NCBI RefSeq assembly: GCF_025231485.1
Contig: NZ_CP104003.1
Coordinates: 2,790,001 to 2,854,000, forward strand
Length of the DNA stretch: 64,000 bases
Direction: 5' to 3'
Origin: Salinirubellus salinus
GTDB lineage: Archaea > Halobacteriota > Halobacteria > Halobacteriales > Haloarculaceae
The notes beneath the pieces were generated by a model. It was not told the DNA's origin. It saw only the letters and a list, made by a program, of their open reading frames with translations, and did no database searches. A program made the position numbers and the translations under genes. Below are positions 1 through 64,000 of this stretch, one piece after another (positions within the stretch are counted from its first letter, which is position 1; each line of letters begins with the position of its first letter).

Positions 1-24
1 ATTGGGAGGACGTAGTAGGGGTGG

Positions 25-570
25 GTGAGTAACACTAGCATGTCGAACAGACGGCTCGAGACGGACATGTTCGGTCGACACGTACAGTTCGAGTACTCCG
101 AGACGTGGGTCGGATACGCCCTGTTCGGCCTCCGTGTCATCATGGGGTGGTCGTTCTTCTACTCCGGGGCCACCAAGGCGTGGGACCCGAACTGGAGTGT
201 CCGCGGGTTCCTCCTGTACGGCATTCCGGAGGGGAACCCGTTCGTGGACATCTGGACGGTGATGGCCACCGAGTGGGCCTGGCTGCTCACGCCGCTGAAC
301 TCGCTCGGCCTGACGCTCGTCGGCCTGGGGCTCATCTTCGGCGCGTTCGTCCGGTTCGCCGCGTTCTGGGGTGCGGTGATGATGCTGTTCTACTGGCTGG
401 CCGCGTTCCCGCTCCCGAACTCCATCCTCATCAACTACCACGTGATGTACGTCCTGCTGTTGTTCGTGCTGGGCGCGTTCGGGGCGGGCCGCATCCTCGG
501 CCTCGACGCCTGGATCGAGTCACAGCCCATCGTCGAGAACAACCCCCGGTTGAAGCTGTTCCTGGGGTGA
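25..570 (+). CDS. DoxX family membrane protein
   Basis: Small integral membrane protein of the DoxX/DoxD type, 181 residues with about four hydrophobic segments (roughly residues 30-50, 80-110, 112-128, 137-155). An Arg-Val-Ile-Met-Gly-Trp segment followed by a Phe-rich stretch near residues 37-47 is typical of the family, which in bacteria is linked to thiol stress or quinone-linked oxidation; the exact role here is unknown. The reading frame opens with GTG at 25; an ATG at 40 is an equally possible start. It is followed by a separate lipoprotein gene on the same strand. Family assignment is fairly sure, function is not. Confidence 0.8.
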   Translation: MSNTSMSNRRLETDMFGRHVQFEYSETWVGYALFGLRVIMGWSFFYSGATKAWDPNWSVRGFLLYGIPEGNPFVDIWTVMATEWAWLLTPLNSLGLTLVGLGLIFGAFVRFAAFWGAVMMLFYWLAAFPLPNSILINYHVMYVLLLFVLGAFGAGRILGLDAWIESQPIVENNPRLKLFLG

Positions 571-716
571 GCCGGGGGTCACGACGGCCATCGACGGCGG
601 GCCGGCCCCCGACACCGCGGCCGTGGGACCCCCGTCGTTTCGGACTCGGGCCCGGAAGGTGGGCCCGCTGGTGTCGAAGTCACCATTATGTGGATTCGCA
701 CAGACGGCTAGTACCG

Positions 717-1211
717 ATGAAACGCCGGTCACTACTCCGACGGACCAGTATCGGCCTCGCGGCGGTCGGTTCGACGGCGCTCGCTGGCTGCACCGCGGGC
801 GACGACGAGGACGGCGAGCAGACGCCGCTCCCGAACCTCCAGCTGTCCGACCCGACGCTCGAGAGTTCGGTCGACGGGCTCTCCCTCGTCGACTCCCGCG
901 ACGACCTCCGGCGTGGACAGCAACACGAGGACGTCCACTTCGCCGTCGTCGCCACCGTCGAGAACGCCGGTGCGGAGGAGACGGACCTGGGTGACTATCA
1001 GTACACCGTCACCCTCTACGACGGGGCCGGCACCGACATCACGCCGGGGGATACGTGGACCGCTAACGCCGCCACGGTCGCCCCGGGCGAGACGGGGACG
1101 ATACTGCTGCAGGTGTCGTTCATCGAGTCCAACGTCACCCCTCGGGACGTCGGCCGGTACGAGGTCGCGCTCGCGTGTGGCGGGGACAACAGCGGGAGCT
1201 ACCTGACTTAA
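717..1211 (+). CDS. Tat-exported lipoprotein, hypothetical
   Basis: A 164-residue secreted protein. The N-terminus carries a twin-arginine-like stretch (RRTS after MKRRSLL), a hydrophobic core and an LAGC lipobox, so the mature protein should start at a lipidated cysteine near residue 25 and sit on the outer face of the membrane. The mature part is a single beta-rich domain with phrases such as VVATVENAG and APGETGTILL, resembling FxLYD or DUF4352-type immunoglobulin-like domains often found on haloarchaeal surface lipoproteins. The frame is open far upstream, but the signal peptide fixes the ATG at 717. No substrate can be named. Confidence 0.75.
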   Translation: MKRRSLLRRTSIGLAAVGSTALAGCTAGDDEDGEQTPLPNLQLSDPTLESSVDGLSLVDSRDDLRRGQQHEDVHFAVVATVENAGAEETDLGDYQYTVTLYDGAGTDITPGDTWTANAATVAPGETGTILLQVSFIESNVTPRDVGRYEVALACGGDNSGSYLT

Positions 1212-1214
1212 GCA

Positions 1215-1775
1215 GAGAGTCCCGCCGTTCAGGGCGGGCGTGAATCCGACTACTTCCGCCACAGACCACGCGGTTATGCCGACCGGGGGCGTCTCTTCGG
1301 TAACTCAACGCGGAAAACTGGAGGTGGTTTGGCGTTCCTCCCGTCGGCGTGGTCGATAACACACTTTCGACCGGGCGAGAGCCCACCGACGCACCTGCCG
1401 AAAGGCGGGCATGAAAAACGCGAGCCTGCCGCGCTTGAGCCTGCCCACCGTGGCTCAACGGGCAGGCAGGTCGATGGCACGACCCGTGCCCGGACGCGGA
1501 GAAATCGGTGTCCGGGGGTATCCCCCAACCCCTTCTCGGGTGACGGGGATACACGGTACAAGGAGATACCGCGTCCGTCGGGACGCCGAATCCGCCACAT
1601 CCCTCACGGGACTCACGTACCGCGCACAAACCGAGACGCCCCGGCTCCGCCGGGTGGATTTGCCCCCGTTGGACGCACCGGAGTCCCACGCACCGTTTTG
1701 CGAGGTGCGATGGCCGGAGCGACCCCGAGCGCGGATGGGGAAACCTCGCGCTTCAGGGCGAGGAGGATGTCATTG
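1215..1775 (+). mobile_element. Possible IS200/IS605-derived remnant without transposase
   Basis: This ~650 bp gap between a lipoprotein and a zinc-finger gene holds no convincing gene. It has two short perfect palindromes: CCCGCC/GGCGGG at 1221-1238 and CCTCGC/GCGAGG at 1744-1763, the latter followed by AGGATGTCATT. The second closely resembles the hairpin plus GGAGG-GTCA tail at the right end of the intact tnpB element at 62.6 kb, read in the same sense. A further 8-bp stem, GCCTGCCC/GGGCAGGC, lies near 1440-1470. I read the stretch as the residue of an IS605-type insertion or a non-autonomous relative; no tnpA or tnpB coding sequence is recognisable. Confidence 0.4.
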
Positions 1776-1890
1776 CTGAGGCGTCGGTCCCGTGGTCGGT
1801 CCTACCAGTTCCGACGCGAGTGTGGGTCGGCCCCCTCGCCGGGGGGGTCGACCTGAACGTTTTTGACTCGTAGGTGCAAGGAGATACGCG

Positions 1891-2460
1891 ATGCAGGGCC
1901 CAGCAGAGAAGCGACTCGATCCGACCGTCTCGCCGCTGTTCGTCGACGCGGTCCACGACAGGCTCCGGGCGTACGACGGCCGGCGGGTCGGCGACCGGCG
2001 TCCCTGTCCCGGGTGTGGGTCGCGTGCCCTGCGCAAGAACGGCTACCAGCGGGCCCGCAAGACCTTCGCCCGACTCGTCACCGAGGATGGCTTCGAGGAA
2101 GTCGGGCTCGAGGTCCAGTTGTACGAGTGCAAGGGCTGTGGGCAGTCGTTCCAGGGGGACCTCTCGTCGTGGTTCTATCCGCGCTGTGAGTACGCCCGCC
2201 CCATCGTGGAGCTGTGTCGCTTCCACGCCGCAGACCACACGTACAGCGAGTGCGAGCGACTCCTCGAGCGGCGCTACGGCCTCCAGGTCGACCGCGACAC
2301 GGTCGAGCGCTACGACGGACGGTTCACGGAGCCCCCCGACAGCCGGGCGGTCGCGGTCGGGGAACGGCGGGTCTCGCTCGCCTTCCTCGCGTTCCTGTTC
2401 GGCGAGGACCTCGACGACGACCCGCCGTTCGTCATCAGGAGTCCCACCGCCCTCTGGTGA
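1891..2460 (+). CDS. Transposase-like zinc-finger protein
   Basis: A 189-residue protein with an N-terminal zinc-binding pair (CPGCGS near residues 39-44 and YECKGCGQSF near 79-88) followed by a helix-turn-helix-like stretch around residues 105-140 (SECERLLERRYGL). This layout matches the DNA-binding front end of several archaeal transposases, but the DDE catalytic part is absent. An AAGGAG ribosome-binding site lies a few bases before the ATG. It sits directly after the TnpB-type palindromes, so it may be a leftover of a different insertion sequence or a domesticated DNA-binding protein. No partner gene is visible. Confidence 0.55.
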   Translation: MQGPAEKRLDPTVSPLFVDAVHDRLRAYDGRRVGDRRPCPGCGSRALRKNGYQRARKTFARLVTEDGFEEVGLEVQLYECKGCGQSFQGDLSSWFYPRCEYARPIVELCRFHAADHTYSECERLLERRYGLQVDRDTVERYDGRFTEPPDSRAVAVGERRVSLAFLAFLFGEDLDDDPPFVIRSPTALW

Positions 2461-2499
2461 GCCTCGTGGGGAACGGGAGGCCCTCGTCACGCCCCGCGG

Positions 2500-3153
2500 T
2501 CAGTCACGGTACCGCTCGCGGAGGTCCTCGGGGAGCGACTCGACCACCTCGTCACCCGGGAACCGGGCGAGGTTCTCGGGGTCGAGGTCGAGGTAGTAGC
2601 GGTACTTCCGCTCGCCGCCCCAGTCGCTCCCCATGTACGCCAAGATGTCCTCGTCGAGCGAGAGGATGCGCCCGTCCATCCCGCCGGCGCGGACGTAGGC
2701 CGCCTCGACCGACCCGAAGTAGTAGGTGCAGTCCTCGAACTCGAAGGAGTCGACGACCGAGAGTTCGATGTTCCCGACGGCGTCCGCCAGCAGGGGCACG
2801 TCGATCTCCCGACCAGGGACCGTCTCGAGACCGAGGTGCGCTATCTTGTCGAGTTCGCGCCCGCTGACCATCCCACACAGGGTCAGCGCGTCGATCATCT
2901 CGGTCGAGGGGGCGGCCATCACGAACTCGGGGTTCTGCTCGATGAGCTCGTACGTGTGGGTCTTGTGACTGACCGCCAAGAGGTACCGGGGCGGGTTCCA
3001 CCCCGCGAGCATCCACCACGAGGCGGTCATGACGTTCGGCCCGGCCTCCTCGCTGTCGGTCACGACGAGCGCGACGACCTTCGGTTTGAACAGTCCCATC
3101 GAGTCCATCGCCGAGACCGCTTCGAACGACTCGGGCGCGTCACTAGTGGCCAT
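2500..3153 (-). CDS. Flavin reductase family protein
   Basis: A 217-residue protein of the FMN-binding flavin reductase-like (DIM6/NTAB) family. Features are the N-terminal KPKVVALVVT strand, the PNVMTASWWM segment that contacts FMN in the family, and CGMVSGRELDK in the middle. Members use NAD(P)H to reduce flavin or act as flavoprotein partners of oxygenases. It faces away from the zinc-finger gene and is followed on the same strand by the broken coxG further upstream in coordinate terms. Start ATG at 3153 gives the usual length. Substrate unknown. Confidence 0.85.
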   Translation of the reverse strand: MATSDAPESFEAVSAMDSMGLFKPKVVALVVTDSEEAGPNVMTASWWMLAGWNPPRYLLAVSHKTHTYELIEQNPEFVMAAPSTEMIDALTLCGMVSGRELDKIAHLGLETVPGREIDVPLLADAVGNIELSVVDSFEFEDCTYYFGSVEAAYVRAGGMDGRILSLDEDILAYMGSDWGGERKYRYYLDLDPENLARFPGDEVVESLPEDLRERYRD

Positions 3154-3220
3154 ACCTCGTGCTACCGTCTCGGTCGTCTAATCAGTTCCTCCGGAGAGAG
3201 GGGTGTGATCGGCGTCCGGG

Positions 3221-3681
3221 CTACGGCCCGTCGTGGTCGGTCACGACCGCACGGACGTTCTCGAAGTAGGCATCCACGTCACGACCGACGACCGGCCGCA
3301 GCAATCGCGTCCCGATGGAGCCGGCACCGCCCGTCAGCTCTATACCTCCGCCGAGTACGACAGGGCGACGCGACCGTCGTCGGCCTCCTGGAGCTCCATA
3401 GCCGCCAGCACCTCGAGGTCGCTCCCCGTCTTCGAGTCGAACGCGCTCCCCCTGGTGACGACGTAGTCCGGCGGGTGGACCTCCACGAGTTGGGCCTCGC
3501 CCCGCAGCGAGACGGCCACCCTGCCGACGCTCCGGGTGATCTCACAGGTGTACTCCCGGTCCGACACCCGTTCGACCGACTCGGCACCCGGGATGCAGGT
3601 CGCCAGCGTCTCCGGGTCCGTGATGGCGGCCCAGAGCTGGTGTCTGTCGGTGTCGAGCCGGACCGTATCGGCGAACGACAT
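3221..3681 (-). pseudogene. coxG-like SRPBCC protein, frameshifted
   Basis: CoxG-type (carbon monoxide dehydrogenase subunit G family, SRPBCC fold) protein. The frame from ATG 3681 (or 3771 with a low-complexity extension) reads through TCIPGAESVE, the family signature, to SYSAEV and then hits a stop at about 3340. In another frame the next bases continue the family's C-terminal region (ELTGGAGSIGTRLLRP, then DVDAYFENV) down to a stop at 3221. So a shift of one or two bases near 3338-3345 splits the gene. No coxL, coxM or coxS genes are nearby. It is either a recent pseudogene or a sequencing error. Confidence 0.75.
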
Positions 3682-3816
3682 GATTCCGTCCTCTCTATCT
3701 TCGGACGGGACGGCGGCCGGTGCACTGTCCGCGGCTTCGGCCGGCGGTGGGTCGTCGTCTCGGTGGCGCATGGATGCCGAACAGTTCGGGAGGGGCCTCG
3801 TCGGTCCGCCCCGGTC

Positions 3817-4959
3817 TCAGGCGCTCTCCGGTACCTCGATGATCGAGAACTGTGCGGAGGCGACGCCGACGTCGAAGCGGCCCTGCTCCTGGTCCGATAT
3901 CTGGACCTCGTACGCGTAGGTTCCCGGGTCGAGGTTCTCGGTCTCGAGCGTGCCGAACCACCGCGGGAGGTCGTTCTCGTCGTCGAGCGCGTCCGTCCAG
4001 CTCAGCGCCACGTCGTCGAACGCACCGTCCGGTGAGACGACCGTCACCGAGTCGATGCCGGCGTTCGCGGGGGTCGTCTCGTCCTCGACCGCCTCGCCGG
4101 TGTTGGGGTTGACGAGGCCGTCCTGACCGACCATGAGGCCGGAGGTGCTGTCGTAGAGGCCGATGACGAACGTGACGTCCATCTCGGGGGTGTACTCCCG
4201 TTCGGGGGCGCACGCACCGACGAACCCGTTCGAGTATTCGGGGGCCGGGTGGCCGACCCAGTGGGTCGCCGCGTCGACGACGTAGTTCGTCGGGTCGTCG
4301 TACTCGACGATCTCGATGGAGTCAGTCAGCACGCCGACGTTCTGGAAGGTGGCGTCGCCGTCGCTCCTAGTCACCTCGACCGTGTAGGGGAGTCCGCCGG
4401 GGTCCATGTCCTCGGGGATCATCCAGCTCCCGACCCAGTTGTTGCCCTCGCCGCGGGTGGCGTGGCCGTGCTCGTCGGTCCAGCTCAGTTCTACCGTGTC
4501 CATGCCGTCGCCGACGTTGACCTGGGCGCCGTCGAGGTCGTCGGGGGTCAGCTTCTCACCGGTCTCCGGGTCGTAGATGCCGACGAAGAAGACCGCCTGC
4601 ATGCCGGGGACGAACGTGTTCGTGGTGGCGCATGCCGACATGAACGAGATCGCGGCGGGGACCCCTTCACCGCCGGCCCACGTCTCGGTCGTGACGACGA
4701 AGTTCTCGGGCTGCGGTTCGGGTGTCTCCGTGTTCTGGTCGGCCGGCGCCGTCGTCGGGGCCTCGGTCGCTGTCGCGGTCGGGGTTTCCGTCCCGTCGTT
4801 ACTCCCACAGCCCGCGAGGCCGACGGTCGCCCACGTGGCGGCACCGCTCACCAGCAGACGGCGCCTGGTGGTCCCCGAACTGGTCTGTGACTCCTCCTCC
4901 CGCCCCTCGTCGTGGGAGGCGGCGTCGGACGCGCCGGAAGGCCGGTGGCGTTGGCTCAT
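3817..4959 (-). CDS. Tat lipoprotein with two tandem related domains
   Basis: A 380-residue secreted lipoprotein. Residues 31-51 hold a twin-arginine signal (TRRRLLVSG) and an LAGC lipobox, followed by a Thr/Pro/Glu-rich linker. Two related halves follow, each with a Cys-containing phrase (MSACATT..., GACAPE...), a statement like FVVGIYD-ETGE or FVIGLYDSTSG, and an ELSWTD or ALSWTD motif, pointing to an internal duplication. A shorter paralogue with one such domain is transcribed divergently at 5152. Surface binding or structural roles are likely; no enzyme motif is seen. Confidence 0.75.
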   Translation of the reverse strand: MSQRHRPSGASDAASHDEGREEESQTSSGTTRRRLLVSGAATWATVGLAGCGSNDGTETPTATATEAPTTAPADQNTETPEPQPENFVVTTETWAGGEGVPAAISFMSACATTNTFVPGMQAVFFVGIYDPETGEKLTPDDLDGAQVNVGDGMDTVELSWTDEHGHATRGEGNNWVGSWMIPEDMDPGGLPYTVEVTRSDGDATFQNVGVLTDSIEIVEYDDPTNYVVDAATHWVGHPAPEYSNGFVGACAPEREYTPEMDVTFVIGLYDSTSGLMVGQDGLVNPNTGEAVEDETTPANAGIDSVTVVSPDGAFDDVALSWTDALDDENDLPRWFGTLETENLDPGTYAYEVQISDQEQGRFDVGVASAQFSIIEVPESA

Positions 4960-4974
4960 GATCTGTTACCACGT

Positions 4975-5130
4975 CACCTGACATCTGTATTAAAAGTTTG
5001 CGATTATTTCGTGCTATCGTGTGTCTGCAGAAAATTGGCCGTCGGCAGCAGACGGACGTCAGGAGACCACTCGGACCGACATTCGACCTCGAGTCCACGC
5101 TCCGAGCGACGAGCGGTTTTATGTGGGATG
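4975..5130. promoter_or_regulatory. Divergent promoter region of two lipoprotein genes
   Basis: The 192 bp between the divergent lipoprotein starts is AT-richer than its surroundings. TATTAAAAG at about 4988-4996, read on the minus strand as CTTTTAATA, lies about 30 nt before the 4959 start. GGTTTTATG at about 5115-5123 lies about 30 nt before the 5152 start. Both distances suit haloarchaeal TATA boxes with short leaders. Confidence 0.5.
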
Positions 5131-5151
5131 GTTCTCAATGTGGCGGGTAGT

Positions 5152-5784
5152 ATGAGCCAGAACGGGCAAGACGACGAGGATTCAGCGTCGTCCAGCATGA
5201 CACGACGACGACTCGTCACGACCGGGGCGGCCACGTGGGCGACGGTGAACCTCGCGGGGTGTGACCGCATCGACGACCCCGGAACCCAGGCTCCGAGCCC
5301 GGCGCCCACCACCGAACCCGGCAGCGATGGCTCGGGGACCACCACGGTCACGGCCCAGACGACCACGACCGACGCGCCCGGCAACCAGACCGACGGGACC
5401 GACGGAACCGACGCCCAGACCGCCACCCAGACCGCCACGCCGACCGAGGGGCCCACGACGACGACTGCGTGCGCGGATATCGACCGGTTCGCCGCGGGGA
5501 TGGAGATCGGCCTCCACGTCGGGGTCTACGACTCGGACACCGGGACGTTCCTCGGCGACTCCCGGCTCGATACGGTCACCGTCGAGTTCCCCGGGGCCGA
5601 GTTCGAGCCCATGGAACTGCGGTGGAGCGGGCCCCACGAGCGGTACAGCGAGGACGGCTGGGGCGGCAAGATCGTGACCAGCCCGGACGCAGAGCCGGGG
5701 ACCTACCGCTACGAGATCACCGTCGAGGGTGCGTCTACGACCGACGGACCGGAGACGGTCACTGGCGAGTTCACGGTGCTCTGA
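5152..5784 (+). CDS. Tat lipoprotein, single-domain paralogue
   Basis: A 210-residue secreted lipoprotein. TRRRLVTTG, a hydrophobic stretch and LAGC near residues 17-38 form a Tat lipoprotein signal nearly identical to that of the divergent 380-residue neighbour (both contain GAATWATV). A long Thr/Asp/Gly-rich linker precedes one domain whose text (TACADIDRF, LHVGVYDSDTG, MELRWSG, PGTYRYE) parallels the second half of the neighbour. The paralogous pair probably arose by inverted duplication with loss of one domain. Function unknown. Confidence 0.7.
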   Translation: MSQNGQDDEDSASSSMTRRRLVTTGAATWATVNLAGCDRIDDPGTQAPSPAPTTEPGSDGSGTTTVTAQTTTTDAPGNQTDGTDGTDAQTATQTATPTEGPTTTTACADIDRFAAGMEIGLHVGVYDSDTGTFLGDSRLDTVTVEFPGAEFEPMELRWSGPHERYSEDGWGGKIVTSPDAEPGTYRYEITVEGASTTDGPETVTGEFTVL

Positions 5785-5900
5785 CTGCCCGCCGGCGCCG
5801 GGCGCGTGACAGGAGTGGGGGCCGGGCGGCTCGCCACGGTGGGGTCGCGCTGAGCGAAAGACTGATTCTCTTACACGAGTCTAGCGACAGAGTGAGTCCC

Positions 5901-6641
5901 ATGTTAGCGAATCGCACATGCCTCGTGACCGGGGCATCGAGAGGCATCGGGAGAGCCATCGCGGAGGAGCTCGGTGAGCACGGCGCCGACGTCGTCGTCA
6001 ACTACCGTTCGTCGGAGGGCGAGGCGCACGAGGTCGCCGAGCGCATCGAGGCGGCCGGCGGGTCCGCAGTTCCCGTCCAGGCCGACGTCGCGGACTTGAC
6101 GGAGGTCGAGGCGATGCACGAGCAGGTCAGAGAGACGTTCGGGCCCGTCGACGTCCTCGTGAACAACGCGGGGATCACGATCGACAAGAAGTTCGAGAAC
6201 ATGACCCGGGATGACTGGGACCGGGTGCTGCAGGTGAACCTCGGGGGTGTATTCAACTGTACCAAGACGTGTTTCGAGGACATCGGGCAGGCCGAGGAGG
6301 GGCGACTCATCAACATCTCCTCGGTGGTCGGCCAGCAGGGGAACTACGGGCAGGCCAACTACGCCGCCACCAAGTCCGGGCTGTTCGGGTTCACCCGGAC
6401 CGTCGCGCTCGAACTCGCCCGCGAGGGGTCGACGGCCAACTGCGTCGCGCCAGGGTTCGTCAAGACGGACATGCTCGACCCGGTCCCCGACCGCGTCAAG
6501 GAGGGCATCCTCGAGCGGATTCCACTGGACCGCTTCGCGGAGGTCGAAGATATCGCCGGCATCGTCCGGTTCGTCGCCAGCGAGGACTCCTCGTACATGA
6601 CGGGCCAGATCCTCGGCGTCAACGGCGGGATGGAGTGGTGA
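5901..6641 (+). CDS. SDR reductase, 3-oxoacyl/acetoacetyl-CoA type
   Basis: A 246-residue classical short-chain dehydrogenase. Nucleotide-binding TGASRGIG at residues 9-16, NNAG at about 89-92, the catalytic Ser in NISSVVG, and YAATK with the Tyr-Lys pair are all present. The closest functional match is the FabG/PhaB type, which reduces 3-oxoacyl thioesters with NADPH. The stop is followed two bases later by the start of a thiolase, so the two are one operon; thiolase plus this reductase would produce 3-hydroxyacyl-CoA, as in polyhydroxyalkanoate or fatty acid routes. The direction in the cell is inferred. Confidence 0.85.
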   Translation: MLANRTCLVTGASRGIGRAIAEELGEHGADVVVNYRSSEGEAHEVAERIEAAGGSAVPVQADVADLTEVEAMHEQVRETFGPVDVLVNNAGITIDKKFENMTRDDWDRVLQVNLGGVFNCTKTCFEDIGQAEEGRLINISSVVGQQGNYGQANYAATKSGLFGFTRTVALELAREGSTANCVAPGFVKTDMLDPVPDRVKEGILERIPLDRFAEVEDIAGIVRFVASEDSSYMTGQILGVNGGMEW

Positions 6642-6642
6642 G

Positions 6643-7815
6643 ATGACGGGACCCCGAGTCGCCGGGGTCGGGATGACCCCGTTCGGCAAACACGAGTCCC
6701 GGACCGCCAGAGACCTGTTCGCCGCGGCCGCCCAGGAGGCCATCGCCGACGCGGGCGTCGAGCACGCGGCCGTCGAGGAGGTCCGCTTCGGGAACTTCAT
6801 GGGCGAGTTCGCGGAGGGACAGGGGCACATGGGGCCGCTCGCGGCCGAGGCGGCCGGTGTCCACGCCCCGAGCACGCGCATCGAGAGTGCCTGTGCGTCC
6901 AGCGGTGCGGCGGTCCGCCAGGGCGTCATGCTGGTCCAGAGCGGACAGGCCGACGTGGTCCTCGTCGGCGGGGCCGAGCGGATGACCAACCTCTCGACGG
7001 CCGACGCGACCGAGGCGCTCGCCGCGGCCGCCGATGCCGTCTGGGAGGTCCGACCCGGGATGACGTTCCCGGGGGCGTACGCGCTGATGACACAGGCGTA
7101 CTTCGCGCAGTACGGCGGGACCAGCGAGGACCTGGCGCACATCGCGGTGAAGAACCACGCCAACGCCGTGGAGAACGACCTCGCGCAGTTCCAGCGGGCC
7201 ATCGACGTCGAGGACGCGCTGGAGGCACCGACCGTCTGCTCGCCGTTCGGTCTCTACGACTGCTCGCCCATCAGCGACGGTGCGAGCGCGGCCGTGCTGG
7301 TCAGCGAGGAGTACGCCGCCGAGCACGACCTCGACGCCCCCGTGGCCATCACCGGGAGCGGCCAGGGGACGGACAGTCTCGCGCTGCAGGCCCGGGTGTC
7401 GCTCACACAGACGACGGCCACCGAGCGGGCGGCCGCGGCCGCCTACGAGGAGGCGGGAATCGGACCGCGCGACGTGGACGTCGCCGAGGTCCACGACTGT
7501 TTCACGCACGCCGAGGTGCTCGCGCTGGAGGGGCTGGGATTCTACGACCCTGGGACGGCCATCGAGGCCGCGCGCGAGGGTGAGACCACCGCTGACGGCG
7601 ACCTCCCGGTGAACCTCTCGGGAGGGCTGAAGGCCAAGGGCCACCCGGTCGGGGCGACCGGTAGTGCACAGATATCGGAGCTGACGAAGCTCCTCGAGGG
7701 ACGACACGTCAACAGCGACGCCGTCTCAGACAGCCCGGGGACGGTCGGGCTGACCCACAACGCAGGTGGCACCGTGGCGAGTGCCGTCGTCCACGTTCTG
7801 GAGGTGGTCGCATGA
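6643..7815 (+). CDS. Thiolase (acetyl-CoA C-acyltransferase), archaeal SCP-x type
   Basis: A 390-residue thiolase. The nucleophilic Cys lies in ESACASSG (about residue 86), followed by VHDCFTHAE and the C-terminal GGLKAKGHPVGATG His motif. This is the archaeal thiolase family that pairs with a DUF35 OB-fold partner, which is encoded next (7871). In archaea such pairs condense acetyl-CoA for mevalonate or lipid-like metabolism. The gene follows the reductase with a one-base gap. Its 3' end is partly duplicated just downstream (see findings). Confidence 0.85.
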   Translation: MTGPRVAGVGMTPFGKHESRTARDLFAAAAQEAIADAGVEHAAVEEVRFGNFMGEFAEGQGHMGPLAAEAAGVHAPSTRIESACASSGAAVRQGVMLVQSGQADVVLVGGAERMTNLSTADATEALAAAADAVWEVRPGMTFPGAYALMTQAYFAQYGGTSEDLAHIAVKNHANAVENDLAQFQRAIDVEDALEAPTVCSPFGLYDCSPISDGASAAVLVSEEYAAEHDLDAPVAITGSGQGTDSLALQARVSLTQTTATERAAAAAYEEAGIGPRDVDVAEVHDCFTHAEVLALEGLGFYDPGTAIEAAREGETTADGDLPVNLSGGLKAKGHPVGATGSAQISELTKLLEGRHVNSDAVSDSPGTVGLTHNAGGTVASAVVHVLEVVA

Positions 7816-7870
7816 GCGGACACGGTGAGCGAACGCGAGGATGCCAGCGCGGCGCGCTGGAGGTGGTCGA

Positions 7871-8254
7871 ATGACCCGCGAGTACCGCGACGCTGGCTAC
7901 GACGACTTCCTCGACGCACTGGCTGCGGGCGAGGCCTACTACCTCGAGGGGCCAGACGGTGACGGGTTCCTCCCGCCGCGGGAGGTCCACCCCCGGACCG
8001 GGGAGGAACTCGCGGAACGGCCGTTGTCGGACGCCGGCGAGGTGCTCACGTACACGCGCGTCGAGGTGCCGACGCCACAGCTGGCCGACGACGCCCCCTA
8101 CGTGCTGGCGGTCGCACAGTTCGGGCCGGTCCGGCTGACCGGCCAGGTCCACTCGGTCGACCCCGACGACGTCGAGGTGGGGATGCGCGTCACCGCCGAC
8201 GTCGGCGAGACGGTGACGTCCGGCGAGCGAATGGTGGTGTTCCGGCCGCGCTGA
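7871..8254 (+). CDS. DUF35-type OB-fold protein, partner of thiolase
   Basis: A 127-residue protein with the OB-fold of the DUF35 family (GEVLTYTRVEVPTPQ, then YVLAVAQFGPVRLTGQV and GMRVTADV). In the best-studied archaeal complex the DUF35 protein bridges thiolase and HMG-CoA synthase and carries a zinc ribbon. Here the ribbon cysteines are missing: the N-terminal half contains no Cys at all. So the OB-fold half seems kept and the ribbon eroded. The start at 7871 overlaps a duplicated copy of the thiolase 3' end. Confidence 0.7.
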   Translation: MTREYRDAGYDDFLDALAAGEAYYLEGPDGDGFLPPREVHPRTGEELAERPLSDAGEVLTYTRVEVPTPQLADDAPYVLAVAQFGPVRLTGQVHSVDPDDVEVGMRVTADVGETVTSGERMVVFRPR

Positions 8255-8366
8255 GGGGTCGCCACAGGGAACAGTATTAATATTCATGACAGGGACAGTA
8301 CCCGTGGACGCCGCCGAACGGCGCGGCTCGCGCGGCGAACCGAACACCCAGACACACAGCGAACCA

Positions 8367-8651
8367 ATGCGACTCTCAGACACCCGCGATAGATTCATCG
8401 GCGAGTTCAGTTTCCCGGTGCGACGGACGGAAGTGATAGAGCAACTCGGCGACGTCGCGCTGGACGCGCCGGGCGGGGAGCCAGAGACCATCGGCGAGGT
8501 GCTCGACCGGTCCGAGACGACCGTGTTCGGGTCACCCGACGAACTGTTCGACGTGCTGGTCTCGTTCCTCGGTGAGCAGTACGTCGGGCGGAAGTACTAC
8601 GACGACCGCGGCGCCAACACCGGCATCGACAGCGAGGAGGTGTCGTTCTGA
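8367..8651 (+). CDS. DUF5789-like haloarchaeal protein
   Basis: A 94-residue acidic protein beginning MRLSDTRDRF. The layout (RRTEVIEQLG, GEVLDRSETT, ELFDVLVSFLGEQYVGRK) resembles a small haloarchaea-specific family usually called DUF5789, of unknown function. The frame is open upstream to 8286, but the ATG at 8367 removes a low-complexity extension and fits the family length. Its stop overlaps the adenylate kinase ATG by one base, so the two are cotranscribed. Confidence 0.65.
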   Translation: MRLSDTRDRFIGEFSFPVRRTEVIEQLGDVALDAPGGEPETIGEVLDRSETTVFGSPDELFDVLVSFLGEQYVGRKYYDDRGANTGIDSEEVSF

Positions 8652-9229
8652 TGGCCCGGACCGTCGTCGTCACGGGCATCCCCGGTGTCGGGGCCTCCAG
8701 GGTCTGTGAACGCACCCGGAGACGGCTCGGGGACGAGTACACCCTCGTCAACGTCGGCGACGTGATGGTGGAGTCGGCGCTGGAACACGGCCTGGCGGAC
8801 ACGCGTGACGGCCTCGCGGACCTGCCGCCGCGCGACCAGCGGTTGCTCCAGCGGCGGGCCGGCGAACATGTCGCCCGCAAGTCGGCAGAGGGGCCGCTCA
8901 TCGTCAACACCCACTTGGTCGTCCACACGGACGCCGGGTTCCTGCCGGGGCTGCCGGGGGACGTTCGGATGGAGATGGACCCGTCGGTCCTCGTCGTCGT
9001 CGACGCCGAACCGGAGACGATACTGCGTCGCCGAGCGGGGACCGAACGGACCTACCCGAACGACGGCCGGTCGGTCGTCGAGTTCCACCAGCAGCTCCAG
9101 AGTGCGGCCGCGCTCACCTACTCGGCGACCGACGGCATCCCCATCCGGCACGTCGACAACGACGACGACCTCGAGGTGGCCGTCGACGACCTCGTCGCCA
9201 TCGCCGAGGAAGCCACGGCGGAGCGCTGA
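8651..9229 (+). CDS. adkA: Archaeal-type adenylate kinase
   Basis: A 192-residue kinase that interconverts ATP + AMP and two ADP. The P-loop variant GIPGVGAS at residues 9-16 and the overall length match the archaeal AdkA family rather than the bacterial enzyme. Further family features are the NVGDVM segment that follows the AMP-binding helix, INTHLVVHT, and RRRAGTERTYPN in the lid region. Translationally coupled to the upstream small gene. Cytoplasmic nucleotide homeostasis. Confidence 0.85.
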   Translation: MARTVVVTGIPGVGASRVCERTRRRLGDEYTLVNVGDVMVESALEHGLADTRDGLADLPPRDQRLLQRRAGEHVARKSAEGPLIVNTHLVVHTDAGFLPGLPGDVRMEMDPSVLVVVDAEPETILRRRAGTERTYPNDGRSVVEFHQQLQSAAALTYSATDGIPIRHVDNDDDLEVAVDDLVAIAEEATAER

Positions 9230-9309
9230 CCCAGACCGCAGACGGGTTGATGGCCCGAATCGCCCTGCAGACCGGGGCGTACCGCGGCTTTCTCGAAGTA
9301 TCATATCGG

Positions 9310-9319
9310 TTATAAAACC
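9310..9319 (+). promoter_or_regulatory. TATA box for porAB operon
   Basis: TTATAAAACC, followed by a T-run, lies about 56 nt before the ATG at 9375 in an otherwise GC-rich gap. It fits a haloarchaeal TATA box with a leader of roughly 30 nt. Confidence 0.6.
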
Positions 9320-9374
9320 TTTTTGTAGCACTCTACCCACATCGGTATCGAGTCCCACAGGGGACCTGATAGCC

Positions 9375-11273
9375 ATGACAGCCCAGGAACTCGTATGGCG
9401 TATCGCTGGCGGGTCCGGCGACGGTATCGACTCGACCAGCCAGAACTTCGCGAAGGCACTGTTACGGTCGGGGCTGGACGTGTTCACCCACCGCCACTAC
9501 CCGTCGCGGATCCGCGGTGGTCACACCTACGTCGAGGTGCGAGCCAGACCCGAACCAGTCCGGTCCCGGGGCGACGGCTACAACTTCCTGCTCGTGCTGG
9601 GCGACTCGTTCGCCCGCAACAAACGGGAGGGCACCATCTACGGTGACGAGCGGGTCAAACCCCTGACCGAGAATCTGGACGAACTCCGAGAGGGTGGCGT
9701 CGTCGTCTACGACACGGGGATGCTCGACGAGGAGCTCGTGGCGGCCACCGACCTCGAGGAACGAGCCGAGGCGAACGACTGGCACGTCTACCCGGTCGAC
9801 CTCCAGGCGATCGCCCGCGAACACGGCCGGGACGTGATGCGCAACACCGCCGGCGTGGGGGTCACGGCGGCCCTCATCGAGAAGGACCTGGACCACTTCG
9901 AGCGACTCCTGGAAGAGCGGATGAGCGGGGACGTCCTCGAGGCGAACCGGGCGGTGCTCCGGGACGCCTACGAACAGGCCGAGGCGTTCGAGTTCGGACA
10001 CGACCTCCGGGTCCCGTCGGGGGACCACGAGGAGGAACAGGCGTTGCTGTCCGGGAGCCACGCCATCGCCTACGGGGCACTCGACGAGGGCTGTCGGTTC
10101 ATCTCCGGCTACCCGATGACCCCGTGGACGGAGGTGTTCACCCTGCTGTCGAAACACCTGCCCGAGCGAGGGGGAATCGCCGAGCAGGTCGAGGACGAGA
10201 TCGCCGCCGTGGCTGCCGCCATCGGCGCCTCCCACGCCGGCGCGAAGGCGATGTCCGGCTCCTCCGGCGGCGGATTCGCCCTGATGTCCGAGGCGCTGGG
10301 GCTGGCCGAGATCACGGAGACGCCGCTGGTACTCGTCGAGTCGATGCGAGCGGGGCCGTCGACGGGCATGCCGACCAAACCCGAGCAGTCCGACCTCGAC
10401 CTCGTCCTCTACACGAGTCAGGGCGACTCGAACCGCGTGGTGTTCGCACCATCGAACACGCGGGAGGCCTACGAGCAGACCCGCGACGCGTTCGAACTGG
10501 CCTACGAGTACCACCTTCCAGCGCTGGTGATCTACGACCAGAAGCTCTCGGGGGAACTCCGGAACGTCCCGGTGTCGTTCTTCGACCAGGAGCCGTCGCC
10601 CGGCCTACCGAACACGCTCACCGAGGACGCGCTCGACGCGGAGCCGACCGACGGCCGGTTCCATCGTTACCGGCACGAGGACGAGGAGGCATCGACTGGC
10701 GTGAGCCGTCGGTCCATCCCCGGCCAACGCGGCGGCCACTACCTCGCCTCGGGGAACGAACACCACCCGACGGGGCACCTGAGCGAGGACCCCGAGAACC
10801 GGGTCGCGCAGGTGGACCGCCGGGCGGCCAAGCTCGACGCGATACGCGAGCGCGTGGACGGCGGCCCGGCGAGCCACCAGACGTACTTCGGGCCGGAGAC
10901 GGCCGAGTACGGTATCGTGACGTGGGGGAGCCAGCAGGGCACCGTCCGGGAGGCCGTCGCGCGGCTGAACGAGGAGGGCCACTCGGTCCGCGGGGTCGGC
11001 GTCAGCGACCTCGCGCCCTTCCCGGTGACGGAGATGACCGAGTTCCTCGAGAGTGTAGAGAGTGCGCTCGTCGTCGAGATGAGCGAGAGCGCGCAGTTCC
11101 GTGGGCTCGTCCAGCGGGAACTGGGTGCCTACGGCGACCGACTGGACAGCCTGCTGAAGTACAACGGGGACCCCTTCGAGCCCCGCGAGATAGCCGAGGC
11201 GTTCCGGGCGAGCGTCGAGGACCACGAGTTCGACAGTTCGACGACCACCTTCGTCCCCGCAACGAGTGACTGA
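9375..11273 (+). CDS. porA: 2-oxoacid:ferredoxin oxidoreductase alpha subunit, probably pyruvate
   Basis: A 632-residue fused gamma-alpha subunit. The N-terminal gamma-type domain starts IAGGSGDGIDSTSQNF and contains YPSRIRGGHT, typical of the haloarchaeal enzymes; the alpha domain starts near residue 225 with SGSHAIAYGALDEG, then FISGYPMTPWTE. With PorB it oxidises a 2-oxoacid with CoA to the acyl-CoA, CO2 and reduced ferredoxin. The lengths of the two subunits (632 and 311) fit pyruvate enzymes better than the shorter 2-oxoglutarate (Kor) pair; this substrate call is by length and memory, not proof. The stop is three bases before porB. Confidence 0.8.
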   Translation: MTAQELVWRIAGGSGDGIDSTSQNFAKALLRSGLDVFTHRHYPSRIRGGHTYVEVRARPEPVRSRGDGYNFLLVLGDSFARNKREGTIYGDERVKPLTENLDELREGGVVVYDTGMLDEELVAATDLEERAEANDWHVYPVDLQAIAREHGRDVMRNTAGVGVTAALIEKDLDHFERLLEERMSGDVLEANRAVLRDAYEQAEAFEFGHDLRVPSGDHEEEQALLSGSHAIAYGALDEGCRFISGYPMTPWTEVFTLLSKHLPERGGIAEQVEDEIAAVAAAIGASHAGAKAMSGSSGGGFALMSEALGLAEITETPLVLVESMRAGPSTGMPTKPEQSDLDLVLYTSQGDSNRVVFAPSNTREAYEQTRDAFELAYEYHLPALVIYDQKLSGELRNVPVSFFDQEPSPGLPNTLTEDALDAEPTDGRFHRYRHEDEEASTGVSRRSIPGQRGGHYLASGNEHHPTGHLSEDPENRVAQVDRRAAKLDAIRERVDGGPASHQTYFGPETAEYGIVTWGSQQGTVREAVARLNEEGHSVRGVGVSDLAPFPVTEMTEFLESVESALVVEMSESAQFRGLVQRELGAYGDRLDSLLKYNGDPFEPREIAEAFRASVEDHEFDSSTTTFVPATSD

Positions 11274-11275
11274 CA

Positions 11276-12211
11276 ATGAGTGTATTCACCGCCATCGACG
11301 AGGATAGAGAGCTAGACGAGGAGGACTTCACCCCCGGTATCGAACCGCAGGCGACGTGGTGTCCGGGCTGTGGCGACTTCGGCGTCCTGAAGGCGCTGAA
11401 AGGCGCCATGGTCGAACTCGGCCGTGACCCAGACGAGACGCTGCTGGTGACGGGCATCGGCTGTTCGGGCAAGCTCTCGTCGTACTTCGAGAGCTACGGC
11501 TTTCACTCCATCCACGGCCGCTCACTCCCGGTCGCCCGGGCGGCGAAGTTAGCGAACCCCGGTCTCGAGGTCGTCGCTGCCGGCGGCGACGGCGACGGCT
11601 ACGGCATCGGTGGCAACCACTTCGTCCACACCGCCCGGGAGAACCACGACATGACCTACGTCGTGTTCAACAACGAGATCTTCGGGCTGACGAAGGGCCA
11701 GACCTCGCCCACCTCGCCCAAGGGCCACAAGTCCAAGACCCAGCCCCACGGGAGCGCGAAGGACCCCATCCGGCCACTCTCGCTGTCGCTCACGGGCGGC
11801 GCCTCGTACATCGCCCGCACGGCGGCCGTCAATCCGAACCAGGCACAGGAGATACTGGTCGAAGCCATCGAACACGACGGGTTCTCACACGTCGACTTCC
11901 TCACCCAGTGTCCGACGTGGAACAAGGACGCCAAGCAGTACGTCCCGTACGTCGACATCCAGAAGAACGAGGAGTACGAGTTCGACATCACCGACCGGCG
12001 TGAAGCGGGCGAAGCGATGTACGAGGCCGAGAGCGCACTCTACGACGGGACCGTTCTGACGGGGCGGTTCTACCACGACGAGACGCGACCGTCCTACCAC
12101 GAGGAGAAACAGTCGGTCGGCGAACTCCCCGAACAACCGCTCGCGGAGCAGTACTTCGACCCGGACCGCGAGTGGGAGCGGTCGCTCGAACTGGTGGAGA
12201 ACCACACCTGA
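11276..12211 (+). CDS. porB: 2-oxoacid:ferredoxin oxidoreductase beta subunit, probably pyruvate
   Basis: A 311-residue thiamine-diphosphate subunit. The cofactor motif begins GDGDGYGIGGNH near residue 104 and ends NNEIFGLTKGQ. Cysteines in WCPGCGD, GIGCSGK and LTQCPTW are placed to hold the [4Fe-4S] cluster of the family. It is coupled to porA and together they form the cytoplasmic oxidoreductase that replaces pyruvate dehydrogenase in haloarchaea. A strong hairpin follows the stop. Confidence 0.82.
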   Translation: MSVFTAIDEDRELDEEDFTPGIEPQATWCPGCGDFGVLKALKGAMVELGRDPDETLLVTGIGCSGKLSSYFESYGFHSIHGRSLPVARAAKLANPGLEVVAAGGDGDGYGIGGNHFVHTARENHDMTYVVFNNEIFGLTKGQTSPTSPKGHKSKTQPHGSAKDPIRPLSLSLTGGASYIARTAAVNPNQAQEILVEAIEHDGFSHVDFLTQCPTWNKDAKQYVPYVDIQKNEEYEFDITDRREAGEAMYEAESALYDGTVLTGRFYHDETRPSYHEEKQSVGELPEQPLAEQYFDPDREWERSLELVENHT

Positions 12212-12230
12212 GCGCCGCGACGTGCGGTGC

Positions 12231-12278
12231 CGCCCCGGCGTCGGTCGGGCCGCCGTGGCCCGGCGGCCTCCCGGGGCG
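12231..12278. terminator. Large GC hairpin between convergent genes
   Basis: Nested perfect stems lie between porB (plus) and the RdfA-like gene (minus): CGCCCCGG at 12231-12238 with CCGGGGCG at 12271-12278, and GGCCGCC at 12248-12254 with GGCGGCC at 12262-12268. Position suggests a shared terminator or transcript-end structure for convergent genes, though no T-tract follows. Confidence 0.45.
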
Positions 12279-12338
12279 GCGTGACCAGACGGGGCGCCGT
12301 GTTACACGCATATACCTGTAACAGACTGGGTGCGCCGC

Positions 12339-12980
12339 TCAGGACAGGCCACCCTCGCCGTCGGACTTGCAGTCACAGGCCCGTTCCGTGAGGAGTTCGT
12401 CGAGTGTGTAGAACCGGCCACACGACTCGCAGGTGACGGTCACCTCGACGTAGACGTCGACTGGGCCGACGTCGAGTGCCCCGGCGTTCCGGAGCTGGTC
12501 GATACCGCGCCCCGTCACCCGGGCGGTCCGTGTCTGGAGCGACTGGAGGCGGTCCCGCCAGGCGTCCACCCGGGCGTCCGCGTCCGGGTGTGACGCCTCC
12601 TGACTCGCGTCGAGACAGTCCACCAGGTGCCGGTACACCGTCTGGTGAGAGACGAACGAAGCTTCGACCTCGTCGATCGGAACGCCCGCCTGGCGGAGGC
12701 GTTCACGCGCCTGCGTCCGACTCCCGGCGTCGACGTCCTCGGCCGTGAGGAGTCGGTAGAGGTTGGCGACCTCCCCGTCGAGGAACGTCCGGCCGGCGTC
12801 CTCGACGGCTGCCCGGAGCACGCGGCGGTTGAACTCCCCCGCGAGGTCACGGACGCTGACCTCGCCGGCCTCCCACCGCCGTCGCAGGTCGTCGTGGATG
12901 GTCTGGAACCCGTAGGCGGCCGCGATTCGGCCGAGTTTACACTCGCACGGGGCCGCCGCGTCGGTGTCGACGTCTTCCAT
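12339..12980 (-). CDS. rdfA: RdfA-like haloarchaeal regulator
   Basis: A protein of about 213 residues from ATG 12980 (frame open to 13001). It begins with a Cys motif (CECKLGRIAAAYGF), followed by SVRDLAGEFNRRVL, a stretch ending in FVSHQTVYRHL, and a C-terminal zinc-knuckle-like part with CESCGRFYT and ACDCK. This order of features is that of the haloarchaeal rod-determining factor RdfA, which in Haloferax affects cell shape. Function is inferred from family resemblance; whether this is the orthologue or a paralogue cannot be told here. Confidence 0.6.
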   Translation of the reverse strand: MEDVDTDAAAPCECKLGRIAAAYGFQTIHDDLRRRWEAGEVSVRDLAGEFNRRVLRAAVEDAGRTFLDGEVANLYRLLTAEDVDAGSRTQARERLRQAGVPIDEVEASFVSHQTVYRHLVDCLDASQEASHPDADARVDAWRDRLQSLQTRTARVTGRGIDQLRNAGALDVGPVDVYVEVTVTCESCGRFYTLDELLTERACDCKSDGEGGLS

Positions 12981-13028
12981 CGTTGCCGACCAAACGGTCA
13001 CGGTGGGTATAAACGCCCGGCGCGCCGC

Positions 13029-13481
13029 TCAGCCGCCGTCCATGACCCGGCCGGACTTGGTCTCGATGTCGAGTTTCCAGACCCGCGGGTCCTCGTGGAC
13101 GTCCACCTCCGTCAGCAGGTCCGGCCGGTAGGCGTTGTCGGCCAGCGCGGTGCGGGCCCGCTCCCAGTCGGTCGGGGTGATGCGGTCGAGCGGCCCGGTG
13201 GCGATGACGCTGCGCCACTCGGTGTCCGACGCCACGTCGTAGACGAGGAAACTCGCCTCCTCGGTCCGCTCGGCGTACGTCACCTTCTTGCCCTCCTCCG
13301 AGTGCCCGACGAGGAGGAAGTACAGCGTGTCGCGCTCGTCGTACCCGAACGAGATTGGGATGCCGTACGAGGACCCCTCGGTCGCCATCGAGAGCGTCCC
13401 GACCCCCTGTTTCTTCAGCAAGTCGACGACCGCCGACTCGGGCATCATGTGTCCCTGGAGCACACTCGATTCGTGTGACAT
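13029..13481 (-). CDS. PPOX-class flavin-binding protein
   Basis: A 150-residue split-barrel protein of the pyridoxamine 5'-phosphate oxidase-like class. YGIPISFGYDE and EEGKKVTYAERTEEASFLVY are the usual strands, and WRSVIATGPLDRI follows. Haloarchaea encode many such proteins; they bind FMN or F420 and most have no assigned substrate. Transcribed towards the RdfA-like gene with a 48-base gap. Confidence 0.8.
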   Translation of the reverse strand: MSHESSVLQGHMMPESAVVDLLKKQGVGTLSMATEGSSYGIPISFGYDERDTLYFLLVGHSEEGKKVTYAERTEEASFLVYDVASDTEWRSVIATGPLDRITPTDWERARTALADNAYRPDLLTEVDVHEDPRVWKLDIETKSGRVMDGG

Positions 13482-13742
13482 GCCAACTAGTGTGAATTTC
13501 GTGGGTAAAAGATTCGCTCACTCGATGACGAGTCTCCGGACGAGGAGAACGAGCTGCGGATCGACGGCACGAGGACAGGCAGGACGGGGTCACTCGCTCG
13601 TCGGGTTCGCGACATTATCTATCAGAAGTAGTTACGTCAAGATTGAATCGGCAATCGGTCGAGAGCGTCGTCGGTCGGAGGCCCCGGAGCCCACACGACA
13701 CGGGGGCCGACCACTGAGGAGTAGAGAGCTGTTCGGTCCGAA

Positions 13743-14279
13743 CTACGGGAGCGTCCATCCCCCCACGCGCTGTCTTCCCTCGTCGTCGCTCGTCTCGGTT
13801 TCCCCACGCTCAGCTCCGCTGTTGGCGTCTCGTGGGGGACAGTAGGTGAGACCGGCTTCCCGCAACAGGCGACGACAACTCGGCCGGGAGTACGCCACGT
13901 CGAAGGTGTCTCGGAGGAACGCCTGGAGGAGCGCCGGCGTCCACGCCGGCGCGTCGAGACCCACCTCGGTCGGTGGGTCGTGGAGGTGGCGCTCCAGTCG
14001 CTCTCGTTCTTCCTCGCCGAGACGGCGTGGTCTGCCGGGACGGTCGGCGTCGGTCGCTGCCTGCGCGACGGTGGTGCCGTCGAGCGACGCTGGCGTGAAC
14101 CGCTGGAGCCAGCTGTAGATGGTCTTCTGGGAGACCCCGTGTCGGTCGGCGAGCGTCGCTTGCGTGACGCCGTCCTTGTAGGCGATCGCGGCGAGAATCC
14201 GCTGGGCCGGTCGCTTCCCGTCGACCACGTCGAGCGCATCGTGTAACTGCTCGACCGTCACGTGCTCCAGTCGGGCCAT
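13743..14279 (-). CDS. IS630-type transposase N-terminal HTH protein, DDE part missing
   Basis: A 178-residue protein with a winged helix-turn-helix front (TLADRHGVSQKTIYSWLQRF near residues 40-59), a basic Pro/Arg linker and the WTPALLQAFLRDTFDVAY segment that ends in SRPSCRRLLREAGLTY. This is the N-terminal module of haloarchaeal IS630-like transposases. The catalytic DDE module that should follow is not in the next 260 bases in any frame, so this is an orphan fragment or a free-standing DNA-binding protein. No terminal repeats were found. Confidence 0.65.
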   Translation of the reverse strand: MARLEHVTVEQLHDALDVVDGKRPAQRILAAIAYKDGVTQATLADRHGVSQKTIYSWLQRFTPASLDGTTVAQAATDADRPGRPRRLGEEERERLERHLHDPPTEVGLDAPAWTPALLQAFLRDTFDVAYSRPSCRRLLREAGLTYCPPRDANSGAERGETETSDDEGRQRVGGWTLP

Positions 14280-14360
14280 GCCTCTACTCCGTTATTCCAG
14301 TAGTTAGTTCTGACGGCTATCGTCGGTCGGGCCCTCGACCGAGGCAGCAATCGGGGGCGG

Positions 14361-17300
14361 TCACTCGACCTCTAAGGTCTCCGCGAGGTCGCCGTCACGC
14401 GTCGCGAGCGGGACGTACGCGCCGTGGCCCGCGTCGTCGATCCAGTCGACCACGTCTCGTCGCCGGTGGTGGCGCACGTCACAGACGTCCGCGTAGCCAC
14501 AGTACCGACAGCCCGCGGTCCCCGAGTCGACGAGCGTGGGCTGGAAGCGACCCTCCGTGATACCGTCGGCGAGACGACCGAGGCGTCGGGGGGTCTCCTC
14601 CTCGACGAACCGGCGGAACGCCTCGTGCGTCTGGAACAGCGGGTAGCGCCACGTGGTCTGTGGCTTCTCGCTGTCGCTCGTCCGGGCGTAGTCGGTCAGT
14701 TCGTCCGAGCCGACCAGCCCCTTCCGGTGGTTCACGCCCGTCGGCGGCTTCACCTGGTAGTAGGCCCCACCGACCGTCTCCACGTCGTCGAGGACGCCCT
14801 CGGCGAGCAGCGCGTAGAGCGGTAACTGGAACGCCGTCCCGCCGAGCGTGTCGGTCTCGCTGGGCGTGCCACCGGTCTTGTAGTCCCGGACGACGAGTTC
14901 GGTGGGCTGGGTCCCGGGAACGGCGTCGATGCGGTCGACCATCCCGTGGATGGGGACCTCGCCGACGGCTGTCTGGATCCGGACGGGGTCGCGCTGGAGT
15001 GGCTCGCGGTCGTCGTAGGGCGAGTCGCCCACGCGGGCCTCGAACCACGCGGGCCGTGGGGTCGCCTTCGAGACCTCGTCGAACTCGTGGTCGAGGAAGC
15101 GGACGAGGAGGCCACGCTCGGGCGACCCGAAGCCGTCCTCGCCGTGGTAGGGGTTCTCCGCGGGGTCGTCGAGCCCGGCGAACACGCCGACGAGCCACTC
15201 GCGCTGGAACGCGGTCGGGTCGGCGTCGAACCGCTCGTCGAGGGTCTCGAGCGCCACGTCGAGCAGGTGTCCCTCGCGGGCCCGGTCCCCGACGAGCGCG
15301 ACCGGGTCGCCGGGGACGCCCTGCAGGCCGACGTAGTAGCGTTCGAGCACGTCGTGGACGAACCCACCTCTGGCGCGGGCGTCGGGTTCGAGGCCGACCT
15401 CGTCCGGGTCCTCGATACCGAGGACGCGCCTGACGTAGTACTCGAACCCGCACGTCGCGTACGTCTCCAGTCGGCTCGCGCTGTACGGCTCGCGCTCGTC
15501 GGTGCCGTGGAGCGCGGCGACCGTCTCGGCCGAGAGCTGGCCGTCGTACGCGGTGAGGGCGGGGCTCGCTCGGGCCGCGGCACAGGCGACACCCTGCTGG
15601 GTGCGGCGCCGTCGTAGCTCGTCGAACGCACCCATCTCGGCCGCACGGTCCACGTCCGGTGTGTACTCCTCGACAGTCTCGTGGGCGAATCGGCGGGCGA
15701 GCGAGCGCTGGACGTCCTCGCGCGAGCCCGGTCTGGTGTCGGTGTGGTCGACAGGCTCGAACGCGAGGTCGGTCACCCGCCGGAGTTCGGTGACGACGTC
15801 GGCCTCAACGTACGGGTCGCCCGAGAGGTCGCGTTCGGGGACCGAGAGCGTGAGTGAGGCGTCACTCGCCAGCAGGAGCCCGACGTGGTAGCGCGCTCGC
15901 TGCTGCGTGTCGGCCTGCTCGAAGTCCGGGTGGGCCTCGTTGATTGGGCGGGTGAACGCGAGTCGCTCGGCGTTCTTCGGGAAGTGCCCGGCCGTCAGCC
16001 CGAGCAGATACGTGTGGTCGAACTCGTGGGCTGCGGCCTCGTCCAGCCCGCAGACGACGACGTGGTCCTCGCGAGTGTCGTCGGCTTCGAGCGTGAGGCC
16101 GGCGAGCGCCCGGTCCAGCCGGTCGACCGCGTCGCCACGGTCGAGGTCGGCGTGGCCGTCCGTGGCCGCGAGCGTCTCTAAGGTTCGGTCGAGCCGCTTC
16201 CTCGCGTCGCGCTCGGTCTTCGCTCGCGGAGTTCGCGGGAGATCGTCGATGCGGTCGGGGACGCCGAGCCGTTCGAGCAGTGCGTCGATCCGCTCCGAGA
16301 GGTCGGCTAGTGAGGTCTCGCGGAGTCGCTGGGCGTCGGTGACGAACGAGCGAACAGCCGCCGCGAGCGGCCCGTCGAGGTGGTGGTGGGCGGTCGTGAG
16401 TCTGGGCGAGCGGAGCCGAGCGCCGACGCGGCCCAGTTCCGCGACGGCACCCTCCGGGAGGTCCGGGTCGACGAGCGGGTTCGAGTAGAGCGCCGTCACC
16501 GTCTCCAGCGTCGGGTCCTCGCGGGAGAGCGACGAGAGCGACGCCAGCACCTCGCCGAGTGCCGTCTCGCCGAACGACCGCTCCACCGCGAGCGTGGCTG
16601 GAACGTCGTACTGTTCGAGCGTCTCCACGAGGCGCTCGCGGTACGCACCCGGGGCGGTGAGGACGACACCCAGCCGTTCCGGTGGGGTGCCGTCGGCGAT
16701 ACGCTCGCGCAGATCACGAGCGACGTGGCGGAGTTCACCCGGGACCGTTTCCGGTCGAACGAGGTCGATGCCGTCGACCGGGCCGTCCGTCTCGGCGACG
16801 CCTGTCGGCCGGTAGAGCGAGCGGGCCGCGGCGAGTCGGCCGGAGGGCTCGGTGTCGACGGACTCGTACTCGAAGCCCATCTCGCGGTACGCCGAGAGCG
16901 CGCGTTCGGCACCACGGTCGATACCGACTGCGTCCTCGTCGGGTGTCATCTGCGGGACGAGCGCCACGGTCGGCCACGTGTCCGCGAGGCGCTCGACCAG
17001 TCGCTTTTCGAGCGGCGAGAACAGCGAGAAGCCACCGAGGACGACCGCGTCGACGCTGGGGAGGAGTGAGTCGAGTGGGGTGTCGGTCTCGACGACCCGG
17101 TGGTAGCGCTCGGCGCGAAACGTCTCGGCCGCGTGGTCGGCGAGTACCGTCTCGCGGGCGTCGGCGAACGTCTCGGCGACGGCCGTGGCCGTCTCGGCCT
17201 GCAGGTCGAGCCCCTCGGCTTCCAGTCGAGCGCGGACCGCCTCGGGCGAGAGCAGGTCGGCGAACTCGAACAGCGAGAGGAGGTCCTCGACCTGTGCGCA

Positions 17301-17651
17301 GAGCCCACTGGCGGCGAGATCGGCGGAGTGGAGGGGGTTGGAGGGGTCGTCGAGTTCCTCGACGGCGAGTTCGACGAGTCGGTCCCGGAGCGGCTGGTCG
17401 ACGTGCGTGGCCCGGCCGACGTAGCGCTCGCGTTCGTGGCAGTCGCCGACGACGGAGTCGAAGCTCTCGACGCTGAGTGCGGCAGACGGGCCGTACGCTC
17501 GCCAGCGGTCGCGAGTCCGGCGCTCGGCGTGGGCCGAGCGGGCGAGATAGAGGAGGCTACTGGGCGTGTCGCCGACCGTCGAGGAGAGGGTGTCGAACGC
17601 CGCCCGTTCGAGGAGCGCGTGACTCGGGCCGGCGAGCGTGCGGCGTGTCAT
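14361..17651 (-). CDS. AddB-like PD-(D/E)XK nuclease with Fe-S cluster
   Basis: A 1096-residue protein from ATG 17651 (GTG at 17660 also possible). The first two thirds have the UvrD-like helicase layout without an evident Walker A, as in AddB or RecC-type scaffolds. The C-terminal third is a RecB-type nuclease: FVHDVLE supplies the His region, RDYKTG the catalytic Asp923-x-Lys925 pair. One Cys in YATCGFEYY and three in CRYCGYADVC (about 1048, 1051, 1057) form the iron-sulphur cluster typical of AddB nucleases. It probably works in double-strand-break end processing, but a helicase partner is not adjacent. It diverges from an HNH nuclease gene. Confidence 0.75.
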   Translation of the reverse strand: MTRRTLAGPSHALLERAAFDTLSSTVGDTPSSLLYLARSAHAERRTRDRWRAYGPSAALSVESFDSVVGDCHERERYVGRATHVDQPLRDRLVELAVEELDDPSNPLHSADLAASGLCAQVEDLLSLFEFADLLSPEAVRARLEAEGLDLQAETATAVAETFADARETVLADHAAETFRAERYHRVVETDTPLDSLLPSVDAVVLGGFSLFSPLEKRLVERLADTWPTVALVPQMTPDEDAVGIDRGAERALSAYREMGFEYESVDTEPSGRLAAARSLYRPTGVAETDGPVDGIDLVRPETVPGELRHVARDLRERIADGTPPERLGVVLTAPGAYRERLVETLEQYDVPATLAVERSFGETALGEVLASLSSLSREDPTLETVTALYSNPLVDPDLPEGAVAELGRVGARLRSPRLTTAHHHLDGPLAAAVRSFVTDAQRLRETSLADLSERIDALLERLGVPDRIDDLPRTPRAKTERDARKRLDRTLETLAATDGHADLDRGDAVDRLDRALAGLTLEADDTREDHVVVCGLDEAAAHEFDHTYLLGLTAGHFPKNAERLAFTRPINEAHPDFEQADTQQRARYHVGLLLASDASLTLSVPERDLSGDPYVEADVVTELRRVTDLAFEPVDHTDTRPGSREDVQRSLARRFAHETVEEYTPDVDRAAEMGAFDELRRRRTQQGVACAAARASPALTAYDGQLSAETVAALHGTDEREPYSASRLETYATCGFEYYVRRVLGIEDPDEVGLEPDARARGGFVHDVLERYYVGLQGVPGDPVALVGDRAREGHLLDVALETLDERFDADPTAFQREWLVGVFAGLDDPAENPYHGEDGFGSPERGLLVRFLDHEFDEVSKATPRPAWFEARVGDSPYDDREPLQRDPVRIQTAVGEVPIHGMVDRIDAVPGTQPTELVVRDYKTGGTPSETDTLGGTAFQLPLYALLAEGVLDDVETVGGAYYQVKPPTGVNHRKGLVGSDELTDYARTSDSEKPQTTWRYPLFQTHEAFRRFVEEETPRRLGRLADGITEGRFQPTLVDSGTAGCRYCGYADVCDVRHHRRRDVVDWIDDAGHGAYVPLATRDGDLAETLEVE

Positions 17652-17733
17652 CGGATACACGTAGCTGAGAGGCAGGGATCATCAACGTTCGTCCGAGGGG
17701 GAACGTTTTGATATCCCGTACCAACACGCTGGT

Positions 17734-18459
17734 ATGAGCGAGTGGCGAGGCGTGGTCCGCCAGGGGCTCGCGGCGTATCGGGCACGGACCGGGCGAGACG
17801 TGATTCGGCTCTCGGAGGTGTACGACGCGGTCCTCCCGGCTAGCCGAGAGGCGTTCCCGGACAACCACAACCAGCGGGCGAAGATCCGGCAGATACTCCA
17901 GCAACTCCGGGACCGCGGCGAGGTGGACTTCCTCGACGACGGCAAATACACGCTGGATGGACTGGACGAGGCGAAGTTGAGCGGGGAATCGAAGGCGGCC
18001 GTCGAGGAAGCGAGCCAGCGGAGCGAGACAGCCGATCGAGTGCGCCAGCAGTCGGGGGGAGGTGCTTCGAGCGAACCCGCGAGGACACAGCGCATCGTCG
18101 ACGAGCTCGTCCGAGACCCGTCGCTCGTCGCCGACCTCAAGGCGCTCTACGACTGCACCTGCCAGCTCTGTGGTGCTCGGCGAAAACAGGGACCGGATAC
18201 GCGTTACGCCGAGTGTCACCACGTCAAGCCACTCGGCGACCCGCACCGCGGTCCCGACACGAGACCCAACCTGCTCGTCCTCTGTCCGGACCACCACGTC
18301 GACTTCGACTACGGGATGGTCCGGGTCGACCCACGGTCGCTCGCGGTCGACCACGCCTACGATTCGAGCGTCCACGCCGAGCTGGAGACGCGACACGAGG
18401 TGGGCGAACGGTTCCTGACGTACCACAACGACACAATCGCGTGCGAGCAGTTCGGGTGA
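17734..18459 (+). CDS. HNH endonuclease with N-terminal winged-helix-like domain
   Basis: A 241-residue protein. Residues 1-75 look like a winged-helix domain (DNHNQRAKIRQILQQLRDRG). A charged linker follows, then an HNH nuclease: Cys143 and Cys146 (CQLCG), CHHVKPL with His162-His163, Asn179 and a second CPDHH at 184-188. All expected metal and catalytic positions are present, so it should be active. Similar HNH proteins include restriction enzymes. It starts 82 bases from the divergent AddB-like nuclease; a link to DNA repair or defence is inference from this pairing. Confidence 0.75.
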   Translation: MSEWRGVVRQGLAAYRARTGRDVIRLSEVYDAVLPASREAFPDNHNQRAKIRQILQQLRDRGEVDFLDDGKYTLDGLDEAKLSGESKAAVEEASQRSETADRVRQQSGGGASSEPARTQRIVDELVRDPSLVADLKALYDCTCQLCGARRKQGPDTRYAECHHVKPLGDPHRGPDTRPNLLVLCPDHHVDFDYGMVRVDPRSLAVDHAYDSSVHAELETRHEVGERFLTYHNDTIACEQFG

Positions 18460-18630
18460 TCTACCGACGACGAGCGGAGTCGAAGAGCGCTGTCGCCCCG
18501 TCCGCAAGTCAATTTCCGTCCTGAGAACGTACTGAGAGCCACTCTGAACCGTGAGCTGTCCCGGGTAACGTCCGGGACGGCCGCTCCCCTCACCGTATTT
18601 ACGTCCGGGGCACGGATTCCGGGGCACGAG

Positions 18631-19245
18631 ATGCCACTACCGATCGACGTCCGGGACCGGGAGCTCCGTGCCCCCGAACGATTCGACATCGGGGCGGAGT
18701 ACCGGGCGGACCTCGAAGGGATCCTGCTCTCGCGGGCCGAGCTCGAAGACGGCGTGTCCCGGCTCGCGGCGGCGGTCACGGACGAGTACCGGGGGAACCC
18801 CGACTTCTACCCGGTCTGTGTGCTCAAGGGAGCGATGCGGTTCTTCGTGGACCTGCTGCGTGAAATCGACCTGGGGGTGCCGTACAGCGAGGGGATGGTC
18901 TACTCCTCGCGATATCAGTCCGGTCCGACCACACAGACGCCGGCGATGGAGTTCTTTCAGGAAGAGCACCTATCCGGAAAGGACGTCCTCCTCGTCGAGG
19001 ACGTCCTCGACGAGGGGTACACCCTGTCGGCGCTCCGGGAGCGTATCGAGGCGTTCGACCCGGCGTCAGTCGAGATCGCGACGCTGTTCGACGTCGCGTC
19101 GAACCGGCAGGTGGACGTTGACCCCACGTTCGACGGGTTCGTCCTCCCCGACGGGTTCTTCGTCGGCTACGGCCTCGACTACGAGGAGCGGTACCGCGAT
19201 CTCCCGCATCTCGCGGTTCTCGACCCGGCCGTCGTCGACGGCTGA
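18631..19245 (+). CDS. hpt: Hypoxanthine/purine phosphoribosyltransferase
   Basis: A 204-residue type I phosphoribosyltransferase. The PRPP-binding loop VLLVEDVLDEGYTL lies near residues 119-132; an earlier VCVLKGAMRFFVDLL and the C-terminal LPDGFFVGYGLDYEERYRD are the bacterial-like HPRT signatures. It salvages hypoxanthine and guanine to nucleotides using PRPP. A TATA-like CCGTATTTACG at 18591-18601 lies about 30 bases before the ATG, suiting a near-leaderless transcript. Confidence 0.82.
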   Translation: MPLPIDVRDRELRAPERFDIGAEYRADLEGILLSRAELEDGVSRLAAAVTDEYRGNPDFYPVCVLKGAMRFFVDLLREIDLGVPYSEGMVYSSRYQSGPTTQTPAMEFFQEEHLSGKDVLLVEDVLDEGYTLSALRERIEAFDPASVEIATLFDVASNRQVDVDPTFDGFVLPDGFFVGYGLDYEERYRDLPHLAVLDPAVVDG

Positions 19246-19656
19246 ACGCCGGACCAGCGCATCGTCTTGCTCTGGCTGGAGCTACCTCGATGCGTTCGTA
19301 CGAAACGAGGACGACGACGGTCGGTAGCGCAGACCTCCGTCTCCAGGCGGATGTCGAGCGATCACTGCTGGTCGGACCGAATACGGTGAACGTCTGGTTG
19401 GTGCGACCCGAACACGCCGAGACGCACTCGCCGACATCGTGGTCTAGCGTGGGCATGCTGGCAGCGACGGCTGTCCGTCTTCCCACCGGAGTGCTGCCAC
19501 CGCACTGGACAGTTGCCGACGGCGCGCATCGAGCACGGCAAGTGGGTGTGAATCGAGGAGCGTCACTCCGTGCCGATCGACTGGCGTCTCCTCGTCGTCG
19601 AGCTAGATATGGGAGGGAGTAGTTGATCGAGAGAGCCGACACAGCCCGACTGCGAC
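19246..19656. other. Gene-less gap between hpt and GMC oxidoreductase
   Basis: About 410 bases with no convincing gene. The longest plus-strand frame (19290-19622) has a composition unlike its acidic neighbours (many Arg and Ser, no domain) and is likely a chance frame. No repeat, RNA gene or clear terminator is visible. Confidence 0.5.
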
Positions 19657-21210
19657 TCAGTCGTCCGCCGGGACCGGGTCCTCGGCCGTGACGAGGTCGG
19701 CGGCCTTCTCCGCGATGGCGATGGTCGGGGCGTTCGTGTTCCCGCCGACGAGGGTGGGCATCACGCTCGCGTCGACGACACGCAGGCCCTCCACGCCGTG
19801 AACCCGGAGTTCGTCGTCGACGACGGCCATGTCGTCGTCGCCCATCTTGCACGTTCCGACCGGGTGATACACCGTGTGGCAGGTTTCACGGATGTGCTCG
19901 CGCAGCTCCGCGTCGGTCTGAACGTCCTCGCCCGGCCAGATCTCCTCGCCGCGGTACTCGTCGAGCGCGCTTGCGTTGGCAATCTCTCGGGCCTCTTTCA
20001 GCCCCGCGAGGAGCACCTCCATGTCACGCTCGTCGGTGAGATAGCGCGGGTCGATGACCGGGTCGTCGAACGGGTCGTCGGAGGCGAGCGTGATACGTCC
20101 GCGGCTCTCCGGGCGGAGTTGCGTGGCCCCGATGGAGAAGCCCATCCCCTCCTCGGGGTTGGCGAACCCGTGTTCCATGAAGTAGACGGGCGCGAAGTGG
20201 TACTGGAGGTCGGGCGCCGGTTCGTCCTCGCTCGTGCGGGTGAACGCTCCACTCTCGCCGATGTTCGTCGAGGGGGCGGGGTCCTCCGGCCCGGCGGTCC
20301 GATCGTAGACCGCGAACGCGAACAGGTGGTCCTGCAGGTTGCGCCCGACGCCGGGCAGGTCGACCACCGGGTCGATACCGTGGTCGGCGAGGTGGTCGGC
20401 CGGCCCGATACCCGAGAGCATGAGCAGTTGTGGAGAGTTCACCGCGCCGCCACAGACGACGACCTCGCCGTCTGCATCGGCGGTGTGGCGCTCGCCGTCC
20501 TGTTCGAACTCGACGCCGACCGCCCGGTCGCCCTCGACCCGTATCTCGGTCACCTGCGCGCCCGTCTCGACGGAGAGGTTCTCGCGGTCCAGCGCGGGCT
20601 TGATGTAGGCGGCGGCGGTCGAGAACCGCTGGCCGTCCTTCTGCGTGACGTGGTAGTGGCCCGTCCCGGCCTGCTGGGCGCCGTTGAAGTCGTCGTTGCG
20701 CTCGATACCAGTCTCGGCGGCCGCATCCACCAGCGCCCCGGACGTCGGGTGGGGGTCGGCGGCCTCGGCCACGTTCAGCGGGCCGCCCTCGCCGTGGAAC
20801 TCGTCGGCGCCGGGCTCGAAGTGCTCCGCCCGCTTGAAGTACGACAGCATCTCGTCGTACCCCCAGCCTTCGTTGCCCAACTCCGCCCACGTATCGTAGT
20901 CGTAGGGGTGCCCCCGGATGTAGATCATCGCATTGATCGAACTCGACCCGCCGAGGGTCTTCCCGCGGGGCCAGTAGAGTTCGCGGTCGTGCAGTTCGGT
21001 CTGGGGCTCGGTCGAGTAGTCCCAGTCCACCTCGCTCTTGAACAGGTGCGGGAACAGGGCCGGGACGTGTATCTCCTCCTTCTCGTCCGGTTTCCCCGCC
21101 TCCAGTAGCAGGACCTCTCTCTCTCCGTCCTCCGAGAGTCGGTGTGCCATTGCGCAACCCGCCGAGCCGGCGCCCACGACCACGTAGTCGTATGAGGTGT
21201 GCTCACTCAT
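19657..21210 (-). CDS. GMC oxidoreductase, choline dehydrogenase-like
   Basis: A 517-residue FAD enzyme. The dinucleotide motif VVGAGSAGCAMAHRL is at residues 11-25, the family signature GKTLGGSSSINAMIYIRG near 85, GAVNSPQLLMLSGIG in the middle, and the C-terminal HPVGTCKMG and NAPTIAIAEKAAD hold the active-site His region and FAD end. GMC enzymes oxidise alcohols such as choline or sugars; the true substrate cannot be read from sequence. Single gene, no partner dehydrogenase nearby. Confidence 0.85.
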   Translation of the reverse strand: MSEHTSYDYVVVGAGSAGCAMAHRLSEDGEREVLLLEAGKPDEKEEIHVPALFPHLFKSEVDWDYSTEPQTELHDRELYWPRGKTLGGSSSINAMIYIRGHPYDYDTWAELGNEGWGYDEMLSYFKRAEHFEPGADEFHGEGGPLNVAEAADPHPTSGALVDAAAETGIERNDDFNGAQQAGTGHYHVTQKDGQRFSTAAAYIKPALDRENLSVETGAQVTEIRVEGDRAVGVEFEQDGERHTADADGEVVVCGGAVNSPQLLMLSGIGPADHLADHGIDPVVDLPGVGRNLQDHLFAFAVYDRTAGPEDPAPSTNIGESGAFTRTSEDEPAPDLQYHFAPVYFMEHGFANPEEGMGFSIGATQLRPESRGRITLASDDPFDDPVIDPRYLTDERDMEVLLAGLKEAREIANASALDEYRGEEIWPGEDVQTDAELREHIRETCHTVYHPVGTCKMGDDDMAVVDDELRVHGVEGLRVVDASVMPTLVGGNTNAPTIAIAEKAADLVTAEDPVPADD

Positions 21211-21526
21211 ACCGAGCGCTCAGGACTGCCGTGACTTATAGATGTACCACGAAATGACGGTTCCAGTCGTATACACAAACCAAATCCGTGGGGCCGTCTC
21301 GGGGAGCGTTCACCTTGGTCCGGCCCGGGGTGGCGGGGGCGGCGGGCAGCGCCATCCCCCACACGGGGGTACATCTCGACACGCCGTATCACATCCCAGA
21401 AGACCGGCCACGAAGGACCCGACCGCCCGTCTCGAGGTTGTGGCTGCGCGCGGAGCGGAGCGAGCACGGAGCGGTGGGTGGGGAGGCGGGGCGGGTTCGG
21501 GACCCACCAAAAGAGGGCCGTCGGCC

Positions 21527-22609
21527 CTAGTCGGCCTGCACCATCTGGGCCGCCGTCGGTCGCTCTCGCTCGGCGATGGCCACCAGCTCCCGAGCGTACG
21601 TTGCGATGCGTCCCTTCGAGGTCGGCAGCGTCACCTCGACCGCCGCGACCACCTCGTCCTGGATGAGCCACTTCCCCTCAGTCAACCGGTCAGCCGCGTA
21701 GACAGCCGCCCCGGCGACCGTCATTCGCGACGTCCCCGGCCCAACTGGGACCGCATCGGCCACGTCCAACAGCCCGTCCGCCACCCGGACCAGTTCGAGC
21801 GCCTGCCTAAGGGTCAACTCGACGCCCACCTGCTCCAGCCCCTCGACGACCAGGTCGACCGCCCGCTCTCTGACCACCGGGGCTTCCAAGCCCGCCTCTG
21901 ATCGAATCTTCCGGGCTGCCGCGCACACCCGCTCTTCGTCCGTCTTCGTGTACTCGGCCACTTCGGCGGGCGTCCGCTCGAAGCTCGTCTCTCGGCAGGC
22001 CAGCAGCACCGCTCCGCCCGCCAGCGACTCCCACGCCATCCGCCCGCCCGGCAGCCACGCATCGCTCGCTGCCTTCAGATATCGTGCTGCATCGCCCAGC
22101 ACATGGTCCGGCAGGCCCAGATTCGCGCCGAGGAGTCGGATGTCGTGGAACCCCTCGTTCAGCCGCTGGTCACGCTTATCAGCCATCGTGAAGCGCTTGT
22201 GTCTCGCCTTCAGCCGCCCCATCCGACTCCGCTGGGTCGGTGAAAGTGAGTTGCCCTTCCCATCTGACCCGAGGAAGAACGTCGTCACCAGGCCCTTGTC
22301 CACCCGGAGGTGGTCGACCGGCTCGACCGCCCACTCACCGATTCGTCCGGATGTCGTGGGCGCGTGTGCCTGCAACGTTGGCTTCAGGTCCACGTCCTCC
22401 ACCCTGACCACCAGTCCACACCGCTCACACACCCACTCCACGGCCATCGACCGCACCCGACCTTCGCACTCGGGGCACCGCGACTGCCCCTCACTACGCT
22501 CGTCGACCCGTCCCTCGCCGTTACCGTCTCGACCCGAAACAGGGGGCCGTTCCGTGTTCGCCGTCCATTCGCCGATACCCTCTTTACCGATCGTGTTGCT
22601 ACTACTCAT
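21527..22609 (-). CDS. tfb: Divergent transcription initiation factor B (TFB)
   Basis: A protein of about 360 residues from ATG 22609 (frame open to 22678). The N-terminal zinc ribbon has CPECEGRV and CERCGLVV; a linker follows (TTFFLGSDGKG), then two cyclin-like repeats, the first with RRLNEGFHDI-like text around residue 170 and the second ending VTLPTSKGRIATYAREL. TFB recruits RNA polymerase to TATA-bound TBP. Haloarchaea have several TFBs, often on plasmids or islands; this one is divergent in the B-reader/linker region. It is transcribed away from the ATPase gene at 23262. Confidence 0.8.
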   Translation of the reverse strand: MSSSNTIGKEGIGEWTANTERPPVSGRDGNGEGRVDERSEGQSRCPECEGRVRSMAVEWVCERCGLVVRVEDVDLKPTLQAHAPTTSGRIGEWAVEPVDHLRVDKGLVTTFFLGSDGKGNSLSPTQRSRMGRLKARHKRFTMADKRDQRLNEGFHDIRLLGANLGLPDHVLGDAARYLKAASDAWLPGGRMAWESLAGGAVLLACRETSFERTPAEVAEYTKTDEERVCAAARKIRSEAGLEAPVVRERAVDLVVEGLEQVGVELTLRQALELVRVADGLLDVADAVPVGPGTSRMTVAGAAVYAADRLTEGKWLIQDEVVAAVEVTLPTSKGRIATYARELVAIAERERPTAAQMVQAD

Positions 22610-22977
22610 TGGTCTTACCAGACCGAAGGCGTCCTCGCGACGCCGACCAACCCCGCCACAACGGGGTTTCATCGACACCGAATCGACCAGCCTGCGCGCC
22701 GCTTCGCGCCTTCACTGAGCGCCCCTGGGCGCGAAGTGGCGCGTTACGAGTCGCCGCCGCAAACAGCCGTGCGCGTCAGCCCAGCCCGCGAAGAGTGGCC
22801 AGCTTTATGCCGGTTCTCGCGTCGGCGAGCGGCGGTTGGCGAGCCGACCGAAAGCGCGCATAATGCTGGCGTGCCGGGGAGGCACGAACGCAGAGCGGGC
22901 GCCCGGGCTGGCGAGCAGGGCGCACGTTGAACACGCACCAGACAACCGGAAGACGACGCTTCACGACACGGGCAACC

Positions 22978-23095
22978 GGGGGGGACTGAAAGGGGCCGGG
23001 CGGTCGTGGAGCGAGACCCCGTAAGCACCGAGCTTGCGAGGCGCGCAGCGTGGGTCGCAGCCCGCGAGCGTCCGGGGGCTTTCGAGGCAGTCGTG
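22978..23095 (+). ncRNA. Candidate structured RNA or regulatory element between TFB and ATPase
   Basis: The 650-base gap between the divergent TFB and ATPase starts contains no gene but a marked pairing: GACTGAAAG at 22984-22992 can pair with CTTT at 23079-23082 and CAGTC at 23088-23092. Inside, GCGTGGG and GCCCGCG (about 23049-23066) form a second hairpin. G-runs (GGGGG, GGGG, GGGGG) flank the stems. It could be a small RNA, a 5' leader, a replication or transfer origin. I cannot tell which, nor whether it is transcribed. Confidence 0.4.
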
Positions 23096-23261
23096 ACTCG
23101 GTTCGACGCCCGCTGTATTCCACCATTCGTCACACTGATACGGCCGATGCATACACGCTGGAGTAGCCGAAGGAATGGTCGATGTACGGACCCCACACCT
23201 GCTTCACCGAGCGCTACCCCCGACAACGACACGCCTCTCTCCCAATCGCCGGGAGGCGGTC

Positions 23262-26200
23262 ATGAATCGCGAGACGGAAGCAGCGAGCGACAGCGACGCC
23301 ACCCCAGGCGACACCAGGCCATACATTCACGTCCGGCCGACCGGGACACCACTCGACCCGCAGACGATCGCCGCGCAGTTCGAGCGCCTGCACGGCCTCG
23401 TCGAGGTGACGAACTCGGGTGCCTCGGGTATCAGAGACGCACTGTTCGAGACGACCACGCTCCGTGGCGCGCTGGCGCTGGACGAGGAAACTCCGGTCCG
23501 CCTCGAAGTCCTCCTCGTCGCACCTGGTGGCCCCGAGCCAGCGCTCGAGTACTACCTCGGGTGCGAGCCGGTGAGTCAACTCGAGCGGATCGAGCGGAGC
23601 TACGAGCTGTTGTTTCCCGGCGGATACGAACTCACGCGACGTGAACTCTCACTCACGGATCGACTGTCATCGCGTTCCACCCGAAGCGAGGGGGCCGACA
23701 CGGCCACGGTCGAGGACACGGAAGCCGACGCCCCGACGCCGGTTCGAGCAATCCAGTGGACGGGTCGCGGCGAGCGTCGCCAGGACTGGCAGACACGGCT
23801 CACGCCTTACGCCGCGTTCGAGGACGCCGAGGAGGGGCGCTCGACGGCGCCACCACTGGCAGAGGTCGCGTCTCTGCTGGCCAACGCACCCTACCCGGCG
23901 GTGTATCAGGCGCTTGCCGAGCCATTCGAAGACTACACGTGGGCGGTCGAGCTCCGAGAGGACGACCTGAAAGAGGGCGTCGAGACCTGGGGTGGAAAGC
24001 TCGCCGCCCTCATCTGGGGGACGCCCTCTGAGCGCAAGGCGAATCGTGAGGCCAAGCGCAGAGTCGAGCAGCGCCACCGAAGACACAGCGAGTACGAGCC
24101 GAGTTCGTACTGGGGGGACTACGACACGGGCTCGACGACGTCGAGCGACTCGGCGTCCGAGCGCAACTACTCACGGTTCACCGAGTCGCGGCTGGCCGAC
24201 CTCGAGACGAAGGACGCGACCCACGCGTTCGCCGTCACGGCCAGAGCGGTCGTCTGCGAACCACCAATCGACTCCACGGACCACCACACAGCACCGGAGC
24301 CACCCACACAGGCCACGGACGGCGGCCCGACGCTCGCCGAGGACGTGACGCGACCGCCAACTCACCCAGCAGAGAACGCCCGCACGGCGGAGACTGCGGC
24401 GTCTGAGAGCGGCTCGACCGAGACGGTCACCGACACCCGGTCGCTCGACGGGCTCATGGCCGCGCTGTGCGACGTGCTCGAGCACGCCGGCGGCGAGCAC
24501 TACCACCTCGAAGGGCGCGAGACCAGCCCCGAGAAGACGTGGGCTGCGCTCCTCGGTCGAGACCACGCAGCCCCGGACCACGACCGCTTCACCACCTGGT
24601 TCCCGTGGACGCAGAACCGCTCGGCCTGTATCGTCACCGACCCGAGCACGCTCGGGCTGTTCACGCTCTGTAGCGGCGCGACGCTCCCCGAGCCCGCTCG
24701 TCGGGCACTCGCGCCCACGCCCGCCGAGCAACGGGCGCTCGAGCCGCTCTCGGCCGAGCAGGTCAAGCGCTACCGGACCACGGGCTTCACGCTCGGCCGC
24801 CTCTTGGATCACAACGACGAACCGGGCGACCTGCTCGCGCTGCCACCAGCGCTCCAGTCGCGTCACACGGCTCTCTTCGCGCCGACCGGTGCCGGCAAAT
24901 CGACCTTATTCGAGCGAGCCATCGTCGACAACCGCGCCGCCACCGATGGCGCCGATATCGCGATCCTCCCGAAGGGCGACGGGATGGCCGACGAACTCCT
25001 CAAGGCACACTTCGCTCGCTACGGAACTCTCGACGATGTCTACTACTTCGACTGCGCTGACGTGCTCCCTGCGATGGGCTTTTTCGACATCCGGGCCGAC
25101 CTGGAGGTGGGTATCTCCCGTGAGACGGCGGTCGACGACCGCATCACCCACTACGTGGAGATCGTCAAGGGGCTGATGGGCGCCGACGCCTACGGAAGCG
25201 CGAAACGGAGTACAGACGTCCTCACGTACCTGTTGCGCGCCCTGTTCGACCCCGTGAACGGGTCGGACGCGTTCTCACACGCCGAACTCGTGGACGCGGT
25301 GGCGCGAATGACGGCCCGACAAGCCCCGCCGCCGGTCATCGACGACGACCTCGCCGCCCTCCTCGAGGGTGTCGTCGCCAACCGCGGTGATTCGTTCGAT
25401 GCCATCATGCAGGGTGTCTCGACCCGTATCGAGAAGGTGCCGGCCGACCGCCGACTCGCCCGCCTGTTCGGCTACGTCGCCACGACCGACTCCGAGGACG
25501 CCTCTCCGAGACACGTCACCGTCGACGAGCCGGAACCCGACAGCACGGAGCCGCGTTTCGACCTCGACGCGCTGTTGAACGAGCGCGCGACCATCATCAT
25601 CGACACGGGCAGCCTCCGTGGCGACGCCCGCCGCGCCATCACGCTGGTCGTCCTCTCGCAGTTGTGGGCCGCCCTCCGCCGACGGGCCGCCAGCGATGGT
25701 GACGACGACCGCCCGTTCGTCAACTGCTACATCGAAGAGGCCGCGACGGTCGCGGATACGGGGCTCCTTGGTGAGCTTCTCTCGCAGTCACGAAGTTTCG
25801 GCCTCGGAATCACGCTCGCGATGCAGTTCCCTCGCCAGCTGCAGACGGCCTCGCAGCGAGCCTACGACGAGGTGTTGAACGACGTCGGCACCATCCTCGC
25901 CGGGCCGGTGCAGTACGACCCACGCCTCGCCGAGCGACTCGCGACCGACGAGATCGACGCAACCGCGATGGCTGCCCGACTCCGAAGGCTCCGCGCCGGC
26001 CAGTGGCTCGCCACCCTCCCGGCCCCGTTCGGCAGCAGCCCACCACAGCCGTGTCTGCTCGCCTCGCCTGCCCCACCACGAGGCCACCCCGCCAGCGACG
26101 AGCCACTCGACCGAACCGAGCAGGTGCTGTACGAGGCTGCTGCTGCCCGATGCCTCCACCGCACCGTTCAGGAGGCCGGCCTCCCACTCAGCACGACACA

Positions 26201-27251
26201 GCGCTACACACCAGACGGCACGCCCGCAGAACCCAGCCCCGAAGACGACGACGCCCGCCGCCCGCGGGTCGATACGCCCCTGCCCTACACCACACGGTTC
26301 CCGAGGGGGCTTCGCTACGATGCCGAGCGCCACGCCATCGTCTGTGCCCGTTGTGAGTCGACCTACGACCCCGACGCCGAAGGGATGCGCCGTGCGCTCG
26401 CCTGTCACCCGCGGGGGCGAACGGACCCCGACGACGTCCCTATCACCGAGCTGACGCTCAAGCTCAGCCCGACCGAGCGCCACCACACCGGCTACACGGA
26501 CGCCCAGCTCATGTTCCTCCAGGCCGTCTACAACGCCCAGCAAGGGCGCTACCGGGCGCCAGAGTTCGACCTCGTCTTCGACACCATGCTCCGACTCCAG
26601 GAGTACGTCGGCATCGACACCGAGGCCGTCGACGAACTGCTCGACGCCGGCGTACTTCGCCACGACGGCGACCACCCACAGCGCCTCTACACCGTGGCAA
26701 CCGAAGGCCGACACCTCCTCAACGAGGGCCACCGGCAGGGCATCGCCTTCGGCCACGCCACGGGCGACCTCGGCGAGTCCAGCCAGCACACCCTCGGCGT
26801 CGAAGCCGGCCGCCGATACCTCGAGACGAACTATCTCGACGACCCCGACTCACCAGTAATCGAGATCGTCCCCTACTTCGAGCCGAATCACGATGCCATC
26901 AACCCGTCCGGAAACGCTGAACGCCTCGACGTCGTCGGCCTCGATAGGGAGGGCGAGGTCGTCATCGTCATCGAGGTCGAACGCATCAACAACGACCTCG
27001 CCGAGGCTGCCCCCGCCGACTTCGACAAGATCGCCGCTTGCGACCCCGAGGAAGCCATCTGGATAACGATGACCCAATCGGACGGCCACCGCCTGTTGCG
27101 TGCGCTCAACGACCCCGCAGACGGCGAGCCACGCGTCACTCAGACGTACGCAGAGACGACGGCCCTCCAGCGATTCAACCTCGACACCCCCGGGTGCACG
27201 GCTATCTACCCGGTGACGTGGATTCGCGACCGAATCGACCGAGACGGATGA
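23262..27251 (+). CDS. VirD4/HerA-type ATPase with zinc motif and nuclease-like C-terminus
   Basis: A 1329-residue protein from ATG 23262. The N-terminal ~500 residues are poorly conserved; the ATPase core has Walker A FAPTGAGKST near residue 540, a Walker B-like NCYIEEAATV near 825 and a following sensor region (GLGITLAMQFPRQL), the order seen in TraG/VirD4 coupling proteins and HerA translocases. Near 1028 a CARC pair hints at a zinc knuckle. The last ~110 residues contain ERLDVVGLDREG...VVIVIEVER, a Asp...Glu-x-Glu pattern resembling PD-(D/E)XK nucleases. A DNA-translocating role in conjugation or element maintenance is likely by family; nuclease activity is inference. Confidence 0.7.
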   Translation: MNRETEAASDSDATPGDTRPYIHVRPTGTPLDPQTIAAQFERLHGLVEVTNSGASGIRDALFETTTLRGALALDEETPVRLEVLLVAPGGPEPALEYYLGCEPVSQLERIERSYELLFPGGYELTRRELSLTDRLSSRSTRSEGADTATVEDTEADAPTPVRAIQWTGRGERRQDWQTRLTPYAAFEDAEEGRSTAPPLAEVASLLANAPYPAVYQALAEPFEDYTWAVELREDDLKEGVETWGGKLAALIWGTPSERKANREAKRRVEQRHRRHSEYEPSSYWGDYDTGSTTSSDSASERNYSRFTESRLADLETKDATHAFAVTARAVVCEPPIDSTDHHTAPEPPTQATDGGPTLAEDVTRPPTHPAENARTAETAASESGSTETVTDTRSLDGLMAALCDVLEHAGGEHYHLEGRETSPEKTWAALLGRDHAAPDHDRFTTWFPWTQNRSACIVTDPSTLGLFTLCSGATLPEPARRALAPTPAEQRALEPLSAEQVKRYRTTGFTLGRLLDHNDEPGDLLALPPALQSRHTALFAPTGAGKSTLFERAIVDNRAATDGADIAILPKGDGMADELLKAHFARYGTLDDVYYFDCADVLPAMGFFDIRADLEVGISRETAVDDRITHYVEIVKGLMGADAYGSAKRSTDVLTYLLRALFDPVNGSDAFSHAELVDAVARMTARQAPPPVIDDDLAALLEGVVANRGDSFDAIMQGVSTRIEKVPADRRLARLFGYVATTDSEDASPRHVTVDEPEPDSTEPRFDLDALLNERATIIIDTGSLRGDARRAITLVVLSQLWAALRRRAASDGDDDRPFVNCYIEEAATVADTGLLGELLSQSRSFGLGITLAMQFPRQLQTASQRAYDEVLNDVGTILAGPVQYDPRLAERLATDEIDATAMAARLRRLRAGQWLATLPAPFGSSPPQPCLLASPAPPRGHPASDEPLDRTEQVLYEAAAARCLHRTVQEAGLPLSTTQRYTPDGTPAEPSPEDDDARRPRVDTPLPYTTRFPRGLRYDAERHAIVCARCESTYDPDAEGMRRALACHPRGRTDPDDVPITELTLKLSPTERHHTGYTDAQLMFLQAVYNAQQGRYRAPEFDLVFDTMLRLQEYVGIDTEAVDELLDAGVLRHDGDHPQRLYTVATEGRHLLNEGHRQGIAFGHATGDLGESSQHTLGVEAGRRYLETNYLDDPDSPVIEIVPYFEPNHDAINPSGNAERLDVVGLDREGEVVIVIEVERINNDLAEAAPADFDKIAACDPEEAIWITMTQSDGHRLLRALNDPADGEPRVTQTYAETTALQRFNLDTPGCTAIYPVTWIRDRIDRDG

Positions 27252-27270
27252 TAGCTCCCCAGCCTGGAGG

Positions 27271-27315
27271 CTGAGGGTTCAAATGGTAACTCGCAGGCTT
27301 TGTTGAAACCCTCAG
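27271..27315. repeat. 9-bp perfect inverted repeat after the ATPase gene
   Basis: CTGAGGGTT at 27271-27279 pairs perfectly with AACCCTCAG at 27307-27315, just after the ATPase stop. The right arm is embedded in GGCTTTGTTGAAACCCTC, which resembles ends of some haloarchaeal insertion sequences. It may be a terminator hairpin or one end of an old element. Confidence 0.4.
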
Positions 27316-27360
27316 TTGATGATAGGTAGTTTGGGCTGTGCTGTACAGGACGCGAGGCGG

Positions 27361-27783
27361 TCACGCACCCGACATCAATTCATCTCGAACCGTGGCGGCA
27401 ACCTCCTGTTGGGTCGTCTCGTCGACCCGCTCGCCATTCCACCCTAGGTCGAGCGCATCGTCTCCGTATCGAGGAAGGATGTGAACGTGGGCATGGGGTA
27501 CGTCTTGTTCCGCCGTGACGCCGTTCTCTTGGACGAGAGCGAAGCCGTCGAGTCCGTAGGCCGTTTCGAGCGCAGCTGCAACGTGGTGAACGGTTTCGAA
27601 TACCCTCCCGGCCAGAGATTCCGGCATGTCGGTCGTGGTCTCGTAGTGGGTCTTGGGAATAACGAGCGTATGTCCCCGAGTCGCCGGTTCGATATCGAGG
27701 AAGGCGAGCGTATGCTCGTCCTCGTAGAGTCGATATGCAGGCGAATCCTCGGCGACGATAGAGCAAAACACGCAATCGGTCAT
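27361..27783 (-). CDS. HIT family protein
   Basis: A 140-residue histidine-triad protein. CVFCSIVAEDSPAY opens with the zinc Cys pair, and HAHVHILPR near residue 97 holds the His triad that cleaves nucleoside phosphoramidates or dinucleotides. Length and layout match the Hint/HIT branch. Single gene, flanked by repeat elements. Substrate unknown. Confidence 0.85.
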   Translation of the reverse strand: MTDCVFCSIVAEDSPAYRLYEDEHTLAFLDIEPATRGHTLVIPKTHYETTTDMPESLAGRVFETVHHVAAALETAYGLDGFALVQENGVTAEQDVPHAHVHILPRYGDDALDLGWNGERVDETTQQEVAATVRDELMSGA

Positions 27784-27855
27784 GATCGGTCAGTTCACCA
27801 CACGACGAATAATTCCACCGGCTGGCAGTACAATGCATCTCGTTCGTACAGCGTC

Positions 27856-27936
27856 CACCCTCTGTATCACTCACCGACGTTCTGCCAGACCCCGAGTAGG
27901 TCTCGCTGGCTCTGCTGTATAGCAGGCGCGGGTCGG
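27856..27936 (+). repeat. 81-nt intergenic repeat, copy 1
   Basis: Begins CACCCTCTGTATC, has CCGAGTAG at positions 38-45 of the unit and ends CTGCTGTATAGCAGGCGCG followed by GGTCGG. Aligns without gaps to the copies at 38522, 40772, 41514 and 45259. It lies between the HIT gene and a small plus-strand gene. Confidence 0.75.
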
Positions 27937-28061
27937 ACACGACGGATGGGCCGTGAGCGCCTGCTCGAGTCATCCGAAAGATACGAGAGATCGGGCGCCC
28001 GGCGTTGGCGTGGTAACCGGAGGGGTGAATCTTTATTCGCCATAGACCCGTGGTCTGGGGT

Positions 28062-28298
28062 ATGGCTCCCAGTATCTGGGAGCTGTTCGTCTCCCTGTTC
28101 AGTCGGGGGGAACCGGAGGACGACGAGGCTGCGCCAGAGGACGATGAGAGACGATTCGTCCCGTCGCCACTCGACCTGTCTGTACGAGCCGGACACGGGG
28201 GAACGGACGGTGAACGCCTGCGGGAGCTCTCCAAGATCGACGAACGAGTCCGCGAGATCGAGGAACATCACCAGGATAGCCCAGACCGGGACGCCTGA
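28062..28298 (+). CDS. Small acidic hypothetical protein
   Basis: A 78-residue protein starting MAPSIWELFVSLFSRG with a short hydrophobic N-terminus followed by a very acidic stretch and a C-terminal helical part (RLRELSKIDERVREIEEHH). A TATA-like CTTTATTCG lies about 30 bases before the ATG at 28062, and codon use is haloarchaeal, so it is probably a real gene. No family recognised. Confidence 0.55.
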   Translation: MAPSIWELFVSLFSRGEPEDDEAAPEDDERRFVPSPLDLSVRAGHGGTDGERLRELSKIDERVREIEEHHQDSPDRDA

Positions 28299-28374
28299 CG
28301 AACTCCGTGATGGATGCCCCCTGCCAGTAGGCCGGGGGTTAATGTTATTTGCTTGTAACGTGTTGTCGAAGCTC

Positions 28375-30510
28375 ATGCCACCCGAGACATTCCGGAAGTT
28401 GGGCCATCAGGGAGTTACGCGCCGCGGTGTGCTCCGCTCGATCGGGGCCGGCGGAGTCGGAATGGCTGCAGGCGTTGGGGGCAGCCACGCGACGCCCGGA
28501 CAGTCAAGTGAGCAACTCGATCCGCCAACAATTCGCGGCAGCGTCAGGCAGGTACACGTCATCCGAGCCGAACCAGATGCGACGGTACGGCTCATCGCGA
28601 AGGGTGGTGAGGAGGTCGCCACCGCGACCGCAGACCAGCTCGGGTCGGTGCTCTTCGAAGAGATCGACCCTGGACGGGGATATCAGGTGACGCAGACGGT
28701 CGGTGGAACCGAGAGCGACCGCTCGCGTGCCGTTCGCGTGCTCCCGGTCGACTACACGCCGCCAGACGGCTTCTACCAGAGACAGAAACTCGATTCTGGC
28801 TACAACTACATCGAAGTCCGCGACGGGGTCGAACTGGCGTGTCAGGTGAAACTCCCTGACGCCGACGAGTGGGGCGAGCCGCCATATCCGGCCGTCATCG
28901 ACTACTCGGCGTACGAGCCGTCCGTCCAGTTCTACGACAGCCTCGACGACCGGTTCCTCGCACGCGGCTACGCCGTCGTCGGCGTCAACATGCGGGGTTC
29001 CGGTTGTTCCGACGGCGCGTTCGACTACTTCGAGCATCTGCAGGCGCTCGACGGCTACGACATGGTCGAGGCGATCGGCGCCCAGAAGTGGGCCAACGGC
29101 GTCGGCCTGGTGGGCAAGTCCTATCCCGGTATCTCACAGCTGTTCGTCGCCGCCACTCGACCACCGTCGCTCAAGGCTATCGTGCCCGGACACGTCGTCG
29201 GCGAGTTCTATCGGGATGTCGCGTACCCAGGCGGCATGTTCAACGCCACCTTTGCCGGCAGTTTCGCCACCGAACGTGACGCCACCACGGCCCCAGGTGG
29301 CGAGTACGCCGGTGTGGAGCAACGCATCGACAACGGCGACGATGTCTGCGATGCGAACCAGTTGCTGCGGCTCCAGAATCCCGGGCTCTTCGATCAACTC
29401 GCCAGCAACCGCTTCGACACGCAGTACTTCCAGAACCGGGCGCCGTGGACGTTCGTCGATCAAATCGACGTGCCGACACTGCTGGTCGAATCCTGGCAGG
29501 ACGAGCAGGTTGGCTCGCGGGCAACACGGCTCCTCGAGCGATTCGACACGCCCCAGCCCGTACGCTTTATCGGCTCGAACGGCGATCACGGGGAGTACTA
29601 CGGCGAGACGATCCTGGAGGACATCTATCGGTTCCTCGCGTACTACCTGAAGGAGGAAGTTCCCGAGGGAGAGAGCGGCTCCTACGAGGAGGCTCTGGCG
29701 GCGTACGAGAGCGAGGATCCCGTGGAGATTTACTGGGAGCTCGACCACGACCGCAACCCTCGGTTCAGCACATCGTACGGGACGTGGCCACCAGCACAGA
29801 CAGAGACGTGGCGGCTCTACTTCCAGCCGGACGGTAGCCTCGCCTCATCGGAACCAGACGACACCGAGGCGTCGACGAGCTACGAGTACGACCCGATACT
29901 GAACCCGCTCGGCCAGCTCGTCCCACGCAACGACGACGACCAACTCCAGTGGGGACAGCAGCCTGACGGCACCTACGTTGCGTTCGTCTCCGACCAGCTC
30001 GACTCCGAGCACGTACTCCTCGGGTCGGCGAGCGTCGAGCTCTGGCTGCAGTCCGACGCCGACGATACCGACATCGAGGTAACCCTCTCGGAGGTTCGGC
30101 CAGACGGCACGGAGATGTACGTCCAGAACGGCTGGCTCCGAGCGAGTCACCGAGCGGAAGATGCCTCGCTGTCGAAGCCGCGACGCCCGTGGCACACGCA
30201 TCAGGCGAGCGATCAGGTGCCGCTGCCGGATGGGTTCTCGAAGCTCAGGGTCGAACTCTTTCCGTTCGGACACGTGTTCCGGGCTGGTTCACGCGTCAAG
30301 GTGGCGATCGAGACACCGGGCGGGAACCGCCCGTTGTGGGGTTTCCAGCTGATTCCAGAGGAAGCGATCAACACTGTCGCCCATTCGTCGGTGCGACCGT
30401 CGAGCGTCGCCCTGCCGCTTCTCCCAACCGAGACGACTGAGACAGATCGCCCCGACTGCGGAGCGGTGAGCAACCAACCGTGTCGACCGGTGGGTAACAC
30501 TGACGAGTAA
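28375..30510 (+). CDS. Tat-exported CocE/NonD family hydrolase
   Basis: A 711-residue secreted alpha/beta hydrolase. TRRGVLRSIGAGGVG near residue 15 is a twin-arginine signal without lipobox cysteine. An acidic Ig-like region leads into the catalytic core: GKSYPGISQLF carries the nucleophile Ser, and GSNGDHGEYY supplies the likely catalytic His. The C-terminal ~230 residues form the jelly-roll of X-Pro dipeptidyl-peptidase/CocE enzymes (VEIYWELDHDR, RLYFQPDGSL, ASVELWLQSDADDTDI). It likely cleaves esters or peptides outside the cell. TTAATGTTATTT at 28339-28350 is a likely TATA region. A start at ATG 28342 is also possible. Confidence 0.78.
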   Translation: MPPETFRKLGHQGVTRRGVLRSIGAGGVGMAAGVGGSHATPGQSSEQLDPPTIRGSVRQVHVIRAEPDATVRLIAKGGEEVATATADQLGSVLFEEIDPGRGYQVTQTVGGTESDRSRAVRVLPVDYTPPDGFYQRQKLDSGYNYIEVRDGVELACQVKLPDADEWGEPPYPAVIDYSAYEPSVQFYDSLDDRFLARGYAVVGVNMRGSGCSDGAFDYFEHLQALDGYDMVEAIGAQKWANGVGLVGKSYPGISQLFVAATRPPSLKAIVPGHVVGEFYRDVAYPGGMFNATFAGSFATERDATTAPGGEYAGVEQRIDNGDDVCDANQLLRLQNPGLFDQLASNRFDTQYFQNRAPWTFVDQIDVPTLLVESWQDEQVGSRATRLLERFDTPQPVRFIGSNGDHGEYYGETILEDIYRFLAYYLKEEVPEGESGSYEEALAAYESEDPVEIYWELDHDRNPRFSTSYGTWPPAQTETWRLYFQPDGSLASSEPDDTEASTSYEYDPILNPLGQLVPRNDDDQLQWGQQPDGTYVAFVSDQLDSEHVLLGSASVELWLQSDADDTDIEVTLSEVRPDGTEMYVQNGWLRASHRAEDASLSKPRRPWHTHQASDQVPLPDGFSKLRVELFPFGHVFRAGSRVKVAIETPGGNRPLWGFQLIPEEAINTVAHSSVRPSSVALPLLPTETTETDRPDCGAVSNQPCRPVGNTDE

Positions 30511-30556
30511 CCTGCCCCACCGGCAGCTCTGAGGCACTCCACCGAATTGGCGGGAT

Positions 30557-30740
30557 TTGAAAGCGAACCCGGACCACCGTTTCGGCGGCCGAGCCTGCGA
30601 CGGCTCGCAGGGGCTCGCCGACTCCATCGCCAACAACCGCGATGATGTCACCGACAAGCACGGCCACCGGCCGCTGTTAGTGATGCCGAACGGGAAGACG
30701 AAGGGACACCACAATAGTCGGGTACGGCGGGTCCCTCTGC
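30557..30740 (+). pseudogene. Remnant of tyrosine recombinase (integrase-like)
   Basis: The plus frame reads ANNRDDVTDKHGHRPLLV, then MPNGKTKGHHN and VRRVPLHHP. This is the text of the C-terminal half of haloarchaeal XerC/D-like integrases, where a DDVTDxxGREPLLxT-like phrase precedes the RxxVY-TRP region. No start, no N-terminal domain and no catalytic Tyr region are left and the 3' part has drifted. It is a decayed fragment, marking past integration near here. Confidence 0.5.
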
Positions 30741-30826
30741 ACCATCCGGTTAATCTGGCTGGTGGAGAGGGTCGTACTCGATACGGCTATCTCCTCCGGC
30801 GGTAATGTCACTGCGGCAGATAACGT

Positions 30827-31561
30827 ATGGCAGCAACGACCGGTCAAGCAGTAGAAGGCATCGAGCAGTCGCCCACGGTGGGCCGCTGGAACTATCTGAC
30901 GGTGGGCGGCCTCGCCGCACTGATCGAGGCGGCCATCTACGTGGCCGGTATCGCGTACTTCCTCGTCGTCCTCGATTTCGCGAGCGTCACCGGGGCGCTC
31001 CAGCAGGTCGAACTGTTCGTCGCGAACGAGGCGAGTCTATCCGCGATGTACCTGCTCATCTACGTGGTCTTCGGCATCGTGCTGGTGGCGCTCGTTCTGG
31101 CGCTCCACGAGCGGCTCGCGGCCGGTGCACCGATGCTGATGCGAGCGACGACGGCCTTCGGACTCATCTGGGCCGGGCTCGTCATCGCCAGCGGGATGAT
31201 CGCCACTCTCGCGACGGGCGTCGTCGTCGACCTCTACAGCACCGACCCGACGCAGGCGACGACGGTGTGGCTGGCGGTCAGTCCGGTCATCGACGGGCTG
31301 GGCGGCGGTAACGAGATCGTCGGGGGCGTCTGGACGCTGCTCGTGAGTGTGGTCGCCCTCCGGACACGAGCACTCCACCGACTCGTGAACTACTTCGGCC
31401 TCGTGGTCGGGGCTGCAGGCATCCTCTCGGCGATTCCAGCGCTCGGCGAGATCGGCGGTGGCATCTTCGGGCTCACCCAGATCGTCTGGTTCGTCGCGCT
31501 CGGCATCCTCCTGTTAGGCGCAGGACGCCGTGAGGTGTCGACATCCCTTCGAGAGGAGTGA
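30827..31561 (+). CDS. DUF4386-like membrane protein
   Basis: A 244-residue protein with six or seven hydrophobic segments. The pattern ASLSAMYLLIYVVFGIVLVALVLAL and the long helix near the C-terminus resemble the DUF4386 family of uncharacterised membrane proteins. It stands alone; the gap before it holds the integrase remnant. Function unknown. Confidence 0.7.
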   Translation: MAATTGQAVEGIEQSPTVGRWNYLTVGGLAALIEAAIYVAGIAYFLVVLDFASVTGALQQVELFVANEASLSAMYLLIYVVFGIVLVALVLALHERLAAGAPMLMRATTAFGLIWAGLVIASGMIATLATGVVVDLYSTDPTQATTVWLAVSPVIDGLGGGNEIVGGVWTLLVSVVALRTRALHRLVNYFGLVVGAAGILSAIPALGEIGGGIFGLTQIVWFVALGILLLGAGRREVSTSLREE

Positions 31562-31596
31562 CTCAAACAACCGTGGTCTGAGTCGAACACGGACGG

Positions 31597-31680
31597 CTTG
31601 CTGAACATACGCTCCGTGTCCAGCAGGCACCTCCCGATTGCGCTTCGACTACTCGGCAGGTGTGCTCTCACTTTACGCTC
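31597..31680 (-). repeat. Degenerate, reversed copy of the intergenic repeat
   Basis: Read on the minus strand this stretch shows CCGAGTAGTCG, then CTGCTGGACACGGAGCG and TTCAGCAAG, matching the core and right end of the 81-nt unit but with about ten extra bases between them. It separates the DUF4386-like gene from the next dehydrogenase. Confidence 0.4.
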
Positions 31681-31704
31681 TCTGGCGTCGTACGCACCCT
31701 CGCT

Positions 31705-32721
31705 ATGACATCGAGTGTCGAAGAACAGTCAGTCAAGAGTCGCACGCAGATGCGAGCCGTCGTGGCCGAGCAGTACGGGCCTGCGGATGTCCTCCACGTC
31801 GAGGAGGTCGCAACGCCGATCCCCGACGACGACGAGGTGCTCGTTCGGATCCATGCCACGGTCGTCGGCCCGCCGGACTCCGCCGCTCGGGAAGGGCGTC
31901 CGTTCCTCATTCGGTTCTTCAACGGTCTCAGACGGCCGAAAGCGGTACCGGGTGACGTGTTCGCTGGCGAAATCGTGGCAGTTGGTCGGGACGTCGTGCA
32001 GTTCGCTCCCGGCGACGACGTGTTCGGAACCGCCGCTCCCGGGAGTGGCGCGCACGCCGAGTATCTGTGTCTCCCCGCGGACGGGGCCGTGGCCGTCATG
32101 CCGTCGGAACTCACCTACAGCGAGGCCGCGGCCGTCTGTGACGGTGGGCTGACGGCGGTGGCGTTCCTGGAAGATCACGCGCACCTGCAGGCGGACGAGT
32201 CCATCTTGGTCAACGGGGCGTCCGGGTCGGTCGGGACGGCTGCCGTGCAGATCGCGAGCGAGCTCGGTGCGACGGTCACCGGCGTGTGTAGCACCGCGAA
32301 CGTCGAGTTGGTGCGATCGCTCGGCGCGCAGACCGTGATCGACTACACGACCACCGACTTCGCGGCGACCGACACGACGTACGACGTCATCTTCGACGCC
32401 GTCGGCAAGCGACCGTACTCGACGTGCAAGGACTCGCTCGCCCCCGGTGGGCGCTACCTCACGACCGTCCTCTCGGTTCGAATCCTGCTGCAGATGCTGT
32501 CGACTCGGCTGGTGGGTGACAAGCGAGCTGCCTTCGCTGCCACCGGGCTGGGGTCGGCGGAGACAAAGCGCGAACACCTCCATACACTCCGCGACCTGGT
32601 CGAATCGGGCACGTTCCGCCCGGTGATCGACCGAGCGTACGCACTGGACGACATCGCCGACGCACACCGGTACGTCGATACCGGGCACAAAGTGGGGAGC
32701 GTACTCGTCACGGTGGAGTAA
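31705..32721 (+). CDS. Zinc-less MDR dehydrogenase (NAD(P)-dependent quinone oxidoreductase-like)
   Basis: A 338-residue medium-chain dehydrogenase/reductase. VPGDVFAGEIVAVGRDV leads into the cofactor domain with VNGASGSVGTAAVQIA, an AxGxVG-type nucleotide loop near residue 160. The catalytic zinc ligands of classic alcohol dehydrogenases are not evident, so a quinone oxidoreductase or enoyl reductase type is more likely. The ATG at 31705 or a later one at 31750 (MRAVVAEQYG) could be the start. Monocistronic. Confidence 0.75.
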   Translation: MTSSVEEQSVKSRTQMRAVVAEQYGPADVLHVEEVATPIPDDDEVLVRIHATVVGPPDSAAREGRPFLIRFFNGLRRPKAVPGDVFAGEIVAVGRDVVQFAPGDDVFGTAAPGSGAHAEYLCLPADGAVAVMPSELTYSEAAAVCDGGLTAVAFLEDHAHLQADESILVNGASGSVGTAAVQIASELGATVTGVCSTANVELVRSLGAQTVIDYTTTDFAATDTTYDVIFDAVGKRPYSTCKDSLAPGGRYLTTVLSVRILLQMLSTRLVGDKRAAFAATGLGSAETKREHLHTLRDLVESGTFRPVIDRAYALDDIADAHRYVDTGHKVGSVLVTVE

Positions 32722-32935
32722 ACCACCCGCTGTAGCGCGCTCGTGGCGGGCTAAACGACGGTGGGAGCCCGAGAATGGTGTCCCATCTCTCTGTGTAGGA
32801 AGAACACGAGGTAGAGAACGACGGGACGCTACGTCCACCTATTGCATCGGGTAAACTGTCCCTGACTTCATCTCGGTAGAGCCCGCAGATACTGCCCGAG
32901 GAAGAGTGCGTTCACGGCACTACCGCAGAGCCCGA

Positions 32936-32983
32936 GAGACGCGTTTAACAACTACTCGGGCCGGCCTGTGACGCCTACTAACT
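32936..32983 (+). repeat. 48-nt direct repeat, left copy
   Basis: GAGACGCGTTTAACAACTAC begins a 48-base segment that recurs at 34309-34356 with four mismatches. On the minus strand it contains CCGAGTAGTT, the core of the 81-nt intergenic repeat, so it is likely a reversed member of the same family. The two copies bracket a two-gene toxin-antitoxin-like cassette. Confidence 0.8.
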
Positions 32984-33169
32984 GCCACCGATGCCGTGAG
33001 GATCCGCGTCTGGTGACTCGTCAGCGCGGAGTACCAGTCTTCACCACCCGCTGTGGACTGTACCCGGTGAAGACGGCAGGCCGGGTGGGCCGAAGCGATA
33101 GTGGATTACGACAGATGAAATGAGACTATTGCTCCCAAGGCTAATATGCTCGCGTCCACGAGACGACGT

Positions 33170-33724
33170 ATGACCGACGTCCCCGCCGACGTGAACGAGC
33201 GCGTCACAGAGGAGTGGAAGACGGACACCACGCCCGGTGAGCGCGTTCGCACCGTAATGAAGCGGACGTACGACCCGCAGTCGGTCGCCAACATCGCCGA
33301 GCGCGCGTTGACCTCCGAGACGACCGCACGTAAGCACCTCCGCGTGCTCGCCGAGGATGGCTTCGTCGAGGAGGTCAGCACCCCCGAGGAGCGGGGAACG
33401 CGCTACCGCCGGGCCCCCCGCTCGGTTGTCCTTGAACGGGCCCAACAGATGCTCGACTCCATCGACATCGAGACGCTGTCGGCACGCGTCGCGGAACTGC
33501 GCGAGAGCGTCCGTGAGTTCGAGGAACGGACTGGCGCGGAGTCCCCGAGTGCGGCCGCCGTCGACGACGCGGAACTGAGTGCCGAAGCGGTGACGGAGTG
33601 GCAGACAGCGCGCCGGAATCTGAAGCTCGCGCGGGCCGCGCTCGCGCTCGCCGACGCGGAGGAGACCATCGGAGACGACGCCGGAGCGGGCGACAGCAGC
33701 GAGCCGGCCAGCCTCCTCGGTTGA
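33170..33724 (+). CDS. Winged-helix regulator, likely antitoxin of TumE-type pair
   Basis: A 184-residue protein (ATG 33170; 33146 also open). Residues 15-75 form a winged helix (SVANIAERALTSETTARKHLRVLAEDGFV), followed by a helical C-terminal half rich in Ala and Glu. It resembles the haloarchaeal ArsR/TrmB-like DUF7342 group. It ends four bases before the TumE-like gene, and the two are flanked by direct repeats. Autorepression and toxin neutralisation are inferred from this arrangement. Confidence 0.65.
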   Translation: MTDVPADVNERVTEEWKTDTTPGERVRTVMKRTYDPQSVANIAERALTSETTARKHLRVLAEDGFVEEVSTPEERGTRYRRAPRSVVLERAQQMLDSIDIETLSARVAELRESVREFEERTGAESPSAAAVDDAELSAEAVTEWQTARRNLKLARAALALADAEETIGDDAGAGDSSEPASLLG

Positions 33725-33728
33725 TTCG

Positions 33729-34193
33729 ATGCAGGAGGCCGAACCACACTCACTGCGAGGGGCGATCGACGCAGGGGCGCTCCACGACTTCCGGACGGAG
33801 TTCGAACGTCTCGAACCGGTGGCGAGTGGCTCGCTGGACGACCCGGTGAGTCCCGATGAACTGCGGCTCCGGCTCGACGACGGCATCGGGACGGCGACGA
33901 GTGCCACTATCACCGTCCGGTGGTCGGTACAGAGCGACTACAACGTCCACTACAGCGACGATGCGGGTCGAAACCTCCGGTGGGACGTGCATCCGCACGA
34001 CTATCCTGTCCCCGACGGTGACGGCCACTACCACCCGCCACCGGACGCGTCGAACGATGAGGATGATGTCGAGGAATCCTGTATCGGGGTCACGGAAATC
34101 GTCCTCGTCGCCCGGGCCGTCCACCAGCTGTGGCGGGTAGGCTACGACAGCGGGACTGTCGACCCCCTCAACGACGCGGACAATCCACCCTGA
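33729..34193 (+). CDS. TumE-like (DUF6516-type) putative toxin
   Basis: A 154-residue protein. The middle reads RWSVQSDYNVHYSD followed by LRWDVHPHDYP and HYHPPPD, the order of the TumE/DUF6516 family (a barrel strand, a YS-type phrase, an RWDxxPH motif, then a His-rich turn), although the usual RYD is RWD here. That family is annotated as the toxin half of toxin-antitoxin pairs with an HTH partner, which is present immediately upstream. Activity is unproven; family assignment is moderate. Confidence 0.5.
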   Translation: MQEAEPHSLRGAIDAGALHDFRTEFERLEPVASGSLDDPVSPDELRLRLDDGIGTATSATITVRWSVQSDYNVHYSDDAGRNLRWDVHPHDYPVPDGDGHYHPPPDASNDEDDVEESCIGVTEIVLVARAVHQLWRVGYDSGTVDPLNDADNPP

Positions 34194-34308
34194 GAGAGGT
34201 TGCTATCTCCTGTCGATGGAGCACGACGCGGTCTACGAGTCCGTACCGACCTCTCGGTGCGAGTATCGAACACGGGATGGCGACTTCTCGACCGCTGACA
34301 CTGATGAA

Positions 34309-34356
34309 GAGACGCGTTTGACAACTACTCGGCGCGGTCTGTGACGCCTACTAACT
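34309..34356 (+). repeat. 48-nt direct repeat, right copy
   Basis: Matches 32936-32983 in 44 of 48 positions, beginning GAGACGCGTTTGACAACTAC and ending CCTACTAACT. It closes the interval around the toxin-antitoxin-like pair; a right-end fragment of the 81-nt repeat follows at 34413. Confidence 0.8.
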
Positions 34357-34412
34357 AACCGCCGGTTAGAGGCTGGGCGATCGTTCCCAGTATTCGACAG
34401 CTCCCACTCCCC

Positions 34413-34435
34413 TTGCTGCATAGAGGGCGCAAGTC
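34413..34435 (+). repeat. Right-end fragment of the 81-nt repeat
   Basis: TTGCTGCATAGAGGGCGCAA followed by GTC equals the last part of the repeat unit; the left two thirds do not match. A second AGAGGGCGCA lies at about 34482-34491. This ~500 bp gap (34194-34691) holds otherwise no gene. Confidence 0.6.
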
Positions 34436-34691
34436 TTCCACGATGGCTCAGTTCATTCAAGCTCGTTGTGATCGGTCAGTAGAGGGCGCACATGCAGCAC
34501 TCCTCCCCCTAATATGCCCGTGACTGTGGGAACACCGGGTTCGAACTTTCTTGTGTGTCCTGCTATCGGGGCCCGGTTCGACACTTCCTACCCGAGCGTT
34601 AGTCGCTGCCCGTGAGCAAGGGTTAGTCTGAGCAGTAAGGTCCTGACAGGCCCGCACACTTCCAGTAGAAACAATAAGATGCATTTCAGAC

Positions 34692-35465
34692 ATGAATGGT
34701 ATGGAGAGTAGCGGGGACGAGGGGGACGACGACCACAACGTCATTCAGGTTGGAGACAGAGAGGATGTCGAGTTGATGTATCGGTTCTATACGGACCTTC
34801 GGGACGAAATCAACCAGAGCATCGAAACCCAGAACAAGGTCGTCATCGGTGGCGGAGTCCTGATAGGGCTCGCTTACGGACTACAACTGAGCGGCGTCCT
34901 TGATGAGCTCGTCATGAAGAACCCGACGCTGAAGCTGATCATCGCCGCACTTCCGACGCTGATTATCCTCACAATCTCACTTTGGATCGTCGAGCAGAGC
35001 CGAATGATGCGCGCGGGGCACTATCTCGCATTCATTGAGAACAAAATCAATTCCGAACTGGACGGGGTCTACCTCACGTGGGAGAACTGGCTCCAGGACA
35101 GCGAGAAGCCGATCTACCACGACGCCCACTATGTGGGCCAGGTCGTCGGGTACGTTCTCTTCCTGTACGGGCTGGCAGTCCTCGGGTTGCTCATGTACGC
35201 ATACGAACTGCTCGAACTAACGGTCGGTTCCGTAATGTCGCTCTCCATCCCTTGGTTTTCGATAGAGTTTCTGTACTTCATGCTGAACATTGTCCTTCTC
35301 CTCTATCTATCGAAGTATACGTATCTCATAATTTTTCATGACACGGATACCGATGCCGACTTCGACAGCTTCCGCAAGTGGGAGCAGGGATATGCCAAGG
35401 ATAAGGCGTTTGGCGTCACTTACCAGCACAAAATGAAGACCGACGAAGATAGCCCAGACGCTTAG
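34692..35465 (+). CDS. Four-helix membrane protein, hypothetical
   Basis: A 257-residue protein with an acidic N-terminal region, two close hydrophobic segments (residues about 50-70 and 80-103), a cytoplasm- or surface-exposed loop with KIYHDAHYVG-like text and two further segments (about 150-172 and 185-212), ending in a hydrophilic tail. Base composition is clearly lower in GC than neighbouring genes, suggesting recent transfer. A layout with two hairpins and soluble ends is common in phage-defence effector membrane proteins, but no family is recognised and no partner gene is adjacent. Confidence 0.65.
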   Translation: MNGMESSGDEGDDDHNVIQVGDREDVELMYRFYTDLRDEINQSIETQNKVVIGGGVLIGLAYGLQLSGVLDELVMKNPTLKLIIAALPTLIILTISLWIVEQSRMMRAGHYLAFIENKINSELDGVYLTWENWLQDSEKPIYHDAHYVGQVVGYVLFLYGLAVLGLLMYAYELLELTVGSVMSLSIPWFSIEFLYFMLNIVLLLYLSKYTYLIIFHDTDTDADFDSFRKWEQGYAKDKAFGVTYQHKMKTDEDSPDA

Positions 35466-35759
35466 CCACTAGTGCCGGATTCTCACCAGCGGGGGGCTCA
35501 ATATACTCTCCTCACTACCCGGGGTTTTCCGACTCCAATCGGCGAGGAGTAACATCGCTCTTTCTTCAGATCTTGCCCAGATAACCGACAATGTCCTCCG
35601 GTAGGGTGCCCTGGTTCTGTTGCTCCAACTGCGACGGTGTCACAGTATTACAATTTGCTACAATTCACCTGGTGGTATCTTCACCGGTCAATGCACACCT
35701 CAACGCAGCAGTTAATTCGTCCGACTGGGCGGAAATCAAGGATGGTCAACTGCTGCATA

Positions 35760-35839
35760 GATGCTCTGTATCTTGCACGGTAGTTCTACCAGCCTCCGAG
35801 TAGGTTCCGGCGACGTGCTGTATAGAGTGCGCGAGTCGG
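35760..35839 (+). repeat. 81-nt intergenic repeat, copy 2 (one base short)
   Basis: Contains CTCTGTATCTTGCACGG, CCGAGTAGG and GTGCTGTATAGAGTGCGCG. Aligns to the other copies with a single-base deletion in the right half. The surrounding gap 35466-35891 has no convincing gene. Confidence 0.7.
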
Positions 35840-35891
35840 GCACTGCAGAAGTATGGTCCGAATGAGTTGGAAAGCCAGCTATCTCTCAGTT

Positions 35892-36629
35892 CTATGTCTG
35901 TCCGGTCGGCACGACCATCAACTCTGTCACGTTCACGTGTTCGGGTTGCAATGTCGCATACACTATCGCGCGAGCGATGTCCTCGGGTGCGAGCATAGGC
36001 ATGTCCAGCTCGGCGAGGCGTTCCAGTACCTGTTCGTCGGTGATATGTGTCGGGAGCTCCGTGTCGACCGCTCCTGGTTCGATGACCGTCGTCCGAATGT
36101 TCTGCGTCGTGACCTCCTGTCGAACTGCTTCGGTGAACGCGTTGACGCCAAACTTCGTCGCGTTGTACCCGCTGACATTCGCACTGGCGCGGCGTCCTGC
36201 GACGGACGAGACGTTGACGATGTGCCCGCCGTCTTGGTCTTGCATGACTGGGAGTACGGCGTGGGTGAGGTTCATCAATCCGAGGAGGTTGACCTCGACC
36301 ATCTGTCGAAGGTTCTCCCGCGAGGCACGCTCCAGCGGTTCGACGAGCATCACACCGGCGTTGTTGACGAGAATATCGAGTCGTCCGTACTCGTCCGTGA
36401 CCGTCCCGACCAACGAGTCGATGTCGTCTTCATCAGTTACGTCGGTGGGAACGACCAGCGCGTCGCCACCGTCGGACTCGATTCGTTCTGCGAGTGTTTC
36501 GAGTTCCCCGGCACGACGAGCGGCGAGAACGACACTCGCACCCTCGTCGGCCAGTGCTTCCGCAGTTGCTTCGCCGATTCCGGAGGATGCGCCGGTTACG
36601 ATTGCGACGTGGCCAGCTAGATTTGACAT
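35892..36629 (-). CDS. SDR family oxidoreductase
   Basis: A 245-residue classical short-chain dehydrogenase from ATG 36629. TGASSGIG near residue 11, NNAGVM near 86, NVSSVAGRR with the catalytic Ser, and YNATKFGVNAF with Tyr-Lys are intact. Sequence style matches the YdfG-like NADP-dependent 3-hydroxy acid/serine dehydrogenase group, which in haloarchaea is large and poorly assigned. It is a paralogue of the broken SDR that follows upstream on the same strand. Confidence 0.82.
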   Translation of the reverse strand: MSNLAGHVAIVTGASSGIGEATAEALADEGASVVLAARRAGELETLAERIESDGGDALVVPTDVTDEDDIDSLVGTVTDEYGRLDILVNNAGVMLVEPLERASRENLRQMVEVNLLGLMNLTHAVLPVMQDQDGGHIVNVSSVAGRRASANVSGYNATKFGVNAFTEAVRQEVTTQNIRTTVIEPGAVDTELPTHITDEQVLERLAELDMPMLAPEDIARAIVYATLQPEHVNVTELMVVPTGQT

Positions 36630-36808
36630 CACCCACCACTATGGGTCGACTACTCGTGTACGTTGCACTCATCAGTAAGTCCATTTAAATAGTGGCTCGG
36701 CTGGTTAGGTCGACAGCTCGTCACGAGGACTAACAAAGCGGTTCCGGGTCACGGTCAACTGATCTCGTTGCTCCGGGAGGTTCGAGACGACAAGGCGAGC
36801 CTGTGTCG

Positions 36809-37648
36809 TCAGACCATGCGGTCCACGACGCGGTCGTAGACGCGGTCACCGCCGAACCTTCGGGCGGCGATAAGCGGCTTTGCGTACTGACCGATGGCGT
36901 ATCGGGCCTTTGGGTTGCGGGAGCGAACGGCCCTCCGAATGGCCTTCGCGACGACCTGTGGGTCGGACCCGTCACCGGCGGCTTCTCGGGTCGTTTCGGC
37001 TAATTCATTGGCTAGCTCGGCATAGGGGCCGCTTCCGCTCCGTTCAAGCAAGCCATCCACCATGATGTCGCTCCATTCGGTTTTGATACTCCCCGGTTCG
37101 ATGACCACCACATCGATGCCGTGTGGAGCGACTTCGTAACGAAGACAGTCGCTCCAGCCTTCGAGTGCGTGTTTCGTTGCATGGTACCACGCCCCCATCG
37201 GTGTCTAAATTTTCCCGCCCATACTGCTGACGTTGATTATTTTGCCGGAGCCCTTCTCGCGCATCGTGGGGAGGACGAGTTGCGTGAGGCGAGCGAGACC
37301 GAACAGGTTGACCTCAAACTGGTAACGGGCGTCTTCCATCGGCGTCTCTTCGACGCTGCCGTAGAGACCGAACCCGGCATTGTTGACGAGAATGTCGATT
37401 CGCCCGAACTCTTCGGTGACCGTCCCGACCAGCGACGTGAGGGCTTCGTCCTCGGTCACGTCTGCCGGAACGACGAGCGCCGTGCCGCCGTCCGATTCGA
37501 TAGTGTCTGCGAGCGCTTCGAGCTTCTCGGTGCGACGGGCAGTGAGAACGACTGTGATACCCTCCTTAGCCAGTGTCTTCGCCGTCGCTTCGCCGATTCC
37601 AGATGATGCGCCAGTGACGAGGGCGACGCGTCCAGTGGTGCTTGACAT
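36809..37648 (-). pseudogene. SDR family oxidoreductase with in-frame TAG stop
   Basis: One frame from ATG 37648 to 36809 would give a 279-residue SDR, but TAG at 37205-37207 interrupts it. Before the stop are TGASSGIG, NNAGFG and NVSSMGGKI; after it, TPMGAWYHATKHALEGWSD continues without a frame change. Homologues have Tyr at the stop position (GKIYTPxGAWYHATK), so a TAC or TAT to TAG change is the simplest explanation. The stop lies ahead of the catalytic Tyr-Lys, so the truncated product should be inactive. Confidence 0.8.
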
Positions 37649-37686
37649 TACACAGTAGGACGTTAGTTCGAGACGAGAGTGCTGTA

Positions 37687-38364
37687 CTAAGCTGTAAGTG
37701 TGTTTAAATACTGGTTCGGACCGAGCGTCTGGCTGATGAGCTGCTGCTCCGCTCGCCGAAGGAGATCAGACGCGGACGCGGCGGCGATACCGAGTTCGTC
37801 AGCGAGTTCCTGCGTTGACATACTGCGCGGAGAGTCGTAGTAGCCGCCATCGTACGCAACAGAGAGCGCCCGGTGCTGTTTATCCGTGAGCCCAAACCGA
37901 TCACGTTTGCCGGGATTTTCAGGATCCGAAGCGATGTTGAGCAGCTCGAACGGGATGTCGTACACCTCACATCGGTCTCGGAGTGAACTGAACGCCTCAT
38001 AGTTCGAAAACACCTTCAGCTCTCGCACCCCCTCGCCGGTGACTGCGGCTTTTAGCAGGACTCCTTCGAACTCTCGCGGGTCGTGGGAGTTGAGTAGTTC
38101 CGATGTACTGTCGATGGTCACCTGATAGAGCCACCCGTCCGCCGTCTCGCCGATCGATGTGACGCTGGTGACCTCTGGTTGGACATCTACTCGTCGCTCG
38201 AAGGCGTCCTTCGATTCGTCGTCGACGCTGACGTTGACGAGGTGACGACCGTCTCCGAGTAGAACGGTGTTCGTAATCGAGAGCTCATGACTCGGGAGCT
38301 CTCGCGCGAGGTCAACCAAGGGTAATGTGGGGTCTGCGAGGAGAATCTCTGCGACGATTGCCAT
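37687..38364 (-). CDS. Bacterio-opsin-activator HTH domain regulator
   Basis: A 225-residue haloarchaeal regulator. The N-terminal ~150 residues form the usual sensor-like alpha/beta domain (LPLVDLARELPSHELSI, VTSIGETADGWLYQVTI). The C-terminal HTH-10 domain reads LTDKQHRALSVAYDGGYYD, then STQELADELGIAAASASDLL. Such proteins control nearby stress or metabolic genes. It lies beside the broken SDR, which could be its target; that is inference. Confidence 0.8.
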   Translation of the reverse strand: MAIVAEILLADPTLPLVDLARELPSHELSITNTVLLGDGRHLVNVSVDDESKDAFERRVDVQPEVTSVTSIGETADGWLYQVTIDSTSELLNSHDPREFEGVLLKAAVTGEGVRELKVFSNYEAFSSLRDRCEVYDIPFELLNIASDPENPGKRDRFGLTDKQHRALSVAYDGGYYDSPRSMSTQELADELGIAAASASDLLRRAEQQLISQTLGPNQYLNTLTA

Positions 38365-38521
38365 AGTGAGTGGATGGGCCCCAGAGACATAATCTACAGC
38401 GGCTCAGAACGGATTCGATCGGAGATGGGGATGTGGCATCCCAAACGGCGAGCAATTGAGTTGTTTGGCCACTCACTATCGAGCGTATTCACCGAGATAG
38501 ACCTCTTCAGATCGCTGAACT

Positions 38522-38602
38522 CATCCTCTCAGTCGGTCACAGCGTTAGTGGCAGCTCCCCGGCAGTTCGATTGGTCCGTGCTGAATGCACAGCGCGAGTC
38601 GG
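38522..38602 (+). repeat. 81-nt intergenic repeat, copy 3
   Basis: Aligns gap-free with the copy at 40772 (shared CTCT-AGTCGGTCAC on the left and GATACACAGCGCG versus GAATGCACAGCGCG on the right). Ends CGAGTCGG. It lies in the 38365-38743 gap, which has no gene. Confidence 0.7.
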
Positions 38603-38743
38603 TCACGAGTGAGTAGTCGGAACGAGCTGATTGGCGTGGTCGATACGGGCACAGAATCGACTCGCTACCATCCGAGAGCGAACGAGGTGAGAGAACGGAG
38701 ATGGTACCCTCTTCGACGGCGGTTTCGATCGTAGCCCTCGGGC

Positions 38744-40393
38744 TCAGTCTTCGTGAGTCGACGTGGGAGTTTCGACGTCCTCGTCTTCCGGAATCACCGT
38801 GCTCGCCCCGGTGTCGTCCGCCTGCACTATCGGGCCAGCACCGATGGTGTGTTCCTCGATCCACTCGCGGGTATCGACCGGCACGAACCGCCCCTCGTCT
38901 TCGATCTGATATCGGATCGGCTGACCTGGTTTGACCGGGAGTACCTCGGATTCGTCTACGACGACGGTTCCGTTTACGACCACGTATGGGATACCAGTCG
39001 ACGGTAGACCGTTCTCCCCGTGTTTGTAAGTCGAATTGTCGGTCACTGCCTCGGGGTCGAACAGCGTCAGATCGGCGATTTTCCCCACTTGGACGCGGCC
39101 TCGCTCTCTCATGTCGTTGACGCCGGCGTCCCCGAGGTGCTTCGCAGGCCAGTAGCTCAACTGAGCGAGCGAGAACATCAGCGGGACGTCGTGCTCTCGA
39201 CCGAGCCGTAGCGTCTTCGCCTTCGCCCCTGCCGTGCGCGGATGACCCGCGTACGACTCGTAGTCGGCGTCCCACGGCAGCAGCTCACCGTCGTCTCCGA
39301 CGCCGGCCATTGCGTCGGTGGCCACGGTCATGTGCGGTATCTGTAACCAGTACGGTATCCACCGCTTTCGCGTGGGAAAGAACACGACGATGGTGTGGCC
39401 AGGGTCCTCCTCGACCAGGTTCTCGTACGCTTCTTTGTCCAGGAACGAGTCTGCCCCCGGATCGTAGATCGTCTCCTCGTAGACGTTCCCGTACGTCTCT
39501 TCCCACAGTTCGGGGCGGAGAAAGTCGGCGCTGACCACGGTCGATCCGGCGTCGTACGGATAGTGCTCTCCCCACACATTGTATCCCTTCTCACGAGCGA
39601 GCCGAAGCTTCTCCTCGTTCTCCCACCACCCGTAGTCGTTGTCGTGACACAGGATCAACGGAGCGTCGAGTAGCATCGCGTTGGTGAGCACCTCGTCGAG
39701 GCCGATCGGCGCCTCTGTCGGCGTCTGGCTACTCAGGTGGTATCGAGTGTGGACCGACGTGAGCCTGCCGTAACGTGCGGCCGTCCGCTGAGCCTCGAAC
39801 TGCTCGTAACTCGTCATTCCACGGGCCATGTACGCCGCGCCGACGCCGACCCCGAGGGCACCCTGGCGGAGGTCCTCGTCCAGGAGCTCCATGATCTGGT
39901 TCATGTGTTCGACGTCGCTCCGGGTGACAGACCAGCCTTGGACGCCGTCTGCTGCGGATTCGTTGAGATAGCGCGGCCCGTTCGAGAAGTCGATCGGTTC
40001 GTCGATGTCGACCTCGGGATCGTGGACGGCTAACCGGGCGAAATTGAGGCTGGCGGTCGTGCCGTAGTTCACCTGCCAGCCGTCCGCGGCCTTCTCGTCG
40101 TACCAGTCACCGACGTGGAGCGCGCCGAGTTCGAGGTCCATGCCGGTCGTCGTCCCGTCGCGGAGCGCCAGTTTCGTGGCGAACGGATCGACCGCGTGGA
40201 AGTGCGTGTCGATGAAGCCAGGGGCGACGACGAGCCCGGTGGCGTCGATGACCTCGTCACCGGAGAGGTCGTCAGTGGTAATCGCCTCGATACGGCCATC
40301 GTTCACGCCGACGTTCCGGACTGCATCGAGCATCGTTTCCGGATCGATAACCCGTCCGCCGGAGAGGACGAGGTCGTACTGTTGCGCACTCAT
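38744..40393 (-). CDS. Amidohydrolase family protein, D-aminoacylase-like
   Basis: A 549-residue metallo-hydrolase. GLVVAPGFIDTHFH near residue 52 holds the HxH metal ligands; SVHTRYHL and LILCHDNDYGWW carry further His ligands, and VATDAMAGVGDDG near residue 370 the likely catalytic Asp. The C-terminal VGKIADLTLFDPEAV is typical of N-acyl-D-amino-acid deacylase and dihydroorotase-like enzymes. Substrate cannot be assigned. Monocistronic, flanked on both sides by the 81-nt repeat. Confidence 0.8.
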   Translation of the reverse strand: MSAQQYDLVLSGGRVIDPETMLDAVRNVGVNDGRIEAITTDDLSGDEVIDATGLVVAPGFIDTHFHAVDPFATKLALRDGTTTGMDLELGALHVGDWYDEKAADGWQVNYGTTASLNFARLAVHDPEVDIDEPIDFSNGPRYLNESAADGVQGWSVTRSDVEHMNQIMELLDEDLRQGALGVGVGAAYMARGMTSYEQFEAQRTAARYGRLTSVHTRYHLSSQTPTEAPIGLDEVLTNAMLLDAPLILCHDNDYGWWENEEKLRLAREKGYNVWGEHYPYDAGSTVVSADFLRPELWEETYGNVYEETIYDPGADSFLDKEAYENLVEEDPGHTIVVFFPTRKRWIPYWLQIPHMTVATDAMAGVGDDGELLPWDADYESYAGHPRTAGAKAKTLRLGREHDVPLMFSLAQLSYWPAKHLGDAGVNDMRERGRVQVGKIADLTLFDPEAVTDNSTYKHGENGLPSTGIPYVVVNGTVVVDESEVLPVKPGQPIRYQIEDEGRFVPVDTREWIEEHTIGAGPIVQADDTGASTVIPEDEDVETPTSTHED

Positions 40394-40771
40394 GATTGCT
40401 CAACCAAGGACGGGCATTCGGAAGCGTGGCGTCTCTGGTTGGCCACCGAAATGACGACCTCCGTCTTTGTTATGTCCTCACCCCCGTTGGCTGAGCGTCC
40501 CCTCGCTGCCAGTTGTCCCATCCCGGCACCCAAGTAACAAGCGCATACCCTGTCGGTCGTCGATTGTGATGGCAGGTCGGGAGAGATACGTTGCGACAAT
40601 CTCCGTCGTGGACGCCGTGCTTCGACGTCGGCCCGTTCCGTACGTCGAACGGGTACTGTAGGTCGGAGCGCTCGCCACGGTCGTCCACTCCTCGAAGCGA
40701 ATCACGACGCCATCAAGAGACCCGTCCGGGCGAACAGTATACAGATACCCCCCTGGGGTAGGTGGTGTATA

Positions 40772-40852
40772 CACCCTCTGAGTCGGTCACGACCCTGCTG
40801 ACAGACTTCAAGTAGTTCATCAAGTTACTTCTGGATACACAGCGCGTAGTGG
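40772..40852 (+). repeat. 81-nt intergenic repeat, copy 4
   Basis: CACCCTCTGAGTCGGTCACG opens the unit; AAGTAGTTC stands at the core and CTGGATACACAGCGCG at the right. The 40394-40964 gap contains no other feature I can support. Confidence 0.75.
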
Positions 40853-40964
40853 GCATTCACGGCGCGGTGATTCGGTATACGAGAAGAGACACAGAGAGAC
40901 GGAGGTACGTGTCATACCTGAATACGTCCCAACATTTTAACCATCGAATGCTCCTTCCCAGATC

Positions 40965-41456
40965 ATGGAACACGGCCGACTCGTTCCGGTGGCGATGGCG
41001 ATCCTCGGGTTCGCGGCTATCGGCATCGGCGTCTATCAGGGGTTAGTCCACGTCGCACCGGGATACGAGGGCACCATCATGTCCGGCTGGGACGGGAGCC
41101 TGAGCCACGAAGAGGTGCTGCTCGTGCAGCTTGGGGCGCTTGGTGTCGGCAGTGTGGTCGCCGGACTTCGGTGGAAACGCCTGTCGAGCCTCTCGTTCGT
41201 CATGGGCAGTATCGTTCTGTTCTATGCGGTTCGGGCGGTGTTCAATCTGTTCCAGTCGCCGAGGCCGCTCTACCGAGAGTTTTCCGTGCAGGGCGCCGGG
41301 TTCGAGGGTGACACCGTCATGTTGGTCCTCGGTGCAGAACCGTTCCTGCTCGCCGCCGGTGGGCTGTTACTCATCGGCGCGGGGCTCGCACCGTTCACGT
41401 CTCGACTCAGCAAGCGGGGCAGTGAGGGGGCGACCCCCAGACCGTCGCGGATATAA
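40965..41456 (+). CDS. Hypothetical membrane protein
   Basis: A 163-residue protein with four hydrophobic segments (residues about 7-27, 50-66, 75-92, 118-143) and a basic C-terminus. No family is recognised. A short AT-rich stretch (CATTTTAACC at about 40933) lies before the ATG as a possible TATA element. The 81-nt repeat lies both before and after the gene. Confidence 0.6.
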   Translation: MEHGRLVPVAMAILGFAAIGIGVYQGLVHVAPGYEGTIMSGWDGSLSHEEVLLVQLGALGVGSVVAGLRWKRLSSLSFVMGSIVLFYAVRAVFNLFQSPRPLYREFSVQGAGFEGDTVMLVLGAEPFLLAAGGLLLIGAGLAPFTSRLSKRGSEGATPRPSRI

Positions 41457-41513
41457 CGACCCCGCTACTCGTCACCCCTGTCGAGGAGGTCGAAAGCACT
41501 CGCCTGCTGAATC

Positions 41514-41594
41514 CACCCTCTGTATCGGGCACGCCGTTGCTGACAGAAACCGAGTAGTTTGTGAGAGCGTTGCTGAATAGAGGGCGCAAGTCGG
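41514..41594 (+). repeat. 81-nt intergenic repeat, copy 5 (best conserved)
   Basis: CACCCTCTGTATCGGGCACG begins the unit, ACCGAGTAGTTTGTG the core and TTGCTGAATAGAGGGCGCAA the right end. A further TGCTGAAT precedes the unit, so the right-end word also occurs just outside its left end. Confidence 0.8.
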
Positions 41595-41642
41595 TCAATT
41601 CTGATGACAATCCATATTCGTCGTCTGTCCTGATTATCATGA

Positions 41643-41660
41643 ATATTATTTAACTTATTT
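41643..41660 (+). promoter_or_regulatory. AT-rich promoter before the arylsulfatase
   Basis: ATATTATTTAACTTATTT lies about 100 bases before the sulfatase ATG in a locally AT-rich stretch. It contains a good TATA-like core (TTTAACTTA). The leader would be longer than usual, so the exact box is uncertain. Confidence 0.4.
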
Positions 41661-41757
41661 CTCCGCGTTTCGTACCACACCCACGAGTGTCGAACGGCAC
41701 TCGGTTACCCCGGTGGTGGGGTCGTGTGAATTCGTTCACTTCGTGGGGGAGACAACG

Positions 41758-44076
41758 ATGTCTGGACAAGAGTTTCACGGCCGTATCGGCCGAACGTACG
41801 ACGAATCAGAGCCCTGGTGGCCCGAACAGACCCGTGCACCCGACGACGCACCGAACGTCCTCATGGTCGTCCTCGACGACGTCGGGTTCGGGCAACTGGG
41901 CTGCTACGGTGGCCTCGTCGACACCCCGAACATCGACCGACTCGCCGAGAACGGTCTGCGCTATAACAACTTCCACACGACGGCGCTCTGCTCGCCAACG
42001 CGCTCGTGTCTGCTGACGGGGCGGAACCACCATTCGAACAGTATGGCTGGTATCGCCGAGGCGTCGACGGGCTTCCCCGGCTACAACGGCCACATCCCTC
42101 ACGAGAACGGGATGGTCTCGGAGGCGCTCGTCGAGGAGGGCTACAGCACGTACCACCTCGGGAAGTGGCACCTCACGCCCGCTGAATCCACCAGCGCCGC
42201 CGGCCCCTACGACCAGTGGCCGTTACAGCGAGGGTTCGAGCGGTTCTACGGCTTCCTCGGCGGCGACACCGACCAGTACACCCCGAGCCTCATCCACGAC
42301 AACCACCAGGTCGAACCACCGGCGACGCCCGAGGAAGGCTATCACTTCACCGAGGACATCGCCCAGCGCGCCATCGAGTTCATCGGCGACGCCAAACAGG
42401 TCGACCCCGACAAGCCCTTCTTCACGTACTTCTGTCCGGGAGCGGCGCACGCACCCCATCAGGTCCCACAGGAGTGGATCGAGAAGTACGCCGGCGAGTT
42501 CGACATGGGCTGGGACGAGGCGAGAGAGATGATCCTCGAACAACAGAAGAAGGAGGGCGTGGTTCCGGAGGACACCGAACTCTCGCCGCAGAACGAGGAC
42601 GTCCGGCGCTGGGATTCGCTCTCGGAGGACGAGCAGAAGCTCTACGCGCGGATGATGGAGGTGTTCGCCGGGTTCCTCGAACACACAGACGCCCAGATCG
42701 GGAAGGTGCTCGACTACCTCGAGGAACTCGGTGAACTCGAGAACACCCTCGTGATGCTCGTCTCGGACAACGGCGCCAGCGCCGAAGGCGGCCCGACCGG
42801 CTCCGTCGACGAGAACCGCTTCTTCAACAACGTCCCCGAAGACCTCGAAGAGAACCTCGAGGCGATGGACGACCTCGGCGGTCCCGAGTACTTCAACCAC
42901 TACCCGTGGGGGTGGACGTGGGCCGGGAACACCCCCTTCCGGCGCTGGAAGCGAGAGACATACCGCGGCGGCGCGAGCGATCCGCTGATCGTCTCCTGGC
43001 CCGAGGGTATCGACGCGGAGGGTGAAGTGCGCGACCAGTTCGTCCACGCCATCGACGTCGCCCCGACCATCTACGAGGCCGTCGGCATCGACCCGCCCGA
43101 AGAGGTGAAAGGCTACTCCCAGTCGCCCATCGAGGGCCAGAGCTTCGCCTACACCTTCGACGAACCCGACGCCCCCGAACAGCACACCACCCAGTACTTC
43201 GAGATGATCGCGACGCGCGCCATCTATCACGACGGCTGGCGGGCGGTCCACCCGTGGCCGTTCGGACAGCGGATCACGGCCGAGGACCTTTCGGCGACCA
43301 GCCTCGAGGACTCGGGTTGGGAGCTGTACAATCTCGAGGAGGACTTCGCGGAGGCGAACGACGTCGCGAGCGAGCACCCCGAAAAGGTGCTCGAACTCGC
43401 CCAACTCTGGTGGACGGAGGCCGGCAAACACGACGTCCTCCCGCTCGACGGCCGCGGCGTCGAACGACTGGGGGAGCCCAGGCCGCAACCGGGGAAAGCG
43501 CGCGACACGTACGTGTACCACCCCGGCGGGCAACACGTCCCCGAGAACGCCGCCGTGCGCGTGCTGAACCGAGACCACAGCATCACCGCCGACCTGACCG
43601 TCCCGGTGGGCGGCGCCGAGGGCGTCCTGCTCGCGCACGGGAGCCGGTCGGGCGGCTACAGTCTGTTCGTCGAGGACAACCGACTGCACTACGTCCACAA
43701 CTACGTCGGCGTCGAGGAGTACCAGGTGTCGGCGGACGAGCCACTCCCCGAAGGCGACGTCTCGGTCAGGATGGAGTTCGAGGCGACCGGCGAACCCGAC
43801 GTCGCGAACGGCGAAGGCGTCCCCGCGACGGTCAGCCTCTACTACGGCGACCAGCAGGTCGGCCAGGGCGACCTCCCGAAGACGGTCCCGAACATGATCG
43901 GAATCGTCGCCGGGCTGAGCTGTGGCAAGGACAGCGTCAGTGCGGTCACCGACATCTACCGTGACCGGAGTCCGTTCGAATTCACGGGCGACATCGCGCG
44001 CGTCACCGTCGATGTCAGCGGCGAACCGTTCGTCCACGAGGAGGCCGAACTGGACCGCATCATGGCGCGTGAGTAA
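41758..44076 (+). CDS. Arylsulfatase
   Basis: A 772-residue type I sulfatase. Metal ligands lie in VVLDDVGFGQLGCYGG (Asp40, Asp41); the CSPTR motif at 78-82 holds Cys78, which must be converted to formylglycine, and LTGRNHH follows. GKWHLTP near 135 and SDNGASAEGG near 335 supply further conserved Lys, His, Asp and Asn. It hydrolyses sulfate esters. No signal peptide is evident, so it is likely cytoplasmic. A formylglycine-generating enzyme is not encoded nearby. A transporter gene follows, which may or may not be related. Confidence 0.88.
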   Translation: MSGQEFHGRIGRTYDESEPWWPEQTRAPDDAPNVLMVVLDDVGFGQLGCYGGLVDTPNIDRLAENGLRYNNFHTTALCSPTRSCLLTGRNHHSNSMAGIAEASTGFPGYNGHIPHENGMVSEALVEEGYSTYHLGKWHLTPAESTSAAGPYDQWPLQRGFERFYGFLGGDTDQYTPSLIHDNHQVEPPATPEEGYHFTEDIAQRAIEFIGDAKQVDPDKPFFTYFCPGAAHAPHQVPQEWIEKYAGEFDMGWDEAREMILEQQKKEGVVPEDTELSPQNEDVRRWDSLSEDEQKLYARMMEVFAGFLEHTDAQIGKVLDYLEELGELENTLVMLVSDNGASAEGGPTGSVDENRFFNNVPEDLEENLEAMDDLGGPEYFNHYPWGWTWAGNTPFRRWKRETYRGGASDPLIVSWPEGIDAEGEVRDQFVHAIDVAPTIYEAVGIDPPEEVKGYSQSPIEGQSFAYTFDEPDAPEQHTTQYFEMIATRAIYHDGWRAVHPWPFGQRITAEDLSATSLEDSGWELYNLEEDFAEANDVASEHPEKVLELAQLWWTEAGKHDVLPLDGRGVERLGEPRPQPGKARDTYVYHPGGQHVPENAAVRVLNRDHSITADLTVPVGGAEGVLLAHGSRSGGYSLFVEDNRLHYVHNYVGVEEYQVSADEPLPEGDVSVRMEFEATGEPDVANGEGVPATVSLYYGDQQVGQGDLPKTVPNMIGIVAGLSCGKDSVSAVTDIYRDRSPFEFTGDIARVTVDVSGEPFVHEEAELDRIMARE

Positions 44077-44295
44077 GCAGAAGGACCGCCACCGATGGCT
44101 GTCTCTCTCGAATCGCACACTGCATTGTCGGTGCGGGTCTTCGTCGTGACCCGCTCGTCGGTTCGCTGGTGATACTCGTCGTCCACGACTGAGCTGGACT
44201 GGACACGAAGTGAGCGAGGAGATAGCCACAGCGTCAGACCGACGAAACGGTCGTGAAACGGGGTCGGACTGGACGATTGGTTCGGGACGGAGCAC

Positions 44296-45234
44296 ATGAT
44301 TGCAGAACAAGTACGCGTCGGGTTAGAACCCGTCATCAGCCTCCTGCTCACCGTTCAGGGTATCGCGGCGACTGTCGGTCTTGCCGCGTTGATGGCCCAG
44401 TTCGGCATCCAGCTGACAGTGGGGGACCTTCGACAGACGACACGAGAGTACAACCTCGTCAGCCGGTGGCTCGTCGCGAACCTCCTCTTTCTGCCACTCG
44501 TCGCTGCCCTGTTCGGTGTCGTGTTCCAGCTCCCCCGACCGCTCCTCCTCACGCTCGTGCTGGTCGCCGTCGCCCCGGGCGCACCGTTCATCCCGCCGCT
44601 CGTCGCGATGGCCGGTCACGACTCGCACGAAGCAGTCCGACTGACCGCAGCGCTGACTGTCGTCGCCGTCCTTACTGTGCCGCTTTTCGTCGCTGCGCTG
44701 CTGTTCGTCCTCGACATCGAGACCGACTTCTCCCCGTGGCGACTCCTCTCACCCCTGGGAATCGTGCTCGTGGCACCCATGATCGCAGGAATTGCCGTTC
44801 GAACGTGGCGTCCGGAACTCGCTGAGCGTCTCGCCCGGCCGATAACCCTGCTCGCCAACCTCTCGCTGTTGCTCGCACTCGGTATCATCGCTCTCCTCGG
44901 TCTCCCGCAGGTCGTCGGGATATTCGCGGTCCTCGTCGGGACTGGGGCGATACTTCTTCTGTCGCTGTTCGTCCTCGTGTCTATTGGCATTGGATGGGTT
45001 CTGGGGGGACCGACTGCCCAGAGTCGCCGTATCCTCGCGCTCGGAACAGCCGGACGAAACGTCAACATCGCCCTGTTCGTCGCAACCGGTGCGTTCCCAG
45101 AGTCAGGCGTGAACGGTGGTATCATCGCCTTCACAGTGCTCATGTTTGTCCTCTCGATACTCGTCGCTCGCTACTGGCGACGGAAGCCGCTTGATGGCGA
45201 GTCGAGCACAGCAGTGTCTGGGCTGAACAGCTGA
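44296..45234 (+). CDS. Bile acid:sodium symporter family protein
   Basis: A 312-residue protein with nine or ten hydrophobic segments and the layout of the BASS family (LMAQFGIQLTVGDL, APGAPFIPPLVAMAG, and the C-terminal GTAGRNVNIALFVATG segment that mirrors the sodium-site region). It would move an organic anion with sodium. It starts 220 bases after the arylsulfatase; cotransport of a sulfatase product is speculative. Confidence 0.75.
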   Translation: MIAEQVRVGLEPVISLLLTVQGIAATVGLAALMAQFGIQLTVGDLRQTTREYNLVSRWLVANLLFLPLVAALFGVVFQLPRPLLLTLVLVAVAPGAPFIPPLVAMAGHDSHEAVRLTAALTVVAVLTVPLFVAALLFVLDIETDFSPWRLLSPLGIVLVAPMIAGIAVRTWRPELAERLARPITLLANLSLLLALGIIALLGLPQVVGIFAVLVGTGAILLLSLFVLVSIGIGWVLGGPTAQSRRILALGTAGRNVNIALFVATGAFPESGVNGGIIAFTVLMFVLSILVARYWRRKPLDGESSTAVSGLNS

Positions 45235-45258
45235 ACTCACGAAGCCACGTGCTGAACT

Positions 45259-45339
45259 CACCCTCTGTATCGGGCACGGAGGGGCTGCCGGGCCTCCAGT
45301 AGTTGTCGAGGCCGTTGCTGCGTACAGGGCGTATGGTCA
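45259..45339 (+). repeat. 81-nt intergenic repeat, copy 6
   Basis: Starts CACCCTCTGTATCGGGCACG like copy 5, has CCAGTAGTTG at the core and GTTGCTGCGTACAGGGCG at the right. TGCTGAACT immediately precedes the unit. It lies between the convergent transporter and membrane-protein genes. Confidence 0.78.
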
Positions 45340-45422
45340 CCACGTTCCAACTGCAGTTCACCGAGGGTGCCGAGTGTTCGACACGGCACGGAGGACCCGG
45401 TCAGCGCCACGAGAGACCACGA

Positions 45423-45986
45423 TCAGTCGTTCTCGGGTCGAACGAGATTCCCGAGGAGGGCATCGCCGAAGACGAGCACGAGAACTGCGCCGACGAGGTT
45501 GAAGACGAGGTCGAGCAGCGTGTCGACCGTTCCGTAAGAGACGAGTATCGGTTCGAGCCCGACTCGGCGCGAGGCGACGTGGACGATGTACTCCATGACT
45601 TCCCAGAGGATACCCATGGTGACGACGCCGGTAACGACTCGCGGCTTCGGGTCGACGCCCAACCGCCGCGAGAGGACGTGAATCAGCCCACCGAGAACCG
45701 TCGACGAGTGGATATGTGTCAGATGGTCCCACCACCAGATATCGTCGTACGGGCCGAGCATCCCGGCGGCGTGTGTCAGCATCGCCGTCTCGACGTAGAT
45801 CCGCTGCCACGGCCGGAGCTCGACGGTGCGACACCGTTCCAAGATGGCTGGCAGATGCGCGCCCCCGAAGGCGACGAGTGCGTTCACAACCGCCCCAGGG
45901 CTCCGGGTGCGGAGCCCTTCGGCGAAGAAGACGGCGATACCCGTGCGGATCGCACGCTCGATCACCCCCGTGACGGCCGACGACAT
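45423..45986 (-). CDS. Hypothetical membrane protein, YjdF-like
   Basis: A 187-residue membrane protein from ATG 45986 (frame open to 46010). YDDIWWWDHLTHIHSSTVLGG and LWEVMEYIVH are clustered acidic, His and aromatic residues at membrane boundaries, as in the YjdF/DUF2238 type of uncharacterised membrane proteins. Four or five hydrophobic segments. Function unknown. Confidence 0.6.
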   Translation of the reverse strand: MSSAVTGVIERAIRTGIAVFFAEGLRTRSPGAVVNALVAFGGAHLPAILERCRTVELRPWQRIYVETAMLTHAAGMLGPYDDIWWWDHLTHIHSSTVLGGLIHVLSRRLGVDPKPRVVTGVVTMGILWEVMEYIVHVASRRVGLEPILVSYGTVDTLLDLVFNLVGAVLVLVFGDALLGNLVRPEND

Positions 45987-46010
45987 CGTCCCGGATTCAG
46001 AACTGCGCAT

Positions 46011-47320
46011 GGCTCATTGTCCCGCGTGGTGTCGCGTGGCCGCCAACGAAGTGGATTGACTGTCTCTCATCTCCGATGGGCTCGTACAGTGGCAGAAGTT
46101 TGGTTGCAAACCTGAAATTCCCACCGCTCGGGATCCCTCCACCGTCAAGCGGAGGAGGATGTCGAACCGTACGATAGGATAGCTACCCCACGCAGGTATC
46201 AGAAGCTGCCCAGATACCTGCCTCGATTGTGGTGCGCTGCGCCTGCTGGTCACCGAGGTCATCCTGCGTCGACACGGCAACCGAGGCCATAGCAGGGTCC
46301 CCCAGCACGGCAGAGAACGTCTGCTGGTCCCGGGGAGGGGCAAGCTCAAGGTCGTCATCCGCCCGCCGGTCGGGTTCGTACAGCGAGGTGGGTCATCAGT
46401 GGCTCGCAGAACAGGTCACTAGCGAGTTCGACGGCTTCGTCGAACGCACCCACCCCAGCGAGGGCAACCGCCAACGAATCCACGTCGCCCCGAACCGCCC
46501 CCGATCGTGCAAACACCGTTTCAATCCGGTACATATGGTGGCTAAAACGGAGTTTGAAACCGGCTCGGGCGAGGGACGACGAACACCGAGGCGACAGCGA
46601 CGGATTGGCCGAAACACCAGCGTAGCGCTCGCTCGCCAGCGAATCCGGGGGTCGTTGCGTGTTCGACGAGCGCGATGCCAGTAGCGTAGCCGACCGTTCG
46701 ACGGCGAAAACCGCACGACGAGACCGGTGTTTGTCGCACCACGACCTGCGTGCAGCCCCGGACAGCCCACCGTACTCGAACTGGACATCGTACCGAAGCA
46801 GGCCGGAGAGGCTGCCACACGCCAGTTCGTCGGCGCACCAGCCGGTCCAGATGCCCCGGTGCAAACGACCTCGCCACGGACAACCTACCGGACATTCGTC
46901 GCAGAGTTCGCTCGCCCGTGAGGCCGTAGAGCGCTCGAGACGGTCGCGAATCGACGTTCAGACGGAGTTTGCAACGTGTCGGCACACAGTTATTCTCGTG
47001 AGAAGGTGGGGCGAAGAACCGCGCGACGGAGAGACCCTACGTACGTAGCGACCCGATTCAGGACCCCTGCTCGTGAGGCTCCGGGCAGGATGCGAGCGCG
47101 ACACCGACACGGGAGTGGGACCGAGACAGCGGCCGGGACCGCACGGCCGGAGCGACGGGGGACCAGAGGATGAGCGACGAGCCGAACAGGACTGGAGGAC
47201 CCGCTAGCCGCGTGAACGGCGGGTTCACGAGTAGACCAGACGTTCGAACGACACGTTCTCGCTCACCGGGAATCTACGCTGTGATTAGGCCTATCGGTCG
47301 CTAGCTTTGCGGTGATCGAG
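46011..47320. other. 1.3-kb gene-poor stretch with mobile-element traces
   Basis: No convincing intact gene. A hairpin CCTCC/GGAGG at 46136-46155 followed by AGGATGTCG matches the right-end tail of the tnpB element at 62.6 kb. Just beyond it, a minus-strand frame from about 46395 to 46183 reads as an acidic haloarchaeal fragment (LYEPDRRADDDLELAPP ... EAGIWAASDTCVG) with a stop but no start. Words such as ACGGAGTTTG recur at about 46548 and 46962. I read it as decayed DNA around an old insertion. Confidence 0.45.
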
Positions 47321-47599
47321 ATGGACCGCACCAGACTGGCCGGCCTCGCGCTCGGGGGCGGCGTCGTCCTCACGCTCGTGACGGGCCTCCTGCCCCTGCG
47401 GACGCTGCTGGGAGCCACCCACTACGGGTTCCCGATGGCCTGGTTGATACGCCGGGTCCTCGCGCCCGAGTACTTCCCCTGGCGCGTCGACTGGCTCGGA
47501 CTCGTCGTCGACCTCGTCGTCTGGACGGCGTTCGTGTTCGTACTCCTCGTCGTCTACGACCGCTTCAGCCACCGCAGGCCGGGCGGACAGGCGACCTGA
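47321..47599 (+). CDS. Small membrane protein
   Basis: A 92-residue protein (ATG 47321; 47312 also open) with two hydrophobic segments (about residues 5-25 and 60-83) separated by an aromatic loop (HYGFPMAWLIRR, PEYFPWRVDW). It is the first of three consecutive plus-strand membrane-protein genes and ends 18 bases before the next. No family recognised. Confidence 0.6.
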   Translation: MDRTRLAGLALGGGVVLTLVTGLLPLRTLLGATHYGFPMAWLIRRVLAPEYFPWRVDWLGLVVDLVVWTAFVFVLLVVYDRFSHRRPGGQAT

Positions 47600-47617
47600 C
47601 GAGACCAGAGCGTAGCG

Positions 47618-48262
47618 ATGTCCAGCACCGACGACGAACGGACCACGGGCGGACGGCATCCACGGCCGCAGCTACCGCTGTCGGTGCTGGGGACGGTCTT
47701 CCTCGTCGTCGCGCTGACCGCGTTCGCCCTGTCGATAGAGAGTGGCCGCCCCACGCCGTACGCCGGCGGCATCGCCCTCGTCACGGCACTCCTCGGCGTC
47801 GCTGGCATCGCCGTCCTCGACGCGGTGGTCGGGCGCACGGGCGTCCGTATCGTCGCCCACGTGCTCCCGGGGCTGGTCGTTCTGTCGCTCGCGTTCTTAC
47901 TGACGGCACTCCAGTTCGCGGACCGATTCCTGACGCCACCGCTGTACGTCGTCCTGCTCGGACACTGGGTTGTCGGCTTCTCGCTGGTCCTCGGTGGGGT
48001 CGACGTGGCTCGCGGCGCCACACGTCGGGTCCGCCGTGTCGCGGCCGTCGGGCTCGGAGCCACCGTCGTCTGGACGCTCGTCGCGGCCGGCTACGTCGTC
48101 GCCGAACTCGTCACGCGCGGCTGGAACGGTGGATCGGGTATCACGGCTGGGGCCGTCTCGGCCTGGGTCCTCGTCCTCGTGCTGGCCGGCGGCCCGAGTC
48201 TCGTCTTCCTCTGGGACCGCCGCGAGACGCGTCCGGAGCGACAGCACGGGGTGGACGGGTGA
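47618..48262 (+). CDS. Hypothetical membrane protein, six segments
   Basis: A 214-residue protein with about six hydrophobic segments separated by short Arg-rich turns (ARGATRRVRRVAAVG). It has no charged pore or cofactor motif that I recognise. It lies between two other membrane-protein genes in one direction and resembles the following protein in layout and composition. Confidence 0.6.
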   Translation: MSSTDDERTTGGRHPRPQLPLSVLGTVFLVVALTAFALSIESGRPTPYAGGIALVTALLGVAGIAVLDAVVGRTGVRIVAHVLPGLVVLSLAFLLTALQFADRFLTPPLYVVLLGHWVVGFSLVLGGVDVARGATRRVRRVAAVGLGATVVWTLVAAGYVVAELVTRGWNGGSGITAGAVSAWVLVLVLAGGPSLVFLWDRRETRPERQHGVDG

Positions 48263-48326
48263 CGGGCAGGACGACGGAGCACGACGACCGGACGCCACGG
48301 TCACCGGCGTGGGGCGTGTGCTGGCG

Positions 48327-48965
48327 ATGACGTTCGACGCAGACGCACTCAGCCAGCGCCTCCGGGTGCCCCTCCCGTGGGCGGCCACGATCCTCGCGGT
48401 GGTCACGCTCGGGGTCTTCGCCGGCACCTGGCTCTCGGGGAGTCCCGTCTGGCTCGTGGCAGGGGCGACGCTCCTCGCGGCGCTCCTCGCCGGGGGCATC
48501 CTGAGTACCACTGGCCCGGTCTTCGGGACTCGCACGCGCTGGCTGGTCGCGCACGTCGTCCTCGGGCTGTTCGTCGCGGTCGTCGCACTCCTCGTCACGC
48601 TGCTCGGGGCCGCCGAAGGTGCGCTGGACGTCTCACTCCAGACCGCCGTCGTCCTCGGGAGTCTCTGGGGGCTCGCGCTCGCCCTGCTCGTCGCCGGCCT
48701 CGCGGGCTTCCTCGGCGCTCGGCGACTCCTGGGCCGGGTCGCCACGCTCGGCCTCGCGCTCACCGTCGTCTGGGGGCTGGTCGTCGCCATCGCGCTGGGC
48801 GGCGTCGTCGTCCAGCTCCTCGTCGCGGGCGTCGACATCGGGCTCGTACAGGACCTTCAGGACGACCTGCTCCCGTTCCTCGTCGTCTCCGTCGGCCTCG
48901 TCGTCCTCCCGGCGCTCGTCTTCCGCCGGGACCGTCGAGAAGCGCGGGCTCGAGAGCTGGCCTGA
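48327..48965 (+). CDS. Hypothetical membrane protein, related in layout to its neighbour
   Basis: A 212-residue protein starting MTFDADALSQRL, with six hydrophobic segments in Ala/Leu/Val-rich style. RTRWLVAHVVLGLFV and GARRLLGRVATLGLALTVVWG parallel phrases at the same places of the upstream protein (GVRIVAHVLPGLVV, RRVRRVAAVGLGATVVWT), so the two are probably paralogues by tandem duplication. Function unknown. Confidence 0.6.
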   Translation: MTFDADALSQRLRVPLPWAATILAVVTLGVFAGTWLSGSPVWLVAGATLLAALLAGGILSTTGPVFGTRTRWLVAHVVLGLFVAVVALLVTLLGAAEGALDVSLQTAVVLGSLWGLALALLVAGLAGFLGARRLLGRVATLGLALTVVWGLVVAIALGGVVVQLLVAGVDIGLVQDLQDDLLPFLVVSVGLVVLPALVFRRDRREARARELA

Positions 48966-49118
48966 GTCGGTGGTGACACCGACTGCAGCGAGATTCTCAG
49001 TCGAACGGACTTGTTTTCCCGACCCACCGAGGCGGCTCTGAGAGTGCTGCGAGGCACTCTTCACGGACGTGAGTCCCAGCCGTGTTGAAGCCTCAAACGA
49101 TGGCAGGATTCAACGGTC

Positions 49119-49144
49119 GTACTGCATAGAGGGCGTATCTCGCT
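49119..49144 (+). repeat. Right-end fragment of the 81-nt repeat
   Basis: GTACTGCATAGAGGGCGTAT equals the right end of the unit (compare 41569-41588); the left part is not recognisable. It marks the last trace of the family before 62.5 kb. Confidence 0.5.
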
Positions 49145-49267
49145 CACTAGCGTACACGTGTGGCAAGTTCACCGCAGAACGAGTGTGACTCCGCTTCTCT
49201 GACTCTTCAGAGGGGATTCGTGAGGAGACGCGGAACTCGTATCGATGGGGCCGAACGGCGCGTCGGG

Positions 49268-49639
49268 TCAGTCACCTCTGAGGAGCAGGACGAGGACGAC
49301 GACGAACACCACCTGGACGACCTTGTCGACGAGACCGAGGGGACTGAACGAGGGCGCGTTCACGACGTACCAGGCGACGATCTGCCCGAGTGTGAACGGG
49401 ATACCCAGGAGGTAGAACAGCCGTCGCCGGTAGTCGACGAGTACTGCGCCTGCCCCGACGAGAAAGGCGACACCGGCCAGAATGAAGCTGATGCCGAACC
49501 CGTTGAGCCCGAACGAGGCCCCCAGCCCGAGGTGGAGGACACCCGTCACGACGGCGAGGACGACCCCCGCCCAGTGGAGCGACGTCATCGAGTCGGTGGC
49601 GAGTGAGAAGCCCCCACTTGCCGTGTTCTGTGTTGCCAT
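49268..49639 (-). CDS. DUF7475-like small membrane protein
   Basis: A 123-residue protein from ATG 49639 with four hydrophobic segments. The start MATQNTASGGFSLATDSMTS and HWAGVVLAVVTGVLHLGLG match the haloarchaeal membrane family known as DUF7475. It may belong functionally with nothing nearby; it precedes the glycosyltransferase on the same strand by only 27 bases in coordinate, so the two may share a transcript. Confidence 0.65.
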   Translation of the reverse strand: MATQNTASGGFSLATDSMTSLHWAGVVLAVVTGVLHLGLGASFGLNGFGISFILAGVAFLVGAGAVLVDYRRRLFYLLGIPFTLGQIVAWYVVNAPSFSPLGLVDKVVQVVFVVVLVLLLRGD

Positions 49640-49665
49640 ACGCACTCGATGGACGCCAACCGCTT

Positions 49666-50769
49666 TTACTTCAGGATGGCGGCGACGTGTTCGCGCATCG
49701 CCGCAGCGAAGCGCTCGCTCCCGAACCGGTCACGGGGCAGAAACGGGCGCAGGTCGGTCTCGACGGCACTCGCAACTCGGTCGACCGCACCGTCGAGGTC
49801 GTCGAACAGGAGTCGTCGGTCGCCGTCCAGTACGTCTACTTGTCCCCCGTCGGCGGGAGCGAACGGGAGCATTCCGGCGGCGACGTACTCCGCGACGGCC
49901 ATCCCGAAGTGCTCTCGTGGCTTCGCGTTGAGTCCGTAGCGGTAGCGGCCGAGGAGGTCGGTGATTCGTTCGCGGGAGACGTCCGTCTCGACGCCGAGGT
50001 ACGGGCGCTCGGCGGCCGCTCGTCGGACCCGGCCGACGTACTCACGGTAGGCCGGCGGTGCAGCCCCGACGATACGGCCGGTGAGGTCGTAGCCCCGCTC
50101 GCGAAGCCTGTCGAGAACCTCGACTGCCTCCAGAGTCCGCTTGTCGGGTGCGATGCGCCCAAGGACGAGGACCCCGTGCTCGCGCTCGGTCCAGGGCCGC
50201 CCGTCGATACGGTCGACCGGGGGGTGACACACCGTGGGTCTGATCCCGTAGAGGCGCTCTACGACGTCGGCGGTCCACGCGGAGTTCGCGACCAGTCTGG
50301 TCCGGCGATCGGCCGGGGCCTCCGGTCCCGCTAGCCGGGTCCAGACTCGGTTCAGGGCGCTCGTCTCGGCGGCTTCGGTCCGGGTGAGACGGAACTGCGG
50401 GAAGTGGACGTACTGGACCGACGGCCCGGGGATCGAGAGCTCGTTCGCAGTGCTGACGACGGCGTCGAACGAGTCGAGCCGACGCCGACAGAGGAGTCTG
50501 AGCAGCGTTGTCCGTGCCGCCAGTTGTGGCCCCACGAACGGGCCGAGCGCCTCAAATCCGGCCGCGAGGGCCGTCGCGCCCGGCGGCTGGACCACGTCGG
50601 CCTCGAGCGAGATGTCGAAACGGTCGGCCAGCGTCACCGGGTCCGTCTTCGAGGCCGTGAACAGCGTCACGTCGTGGTCCTCGGCCAGCGCCGCACACGC
50701 GTGGAGACAGACGGCGTCCGCGCCGCCCTGGAAGTCCAGTGTATTGTGAAACACCGCGACGCGAGCCAT
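49666..50769 (-). CDS. Family 4 (GT-B) glycosyltransferase
   Basis: A 367-residue protein from ATG 50769. It starts MARVAVFHNTLDFQGGADAV, has SIPGPSVQYVHFPQF and HGVLVLGRIAPDKR, and ends with the acceptor/donor motif KPREHFGMAVAEY, whose Glu-x7-Glu pair is that of retaining GT4 enzymes. The layout resembles ALG11-type mannosyltransferases. It diverges by 101 bases from the seven-gene operon beginning at 50871, suggesting joint function in making a glycosylated product. Confidence 0.8.
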   Translation of the reverse strand: MARVAVFHNTLDFQGGADAVCLHACAALAEDHDVTLFTASKTDPVTLADRFDISLEADVVQPPGATALAAGFEALGPFVGPQLAARTTLLRLLCRRRLDSFDAVVSTANELSIPGPSVQYVHFPQFRLTRTEAAETSALNRVWTRLAGPEAPADRRTRLVANSAWTADVVERLYGIRPTVCHPPVDRIDGRPWTEREHGVLVLGRIAPDKRTLEAVEVLDRLRERGYDLTGRIVGAAPPAYREYVGRVRRAAAERPYLGVETDVSRERITDLLGRYRYGLNAKPREHFGMAVAEYVAAGMLPFAPADGGQVDVLDGDRRLLFDDLDGAVDRVASAVETDLRPFLPRDRFGSERFAAAMREHVAAILK

Positions 50770-50870
50770 ACCGTCCCGACGCCCGCCGTGGATTTGAATC
50801 CCGGCATCACCGACCGTCTCGGGGCCGAGTCCCGGCATCACCGACCGGAAGACCGGACTACTTGTCTTGA

Positions 50871-52877
50871 ATGGCCGTATATGCAGGGGTGGACTGCGCG
50901 TTGGTCGGGGCGGGAAGCGTCGCCGAACGGTACGTCACTGGAGTCGGTGAGTCCTCGCTCCGGGTCGTCGCGGTCTGTGATCTCGACCGCGACCGGGCGG
51001 AGACGCTCGCCACGCGTGTCGGTGACGCAACTGTCTACACCGACCTGGAGACGATGCTGGGCACCGAGTCGGTCCCGCTGGTCGTGAACCTCACCAGCCA
51101 CGGGGCACACGCCGGTGTCACCCGGGCGTGTCTCCGGGCCGACCGCCACGTATTCTCCGAGAAGCCGCTCGCGCTCGAGGCCGAGACGGCGGCCGAACTC
51201 GTCCGGACGGCCGCCGACCGTGGGCTCGCGCTCGGCTGTGCGCCGGAGAACCACCTGGCCGATGCACAACGACACGCCCACACACTCGCTACGGACGGCC
51301 GACTCGGGACCGTCCGGTTCGCGAGCGCCACGGCCAACGTCGGTCGTGTCGACGAGTGGCACGACCGGCCGGAGTCGTTCCTCGCCGTCGGCCCCCTGTT
51401 CGACGGGGCGGTCTACCCGCTCTCGCTGCTCGTCGCCTGGTTCGGCCGCGTCGACCGGGTCCGACGGGCCGACGCCCTCGAAGTGTGGTCGGGCGACCGG
51501 CCCGAGGCGGCCGCGGCTCCACCACACGTGGAGGCGACACTGGAGTTCGTCGACGGCCCCGTCGTCGCGCTCCGTGCGAGCTTCTACGTCGACCACCGGA
51601 GCCGCGAGTTCTACGGGCTCGAACTCCACGGCGACGACGGCACGCTCTACCTCGAGGATACCGGGGCGCTGGCGGCCGACCGGGATGCTGTCACCGTCCG
51701 CGGTGGTGAGCGTGAACCGACCGTCGCGCCCCATCCGCAATCGCGGCGCGCGCGGCCACACGCGGCCGGGCCAGCCAGACTCGCCCGGTCGGTCGAGCGG
51801 GGCCGACCGAGCAGAGCGGGGGCCCGGCGTGCCGCCCACGTGGTCGCGGTCTGCGAGGCGATAGGGGCCGCCGCCACGGGTGACGGTGGCCCGGTCCCTG
51901 TCGAGGACGGCCTCGGTGGCGATCTCGGTCGTCGGGCATCCAACGGTCCGCCGCCGGTCCGTCCCCCAGCCACCGCGGCGAGTCACGAGGGCGGGTCCAC
52001 GATACGGCTCCCCCCGATCGGATTCGGCTGCTCGCGCTACCGTGGCGACGGCGAGTACGTCGAGCCAGCGCTCGGGGCGGCACTCGACACGGGCTACCGG
52101 CTGTTCGACACCGCCGAACTGTACGGGAACGAGTGGCGACTCGGCGACCTCCTCGCCGGGGCTGGCGCCCCCGACCGCGAGTCGACATTCCTGCTCGGCA
52201 AGCCCTGGCGGACGAACCACGGCCCCGGGCACCTGCGCCAGGCCTGCGAGGGGTCGCTCGACGAACTCGGTGTCGACGCGTTCGATTGCTACGCGCTCCA
52301 CTGGCCCGACGCGTGGGCCCACCGCGGCGAACTCCGCGAACTCTCCACGCTCCCCGTCACCGAGCAGGAACAGCTGACGTTTCCGACCGACGAGACGGGC
52401 GACCCGGTCCGGGCCGACCACTCGCTCCGCGAGACGTGGTCGCGACTGGAAGCGCTGTACGACGACGACCTCACGCGGACGCTCGGCGTGTGTAACGTGA
52501 CGTGCCCGCAGTTGGCTCGACTGGTCGAGGAGGCGCGGGTCCCGCCAGCACTGGTCCAGGTCGAGCGCCACCCGTACCGCCCCCGCACCGACCTCGTCGA
52601 GTGGTGCCACGCACGAGGAATCCGCGTGGTGGCCCACTCGCCGCTCTCGGCCCCGGGGTTGCTGACCGACCCCGTCGTCGAATCGGTCGCCGACACTGCC
52701 GGCGTGACGCCCGCGCAAGCCGTGCTGGCGTGGAACGTCGCCCGCGGCGTGGTCCCTATCCCGTCGACGACGAGCGTCGACCACGCCGTCTCGAACCTGG
52801 CGGCCGCTCGCTGCCGACTCGACGACCGGGCGGTGAATCGGCTGGACGACCTCGAGACGCCGGGGGTCGAGCGATGA
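50871..52877 (+). CDS. Gfo/Idh/MocA oxidoreductase - aldo/keto reductase fusion
   Basis: A 668-residue two-enzyme fusion. Residues 1-340 are a Gfo/Idh/MocA dehydrogenase (ALVGAGSVAERYV dinucleotide motif, FSEKPLAL at 94-101, VGPLFDGAVYPLSLL). Residues 380-668 are an aldo/keto reductase with an intact tetrad: Asp and Tyr in FDTAELYGNE, Lys in LLGKPW and His in YALHWPD; the C-terminal IPSTTSVDHAVSNL binds the cofactor phosphate. The segment joining them is Arg/Pro-rich and looks eroded. First gene of an operon whose following start overlaps its stop. Sugar or side-chain ketone chemistry is likely. Confidence 0.82.
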   Translation: MAVYAGVDCALVGAGSVAERYVTGVGESSLRVVAVCDLDRDRAETLATRVGDATVYTDLETMLGTESVPLVVNLTSHGAHAGVTRACLRADRHVFSEKPLALEAETAAELVRTAADRGLALGCAPENHLADAQRHAHTLATDGRLGTVRFASATANVGRVDEWHDRPESFLAVGPLFDGAVYPLSLLVAWFGRVDRVRRADALEVWSGDRPEAAAAPPHVEATLEFVDGPVVALRASFYVDHRSREFYGLELHGDDGTLYLEDTGALAADRDAVTVRGGEREPTVAPHPQSRRARPHAAGPARLARSVERGRPSRAGARRAAHVVAVCEAIGAAATGDGGPVPVEDGLGGDLGRRASNGPPPVRPPATAASHEGGSTIRLPPIGFGCSRYRGDGEYVEPALGAALDTGYRLFDTAELYGNEWRLGDLLAGAGAPDRESTFLLGKPWRTNHGPGHLRQACEGSLDELGVDAFDCYALHWPDAWAHRGELRELSTLPVTEQEQLTFPTDETGDPVRADHSLRETWSRLEALYDDDLTRTLGVCNVTCPQLARLVEEARVPPALVQVERHPYRPRTDLVEWCHARGIRVVAHSPLSAPGLLTDPVVESVADTAGVTPAQAVLAWNVARGVVPIPSTTSVDHAVSNLAAARCRLDDRAVNRLDDLETPGVER

Positions 52878-53704
52878 CCGCGATGGAGGTCCCGGCCACG
52901 CTCGAGGGACGGTGGTGGCTGACAGGGGCCGTCGCACTCCTCTCGGCCACGCTCGTCGCCGTGGCGGCTGCGGACGCGCTATCGCCCGCTGCCGCCCTGC
53001 TGTGGCTCCTCGTCGCCTCGGTCCCGCTTGGCTACACGCTCTGGTTCCTCTGGCGGTCGCTGGCGCTCAACCATCCCCCCGAGTCGACGACCCCGACGGC
53101 TACGGTCCCCGACGGCGGCACGACGGTGTACCCGACACTCGGGCTGGCGAACGGCATCACTCTCGGCCGCGGGTGGCTCTACGCCGGCGTGGCCGGCTTC
53201 GTCCTCGTGACACCCCCCGTCGACAGCGTCTGGCGGTGGCTGCCCGCGCTCTGGTACGGCGGCGGCGCCGCGCTGGACTGGGTCGACGGGCTCGTCGCCC
53301 GCCGGTCCGACCGACAGACGGTACTCGGCGAGCGCCTCGACCTGGCGTTCGACACGATGGGGTTCCTGGTCGCGCCAGTCGTAGCAGTCGCGTGGGGGGC
53401 GCTCCCGGTCTGGTACCTCTCGGTGTCGGCGGCGCGCTACTGCTACCGGTTCGGCTGCTGGCTCCACGAACGGCGCGGCGGGACGGTCGGTGACCTCCCC
53501 GAGAGCCGCCTCAGACGGCCGCTCGCTGGCCTCCAGATGGCGGTCGTCGCCCTGGCGCTCCTCCCGGTCGTCCCGCCGCGTCTCGCGTGGCCCGCAGCGA
53601 CGCTCGCGATGGCCCCCTCGCTGGCCGTCTTCGCCCGTGACTACCTCGTGGTCACCGGGCGGCTCGGCATGCCGAACGCTCAAGACTCGACGAACCAATC
53701 ATGA
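52874..53704 (+). CDS. CDP-alcohol phosphatidyltransferase family protein
   Basis: A 276-residue membrane enzyme. The CDP-alcohol motif begins DWVDGLVARRSDRQTVLG near residue 136 and continues ERLDLAFD, keeping all the Asp, Gly, Ala, Arg and spacing positions of the family. Two hydrophobic segments precede it and several follow. It transfers a phospho-alcohol from a CDP-linked donor. Its ATG overlaps the upstream stop by four bases and its stop overlaps the next start, so the operon is translationally coupled. Confidence 0.83.
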   Translation: MTAMEVPATLEGRWWLTGAVALLSATLVAVAAADALSPAAALLWLLVASVPLGYTLWFLWRSLALNHPPESTTPTATVPDGGTTVYPTLGLANGITLGRGWLYAGVAGFVLVTPPVDSVWRWLPALWYGGGAALDWVDGLVARRSDRQTVLGERLDLAFDTMGFLVAPVVAVAWGALPVWYLSVSAARYCYRFGCWLHERRGGTVGDLPESRLRRPLAGLQMAVVALALLPVVPPRLAWPAATLAMAPSLAVFARDYLVVTGRLGMPNAQDSTNQS

Positions 53705-54495
53705 CACACGTGAATACCCCCCGCGACGGCGGCGTCAGACTCGCCGTCGTCCAGCTCGACGACTACGGCCCGTGGACGACCACGCCCGAGCCGCGACGAG
53801 AGACCGACCTCCAGGCCCTCCAGGCCCGGCTGTTCGCGACGGTCGCCGACTTCTTCGGCGACCGCGACGGCTACGCCTTCGCCGGCCGCTACGACAACAT
53901 GCTCGGCGTAGCGAACCACATCGACCCCGAGGCGTTCACCCGGCTTCAAGAACGCGTCGCGAACCAGTACCCCGTGACGGTCAGCGTCGGCGTCGGCACG
54001 GCACCGACACCCGTGGCGGCGCTCGAAGCCGCTGGAGACGTGCTCCAGGCGGCGGGGAGCGCACAGGAGACGGACCGGCGCGAGGTCCTCGACCACCGTG
54101 TGGTCGACGGAGCCACCCCCGGGACGCTCACGGTCGCACACTTCGACGTGGTGGACGTGACCGGCGAACTGACAGACCGCGTCTCCCCCGACGTGGCCGA
54201 GCGGACCGTCCGCCGGACGATGCTGGCGCTCTCCGAACGGCTCGCCGAGGAGCACGCCGCAGTGACGCAGTTCGTCGGCGGGGACAACGCTATCGCCGTC
54301 TGCCCCGACGTCGGTCGACCGGCCCTCGAGTCCGTCCTCGAACACGTCCGGTCGGAGACGGGCGTCGAACTCCAGGTCGGCGTGGGACACGGTCCGAGTG
54401 CGCACGCCGCGGGGTTCGAGGCGAAACACGCGCTCGAGGCGTGTCGGGCGACCGGCAGCCGCATCGAAGGGCCCTGGGGGGTGGCCGACGACTGA
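53701..54495 (+). CDS. arfA: GTP cyclohydrolase III
   Basis: A 264-residue archaeal GTP cyclohydrolase III. It opens VRLAVVQLDDYGPWT and has the family's GRYDNMLGVAN and the later FVGGDNAIAVCPD, the two ferredoxin-like halves with metal-binding Asp residues. The enzyme turns GTP into the formamidopyrimidine nucleotide FAPy, the first archaeal step towards riboflavin and F420. Here it sits with a pterin-synthase homologue, a dehydrogenase and a methyltransferase, which is unusual for a riboflavin gene and central to the operon hypothesis. Confidence 0.88.
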   Translation: MTHVNTPRDGGVRLAVVQLDDYGPWTTTPEPRRETDLQALQARLFATVADFFGDRDGYAFAGRYDNMLGVANHIDPEAFTRLQERVANQYPVTVSVGVGTAPTPVAALEAAGDVLQAAGSAQETDRREVLDHRVVDGATPGTLTVAHFDVVDVTGELTDRVSPDVAERTVRRTMLALSERLAEEHAAVTQFVGGDNAIAVCPDVGRPALESVLEHVRSETGVELQVGVGHGPSAHAAGFEAKHALEACRATGSRIEGPWGVADD

Positions 54496-54496
54496 G

Positions 54497-55513
54497 ATGG
54501 CCCCGACAGAGACCCGTTCGCTCTACTTCGACGCGCCGGAGTCCGTCGAGATACGCACCGAACCCCTGGACGAACTCGGTGCAGACGAACTGTGCGTCGA
54601 CACCATCGCCTCCGGCATCAGCCCGGGGTCCGAGCTACTCGTCTACCGGGGCGAGTTCCCGGACGGGATGGCCGTCGACAGCACCATCGACGCGCTCGAC
54701 GGCGCCTTCGAGTATCCGCTCCGGTACGGCTACGCCGCCGTCGGCGAGGTGACACGCGTCGGGCGCGAGGTCGAGGAGGAGTGGCTCGGTCGGCAGGTGT
54801 TCGCGTTCGTCCCGCACGCCAGCCGGTTCCACACGACCCCCGACGCGGTGGTACCGGTGGACGACGCCGTCGACGCCACGGAGGCGACGCTGCTCCCGTC
54901 GGTCGAGACCGCGACCAACCTCGTCCTCGACGGCCGACCGCGCGTGGGTGAACGGGTCGTCGTCTTCGGGGCCGGACCGGTCGGCCTCTGTACGACGCAC
55001 GTCCTCTCGCAGTTTCCGCTCGACCGACTCGTCGTCGTCGAGCCCATCGCGTCACGGCGCGAACTCGCCCGCGGGGTGGGAGCCGACCACGTCGTCGACC
55101 CCGAGACGGTCGCGTCGGTGCTCGACGACTGCGACGGGGACGGGGCCGACCTCGTCTACGAGCTCTCGGGCCAGCCGGCGACGCTCGACGCCGCCGTCGA
55201 CGTCGCCGGCTACGACAGCCGTGTCCTCGTCGGGTCGTGGTACGGGACGAAGCGGGCCCCCATCGACCTCGGCGGGTCGTTCCACCGCGAGCGCATCAGC
55301 ATCGAGTCGAGTCAGGTCAGCACCATCGACCCGTCGCTCCGTGGCCGGTGGGACCGGTCACGCCGGTTCGACACCGCGTTCGACCACCTCCGACGGCTCG
55401 ACACCGACCTCGTCCTGACGGAGGCGGTCCCGTTCTCCCGGGCGGCCGAGGCGTACCGTCGACTCGATCGCCGTGCGGTCGAGGCCCCACACGTCGTCCT
55501 CACCTACCCATGA
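54497..55513 (+). CDS. Zinc-type (MDR) alcohol/sugar dehydrogenase-like protein
   Basis: A 338-residue medium-chain dehydrogenase/reductase. GISPGSELLVYRGEFP and YPLRYGYAAVGEVTRVG form the catalytic half, VFGAGPVGLCTTHVL the nucleotide fold. The usual Cys zinc ligand of the GHE motif region is not visible, so its chemistry may differ from classical zinc alcohol dehydrogenases. Starts one base after the GTP cyclohydrolase III stop and overlaps the next gene by four bases. It probably reduces or oxidises a side chain of the operon's product. Confidence 0.75.
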   Translation: MAPTETRSLYFDAPESVEIRTEPLDELGADELCVDTIASGISPGSELLVYRGEFPDGMAVDSTIDALDGAFEYPLRYGYAAVGEVTRVGREVEEEWLGRQVFAFVPHASRFHTTPDAVVPVDDAVDATEATLLPSVETATNLVLDGRPRVGERVVVFGAGPVGLCTTHVLSQFPLDRLVVVEPIASRRELARGVGADHVVDPETVASVLDDCDGDGADLVYELSGQPATLDAAVDVAGYDSRVLVGSWYGTKRAPIDLGGSFHRERISIESSQVSTIDPSLRGRWDRSRRFDTAFDHLRRLDTDLVLTEAVPFSRAAEAYRRLDRRAVEAPHVVLTYP

Positions 55514-55932
55514 CCGACACCTACCGCGCACGACAGCCCGACGAACCGTACCGGCTGATGGTCCGCCGGACGTTCATCGCACAGCACTTCCTCACGGTGC
55601 CCGACCCGGGGCCGGAGGGAGAGGTCCACAGCCACGAGTTCACCGCGGAGGTCGAGTTCGCGGCCCCCGAGCTCGGGGAGTACGGCTACGTGGTCGACAT
55701 CGACGCGGTCGAGGCGGCACTCGACGAACTGGAGGGCCGCTACCGCGACAGCCTCCTGAACGACCTCCCGGAGTTCGGGGACGAGAACCCGAGCGTCGAG
55801 CGGTTCGCCCGCCTGTTCGGTGACCGACTGGCGGCCGCACTCGACGACCCCACGCCGACACGACTCCTCGTCAGGATGTGGGAGGACGACCTCGCGTGGG
55901 CGAGCCACGAGCGCGTGCTCACAACGGAATGA
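55510..55932 (+). CDS. 6-pyruvoyltetrahydropterin synthase/QueD homologue lacking catalytic Cys
   Basis: A 140-residue member of the PTPS/QueD fold. Zinc His residues are kept: FIAQHFL near residue 25 and EVHSHEF near 41-43. The Cys that normally stands between these motifs is absent; the protein contains no Cys at all. Known PTPS variants with altered active sites carry out other pterin side-chain reactions. YVVDIDAVEAALDEL and a final WEDDLAWASHERV fit the family. Coupled to genes on both sides by ATGA overlaps. Confidence 0.75.
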   Translation: MTDTYRARQPDEPYRLMVRRTFIAQHFLTVPDPGPEGEVHSHEFTAEVEFAAPELGEYGYVVDIDAVEAALDELEGRYRDSLLNDLPEFGDENPSVERFARLFGDRLAAALDDPTPTRLLVRMWEDDLAWASHERVLTTE

Positions 55933-56831
55933 GCGACGCTCCCGACGGCCACGACCACGCTCGACCGCGCTACCTGACGGCCAAGCGGTCCGTCGACGAG
56001 CGGGCACGCGACCGGCGGGTGCTGTCGCGACTGGTCGAGACGCTCCCGGACCGGCCAAGGGTCGGCGAGGCCGGCTGTGGCACCGGGCTGTCGGTCCCGA
56101 CGCTCCACGACTGGGGTATCCGGCCTGGCACCTACCACGGAGCCGATACCGACCCTCGCATCGTCGCGTTCGCCCGCTGGCTCGTGCCACGGGTGCTCCG
56201 ACGACGGGAGCTGGACGTCACGGCGACGCCGACGGGCTGCCGGGTCGGGCGTTCGAGCGAGACCGACCTGGCCGTCGCCTTCGACGCCGACGACGCGCTG
56301 ACGGCACTCCCGAGCGCCGCACCGGACGAGGGGTTCGACCTCGTCCTCGCACAGTCGTTCCTCGACCTCGTGCCGGTCGAACCAGCCCTCGAGGCGTTCG
56401 GCCGGGCCGTCGGCGGGGACGGCCTCGTCTACGCGCCACTGACGTTCGACGGCGAGACCATCTTCCTCCCCGAGCACCCTGCCGACGAGCGCGTCTCGGA
56501 GGCGTTCCACGCGGCCATCGACGCCACGCCCGGGCGCGACAGTCGAGCGGGTCGACACCTCCTCGACCGACTCCGCGAGCGTGGCGCACGGGTCGAGGCG
56601 GTCGCCGCGTCCGATTGGATCGTCGGGCCGTCGCCCGGCGGGGAGTATCCCGCCGACGAGCGGTACTTCCTCGCGTGCATCCTCGAGTTCGTCGCCGACG
56701 CTCTCGGGGGCGTCGAGGGGAGCGAGGAGTGGCTGGCGACCCGCCGACGCCAACTGCACGCGGGGGAACTGACGTACGTCGCCCACGGCTACGACCTCCT
56801 CTGGCGACCCGCCGAGGTGACCGACCGGTGA
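55929..56831 (+). CDS. SAM-dependent methyltransferase-like protein
   Basis: A 300-residue Rossmann-type methyltransferase from ATG 55929, which overlaps the preceding stop. GEAGCGTGLSVPTLHDWG near residue 47 is motif I, and the acidic HGADTDPRIV follows as motif II. FDLVLAQSFLDLV resembles motif IV. The C-terminal part is less typical. Substrate unknown; by context it would methylate the operon's product. Confidence 0.72.
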   Translation: MSDAPDGHDHARPRYLTAKRSVDERARDRRVLSRLVETLPDRPRVGEAGCGTGLSVPTLHDWGIRPGTYHGADTDPRIVAFARWLVPRVLRRRELDVTATPTGCRVGRSSETDLAVAFDADDALTALPSAAPDEGFDLVLAQSFLDLVPVEPALEAFGRAVGGDGLVYAPLTFDGETIFLPEHPADERVSEAFHAAIDATPGRDSRAGRHLLDRLRERGARVEAVAASDWIVGPSPGGEYPADERYFLACILEFVADALGGVEGSEEWLATRRRQLHAGELTYVAHGYDLLWRPAEVTDR

Positions 56832-57382
56832 TGGTCGTCACCCACGTCGCCGTGGCGCTGGCGTTCGCCGTTCCAGTCGCGCTGGCCGCCCCACAGTTCG
56901 CGACGCCAGCGGCGGTCGGTGCCATCGTGGGCGGGGTGTTCCCGGACCTCGACCTGCTCGTGGGTGAGCACCGGCGGACGCTCCACTTCCCGGTGTTCGG
57001 CCCCGTGCTCGCGGTTCCCGGCGTCGTACTCGCGTTCCTCGTTCCGACCCCGCTCACGGTGGCGCTCGCACTCGCACTCGTCGGGGGCGGTCTCCACAGC
57101 GCGAGCGACGTGCTGGGGGCGGGTGAGGAACTCAGACCGTGGGAGCGGACCAACACGAACGCGGTCTACGACCACGTCTCCGGCCGCTGGTGGCAGGCGC
57201 GCTACGTGTTCCCCTACGACGGCTCACCGCAGGACCTCGGGCTGGCGGTGGTCGCGGGCGTCCCGGTCTTGCTGGTGTACGACGGGCCGGTTCGGTGGGG
57301 GCTCGGTGCGGCCCTCGGTGTCGCGGTCGTGTACGCCGTGTTGCGACGTCGGCTGGTGCCGTACTTCGAACGGATCCTGTAG
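56831..57382 (+). CDS. Membrane protein, metal-dependent hydrolase (DUF457)-like
   Basis: A 183-residue membrane protein whose start overlaps the previous stop by one base. FPDLDLLVGEHRRTLHFPV near residue 38 matches the DLD...H-R-x-xHS/HFP motif of YdjM/DUF457 membrane hydrolases. Four or five hydrophobic segments. It closes the operon. A role in membrane anchoring or lipid modification of the product is possible but unproven. Confidence 0.72.
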   Translation: MVVTHVAVALAFAVPVALAAPQFATPAAVGAIVGGVFPDLDLLVGEHRRTLHFPVFGPVLAVPGVVLAFLVPTPLTVALALALVGGGLHSASDVLGAGEELRPWERTNTNAVYDHVSGRWWQARYVFPYDGSPQDLGLAVVAGVPVLLVYDGPVRWGLGAALGVAVVYAVLRRRLVPYFERIL

Positions 57383-57498
57383 TGTGGCTTCACCGGACCG
57401 TCTCGGGCGCGAACCACAGCGTCCGCTCGCAGACATCGGCGGCAGTGCCCAGAGGGAGCGCCAGCGGAGGAGACCCACACGCCGCCCCACTGTTGTGC

Positions 57499-57897
57499 TC
57501 AGTCCGCCTCCGCTTCGCTCACCTTCTGTTGGAGGTGGTCGAGGACGTGCCCGTGCTCGTCCTGCGGGCTGAAGAGGACGAACTCGACGCCCTCGTCTTC
57601 CGTGAGTATCGTGTGGCCGGGCGGCCAGTAGACGGCCTCCCCCGCCTCGTTGACCTCTGTGGTCCCGTCCGTGTACCGGACGTGGACCGAGCCGTCCACG
57701 ATGTATCCCCAGTGGGGACACTGACAGAGGTCGTCTTCGAGCCCCTCGAGCAGTCCCGTGACGTCGACGCCCGGCGACATGGTCCCCCGGACGGCGTCGA
57801 ACGACTGTCCGTCCATCGCTCCGAACTCGGTCACGCGCTGTATCGTCGCATCCGGCGTCTCGACCTTCGCTGGCAGGTCGGCTGTCGGTCGGTGCAT
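57499..57897 (-). CDS. Cupin-domain protein
   Basis: A 132-residue protein from ATG 57897 (frame open to 57942). The cupin barrel reads CPHWGYIVDGSVHVRYTDG and GEAVYWPPGHTILTEDEGVE; the metal His ligands are partly kept (His in CPHWG, His in PPGHT). Such small cupins bind a metal or ligand and act as enzymes or sensors. It converges on the operon end. Confidence 0.72.
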   Translation of the reverse strand: MHRPTADLPAKVETPDATIQRVTEFGAMDGQSFDAVRGTMSPGVDVTGLLEGLEDDLCQCPHWGYIVDGSVHVRYTDGTTEVNEAGEAVYWPPGHTILTEDEGVEFVLFSPQDEHGHVLDHLQQKVSEAEAD

Positions 57898-58015
57898 GAC
57901 TCTCCGTCCACGGCGCCGAACATGATGTTTCGGAGGGAACATCGTTCACGGTGTGTTCGTCGGTCGGGGGCCGAACGTCGGCCGGACTCGGCGGCCCGCC
58001 ACCCGTCTCCAACGG

Positions 58016-58825
58016 TCACGGCACGAGTTCTTCGAGGTCGTCGGGGTCCTCGGGCGTCACCGGTGTCGCGCGTTCGCGGCAGCGCTCGAACAGGTCGACC
58101 GCCCACTCGTAGACGGTCTCGTCGTCGGTCACGAGGCCACCCTTAGCCACCCCCTGCTCGTCGGTCAGGTTGATGCCCACGGTCTCGTCGACGATACCGA
58201 CCGACATCGGGACCTCCTCTGAGACGGAGATGTGGACCGTCTCCTCCTCGAGCATCTCGCTGAACTGTCGCGCGGCGGTCGGGTGGTCGAGGGTGACCTC
58301 CAGGACGCTGGGGGTGAGTACCATCTCGAGACGCGTGTCCCCGTGGACCGTCATCTCCCAGTGGTTCTCGACGAGGACGGGCGCGACCGTGGTCGCGACG
58401 CCGCGGAGGTGGTCGCCGGAGCGGTGGAACTCGAGCACTCGTCTGACGAACGCCGTCGCGTCACTCCCGTCGAGGACGACGACCTCGGCGTCGCGGAGGC
58501 ACCGGACGTCGAACGGCACCGGGTCGACCGGCAGCCACTGCAGGGGCTCACGGAGGCGTCGTTCGGTCTCGACCTGGTCGAGCAGGTGGTCGAACTCGTC
58601 GTAGATCCACTCTCCCAGCGGCGTCGCGTCGTACTCCTGTCCTACCCCCTCGACCCAGTGGCGCTCGCCGAGTTCCCGGAGGATGCGTGCGATAGTCACC
58701 CGTGAAGCGTCGACCAGTTCCCCGATCTCGTGTCGACTGCGCGGTGCCTCCACGAGCGTCTCGAACACCGCCACTCGGTTCTCGGAGTTCGCGAGGAACG
58801 CGATGTCGTCGAGTGCCGTGTCCAT
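58016..58825 (-). CDS. Winged-helix regulator with FilR1-type middle domain
   Basis: A 269-residue regulator from ATG 58825 (frame open to 58852). The N-terminal winged helix reads FLANSENRVAVFETLVEA and SRHEIGELVDASRVTIARI. The rest matches the DUF1724/FilR1 domain of archaeal regulators (PVDPVPFDVRCLRDAEVVV, EMLEEETVHISVSEEVPMSVGIV). The FilR1 domain often senses a small ligand. It is divergent from the SnoaL gene at 59134. Confidence 0.8.
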   Translation of the reverse strand: MDTALDDIAFLANSENRVAVFETLVEAPRSRHEIGELVDASRVTIARILRELGERHWVEGVGQEYDATPLGEWIYDEFDHLLDQVETERRLREPLQWLPVDPVPFDVRCLRDAEVVVLDGSDATAFVRRVLEFHRSGDHLRGVATTVAPVLVENHWEMTVHGDTRLEMVLTPSVLEVTLDHPTAARQFSEMLEEETVHISVSEEVPMSVGIVDETVGINLTDEQGVAKGGLVTDDETVYEWAVDLFERCRERATPVTPEDPDDLEELVP

Positions 58826-59133
58826 CCTCGACAGAGGCACACAGTAGGTCAAGAAACTACTGTCGGCGTGGGTACGCGTGAAGAGACTATCTCTCGAAGG
58901 TGCACACCGCCTGCGGCGACGTCACGCCGGCCCGTCGCCGGGGGCCGACGGACGGCTGCGAGCACGAAGCCACTGCCGTGTTCACCCCAGGTACGACGAA
59001 GACACCGTGACGGCCGTGCCCCCAGTAGGCAGAGCACACATCGAGCACGCTCCGACCACCACGGCCAAGGCGAGACCCGGCGAAGGGAGTTCCTGAAGGG
59101 TCCCCCGTCCGGCACTCGACCTGCTACAGTCTT

Positions 59134-59556
59134 ATGACGGATGGGTCCGAAGCCGACGTCGTGTCCGAGACCGACGTCGAATCCGAGCACGTACAGATCC
59201 TCCGCGAATCCATCGAGAAGCACAACGACCCCGACCGTCGCGACGAGTACCTCGAAGACTACAGCGAGGACCTCGCGCTCCACGGGGCGGACGCCGACGG
59301 CCTCGAGGAGCTGGAGGCGTTCTACCAGACGGTCTGGCAGGCCATCCCCGACCTCGAGGTGACCATCGAGCGGGCCATCGCCGACGGCGACGAGGTGGCG
59401 GTGCGCTACTCGTGGAGCGGGACCCACGCCGCCACCGGCGAGGAGGTCTCGCTCGACAGCGGCCTCACCTGGTACCGGTTCGAGGACGGCGAGATCGCAG
59501 AGCGCTGGGTCGCCTCCGGCACCGGCGGCGCCATCCGCGACATCGTCGAGCCCTGA
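59134..59556 (+). CDS. SnoaL-like ester cyclase family protein
   Basis: A 140-residue NTF2-fold protein. HVQILRESIEKHNDPDRRDEY, then WQAIPDLEVTIERAIADGDEVAVRYSWSGTH and GLTWYRFEDGEIAERWV, are the standard SnoaL/ester-cyclase phrases. Substrate unknown. Plus strand, following the divergent regulator by about 300 bases of gene-less DNA. Confidence 0.8.
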   Translation: MTDGSEADVVSETDVESEHVQILRESIEKHNDPDRRDEYLEDYSEDLALHGADADGLEELEAFYQTVWQAIPDLEVTIERAIADGDEVAVRYSWSGTHAATGEEVSLDSGLTWYRFEDGEIAERWVASGTGGAIRDIVEP

Positions 59557-59600
59557 GTCGGCGCCGACGGCCCGCGCGACCCGTGAGGGGACCACCGCGA

Positions 59601-60896
59601 CTACCCACTCGTTGCGTCGGTCGCCGCATCCAGTCGCCACGAGACACCGAGCGCGTCGACCAGTCTGCGGTGGTCTCGAACGTGGACGAGCGACAGCGAC
59701 TCGTTCGCGTTCGCGTCGTCGCCATCGAGCTCTTCCGGGTCGGGGACCGTCAGTCGGAACGTCGGCGTGTCGTCGTCGTCCATCCCGCCCAGTCGAACCG
59801 TCTGCGTGTCGAAGACCCGGTCGACGGCGTCCGCGGTGACCTCGAGGTCGGTCACGGCGGTCCGTTCGAGCCGAGCCTGTGGTTCCTCGAGCAGCCGGTC
59901 GTAGACGACGAGCGTGCCGTCGTACCCCCGGTACTCGACGGTCCCGTACCGGAGGTACCGCGAGGCCGCCCGGACACCGGCGAACAGGGCGACGACGCCG
60001 ACGAAGACGAGGCCGACGGTCGTCGCGCCGAACGCGAGGAAGAACGCGGCCGCGAGGTAGACGACGAGGACGGGACTGGTGAGCGTGTACGTGACACCAC
60101 GGTAGAGCGCATCGAGCAGTGCTGCGCCTCGCGGTGGCCGGTCGCACACCACGGGGGCGCCCGGCGGCACCTCGACAGGGACCGGTTCCGGTTCGGTCTC
60201 GGCACTCCCGTAGAGCCGGTAGAACAGCCCCCGAGCGTCGGGATCGCGTGCCACCTGGAGCCGTCGGAGGTCGTAGAGGAACTTCCCGACGACGAGGACC
60301 GCGAGGACGACCTCGCCGCTCACCGCGGCCCCCTGGAGTGGGCCGGCGACGAACAGCAGCGCACCGACGGCGAACAGCCGTCTGAACGGCACGAGGACGA
60401 CCGATCGCGGCGAGTGCTCTCGGTACCCACCGCGGGCGAAGTACTCGCGAGCCGTCTCGACGCCTTCGGCGAGGAACACGCCGGCACCACCGAGCAGCAG
60501 CTGCTCGACGACCGGGGTCGTGATCGTCGGGTCGGTGAACGCGAAGACGAGGAACGCCGTGCCGACCTCGAGGGGGGCGAGGAAACCCGCCGTCAGGAGC
60601 AACGTCGGGACGTTCCGGAGGTAGACGGGCGGGAGCGGCCCGGGGAGCGAGACCGACCCGCGTTTCGTCTGGAGTGGGCCGAGGAGCCGGTCGTCCCCGT
60701 CGATCATGTTCCGGGGGCGCTTGGCGGCGAAGGGGATCTTCACGACGGCCCAGCAGACGACCGCCGCGATCTCGAGGACGAACACCCCGAGGACGACCGC
60801 GATCGGCCAGCCCAGCAGGAGGACACCGACCGGGACGACCAGCCCCGGGAGGAGGGTGGTGAACGGCAGCGAGCGGAGGGGGGCGGGACGCGACAC
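59601..60896 (-). CDS. Multi-pass membrane protein with C-terminal soluble domain
   Basis: A 431-residue protein. About six hydrophobic segments in residues 10-215 fit the DUF6498 type of haloarchaeal membrane protein; a further pair lies at 270-310. The last ~100 residues are soluble (EYRGYDGTLVVYDRLLEEP, DLEVTADAVDRVFDTQTV) and resemble a PH-like DUF304 domain. Function unknown. Confidence 0.65.
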   Translation of the reverse strand: MSRPAPLRSLPFTTLLPGLVVPVGVLLLGWPIAVVLGVFVLEIAAVVCWAVVKIPFAAKRPRNMIDGDDRLLGPLQTKRGSVSLPGPLPPVYLRNVPTLLLTAGFLAPLEVGTAFLVFAFTDPTITTPVVEQLLLGGAGVFLAEGVETAREYFARGGYREHSPRSVVLVPFRRLFAVGALLFVAGPLQGAAVSGEVVLAVLVVGKFLYDLRRLQVARDPDARGLFYRLYGSAETEPEPVPVEVPPGAPVVCDRPPRGAALLDALYRGVTYTLTSPVLVVYLAAAFFLAFGATTVGLVFVGVVALFAGVRAASRYLRYGTVEYRGYDGTLVVYDRLLEEPQARLERTAVTDLEVTADAVDRVFDTQTVRLGGMDDDDTPTFRLTVPDPEELDGDDANANESLSLVHVRDHRRLVDALGVSWRLDAATDATSG

Positions 60897-61035
60897 ACTG
60901 GGCGTTCACGGTGCGGGGACAAACAGCCCTGCGGTCGCCGCCGGTCACGATTCGAACACGGCGAGGCCGAGCGCCACAACCACGACTTGCCCGAGCCGTG
61001 CTGGCCGACTACGACGCCATGGCCGAACTCGAACC

Positions 61036-61233
61036 GAGACGGCACGCTGGGTGTTCGACAGCCGCGCCACCGCTCACACGGTCGTCGACGCGCGCTACGA
61101 CCCGCTCGTCGGCGAGCAGCGTATCGAGAAGACCGACAGCGAGAACACGCCGCCGAGTTCGTTCCGATTCGATACCCCCGGCTGGACGGAGACGTTCACC
61201 GTCGAGGGGTTGCTGAACCGAATGCAGGAGTGA
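61036..61233 (+). pseudogene. Remnant of a haloarchaeal HTH regulator
   Basis: The plus frame reads ETARWVFDSRATAHTVVDA, then EQRIEKTDSENTPPSSFRFD and TVEGLLNRMQE before a stop. Intact haloarchaeal regulators begin with FDSRATAHTV and end with an RFxTxSPV-type tail and a helix; here the HTH core between them is missing. So only the ends survive, in one open frame, with no start codon. It lies upstream in coordinate of the tRNA. Confidence 0.45.
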
Positions 61234-61414
61234 GCGCGGCGCTCTCGACAGTTTCGACCCCGCAGCCGAGTCGAGAGCTACAGCGACCCAAACATGACAG
61301 CTCGGACAGGTTGTTTGGCCCATAGAATAGTACCGAATCTGTCACTATTGCCAGCCCCCGAAAAACTCGAGGTACACAACAGTATTTAGAAGCTTTGGGA
61401 GTATAAGATTCGAG

Positions 61415-61487
61415 TAGTTCCACCAGGATTCGAACCTGGGTCGTTGCCCCCAGAAGGCAACAGGATTGGCCGCTACCCCATGGAACT
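61415..61487 (-). tRNA. tRNA-Gln (anticodon CTG)
   Basis: On the minus strand a 73-nt cloverleaf: acceptor AGTTCCA with TGGAACT and discriminator A, D-arm with GGGGTAGCGGCC, anticodon stem TTGCC/GGCAA enclosing a loop TTCTGGG that gives CTG, and a T-arm GGTTCGAATCC. No intron; CCA is not encoded. A TATA-like TTCATAAAG stands about 55-60 bases upstream on the minus strand. It reads CAG codons. Confidence 0.93.
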
Positions 61488-61592
61488 GATCCGACATGTT
61501 TGCCAGCCCGCCTGCCTGCTGACAATCCTACGTAGCCTGCACAACTTTATGAACGTTGCGGAGTCAGTTACCCGGTTGGCGCGTGTCCGCCG

Positions 61593-62621
61593 CTACGCCG
61601 GGCGATGTTCCTGTCGGTGGCAGTTGGCACAGAGGACGACGCAGCGATCGACCTCGGCACGGACCTGCTCGACGGGTTTGGAGTCGCTGATGAGCCTGCC
61701 GACGCCATCGCGCTTCGTCTCGGGGGCTGGGTGGTGGAACTGGAGACAGCAACCCTCTGTCTCGCCACACTCGCGACAGCCGCGTCGTTGCTTGTAGTGG
61801 GGCGTCCAGGCACGGAGATAGGTCTCTTTGGTGAGGTCGGTCTCGTCCGGCCGGATAATGCCGATGGCTGCGTCCGTCCGAACAGTTGGGCCTGCGCTGT
61901 CGAGACAGGCGGGCTTTGCGTGGTGGGCCGGCCAGTGGCAGTTGGCACACCGGACCTCGCAGTGTTGGAGTTCGGCGTGGATGTCGGCGGCGGAGTAGCC
62001 GTAGGTGGCGAGGTCGGTGACGGCACGTTCCGTGGGGCCGACGTGGTGGAAGTCGAGGCAGGCGGGGTCTGCCTCGCCGCAGGCGGTACACCCAAGGGAG
62101 GCCTTGTAGATGTCGAGCCAGTCACGGAGGCGGCGTCGGCGGTCGAGACTCCGCTGGGCGTTCTCCTCGTGGTGGCGGTAGTGCCAGCGCTGGTCGACCG
62201 ACATGGCGACCCACTCGGCGTCCGAGACGTCGAGGTGGGCGGGCTTGGGACCGACACGGGAGCCACGGTCGGCGGTCGTCTGTAGTTCGGCCAGCTCTTT
62301 GGCGGCGTTCCAGCCGTCGCAGATGCGGATGATGGTGGCCGACGCAGGTGTCAGCCCGAGGTCCTCGTACTGGGCTTTGCTGGGGGACTCACCGAGGTGG
62401 TCGGCGGCTCGTCTGAGGGCGGCCGCGCACTCGGCGGGAGTGTAGCTGTAGCGCGCGGTCCGGGCCTGTGTGGTGGTCGTAGTCGATGCGTCGCTCTGGA
62501 CGAACCCCGGCGAACCCCGCAGAAGGTGATAGAGATGGGCTGCTGGATACAGAGGGTGTATCGGTCGTCTCTCGTCCCTATTGACCTCCTCCCGCGCCTG
62601 AAGACGCGGGAATCCCACCAC
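61593..62621 (-). CDS. HEARO-type double HNH/zinc-ribbon protein, 5' end altered by IS605
   Basis: A 342-codon frame. Residues 56-112 match the homing-endonuclease-associated repeat (YSYTPAECAAALRRAADHLG ... WNAAKELAEL). Two HNH-like zinc modules follow: CTACGEADPACLDFHH at 178-193 with CANCHWPAHH at 225-234, and CRECGETEGCCLQFHH at 282-297 with CANCHRQEH at 331-339. All Cys pairs and His-His positions are present in both. The only ATG start lies in the right-end hairpin region of the inserted element; there is no ATG or GTG between it and residue 56. The native start may have been lost; a CTG near residue 34 is conceivable. Confidence 0.7.
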   Translation of the reverse strand: MVGFPRLQAREEVNRDERRPIHPLYPAAHLYHLLRGSPGFVQSDASTTTTTQARTARYSYTPAECAAALRRAADHLGESPSKAQYEDLGLTPASATIIRICDGWNAAKELAELQTTADRGSRVGPKPAHLDVSDAEWVAMSVDQRWHYRHHEENAQRSLDRRRRLRDWLDIYKASLGCTACGEADPACLDFHHVGPTERAVTDLATYGYSAADIHAELQHCEVRCANCHWPAHHAKPACLDSAGPTVRTDAAIGIIRPDETDLTKETYLRAWTPHYKQRRGCRECGETEGCCLQFHHPAPETKRDGVGRLISDSKPVEQVRAEVDRCVVLCANCHRQEHRPA

Positions 62622-62652
62622 GGGATTTCAGGCCGAGCGTGGCCCTACGGTT

Positions 62653-63888
62653 TCAAGACGCATACGTTCCAAGCGTCTCTTGCTTGGTAGCATCGGCTTG
62701 GCTGTCTTGTGGGGCGGTCAAACGCCCCCCATCCTCAGCCGAGTCATCGTCGTTCTCGTGTTCTCTGAAACGACTCTCTCCGCTGAGGTAGCGGTCTGCG
62801 ATGTTCACCGCCCCGTTCACGTCCGCTTGGTACTCACCCATCCAACACGCATCGTTCGTACACTTGAACGTCGCCTGTCGTGGGCGGTATCCTACCTCAC
62901 CGCACGCATGACACTCTTTCGAGGTGTTGCGCGGGTTCACCGTTTCGACAGGGATGCCCTTCTCGACGGCTTTGTAGCGTATCTGCGCGTGAAGTTTGGC
63001 GAATCCCCATCCGTGGAGACGGCGGTTCATGTACTCGCCGTAGTCCATCGACTCCCGTATATACGTCAGGTCTTCCAGAACAAGAACGGGATTCTCGACG
63101 GACTCGGCGTACTCCACGACTTCGCGGGTGACGCGGTGGAACACGTCGTCTATCTGGTTCCACAGGTCGTCCCCAAAGGACTCCGCGATGCACTCACTTC
63201 CGCGTGTCTGGAGTCGCCGTGTAGCGGTGAAGTATGTCTTACGGAGCCGACGGACGGTTTTGCCCTCGTCGGCCCACAGTTCGGGAGCGGTCGGAGAACC
63301 GTGCCTGTCGCGGTGACACACCGTGACGAGTGACGCTTCTCCAATATCGACTCCGATGGGCGTCCGTTCTTCGGCGGACACCTCGGAACCATCCTCTACG
63401 TCGCGGGTCGTGGTGACGTGGAGATACCACGTCCCATCTCGCTCGAATAGCCGACTCTCCCCCATCGTGGCGTCTCCCGCGTTCAACGCTTCCAACCAGT
63501 CCCGCTGTTCGGGATTCGGTTGTGCTGGCATCCAGAGGTGGTAGTCCTCGTGGTGCGGGATTTTGACGTACCACTCGATTGCGTTCTCGGGCTTGTGGTC
63601 GAGCCGTAGCCCTTCGTTCGTGAAGCGAACAGGGTGGTCGTCGTGAAGTTCGCCCGCGTTGTATGTCGTCGTGAGTTGCGGGACGTACTGTTTGAGCGCA
63701 TTCTTCGCGTACCCGCTCAGGTCGTAGTTGATCACTACGTCGTTCGCTTGGGTCTGCGTGGTGCATCGGGCGTTGAACGCATCGTGAAGGGCCTGTTGGT
63801 ACGCCTCTCGCGTCTCTCGGAGTTTCCTCCGCTTGTGCGCGTTCGGCTCTACCAGTTTGAGTTCCAGCGTCTTCGTGAGTTCAGTCAC
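62653..63888 (-). CDS. tnpB: TnpB RNA-guided endonuclease, IS200/IS605
   Basis: A 411-residue TnpB from GTG 63888, overlapping the tnpA stop. The RuvC catalytic residues are intact: Asp181 (IGVDIGE), Glu272 (VLEDLTYI) and Asp356 (YQADVNGAVNI). The zinc finger has Cys326, Cys329 (CHACG), Cys343 and Cys348. The N-terminal wedge/REC part (LELKLVEPNAHKRRKL) is complete. It should be an active RNA-guided nuclease and ancestor-type relative of Cas12. Its guide RNA would come from the 3' end of its own gene and the element's right end. An acidic C-terminal tail is haloarchaeal in style. Confidence 0.93.
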   Translation of the reverse strand: MTELTKTLELKLVEPNAHKRRKLRETREAYQQALHDAFNARCTTQTQANDVVINYDLSGYAKNALKQYVPQLTTTYNAGELHDDHPVRFTNEGLRLDHKPENAIEWYVKIPHHEDYHLWMPAQPNPEQRDWLEALNAGDATMGESRLFERDGTWYLHVTTTRDVEDGSEVSAEERTPIGVDIGEASLVTVCHRDRHGSPTAPELWADEGKTVRRLRKTYFTATRRLQTRGSECIAESFGDDLWNQIDDVFHRVTREVVEYAESVENPVLVLEDLTYIRESMDYGEYMNRRLHGWGFAKLHAQIRYKAVEKGIPVETVNPRNTSKECHACGEVGYRPRQATFKCTNDACWMGEYQADVNGAVNIADRYLSGESRFREHENDDDSAEDGGRLTAPQDSQADATKQETLGTYAS

Positions 63889-64000
63889 GAATCGTCCTCC
63901 TCGTGCCTCTGAATGTAGTTCATGACCGTTTCGCTGGATACGTGTCCCGCCGTTCCTGCGTAGTACCCGCGCGCCCATCCGATTTTCTCTCCGTCGTCGT
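63885..64000 (-). CDS. tnpA: TnpA Y1 transposase, C-terminal fragment (runs off window)
   Basis: The minus-strand frame ending at TGA 63885 reads GEKIGWARGYYAGTAGHVSS followed by ETVMNYIQRHEEDDS. This is the C-terminus of IS200-type HUH transposase, where the catalytic Tyr lies in the helix following the GYY-type segment. The HUH part lies outside the window. The TGA overlaps the GTG start of tnpB by two bases, so the two are coupled. Confidence 0.85.
   Translation of the reverse strand, partial: DDGEKIGWARGYYAGTAGHVSSETVMNYIQRHEEDDS

Follow-up and report, generated by a model that had tools for sequence, protein, structure and literature searches.

The genes under study lie in Salinirubellus salinus (assembly GCF_025231485.1, contig NZ_CP104003.1), in a stretch of 64,000 nt at positions 2,790,001-2,854,000; this whole stretch is called the window below, and all gene coordinates are relative to it. 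Seven genes of the plus strand, each with an ATG start, follow one another at spacings of -4, -4, +1, -4, -4 and -1 bases, and a gene for a GT4 glycosyltransferase diverges from them (Table 1). The tight spacing and the divergent gene, both pointed out in the original prediction, were borne out by the coordinates, and Pfam and NCBIfam searches found all eight genes in place with the families named there. That prediction had listed neither the adjacent gene of the DUF7475 family nor a second GTP cyclohydrolase III (GCH III) gene of the genome. Since its homologs elsewhere usually adjoin a CDP-alcohol transferase gene, the DUF7475 gene was counted as a member of the cluster; such homologs were observed at most 6 kb from the MDR dehydrogenase gene in 35 of 58 haloarchaeal loci.

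Table 1. Genes of the S. salinus cluster, with positions in the 64,000-nt window
Gene product	Position	Strand	Assignment and remarks
DUF7475 small membrane protein, four hydrophobic segments	49268..49645	-	Pfam PF24287 1.1e-12
GT4 glycosyltransferase	49666..50769	-	PF13439 7.5e-07; divergent from the operon
Gfo/Idh/MocA-aldo/keto reductase fusion	50871..52877	+	PF01408 5.2e-17, PF00248 1.4e-40
CDP-alcohol phosphatidyltransferase, membrane protein	52874..53704	+	PF01066 3e-14
GTP cyclohydrolase III	53701..54495	+	PF05165 4.8e-90; cluster-specific ArfA paralog, separate clade
MDR dehydrogenase, BchC-like	54497..55513	+	PF00107 3.1e-14; cluster core
PTPS-fold protein	55510..55932	+	PF01242 2e-25; H26/H40/H42 zinc site, Glu36, Glu125
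Class I SAM methyltransferase	55929..56831	+	weak Pfam match, assigned from relatives and fold model; common to bacterial clusters
YdjM-like membrane protein	56831..57382	+	PF04307 below cut-off; accessory

The position and orientation of the GT4 gene were the same in loci L035, L042, L044, L048, L064, L081, L116 and L175. The fusion protein (Gfo-AKR), a probable sugar or polyol tailoring enzyme, was found in about 20 haloarchaeal loci. In the CDP-alcohol transferase, the motif D-x2-DG-x2-AR-x8-G-x3-D-x3-D was intact, as DWVDGLVARRSDRQTVLGERLDLAFD. The MDR protein, for which the top NCBIfam model was bchC with a score below the cut-off, is devoid of the usual zinc ligands, as judged from its sequence, and has relatives of 44-58% identity in both archaea and bacteria. 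Modeling of the methyltransferase (pLDDT 93, Z score of 20 to 3mgg) gave a confident SAM-methyltransferase fold, which is similar to that of many small-molecule methyltransferases and does not indicate the substrate. When the sequences of this protein and of the GT4 enzyme were searched against the PDB, no match was obtained. Residues outside the SAM site are invariant among the archaeal, Chloroflexi and gammaproteobacterial methyltransferases, suggesting that the enzymes of all three groups may share one substrate. The YdjM-like gene was present in 6 of 20 PTPS-centred loci.

The distribution of the cluster was examined from two sides. A scan with the MDR protein yielded 80 loci (58 haloarchaeal, 13 from Chloroflexi, 8 from Gammaproteobacteria and 1 from a Deltaproteobacterium), in which the genes for the PTPS-fold protein, GT4, the methyltransferase and the CDP-alcohol transferase lay within 6 kb of MDR in 71, 63, 52 and 47 cases, respectively. 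In a whole-genome survey centred on PTPS, MDR was located within 1.5 kb in 30/30 close relatives; for 20 loci sampled down the PTPS match list, GT4 occurred within 6 kb in every one, MDR in 15 and the methyltransferase in 14. Annotated plasmids added clusters in Streptomyces, Microbacterium, Rhizobium, Methylosinus, a rhodobacterium and Thiodictyon. The distribution thus covers haloarchaea, Chloroflexi, Alpha-, Gamma- and Deltaproteobacteria and Actinobacteria, with several copies borne on plasmids. The recurrent set consists of a GTP-opening enzyme, MDR, the PTPS-fold protein, GT4, a class I methyltransferase and a CDP-alcohol transferase, and some loci are devoid of the CDP-alcohol transferase, Gfo-AKR, the methyltransferase or the cyclohydrolase. 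A Streptomyces plasmid (match H37) carries a PTPS-IV gene without the remaining cluster genes, so that the PTPS gene alone is no proof of the pathway. Genes for LPG_synthase_TM, YceI-like and cytochrome b proteins, found in proteobacterial clusters, hint that the product may be membrane-related. The original prediction would have been contradicted by a lack of conservation beyond the GTP cyclohydrolase; the gene-neighbourhood survey that it had proposed revealed that conservation extends well past this gene. The cluster is real, strongly conserved and uncharacterised, and it is not local to S. salinus.

The GCH III of the operon keeps the active-site motifs QxDxYGPWT, RxDNM, AHFD and FVGGDN. 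The second GCH III of S. salinus (L002), a canonical ArfA, is encoded elsewhere in the genome, next to a uridine-kinase-like gene. In a tree of 55 GCH III sequences, the copies from S. salinus-type clusters formed a clade of their own (100/100; 13 of its 14 rows lie in clusters) outside the canonical clade, in which the Haloferax cluster copies were included; the active-site motifs were kept in both clades. Among genomes of S. salinus' family, two GCH III matches were obtained in 11 of 14 genomes with a close PTPS vs 4 of 17 without PTPS (Fisher P 0.004, not corrected for kinship). In one genus, probably Halorhabdus, a bacterial-type GCH II was present in seven genomes, and no canonical ArfA was detected in the six genomes covered by the GCH III search; a full-length cluster GCH III was retained in one genome of the genus (G050), and a shortened match was found at the cluster in two others (G269, G314). 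The idea that the GTP enzyme of the cluster is always dedicated to it was rejected, as the cluster GCH II of the Caldilineaceae is the sole GCH II of the genome. Together with the canonical-type Haloferax copy, this indicates that dedication of the GTP enzyme to the cluster is not universal.

Comparison of the GTP-opening enzymes gave indications on the intermediates. GCH III was confined to archaeal loci (22 of 58), and GCH II was present in 8/13 Chloroflexi and 8/8 gammaproteobacterial cluster loci. RibD_C, either stand-alone or fused (to RibA in Chloroflexi), was found in 21 of the 22 bacterial loci vs none of the 58 archaeal ones; the protein of locus L105 was closest to the archaeal reductase 2azn and that of L104 to B. 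subtilis RibD. Neither a deaminase nor a lumazine synthase was detected in the annotated cluster neighbourhoods examined. With no cluster deaminase to remove it, the ring's 2-amino group would persist; pterins retain this group, in contrast to flavins and F420.

The GCH II SCO6655 of Streptomyces coelicolor reportedly (Spoonamore 2006) stops at the formylaminopyrimidine nucleotide (FAPy), like GCH III, owing to the replacement of a Tyr by Met. A cluster with such a Met-type RibA is expected to carry a deformylase, because its enzyme would stop at the formyl intermediate. Tyr occupies this switch position in 17 of 18 cluster RibA proteins; Met was observed only in S. fungicidicus, which is also the sole one of the 18 with an adjacent creatininase gene. 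This pairing fits the need for a deformylase and is suggestive, being a single Met case read with a Tyr/Met rule drawn from SCO6655. BrbF, a member of the creatininase family, is a proven FAPy formamidase (PMC9478397). A creatininase gene is also found near the Haloarcula clusters, and the S. salinus genome encodes two GCH III, four creatininases and one RibD_C. Since the unrelated GCH II replaces GCH III, the RibD reductase occurs without the deaminase and the Met-type GCH II is accompanied by a deformylase, all versions of the cluster appear to point to 2,5-diamino-6-ribosylamino-4(3H)-pyrimidinone 5'-phosphate (DARoPP), an early riboflavin intermediate in which the 2-amino group is retained. 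The restriction of the cluster reductase to bacteria could be understood if ArfC already supplies archaea with the ribityl diaminopyrimidine in the course of riboflavin synthesis.

By its predicted fold, its zinc histidines and its anchor Glu, the PTPS-fold protein is a member of the T-fold PTPS superfamily. Its model (pLDDT 91) gave Z scores of 15-18 with PTPS/QueD structures, and the closest folds were all pterin enzymes. In the alignment of close relatives, H26, H42 and Glu125 are invariant and H40 nearly so; Glu125 corresponds to the ring-anchoring Glu for 2-amino-4-oxo rings. Glu36 is found at the place of the QueD catalytic Cys, Cys27, and the PTPS/QueD catalytic residues are not kept. 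According to the titles of PDB entries 3lze and 3m0n, Plasmodium PTPS likewise uses a catalytic Glu. Three known signatures were absent from the S. salinus protein: the PTPS-I (QueD) motif CxxxHGH, in place of which ExxxHSH is found; the PTPS-III motif ExxHGH, the conserved Glu36 being one residue farther from an HSH; and the PTPS-IV signature FGPAQ, at the place of which PGPEGEVHSHEF occurs. Its function may still be similar to that of PTPS-III. As all three signatures are missing, the protein was regarded as a PTPS-IV relative with a motif of its own.

PTPS-IV (COG0720 subfamily IV, AGeNNT cluster 62) was described as a PTPS-fold gene near GCH II (PF00925) and RibD_C, with no product given (PMC5445326). 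FGPAQ is present in the Streptomyces, Microbacterium, Rhizobium, Methylosinus, rhodobacterial and Thiodictyon clusters, all of which also encode the same MDR and methyltransferase; GT4 is missing from just one of them. In contrast, the PTPS proteins of S. salinus, the Chloroflexi and the L086-type Gammaproteobacteria are without FGPAQ and possess the full H...HSH zinc site and Glu36. The neighbourhood of GCH II and RibD_C is found in the bacterial relatives, whereas archaeal loci have GCH III or no cyclohydrolase, and no RibD_C. The neighbourhood has therefore been partly recorded already as that of PTPS-IV, and the S. salinus cluster is a variant of it, not a wholly new kind. The solved structure nearest to the S. 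salinus PTPS is S. coelicolor SCO6650 (PDB 3d7j, Z 17.7), which is 29% identical to it, has an FGPAQ-type motif and lacks the third zinc His; a cluster matching SCO6650/SCO6655 is present in S. fungicidicus. GTP would be converted to DARoPP and on to the ribityl derivative just as in the archaeal riboflavin/F420 entry route, ArfA-ArfB-ArfC. However, the S. salinus GCH III is outside the canonical ArfA clade, and the cluster, without deaminase, lumazine synthase and F420 genes, adds PTPS, MDR, GT4, the methyltransferase and the CDP-alcohol transferase. By product type, the proposed compound may be likened to the cyanobacterial pterin glycosides (cyanopterin, biopterin glucoside), which are glycosylated and sometimes methylated pterins. 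The latter are made via GTP cyclohydrolase I (GCH I) and biopterin.

Taken together, these data lead us to favour, with some reserve, the view that the operon represents, in haloarchaea, a widespread cluster whose product is a decorated small molecule of pterin type, derived from GTP. The original prediction of a dedicated GTP-derived pathway is strengthened by the cluster-specific GCH III paralog, the retained ring-anchor Glu, the constant partnership of GT4 and the broad conservation. The product is probably sugar-decorated and pterin-like. In the proposed pathway, GTP would be opened by GCH III to the formylaminopyrimidine nucleotide (FAPy/AFRPP), which a creatininase-family deformylase, encoded elsewhere in the genome, would convert into DARoPP. 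The ribosyl group would then be reduced to ribityl by ArfC (RibD_C type, also encoded elsewhere) without deamination, so that the 2-amino-4-oxo ring would remain pterin-like. MDR and the PTPS-fold protein would act on the polyol chain and the ring. In one simple scheme, oxidation of the ribityl 2'-OH by MDR would yield a ketone able to close on the 5-amino group; the resulting 7,8-dihydroneopterin-type pterin would next be trimmed or rearranged by the Glu-type PTPS. A sugar would be added by GT4 and, in some lineages, tailored by Gfo-AKR; the methyltransferase would methylate the compound, and the CDP-alcohol transferase and the membrane proteins may serve to link it to phospholipid or to handle such a form. 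The opening and deformylation of GTP appear well grounded: the enzymes belong to known families and keep the conserved motifs, and unrelated enzymes take over in other phyla. The ribityl step we infer from bacterial gene content. All later steps, with the ring closure, the order of reactions and the link to lipid, are more tentative, the lipid link most of all.

The re-oxidation, which is chemistry on paper, is put forward because it would give RibD_C and MDR a joint purpose. In its full form, it would imply a GCH I-independent pterin pathway common to archaea and bacteria, via re-oxidation at C2', whose end product, a glycosylated and methylated pterin perhaps anchored to phospholipid, would act in the membrane as a redox or photoprotective factor; this we hold to be speculative and rather unlikely. 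For pterin synthesis in the Chloroflexi, the search for GCH I covered one family, PF01227. About as doubtful is a product formed without any dihydroneopterin-type pterin as an intermediate, namely a 2-amino-pyrimidine or 8-ribityl-pteridine carrying ribityl or a sugar, MDR and PTPS building a different ring or side chain. Nearly all bacterial clusters possess the ribityl-forming reductase, whose work would be wasted if merely re-oxidised, and the PTPS has no QueD/PTPS catalytic signature. Yet the folds closest to its model speak for a pterin, and to our knowledge PTPS-fold enzymes of known function act on bicyclic pterins or purines.

The original prediction had itself cautioned that GCH III, the archaeal entry enzyme for riboflavin and F420, classically feeds these cofactors and not pterins. 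On this reading, the operon would simply boost precursor supply, and its other genes would just happen to lie nearby with no shared function. The caveat holds in part: Haloferax has a canonical-type copy in its cluster, deletion of HVO_1284 in H. volcanii leads to riboflavin auxotrophy (PMC8305020), the Caldilineaceae have only the cluster GCH II, and PTPS-IV has been tied to F420 by an unpublished remark (PMC5041015). It loses force in S. salinus, which has a separate canonical ArfA, and in the probable Halorhabdus genome G050, where the cluster GCH III is kept alongside a riboflavin-type GCH II. Furthermore, PTPS, MDR, GT4 and the methyltransferase stay together across phyla, a PTPS of the S. 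salinus type was unmatched in 153 of 391 haloarchaeal genomes, and no FMN riboswitch was detected by an Rfam scan of 8 bacterial loci and the S. salinus window. Plain riboflavin supply is thus an unlikely role. CofH/FbiC was present in 6/7 gammaproteobacterial cluster genomes, but no match was found in 10/10 Chloroflexi cluster genomes, two of them at chromosome level. This excludes F420 as a general product and counts against the suggested role of such clusters in F420 synthesis.

Two further explanations appear very improbable. Halopterins (phospho- or sulfohalopterin) were isolated from Haloarcula marismortui, which has a cluster with GT4, a CDP-alcohol transferase and a sulfatase-like gene on pNG700, and the cluster could be thought to make these haloarchaeal compounds specifically. 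However, the PTPS gene of this organism is frame-shifted in both deposited plasmid records, which are identical in sequence there (the gene is intact in H. sinaiiensis), the cluster is common to many bacteria, and a literature search for the cluster or halopterins found no mention in the papers covered. No more credible is a locus for a glycolipid or surface polymer, made up of GT4, the CDP-alcohol transferase, Gfo-AKR and the methyltransferase and lying beside an unrelated GTP-derived gene set. Sugar- and lipid-type enzymes do dominate several variants, and the two halves are on opposite strands in some loci (L033-L046), but MDR, PTPS and GT4 remain tightly linked even where the CDP-alcohol transferase and Gfo-AKR are missing, as in Haloferax and the Caldilineaceae.

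A GTP-derived, decorated pterin-type product, the reading that we favour, bears on both annotation and physiology. PTPS proteins that are annotated as QueD (6-carboxytetrahydropterin synthase) in such clusters do not carry the QueD motif. The cluster also offers a reason for the presence of two GTP cyclohydrolase III genes in many haloarchaea. From haloarchaea to Chloroflexi, Proteobacteria and Actinobacteria, the enzyme types recur with unrelated enzymes swapped in for the same first step, which suggests an undiscovered small molecule of broad utility, and the conserved gene set indicates the enzymes that may be tested one by one.

All seven surveyed genomes of one haloarchaeal genus, probably Halorhabdus (G050, G079, G089, G140, G145, G269, G314), encode a bacterial-type GTP cyclohydrolase II (GCH II) and a lumazine synthase, and the search for GCH III, which took in six of them, turned up no canonical ArfA, the housekeeping riboflavin-type GCH III. 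In this genus, the riboflavin enzymes have apparently been swapped for their bacterial counterparts. Elsewhere, in Haloferax and Halohasta, a HAD-family hydrolase gene adjoins arfA, and its product is a candidate for EC 3.1.3.104, the phosphatase still missing from the riboflavin pathway.

The cluster of Caldilineaceae holds a RibA-RibD_C fusion (GCH II joined to a reductase domain) that is the sole GCH II of the genome, and a search for GCH I of the PF01227 type found none (loci L063, L074, L077, L078, L104, L108 and L110 in both cases).

For Haloarcula marismortui ATCC 43049, the two plasmid records on deposit (L113, L180) both show a frameshift in the PTPS gene of the cluster, inside the part that encodes the zinc-binding region; the reading frame of the H. 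sinaiiensis equivalent is intact.

Coordinates of individual features
Feature	Location	Strand	Context
Frame-shifted cluster PTPS	L113:9990-10400		H. marismortui
HAD-family hydrolase	L091:8019-8873	-	divergent from arfA; equivalents in other Haloferax, Halohasta
Cytochrome b or YceI-like	L118:12512-13069		proteobacterial cluster
Cytochrome b or YceI-like	L120:10997-11536		proteobacterial cluster
Cytochrome b or YceI-like	L101:7964-8560		proteobacterial cluster
FilR1/HVO_A0261-type transcriptional regulator	window 58016-58852	-	downstream of GCH III operon; adjoins cupin gene

The cytochrome b or YceI-like genes within the proteobacterial versions suggest that the cluster may be tied to membrane redox. 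One bacterial version (L123) is carried by a 59-kb mobilizable plasmid of Microbacterium and others are located on megaplasmids; therefore, the cluster probably spreads by horizontal transfer.
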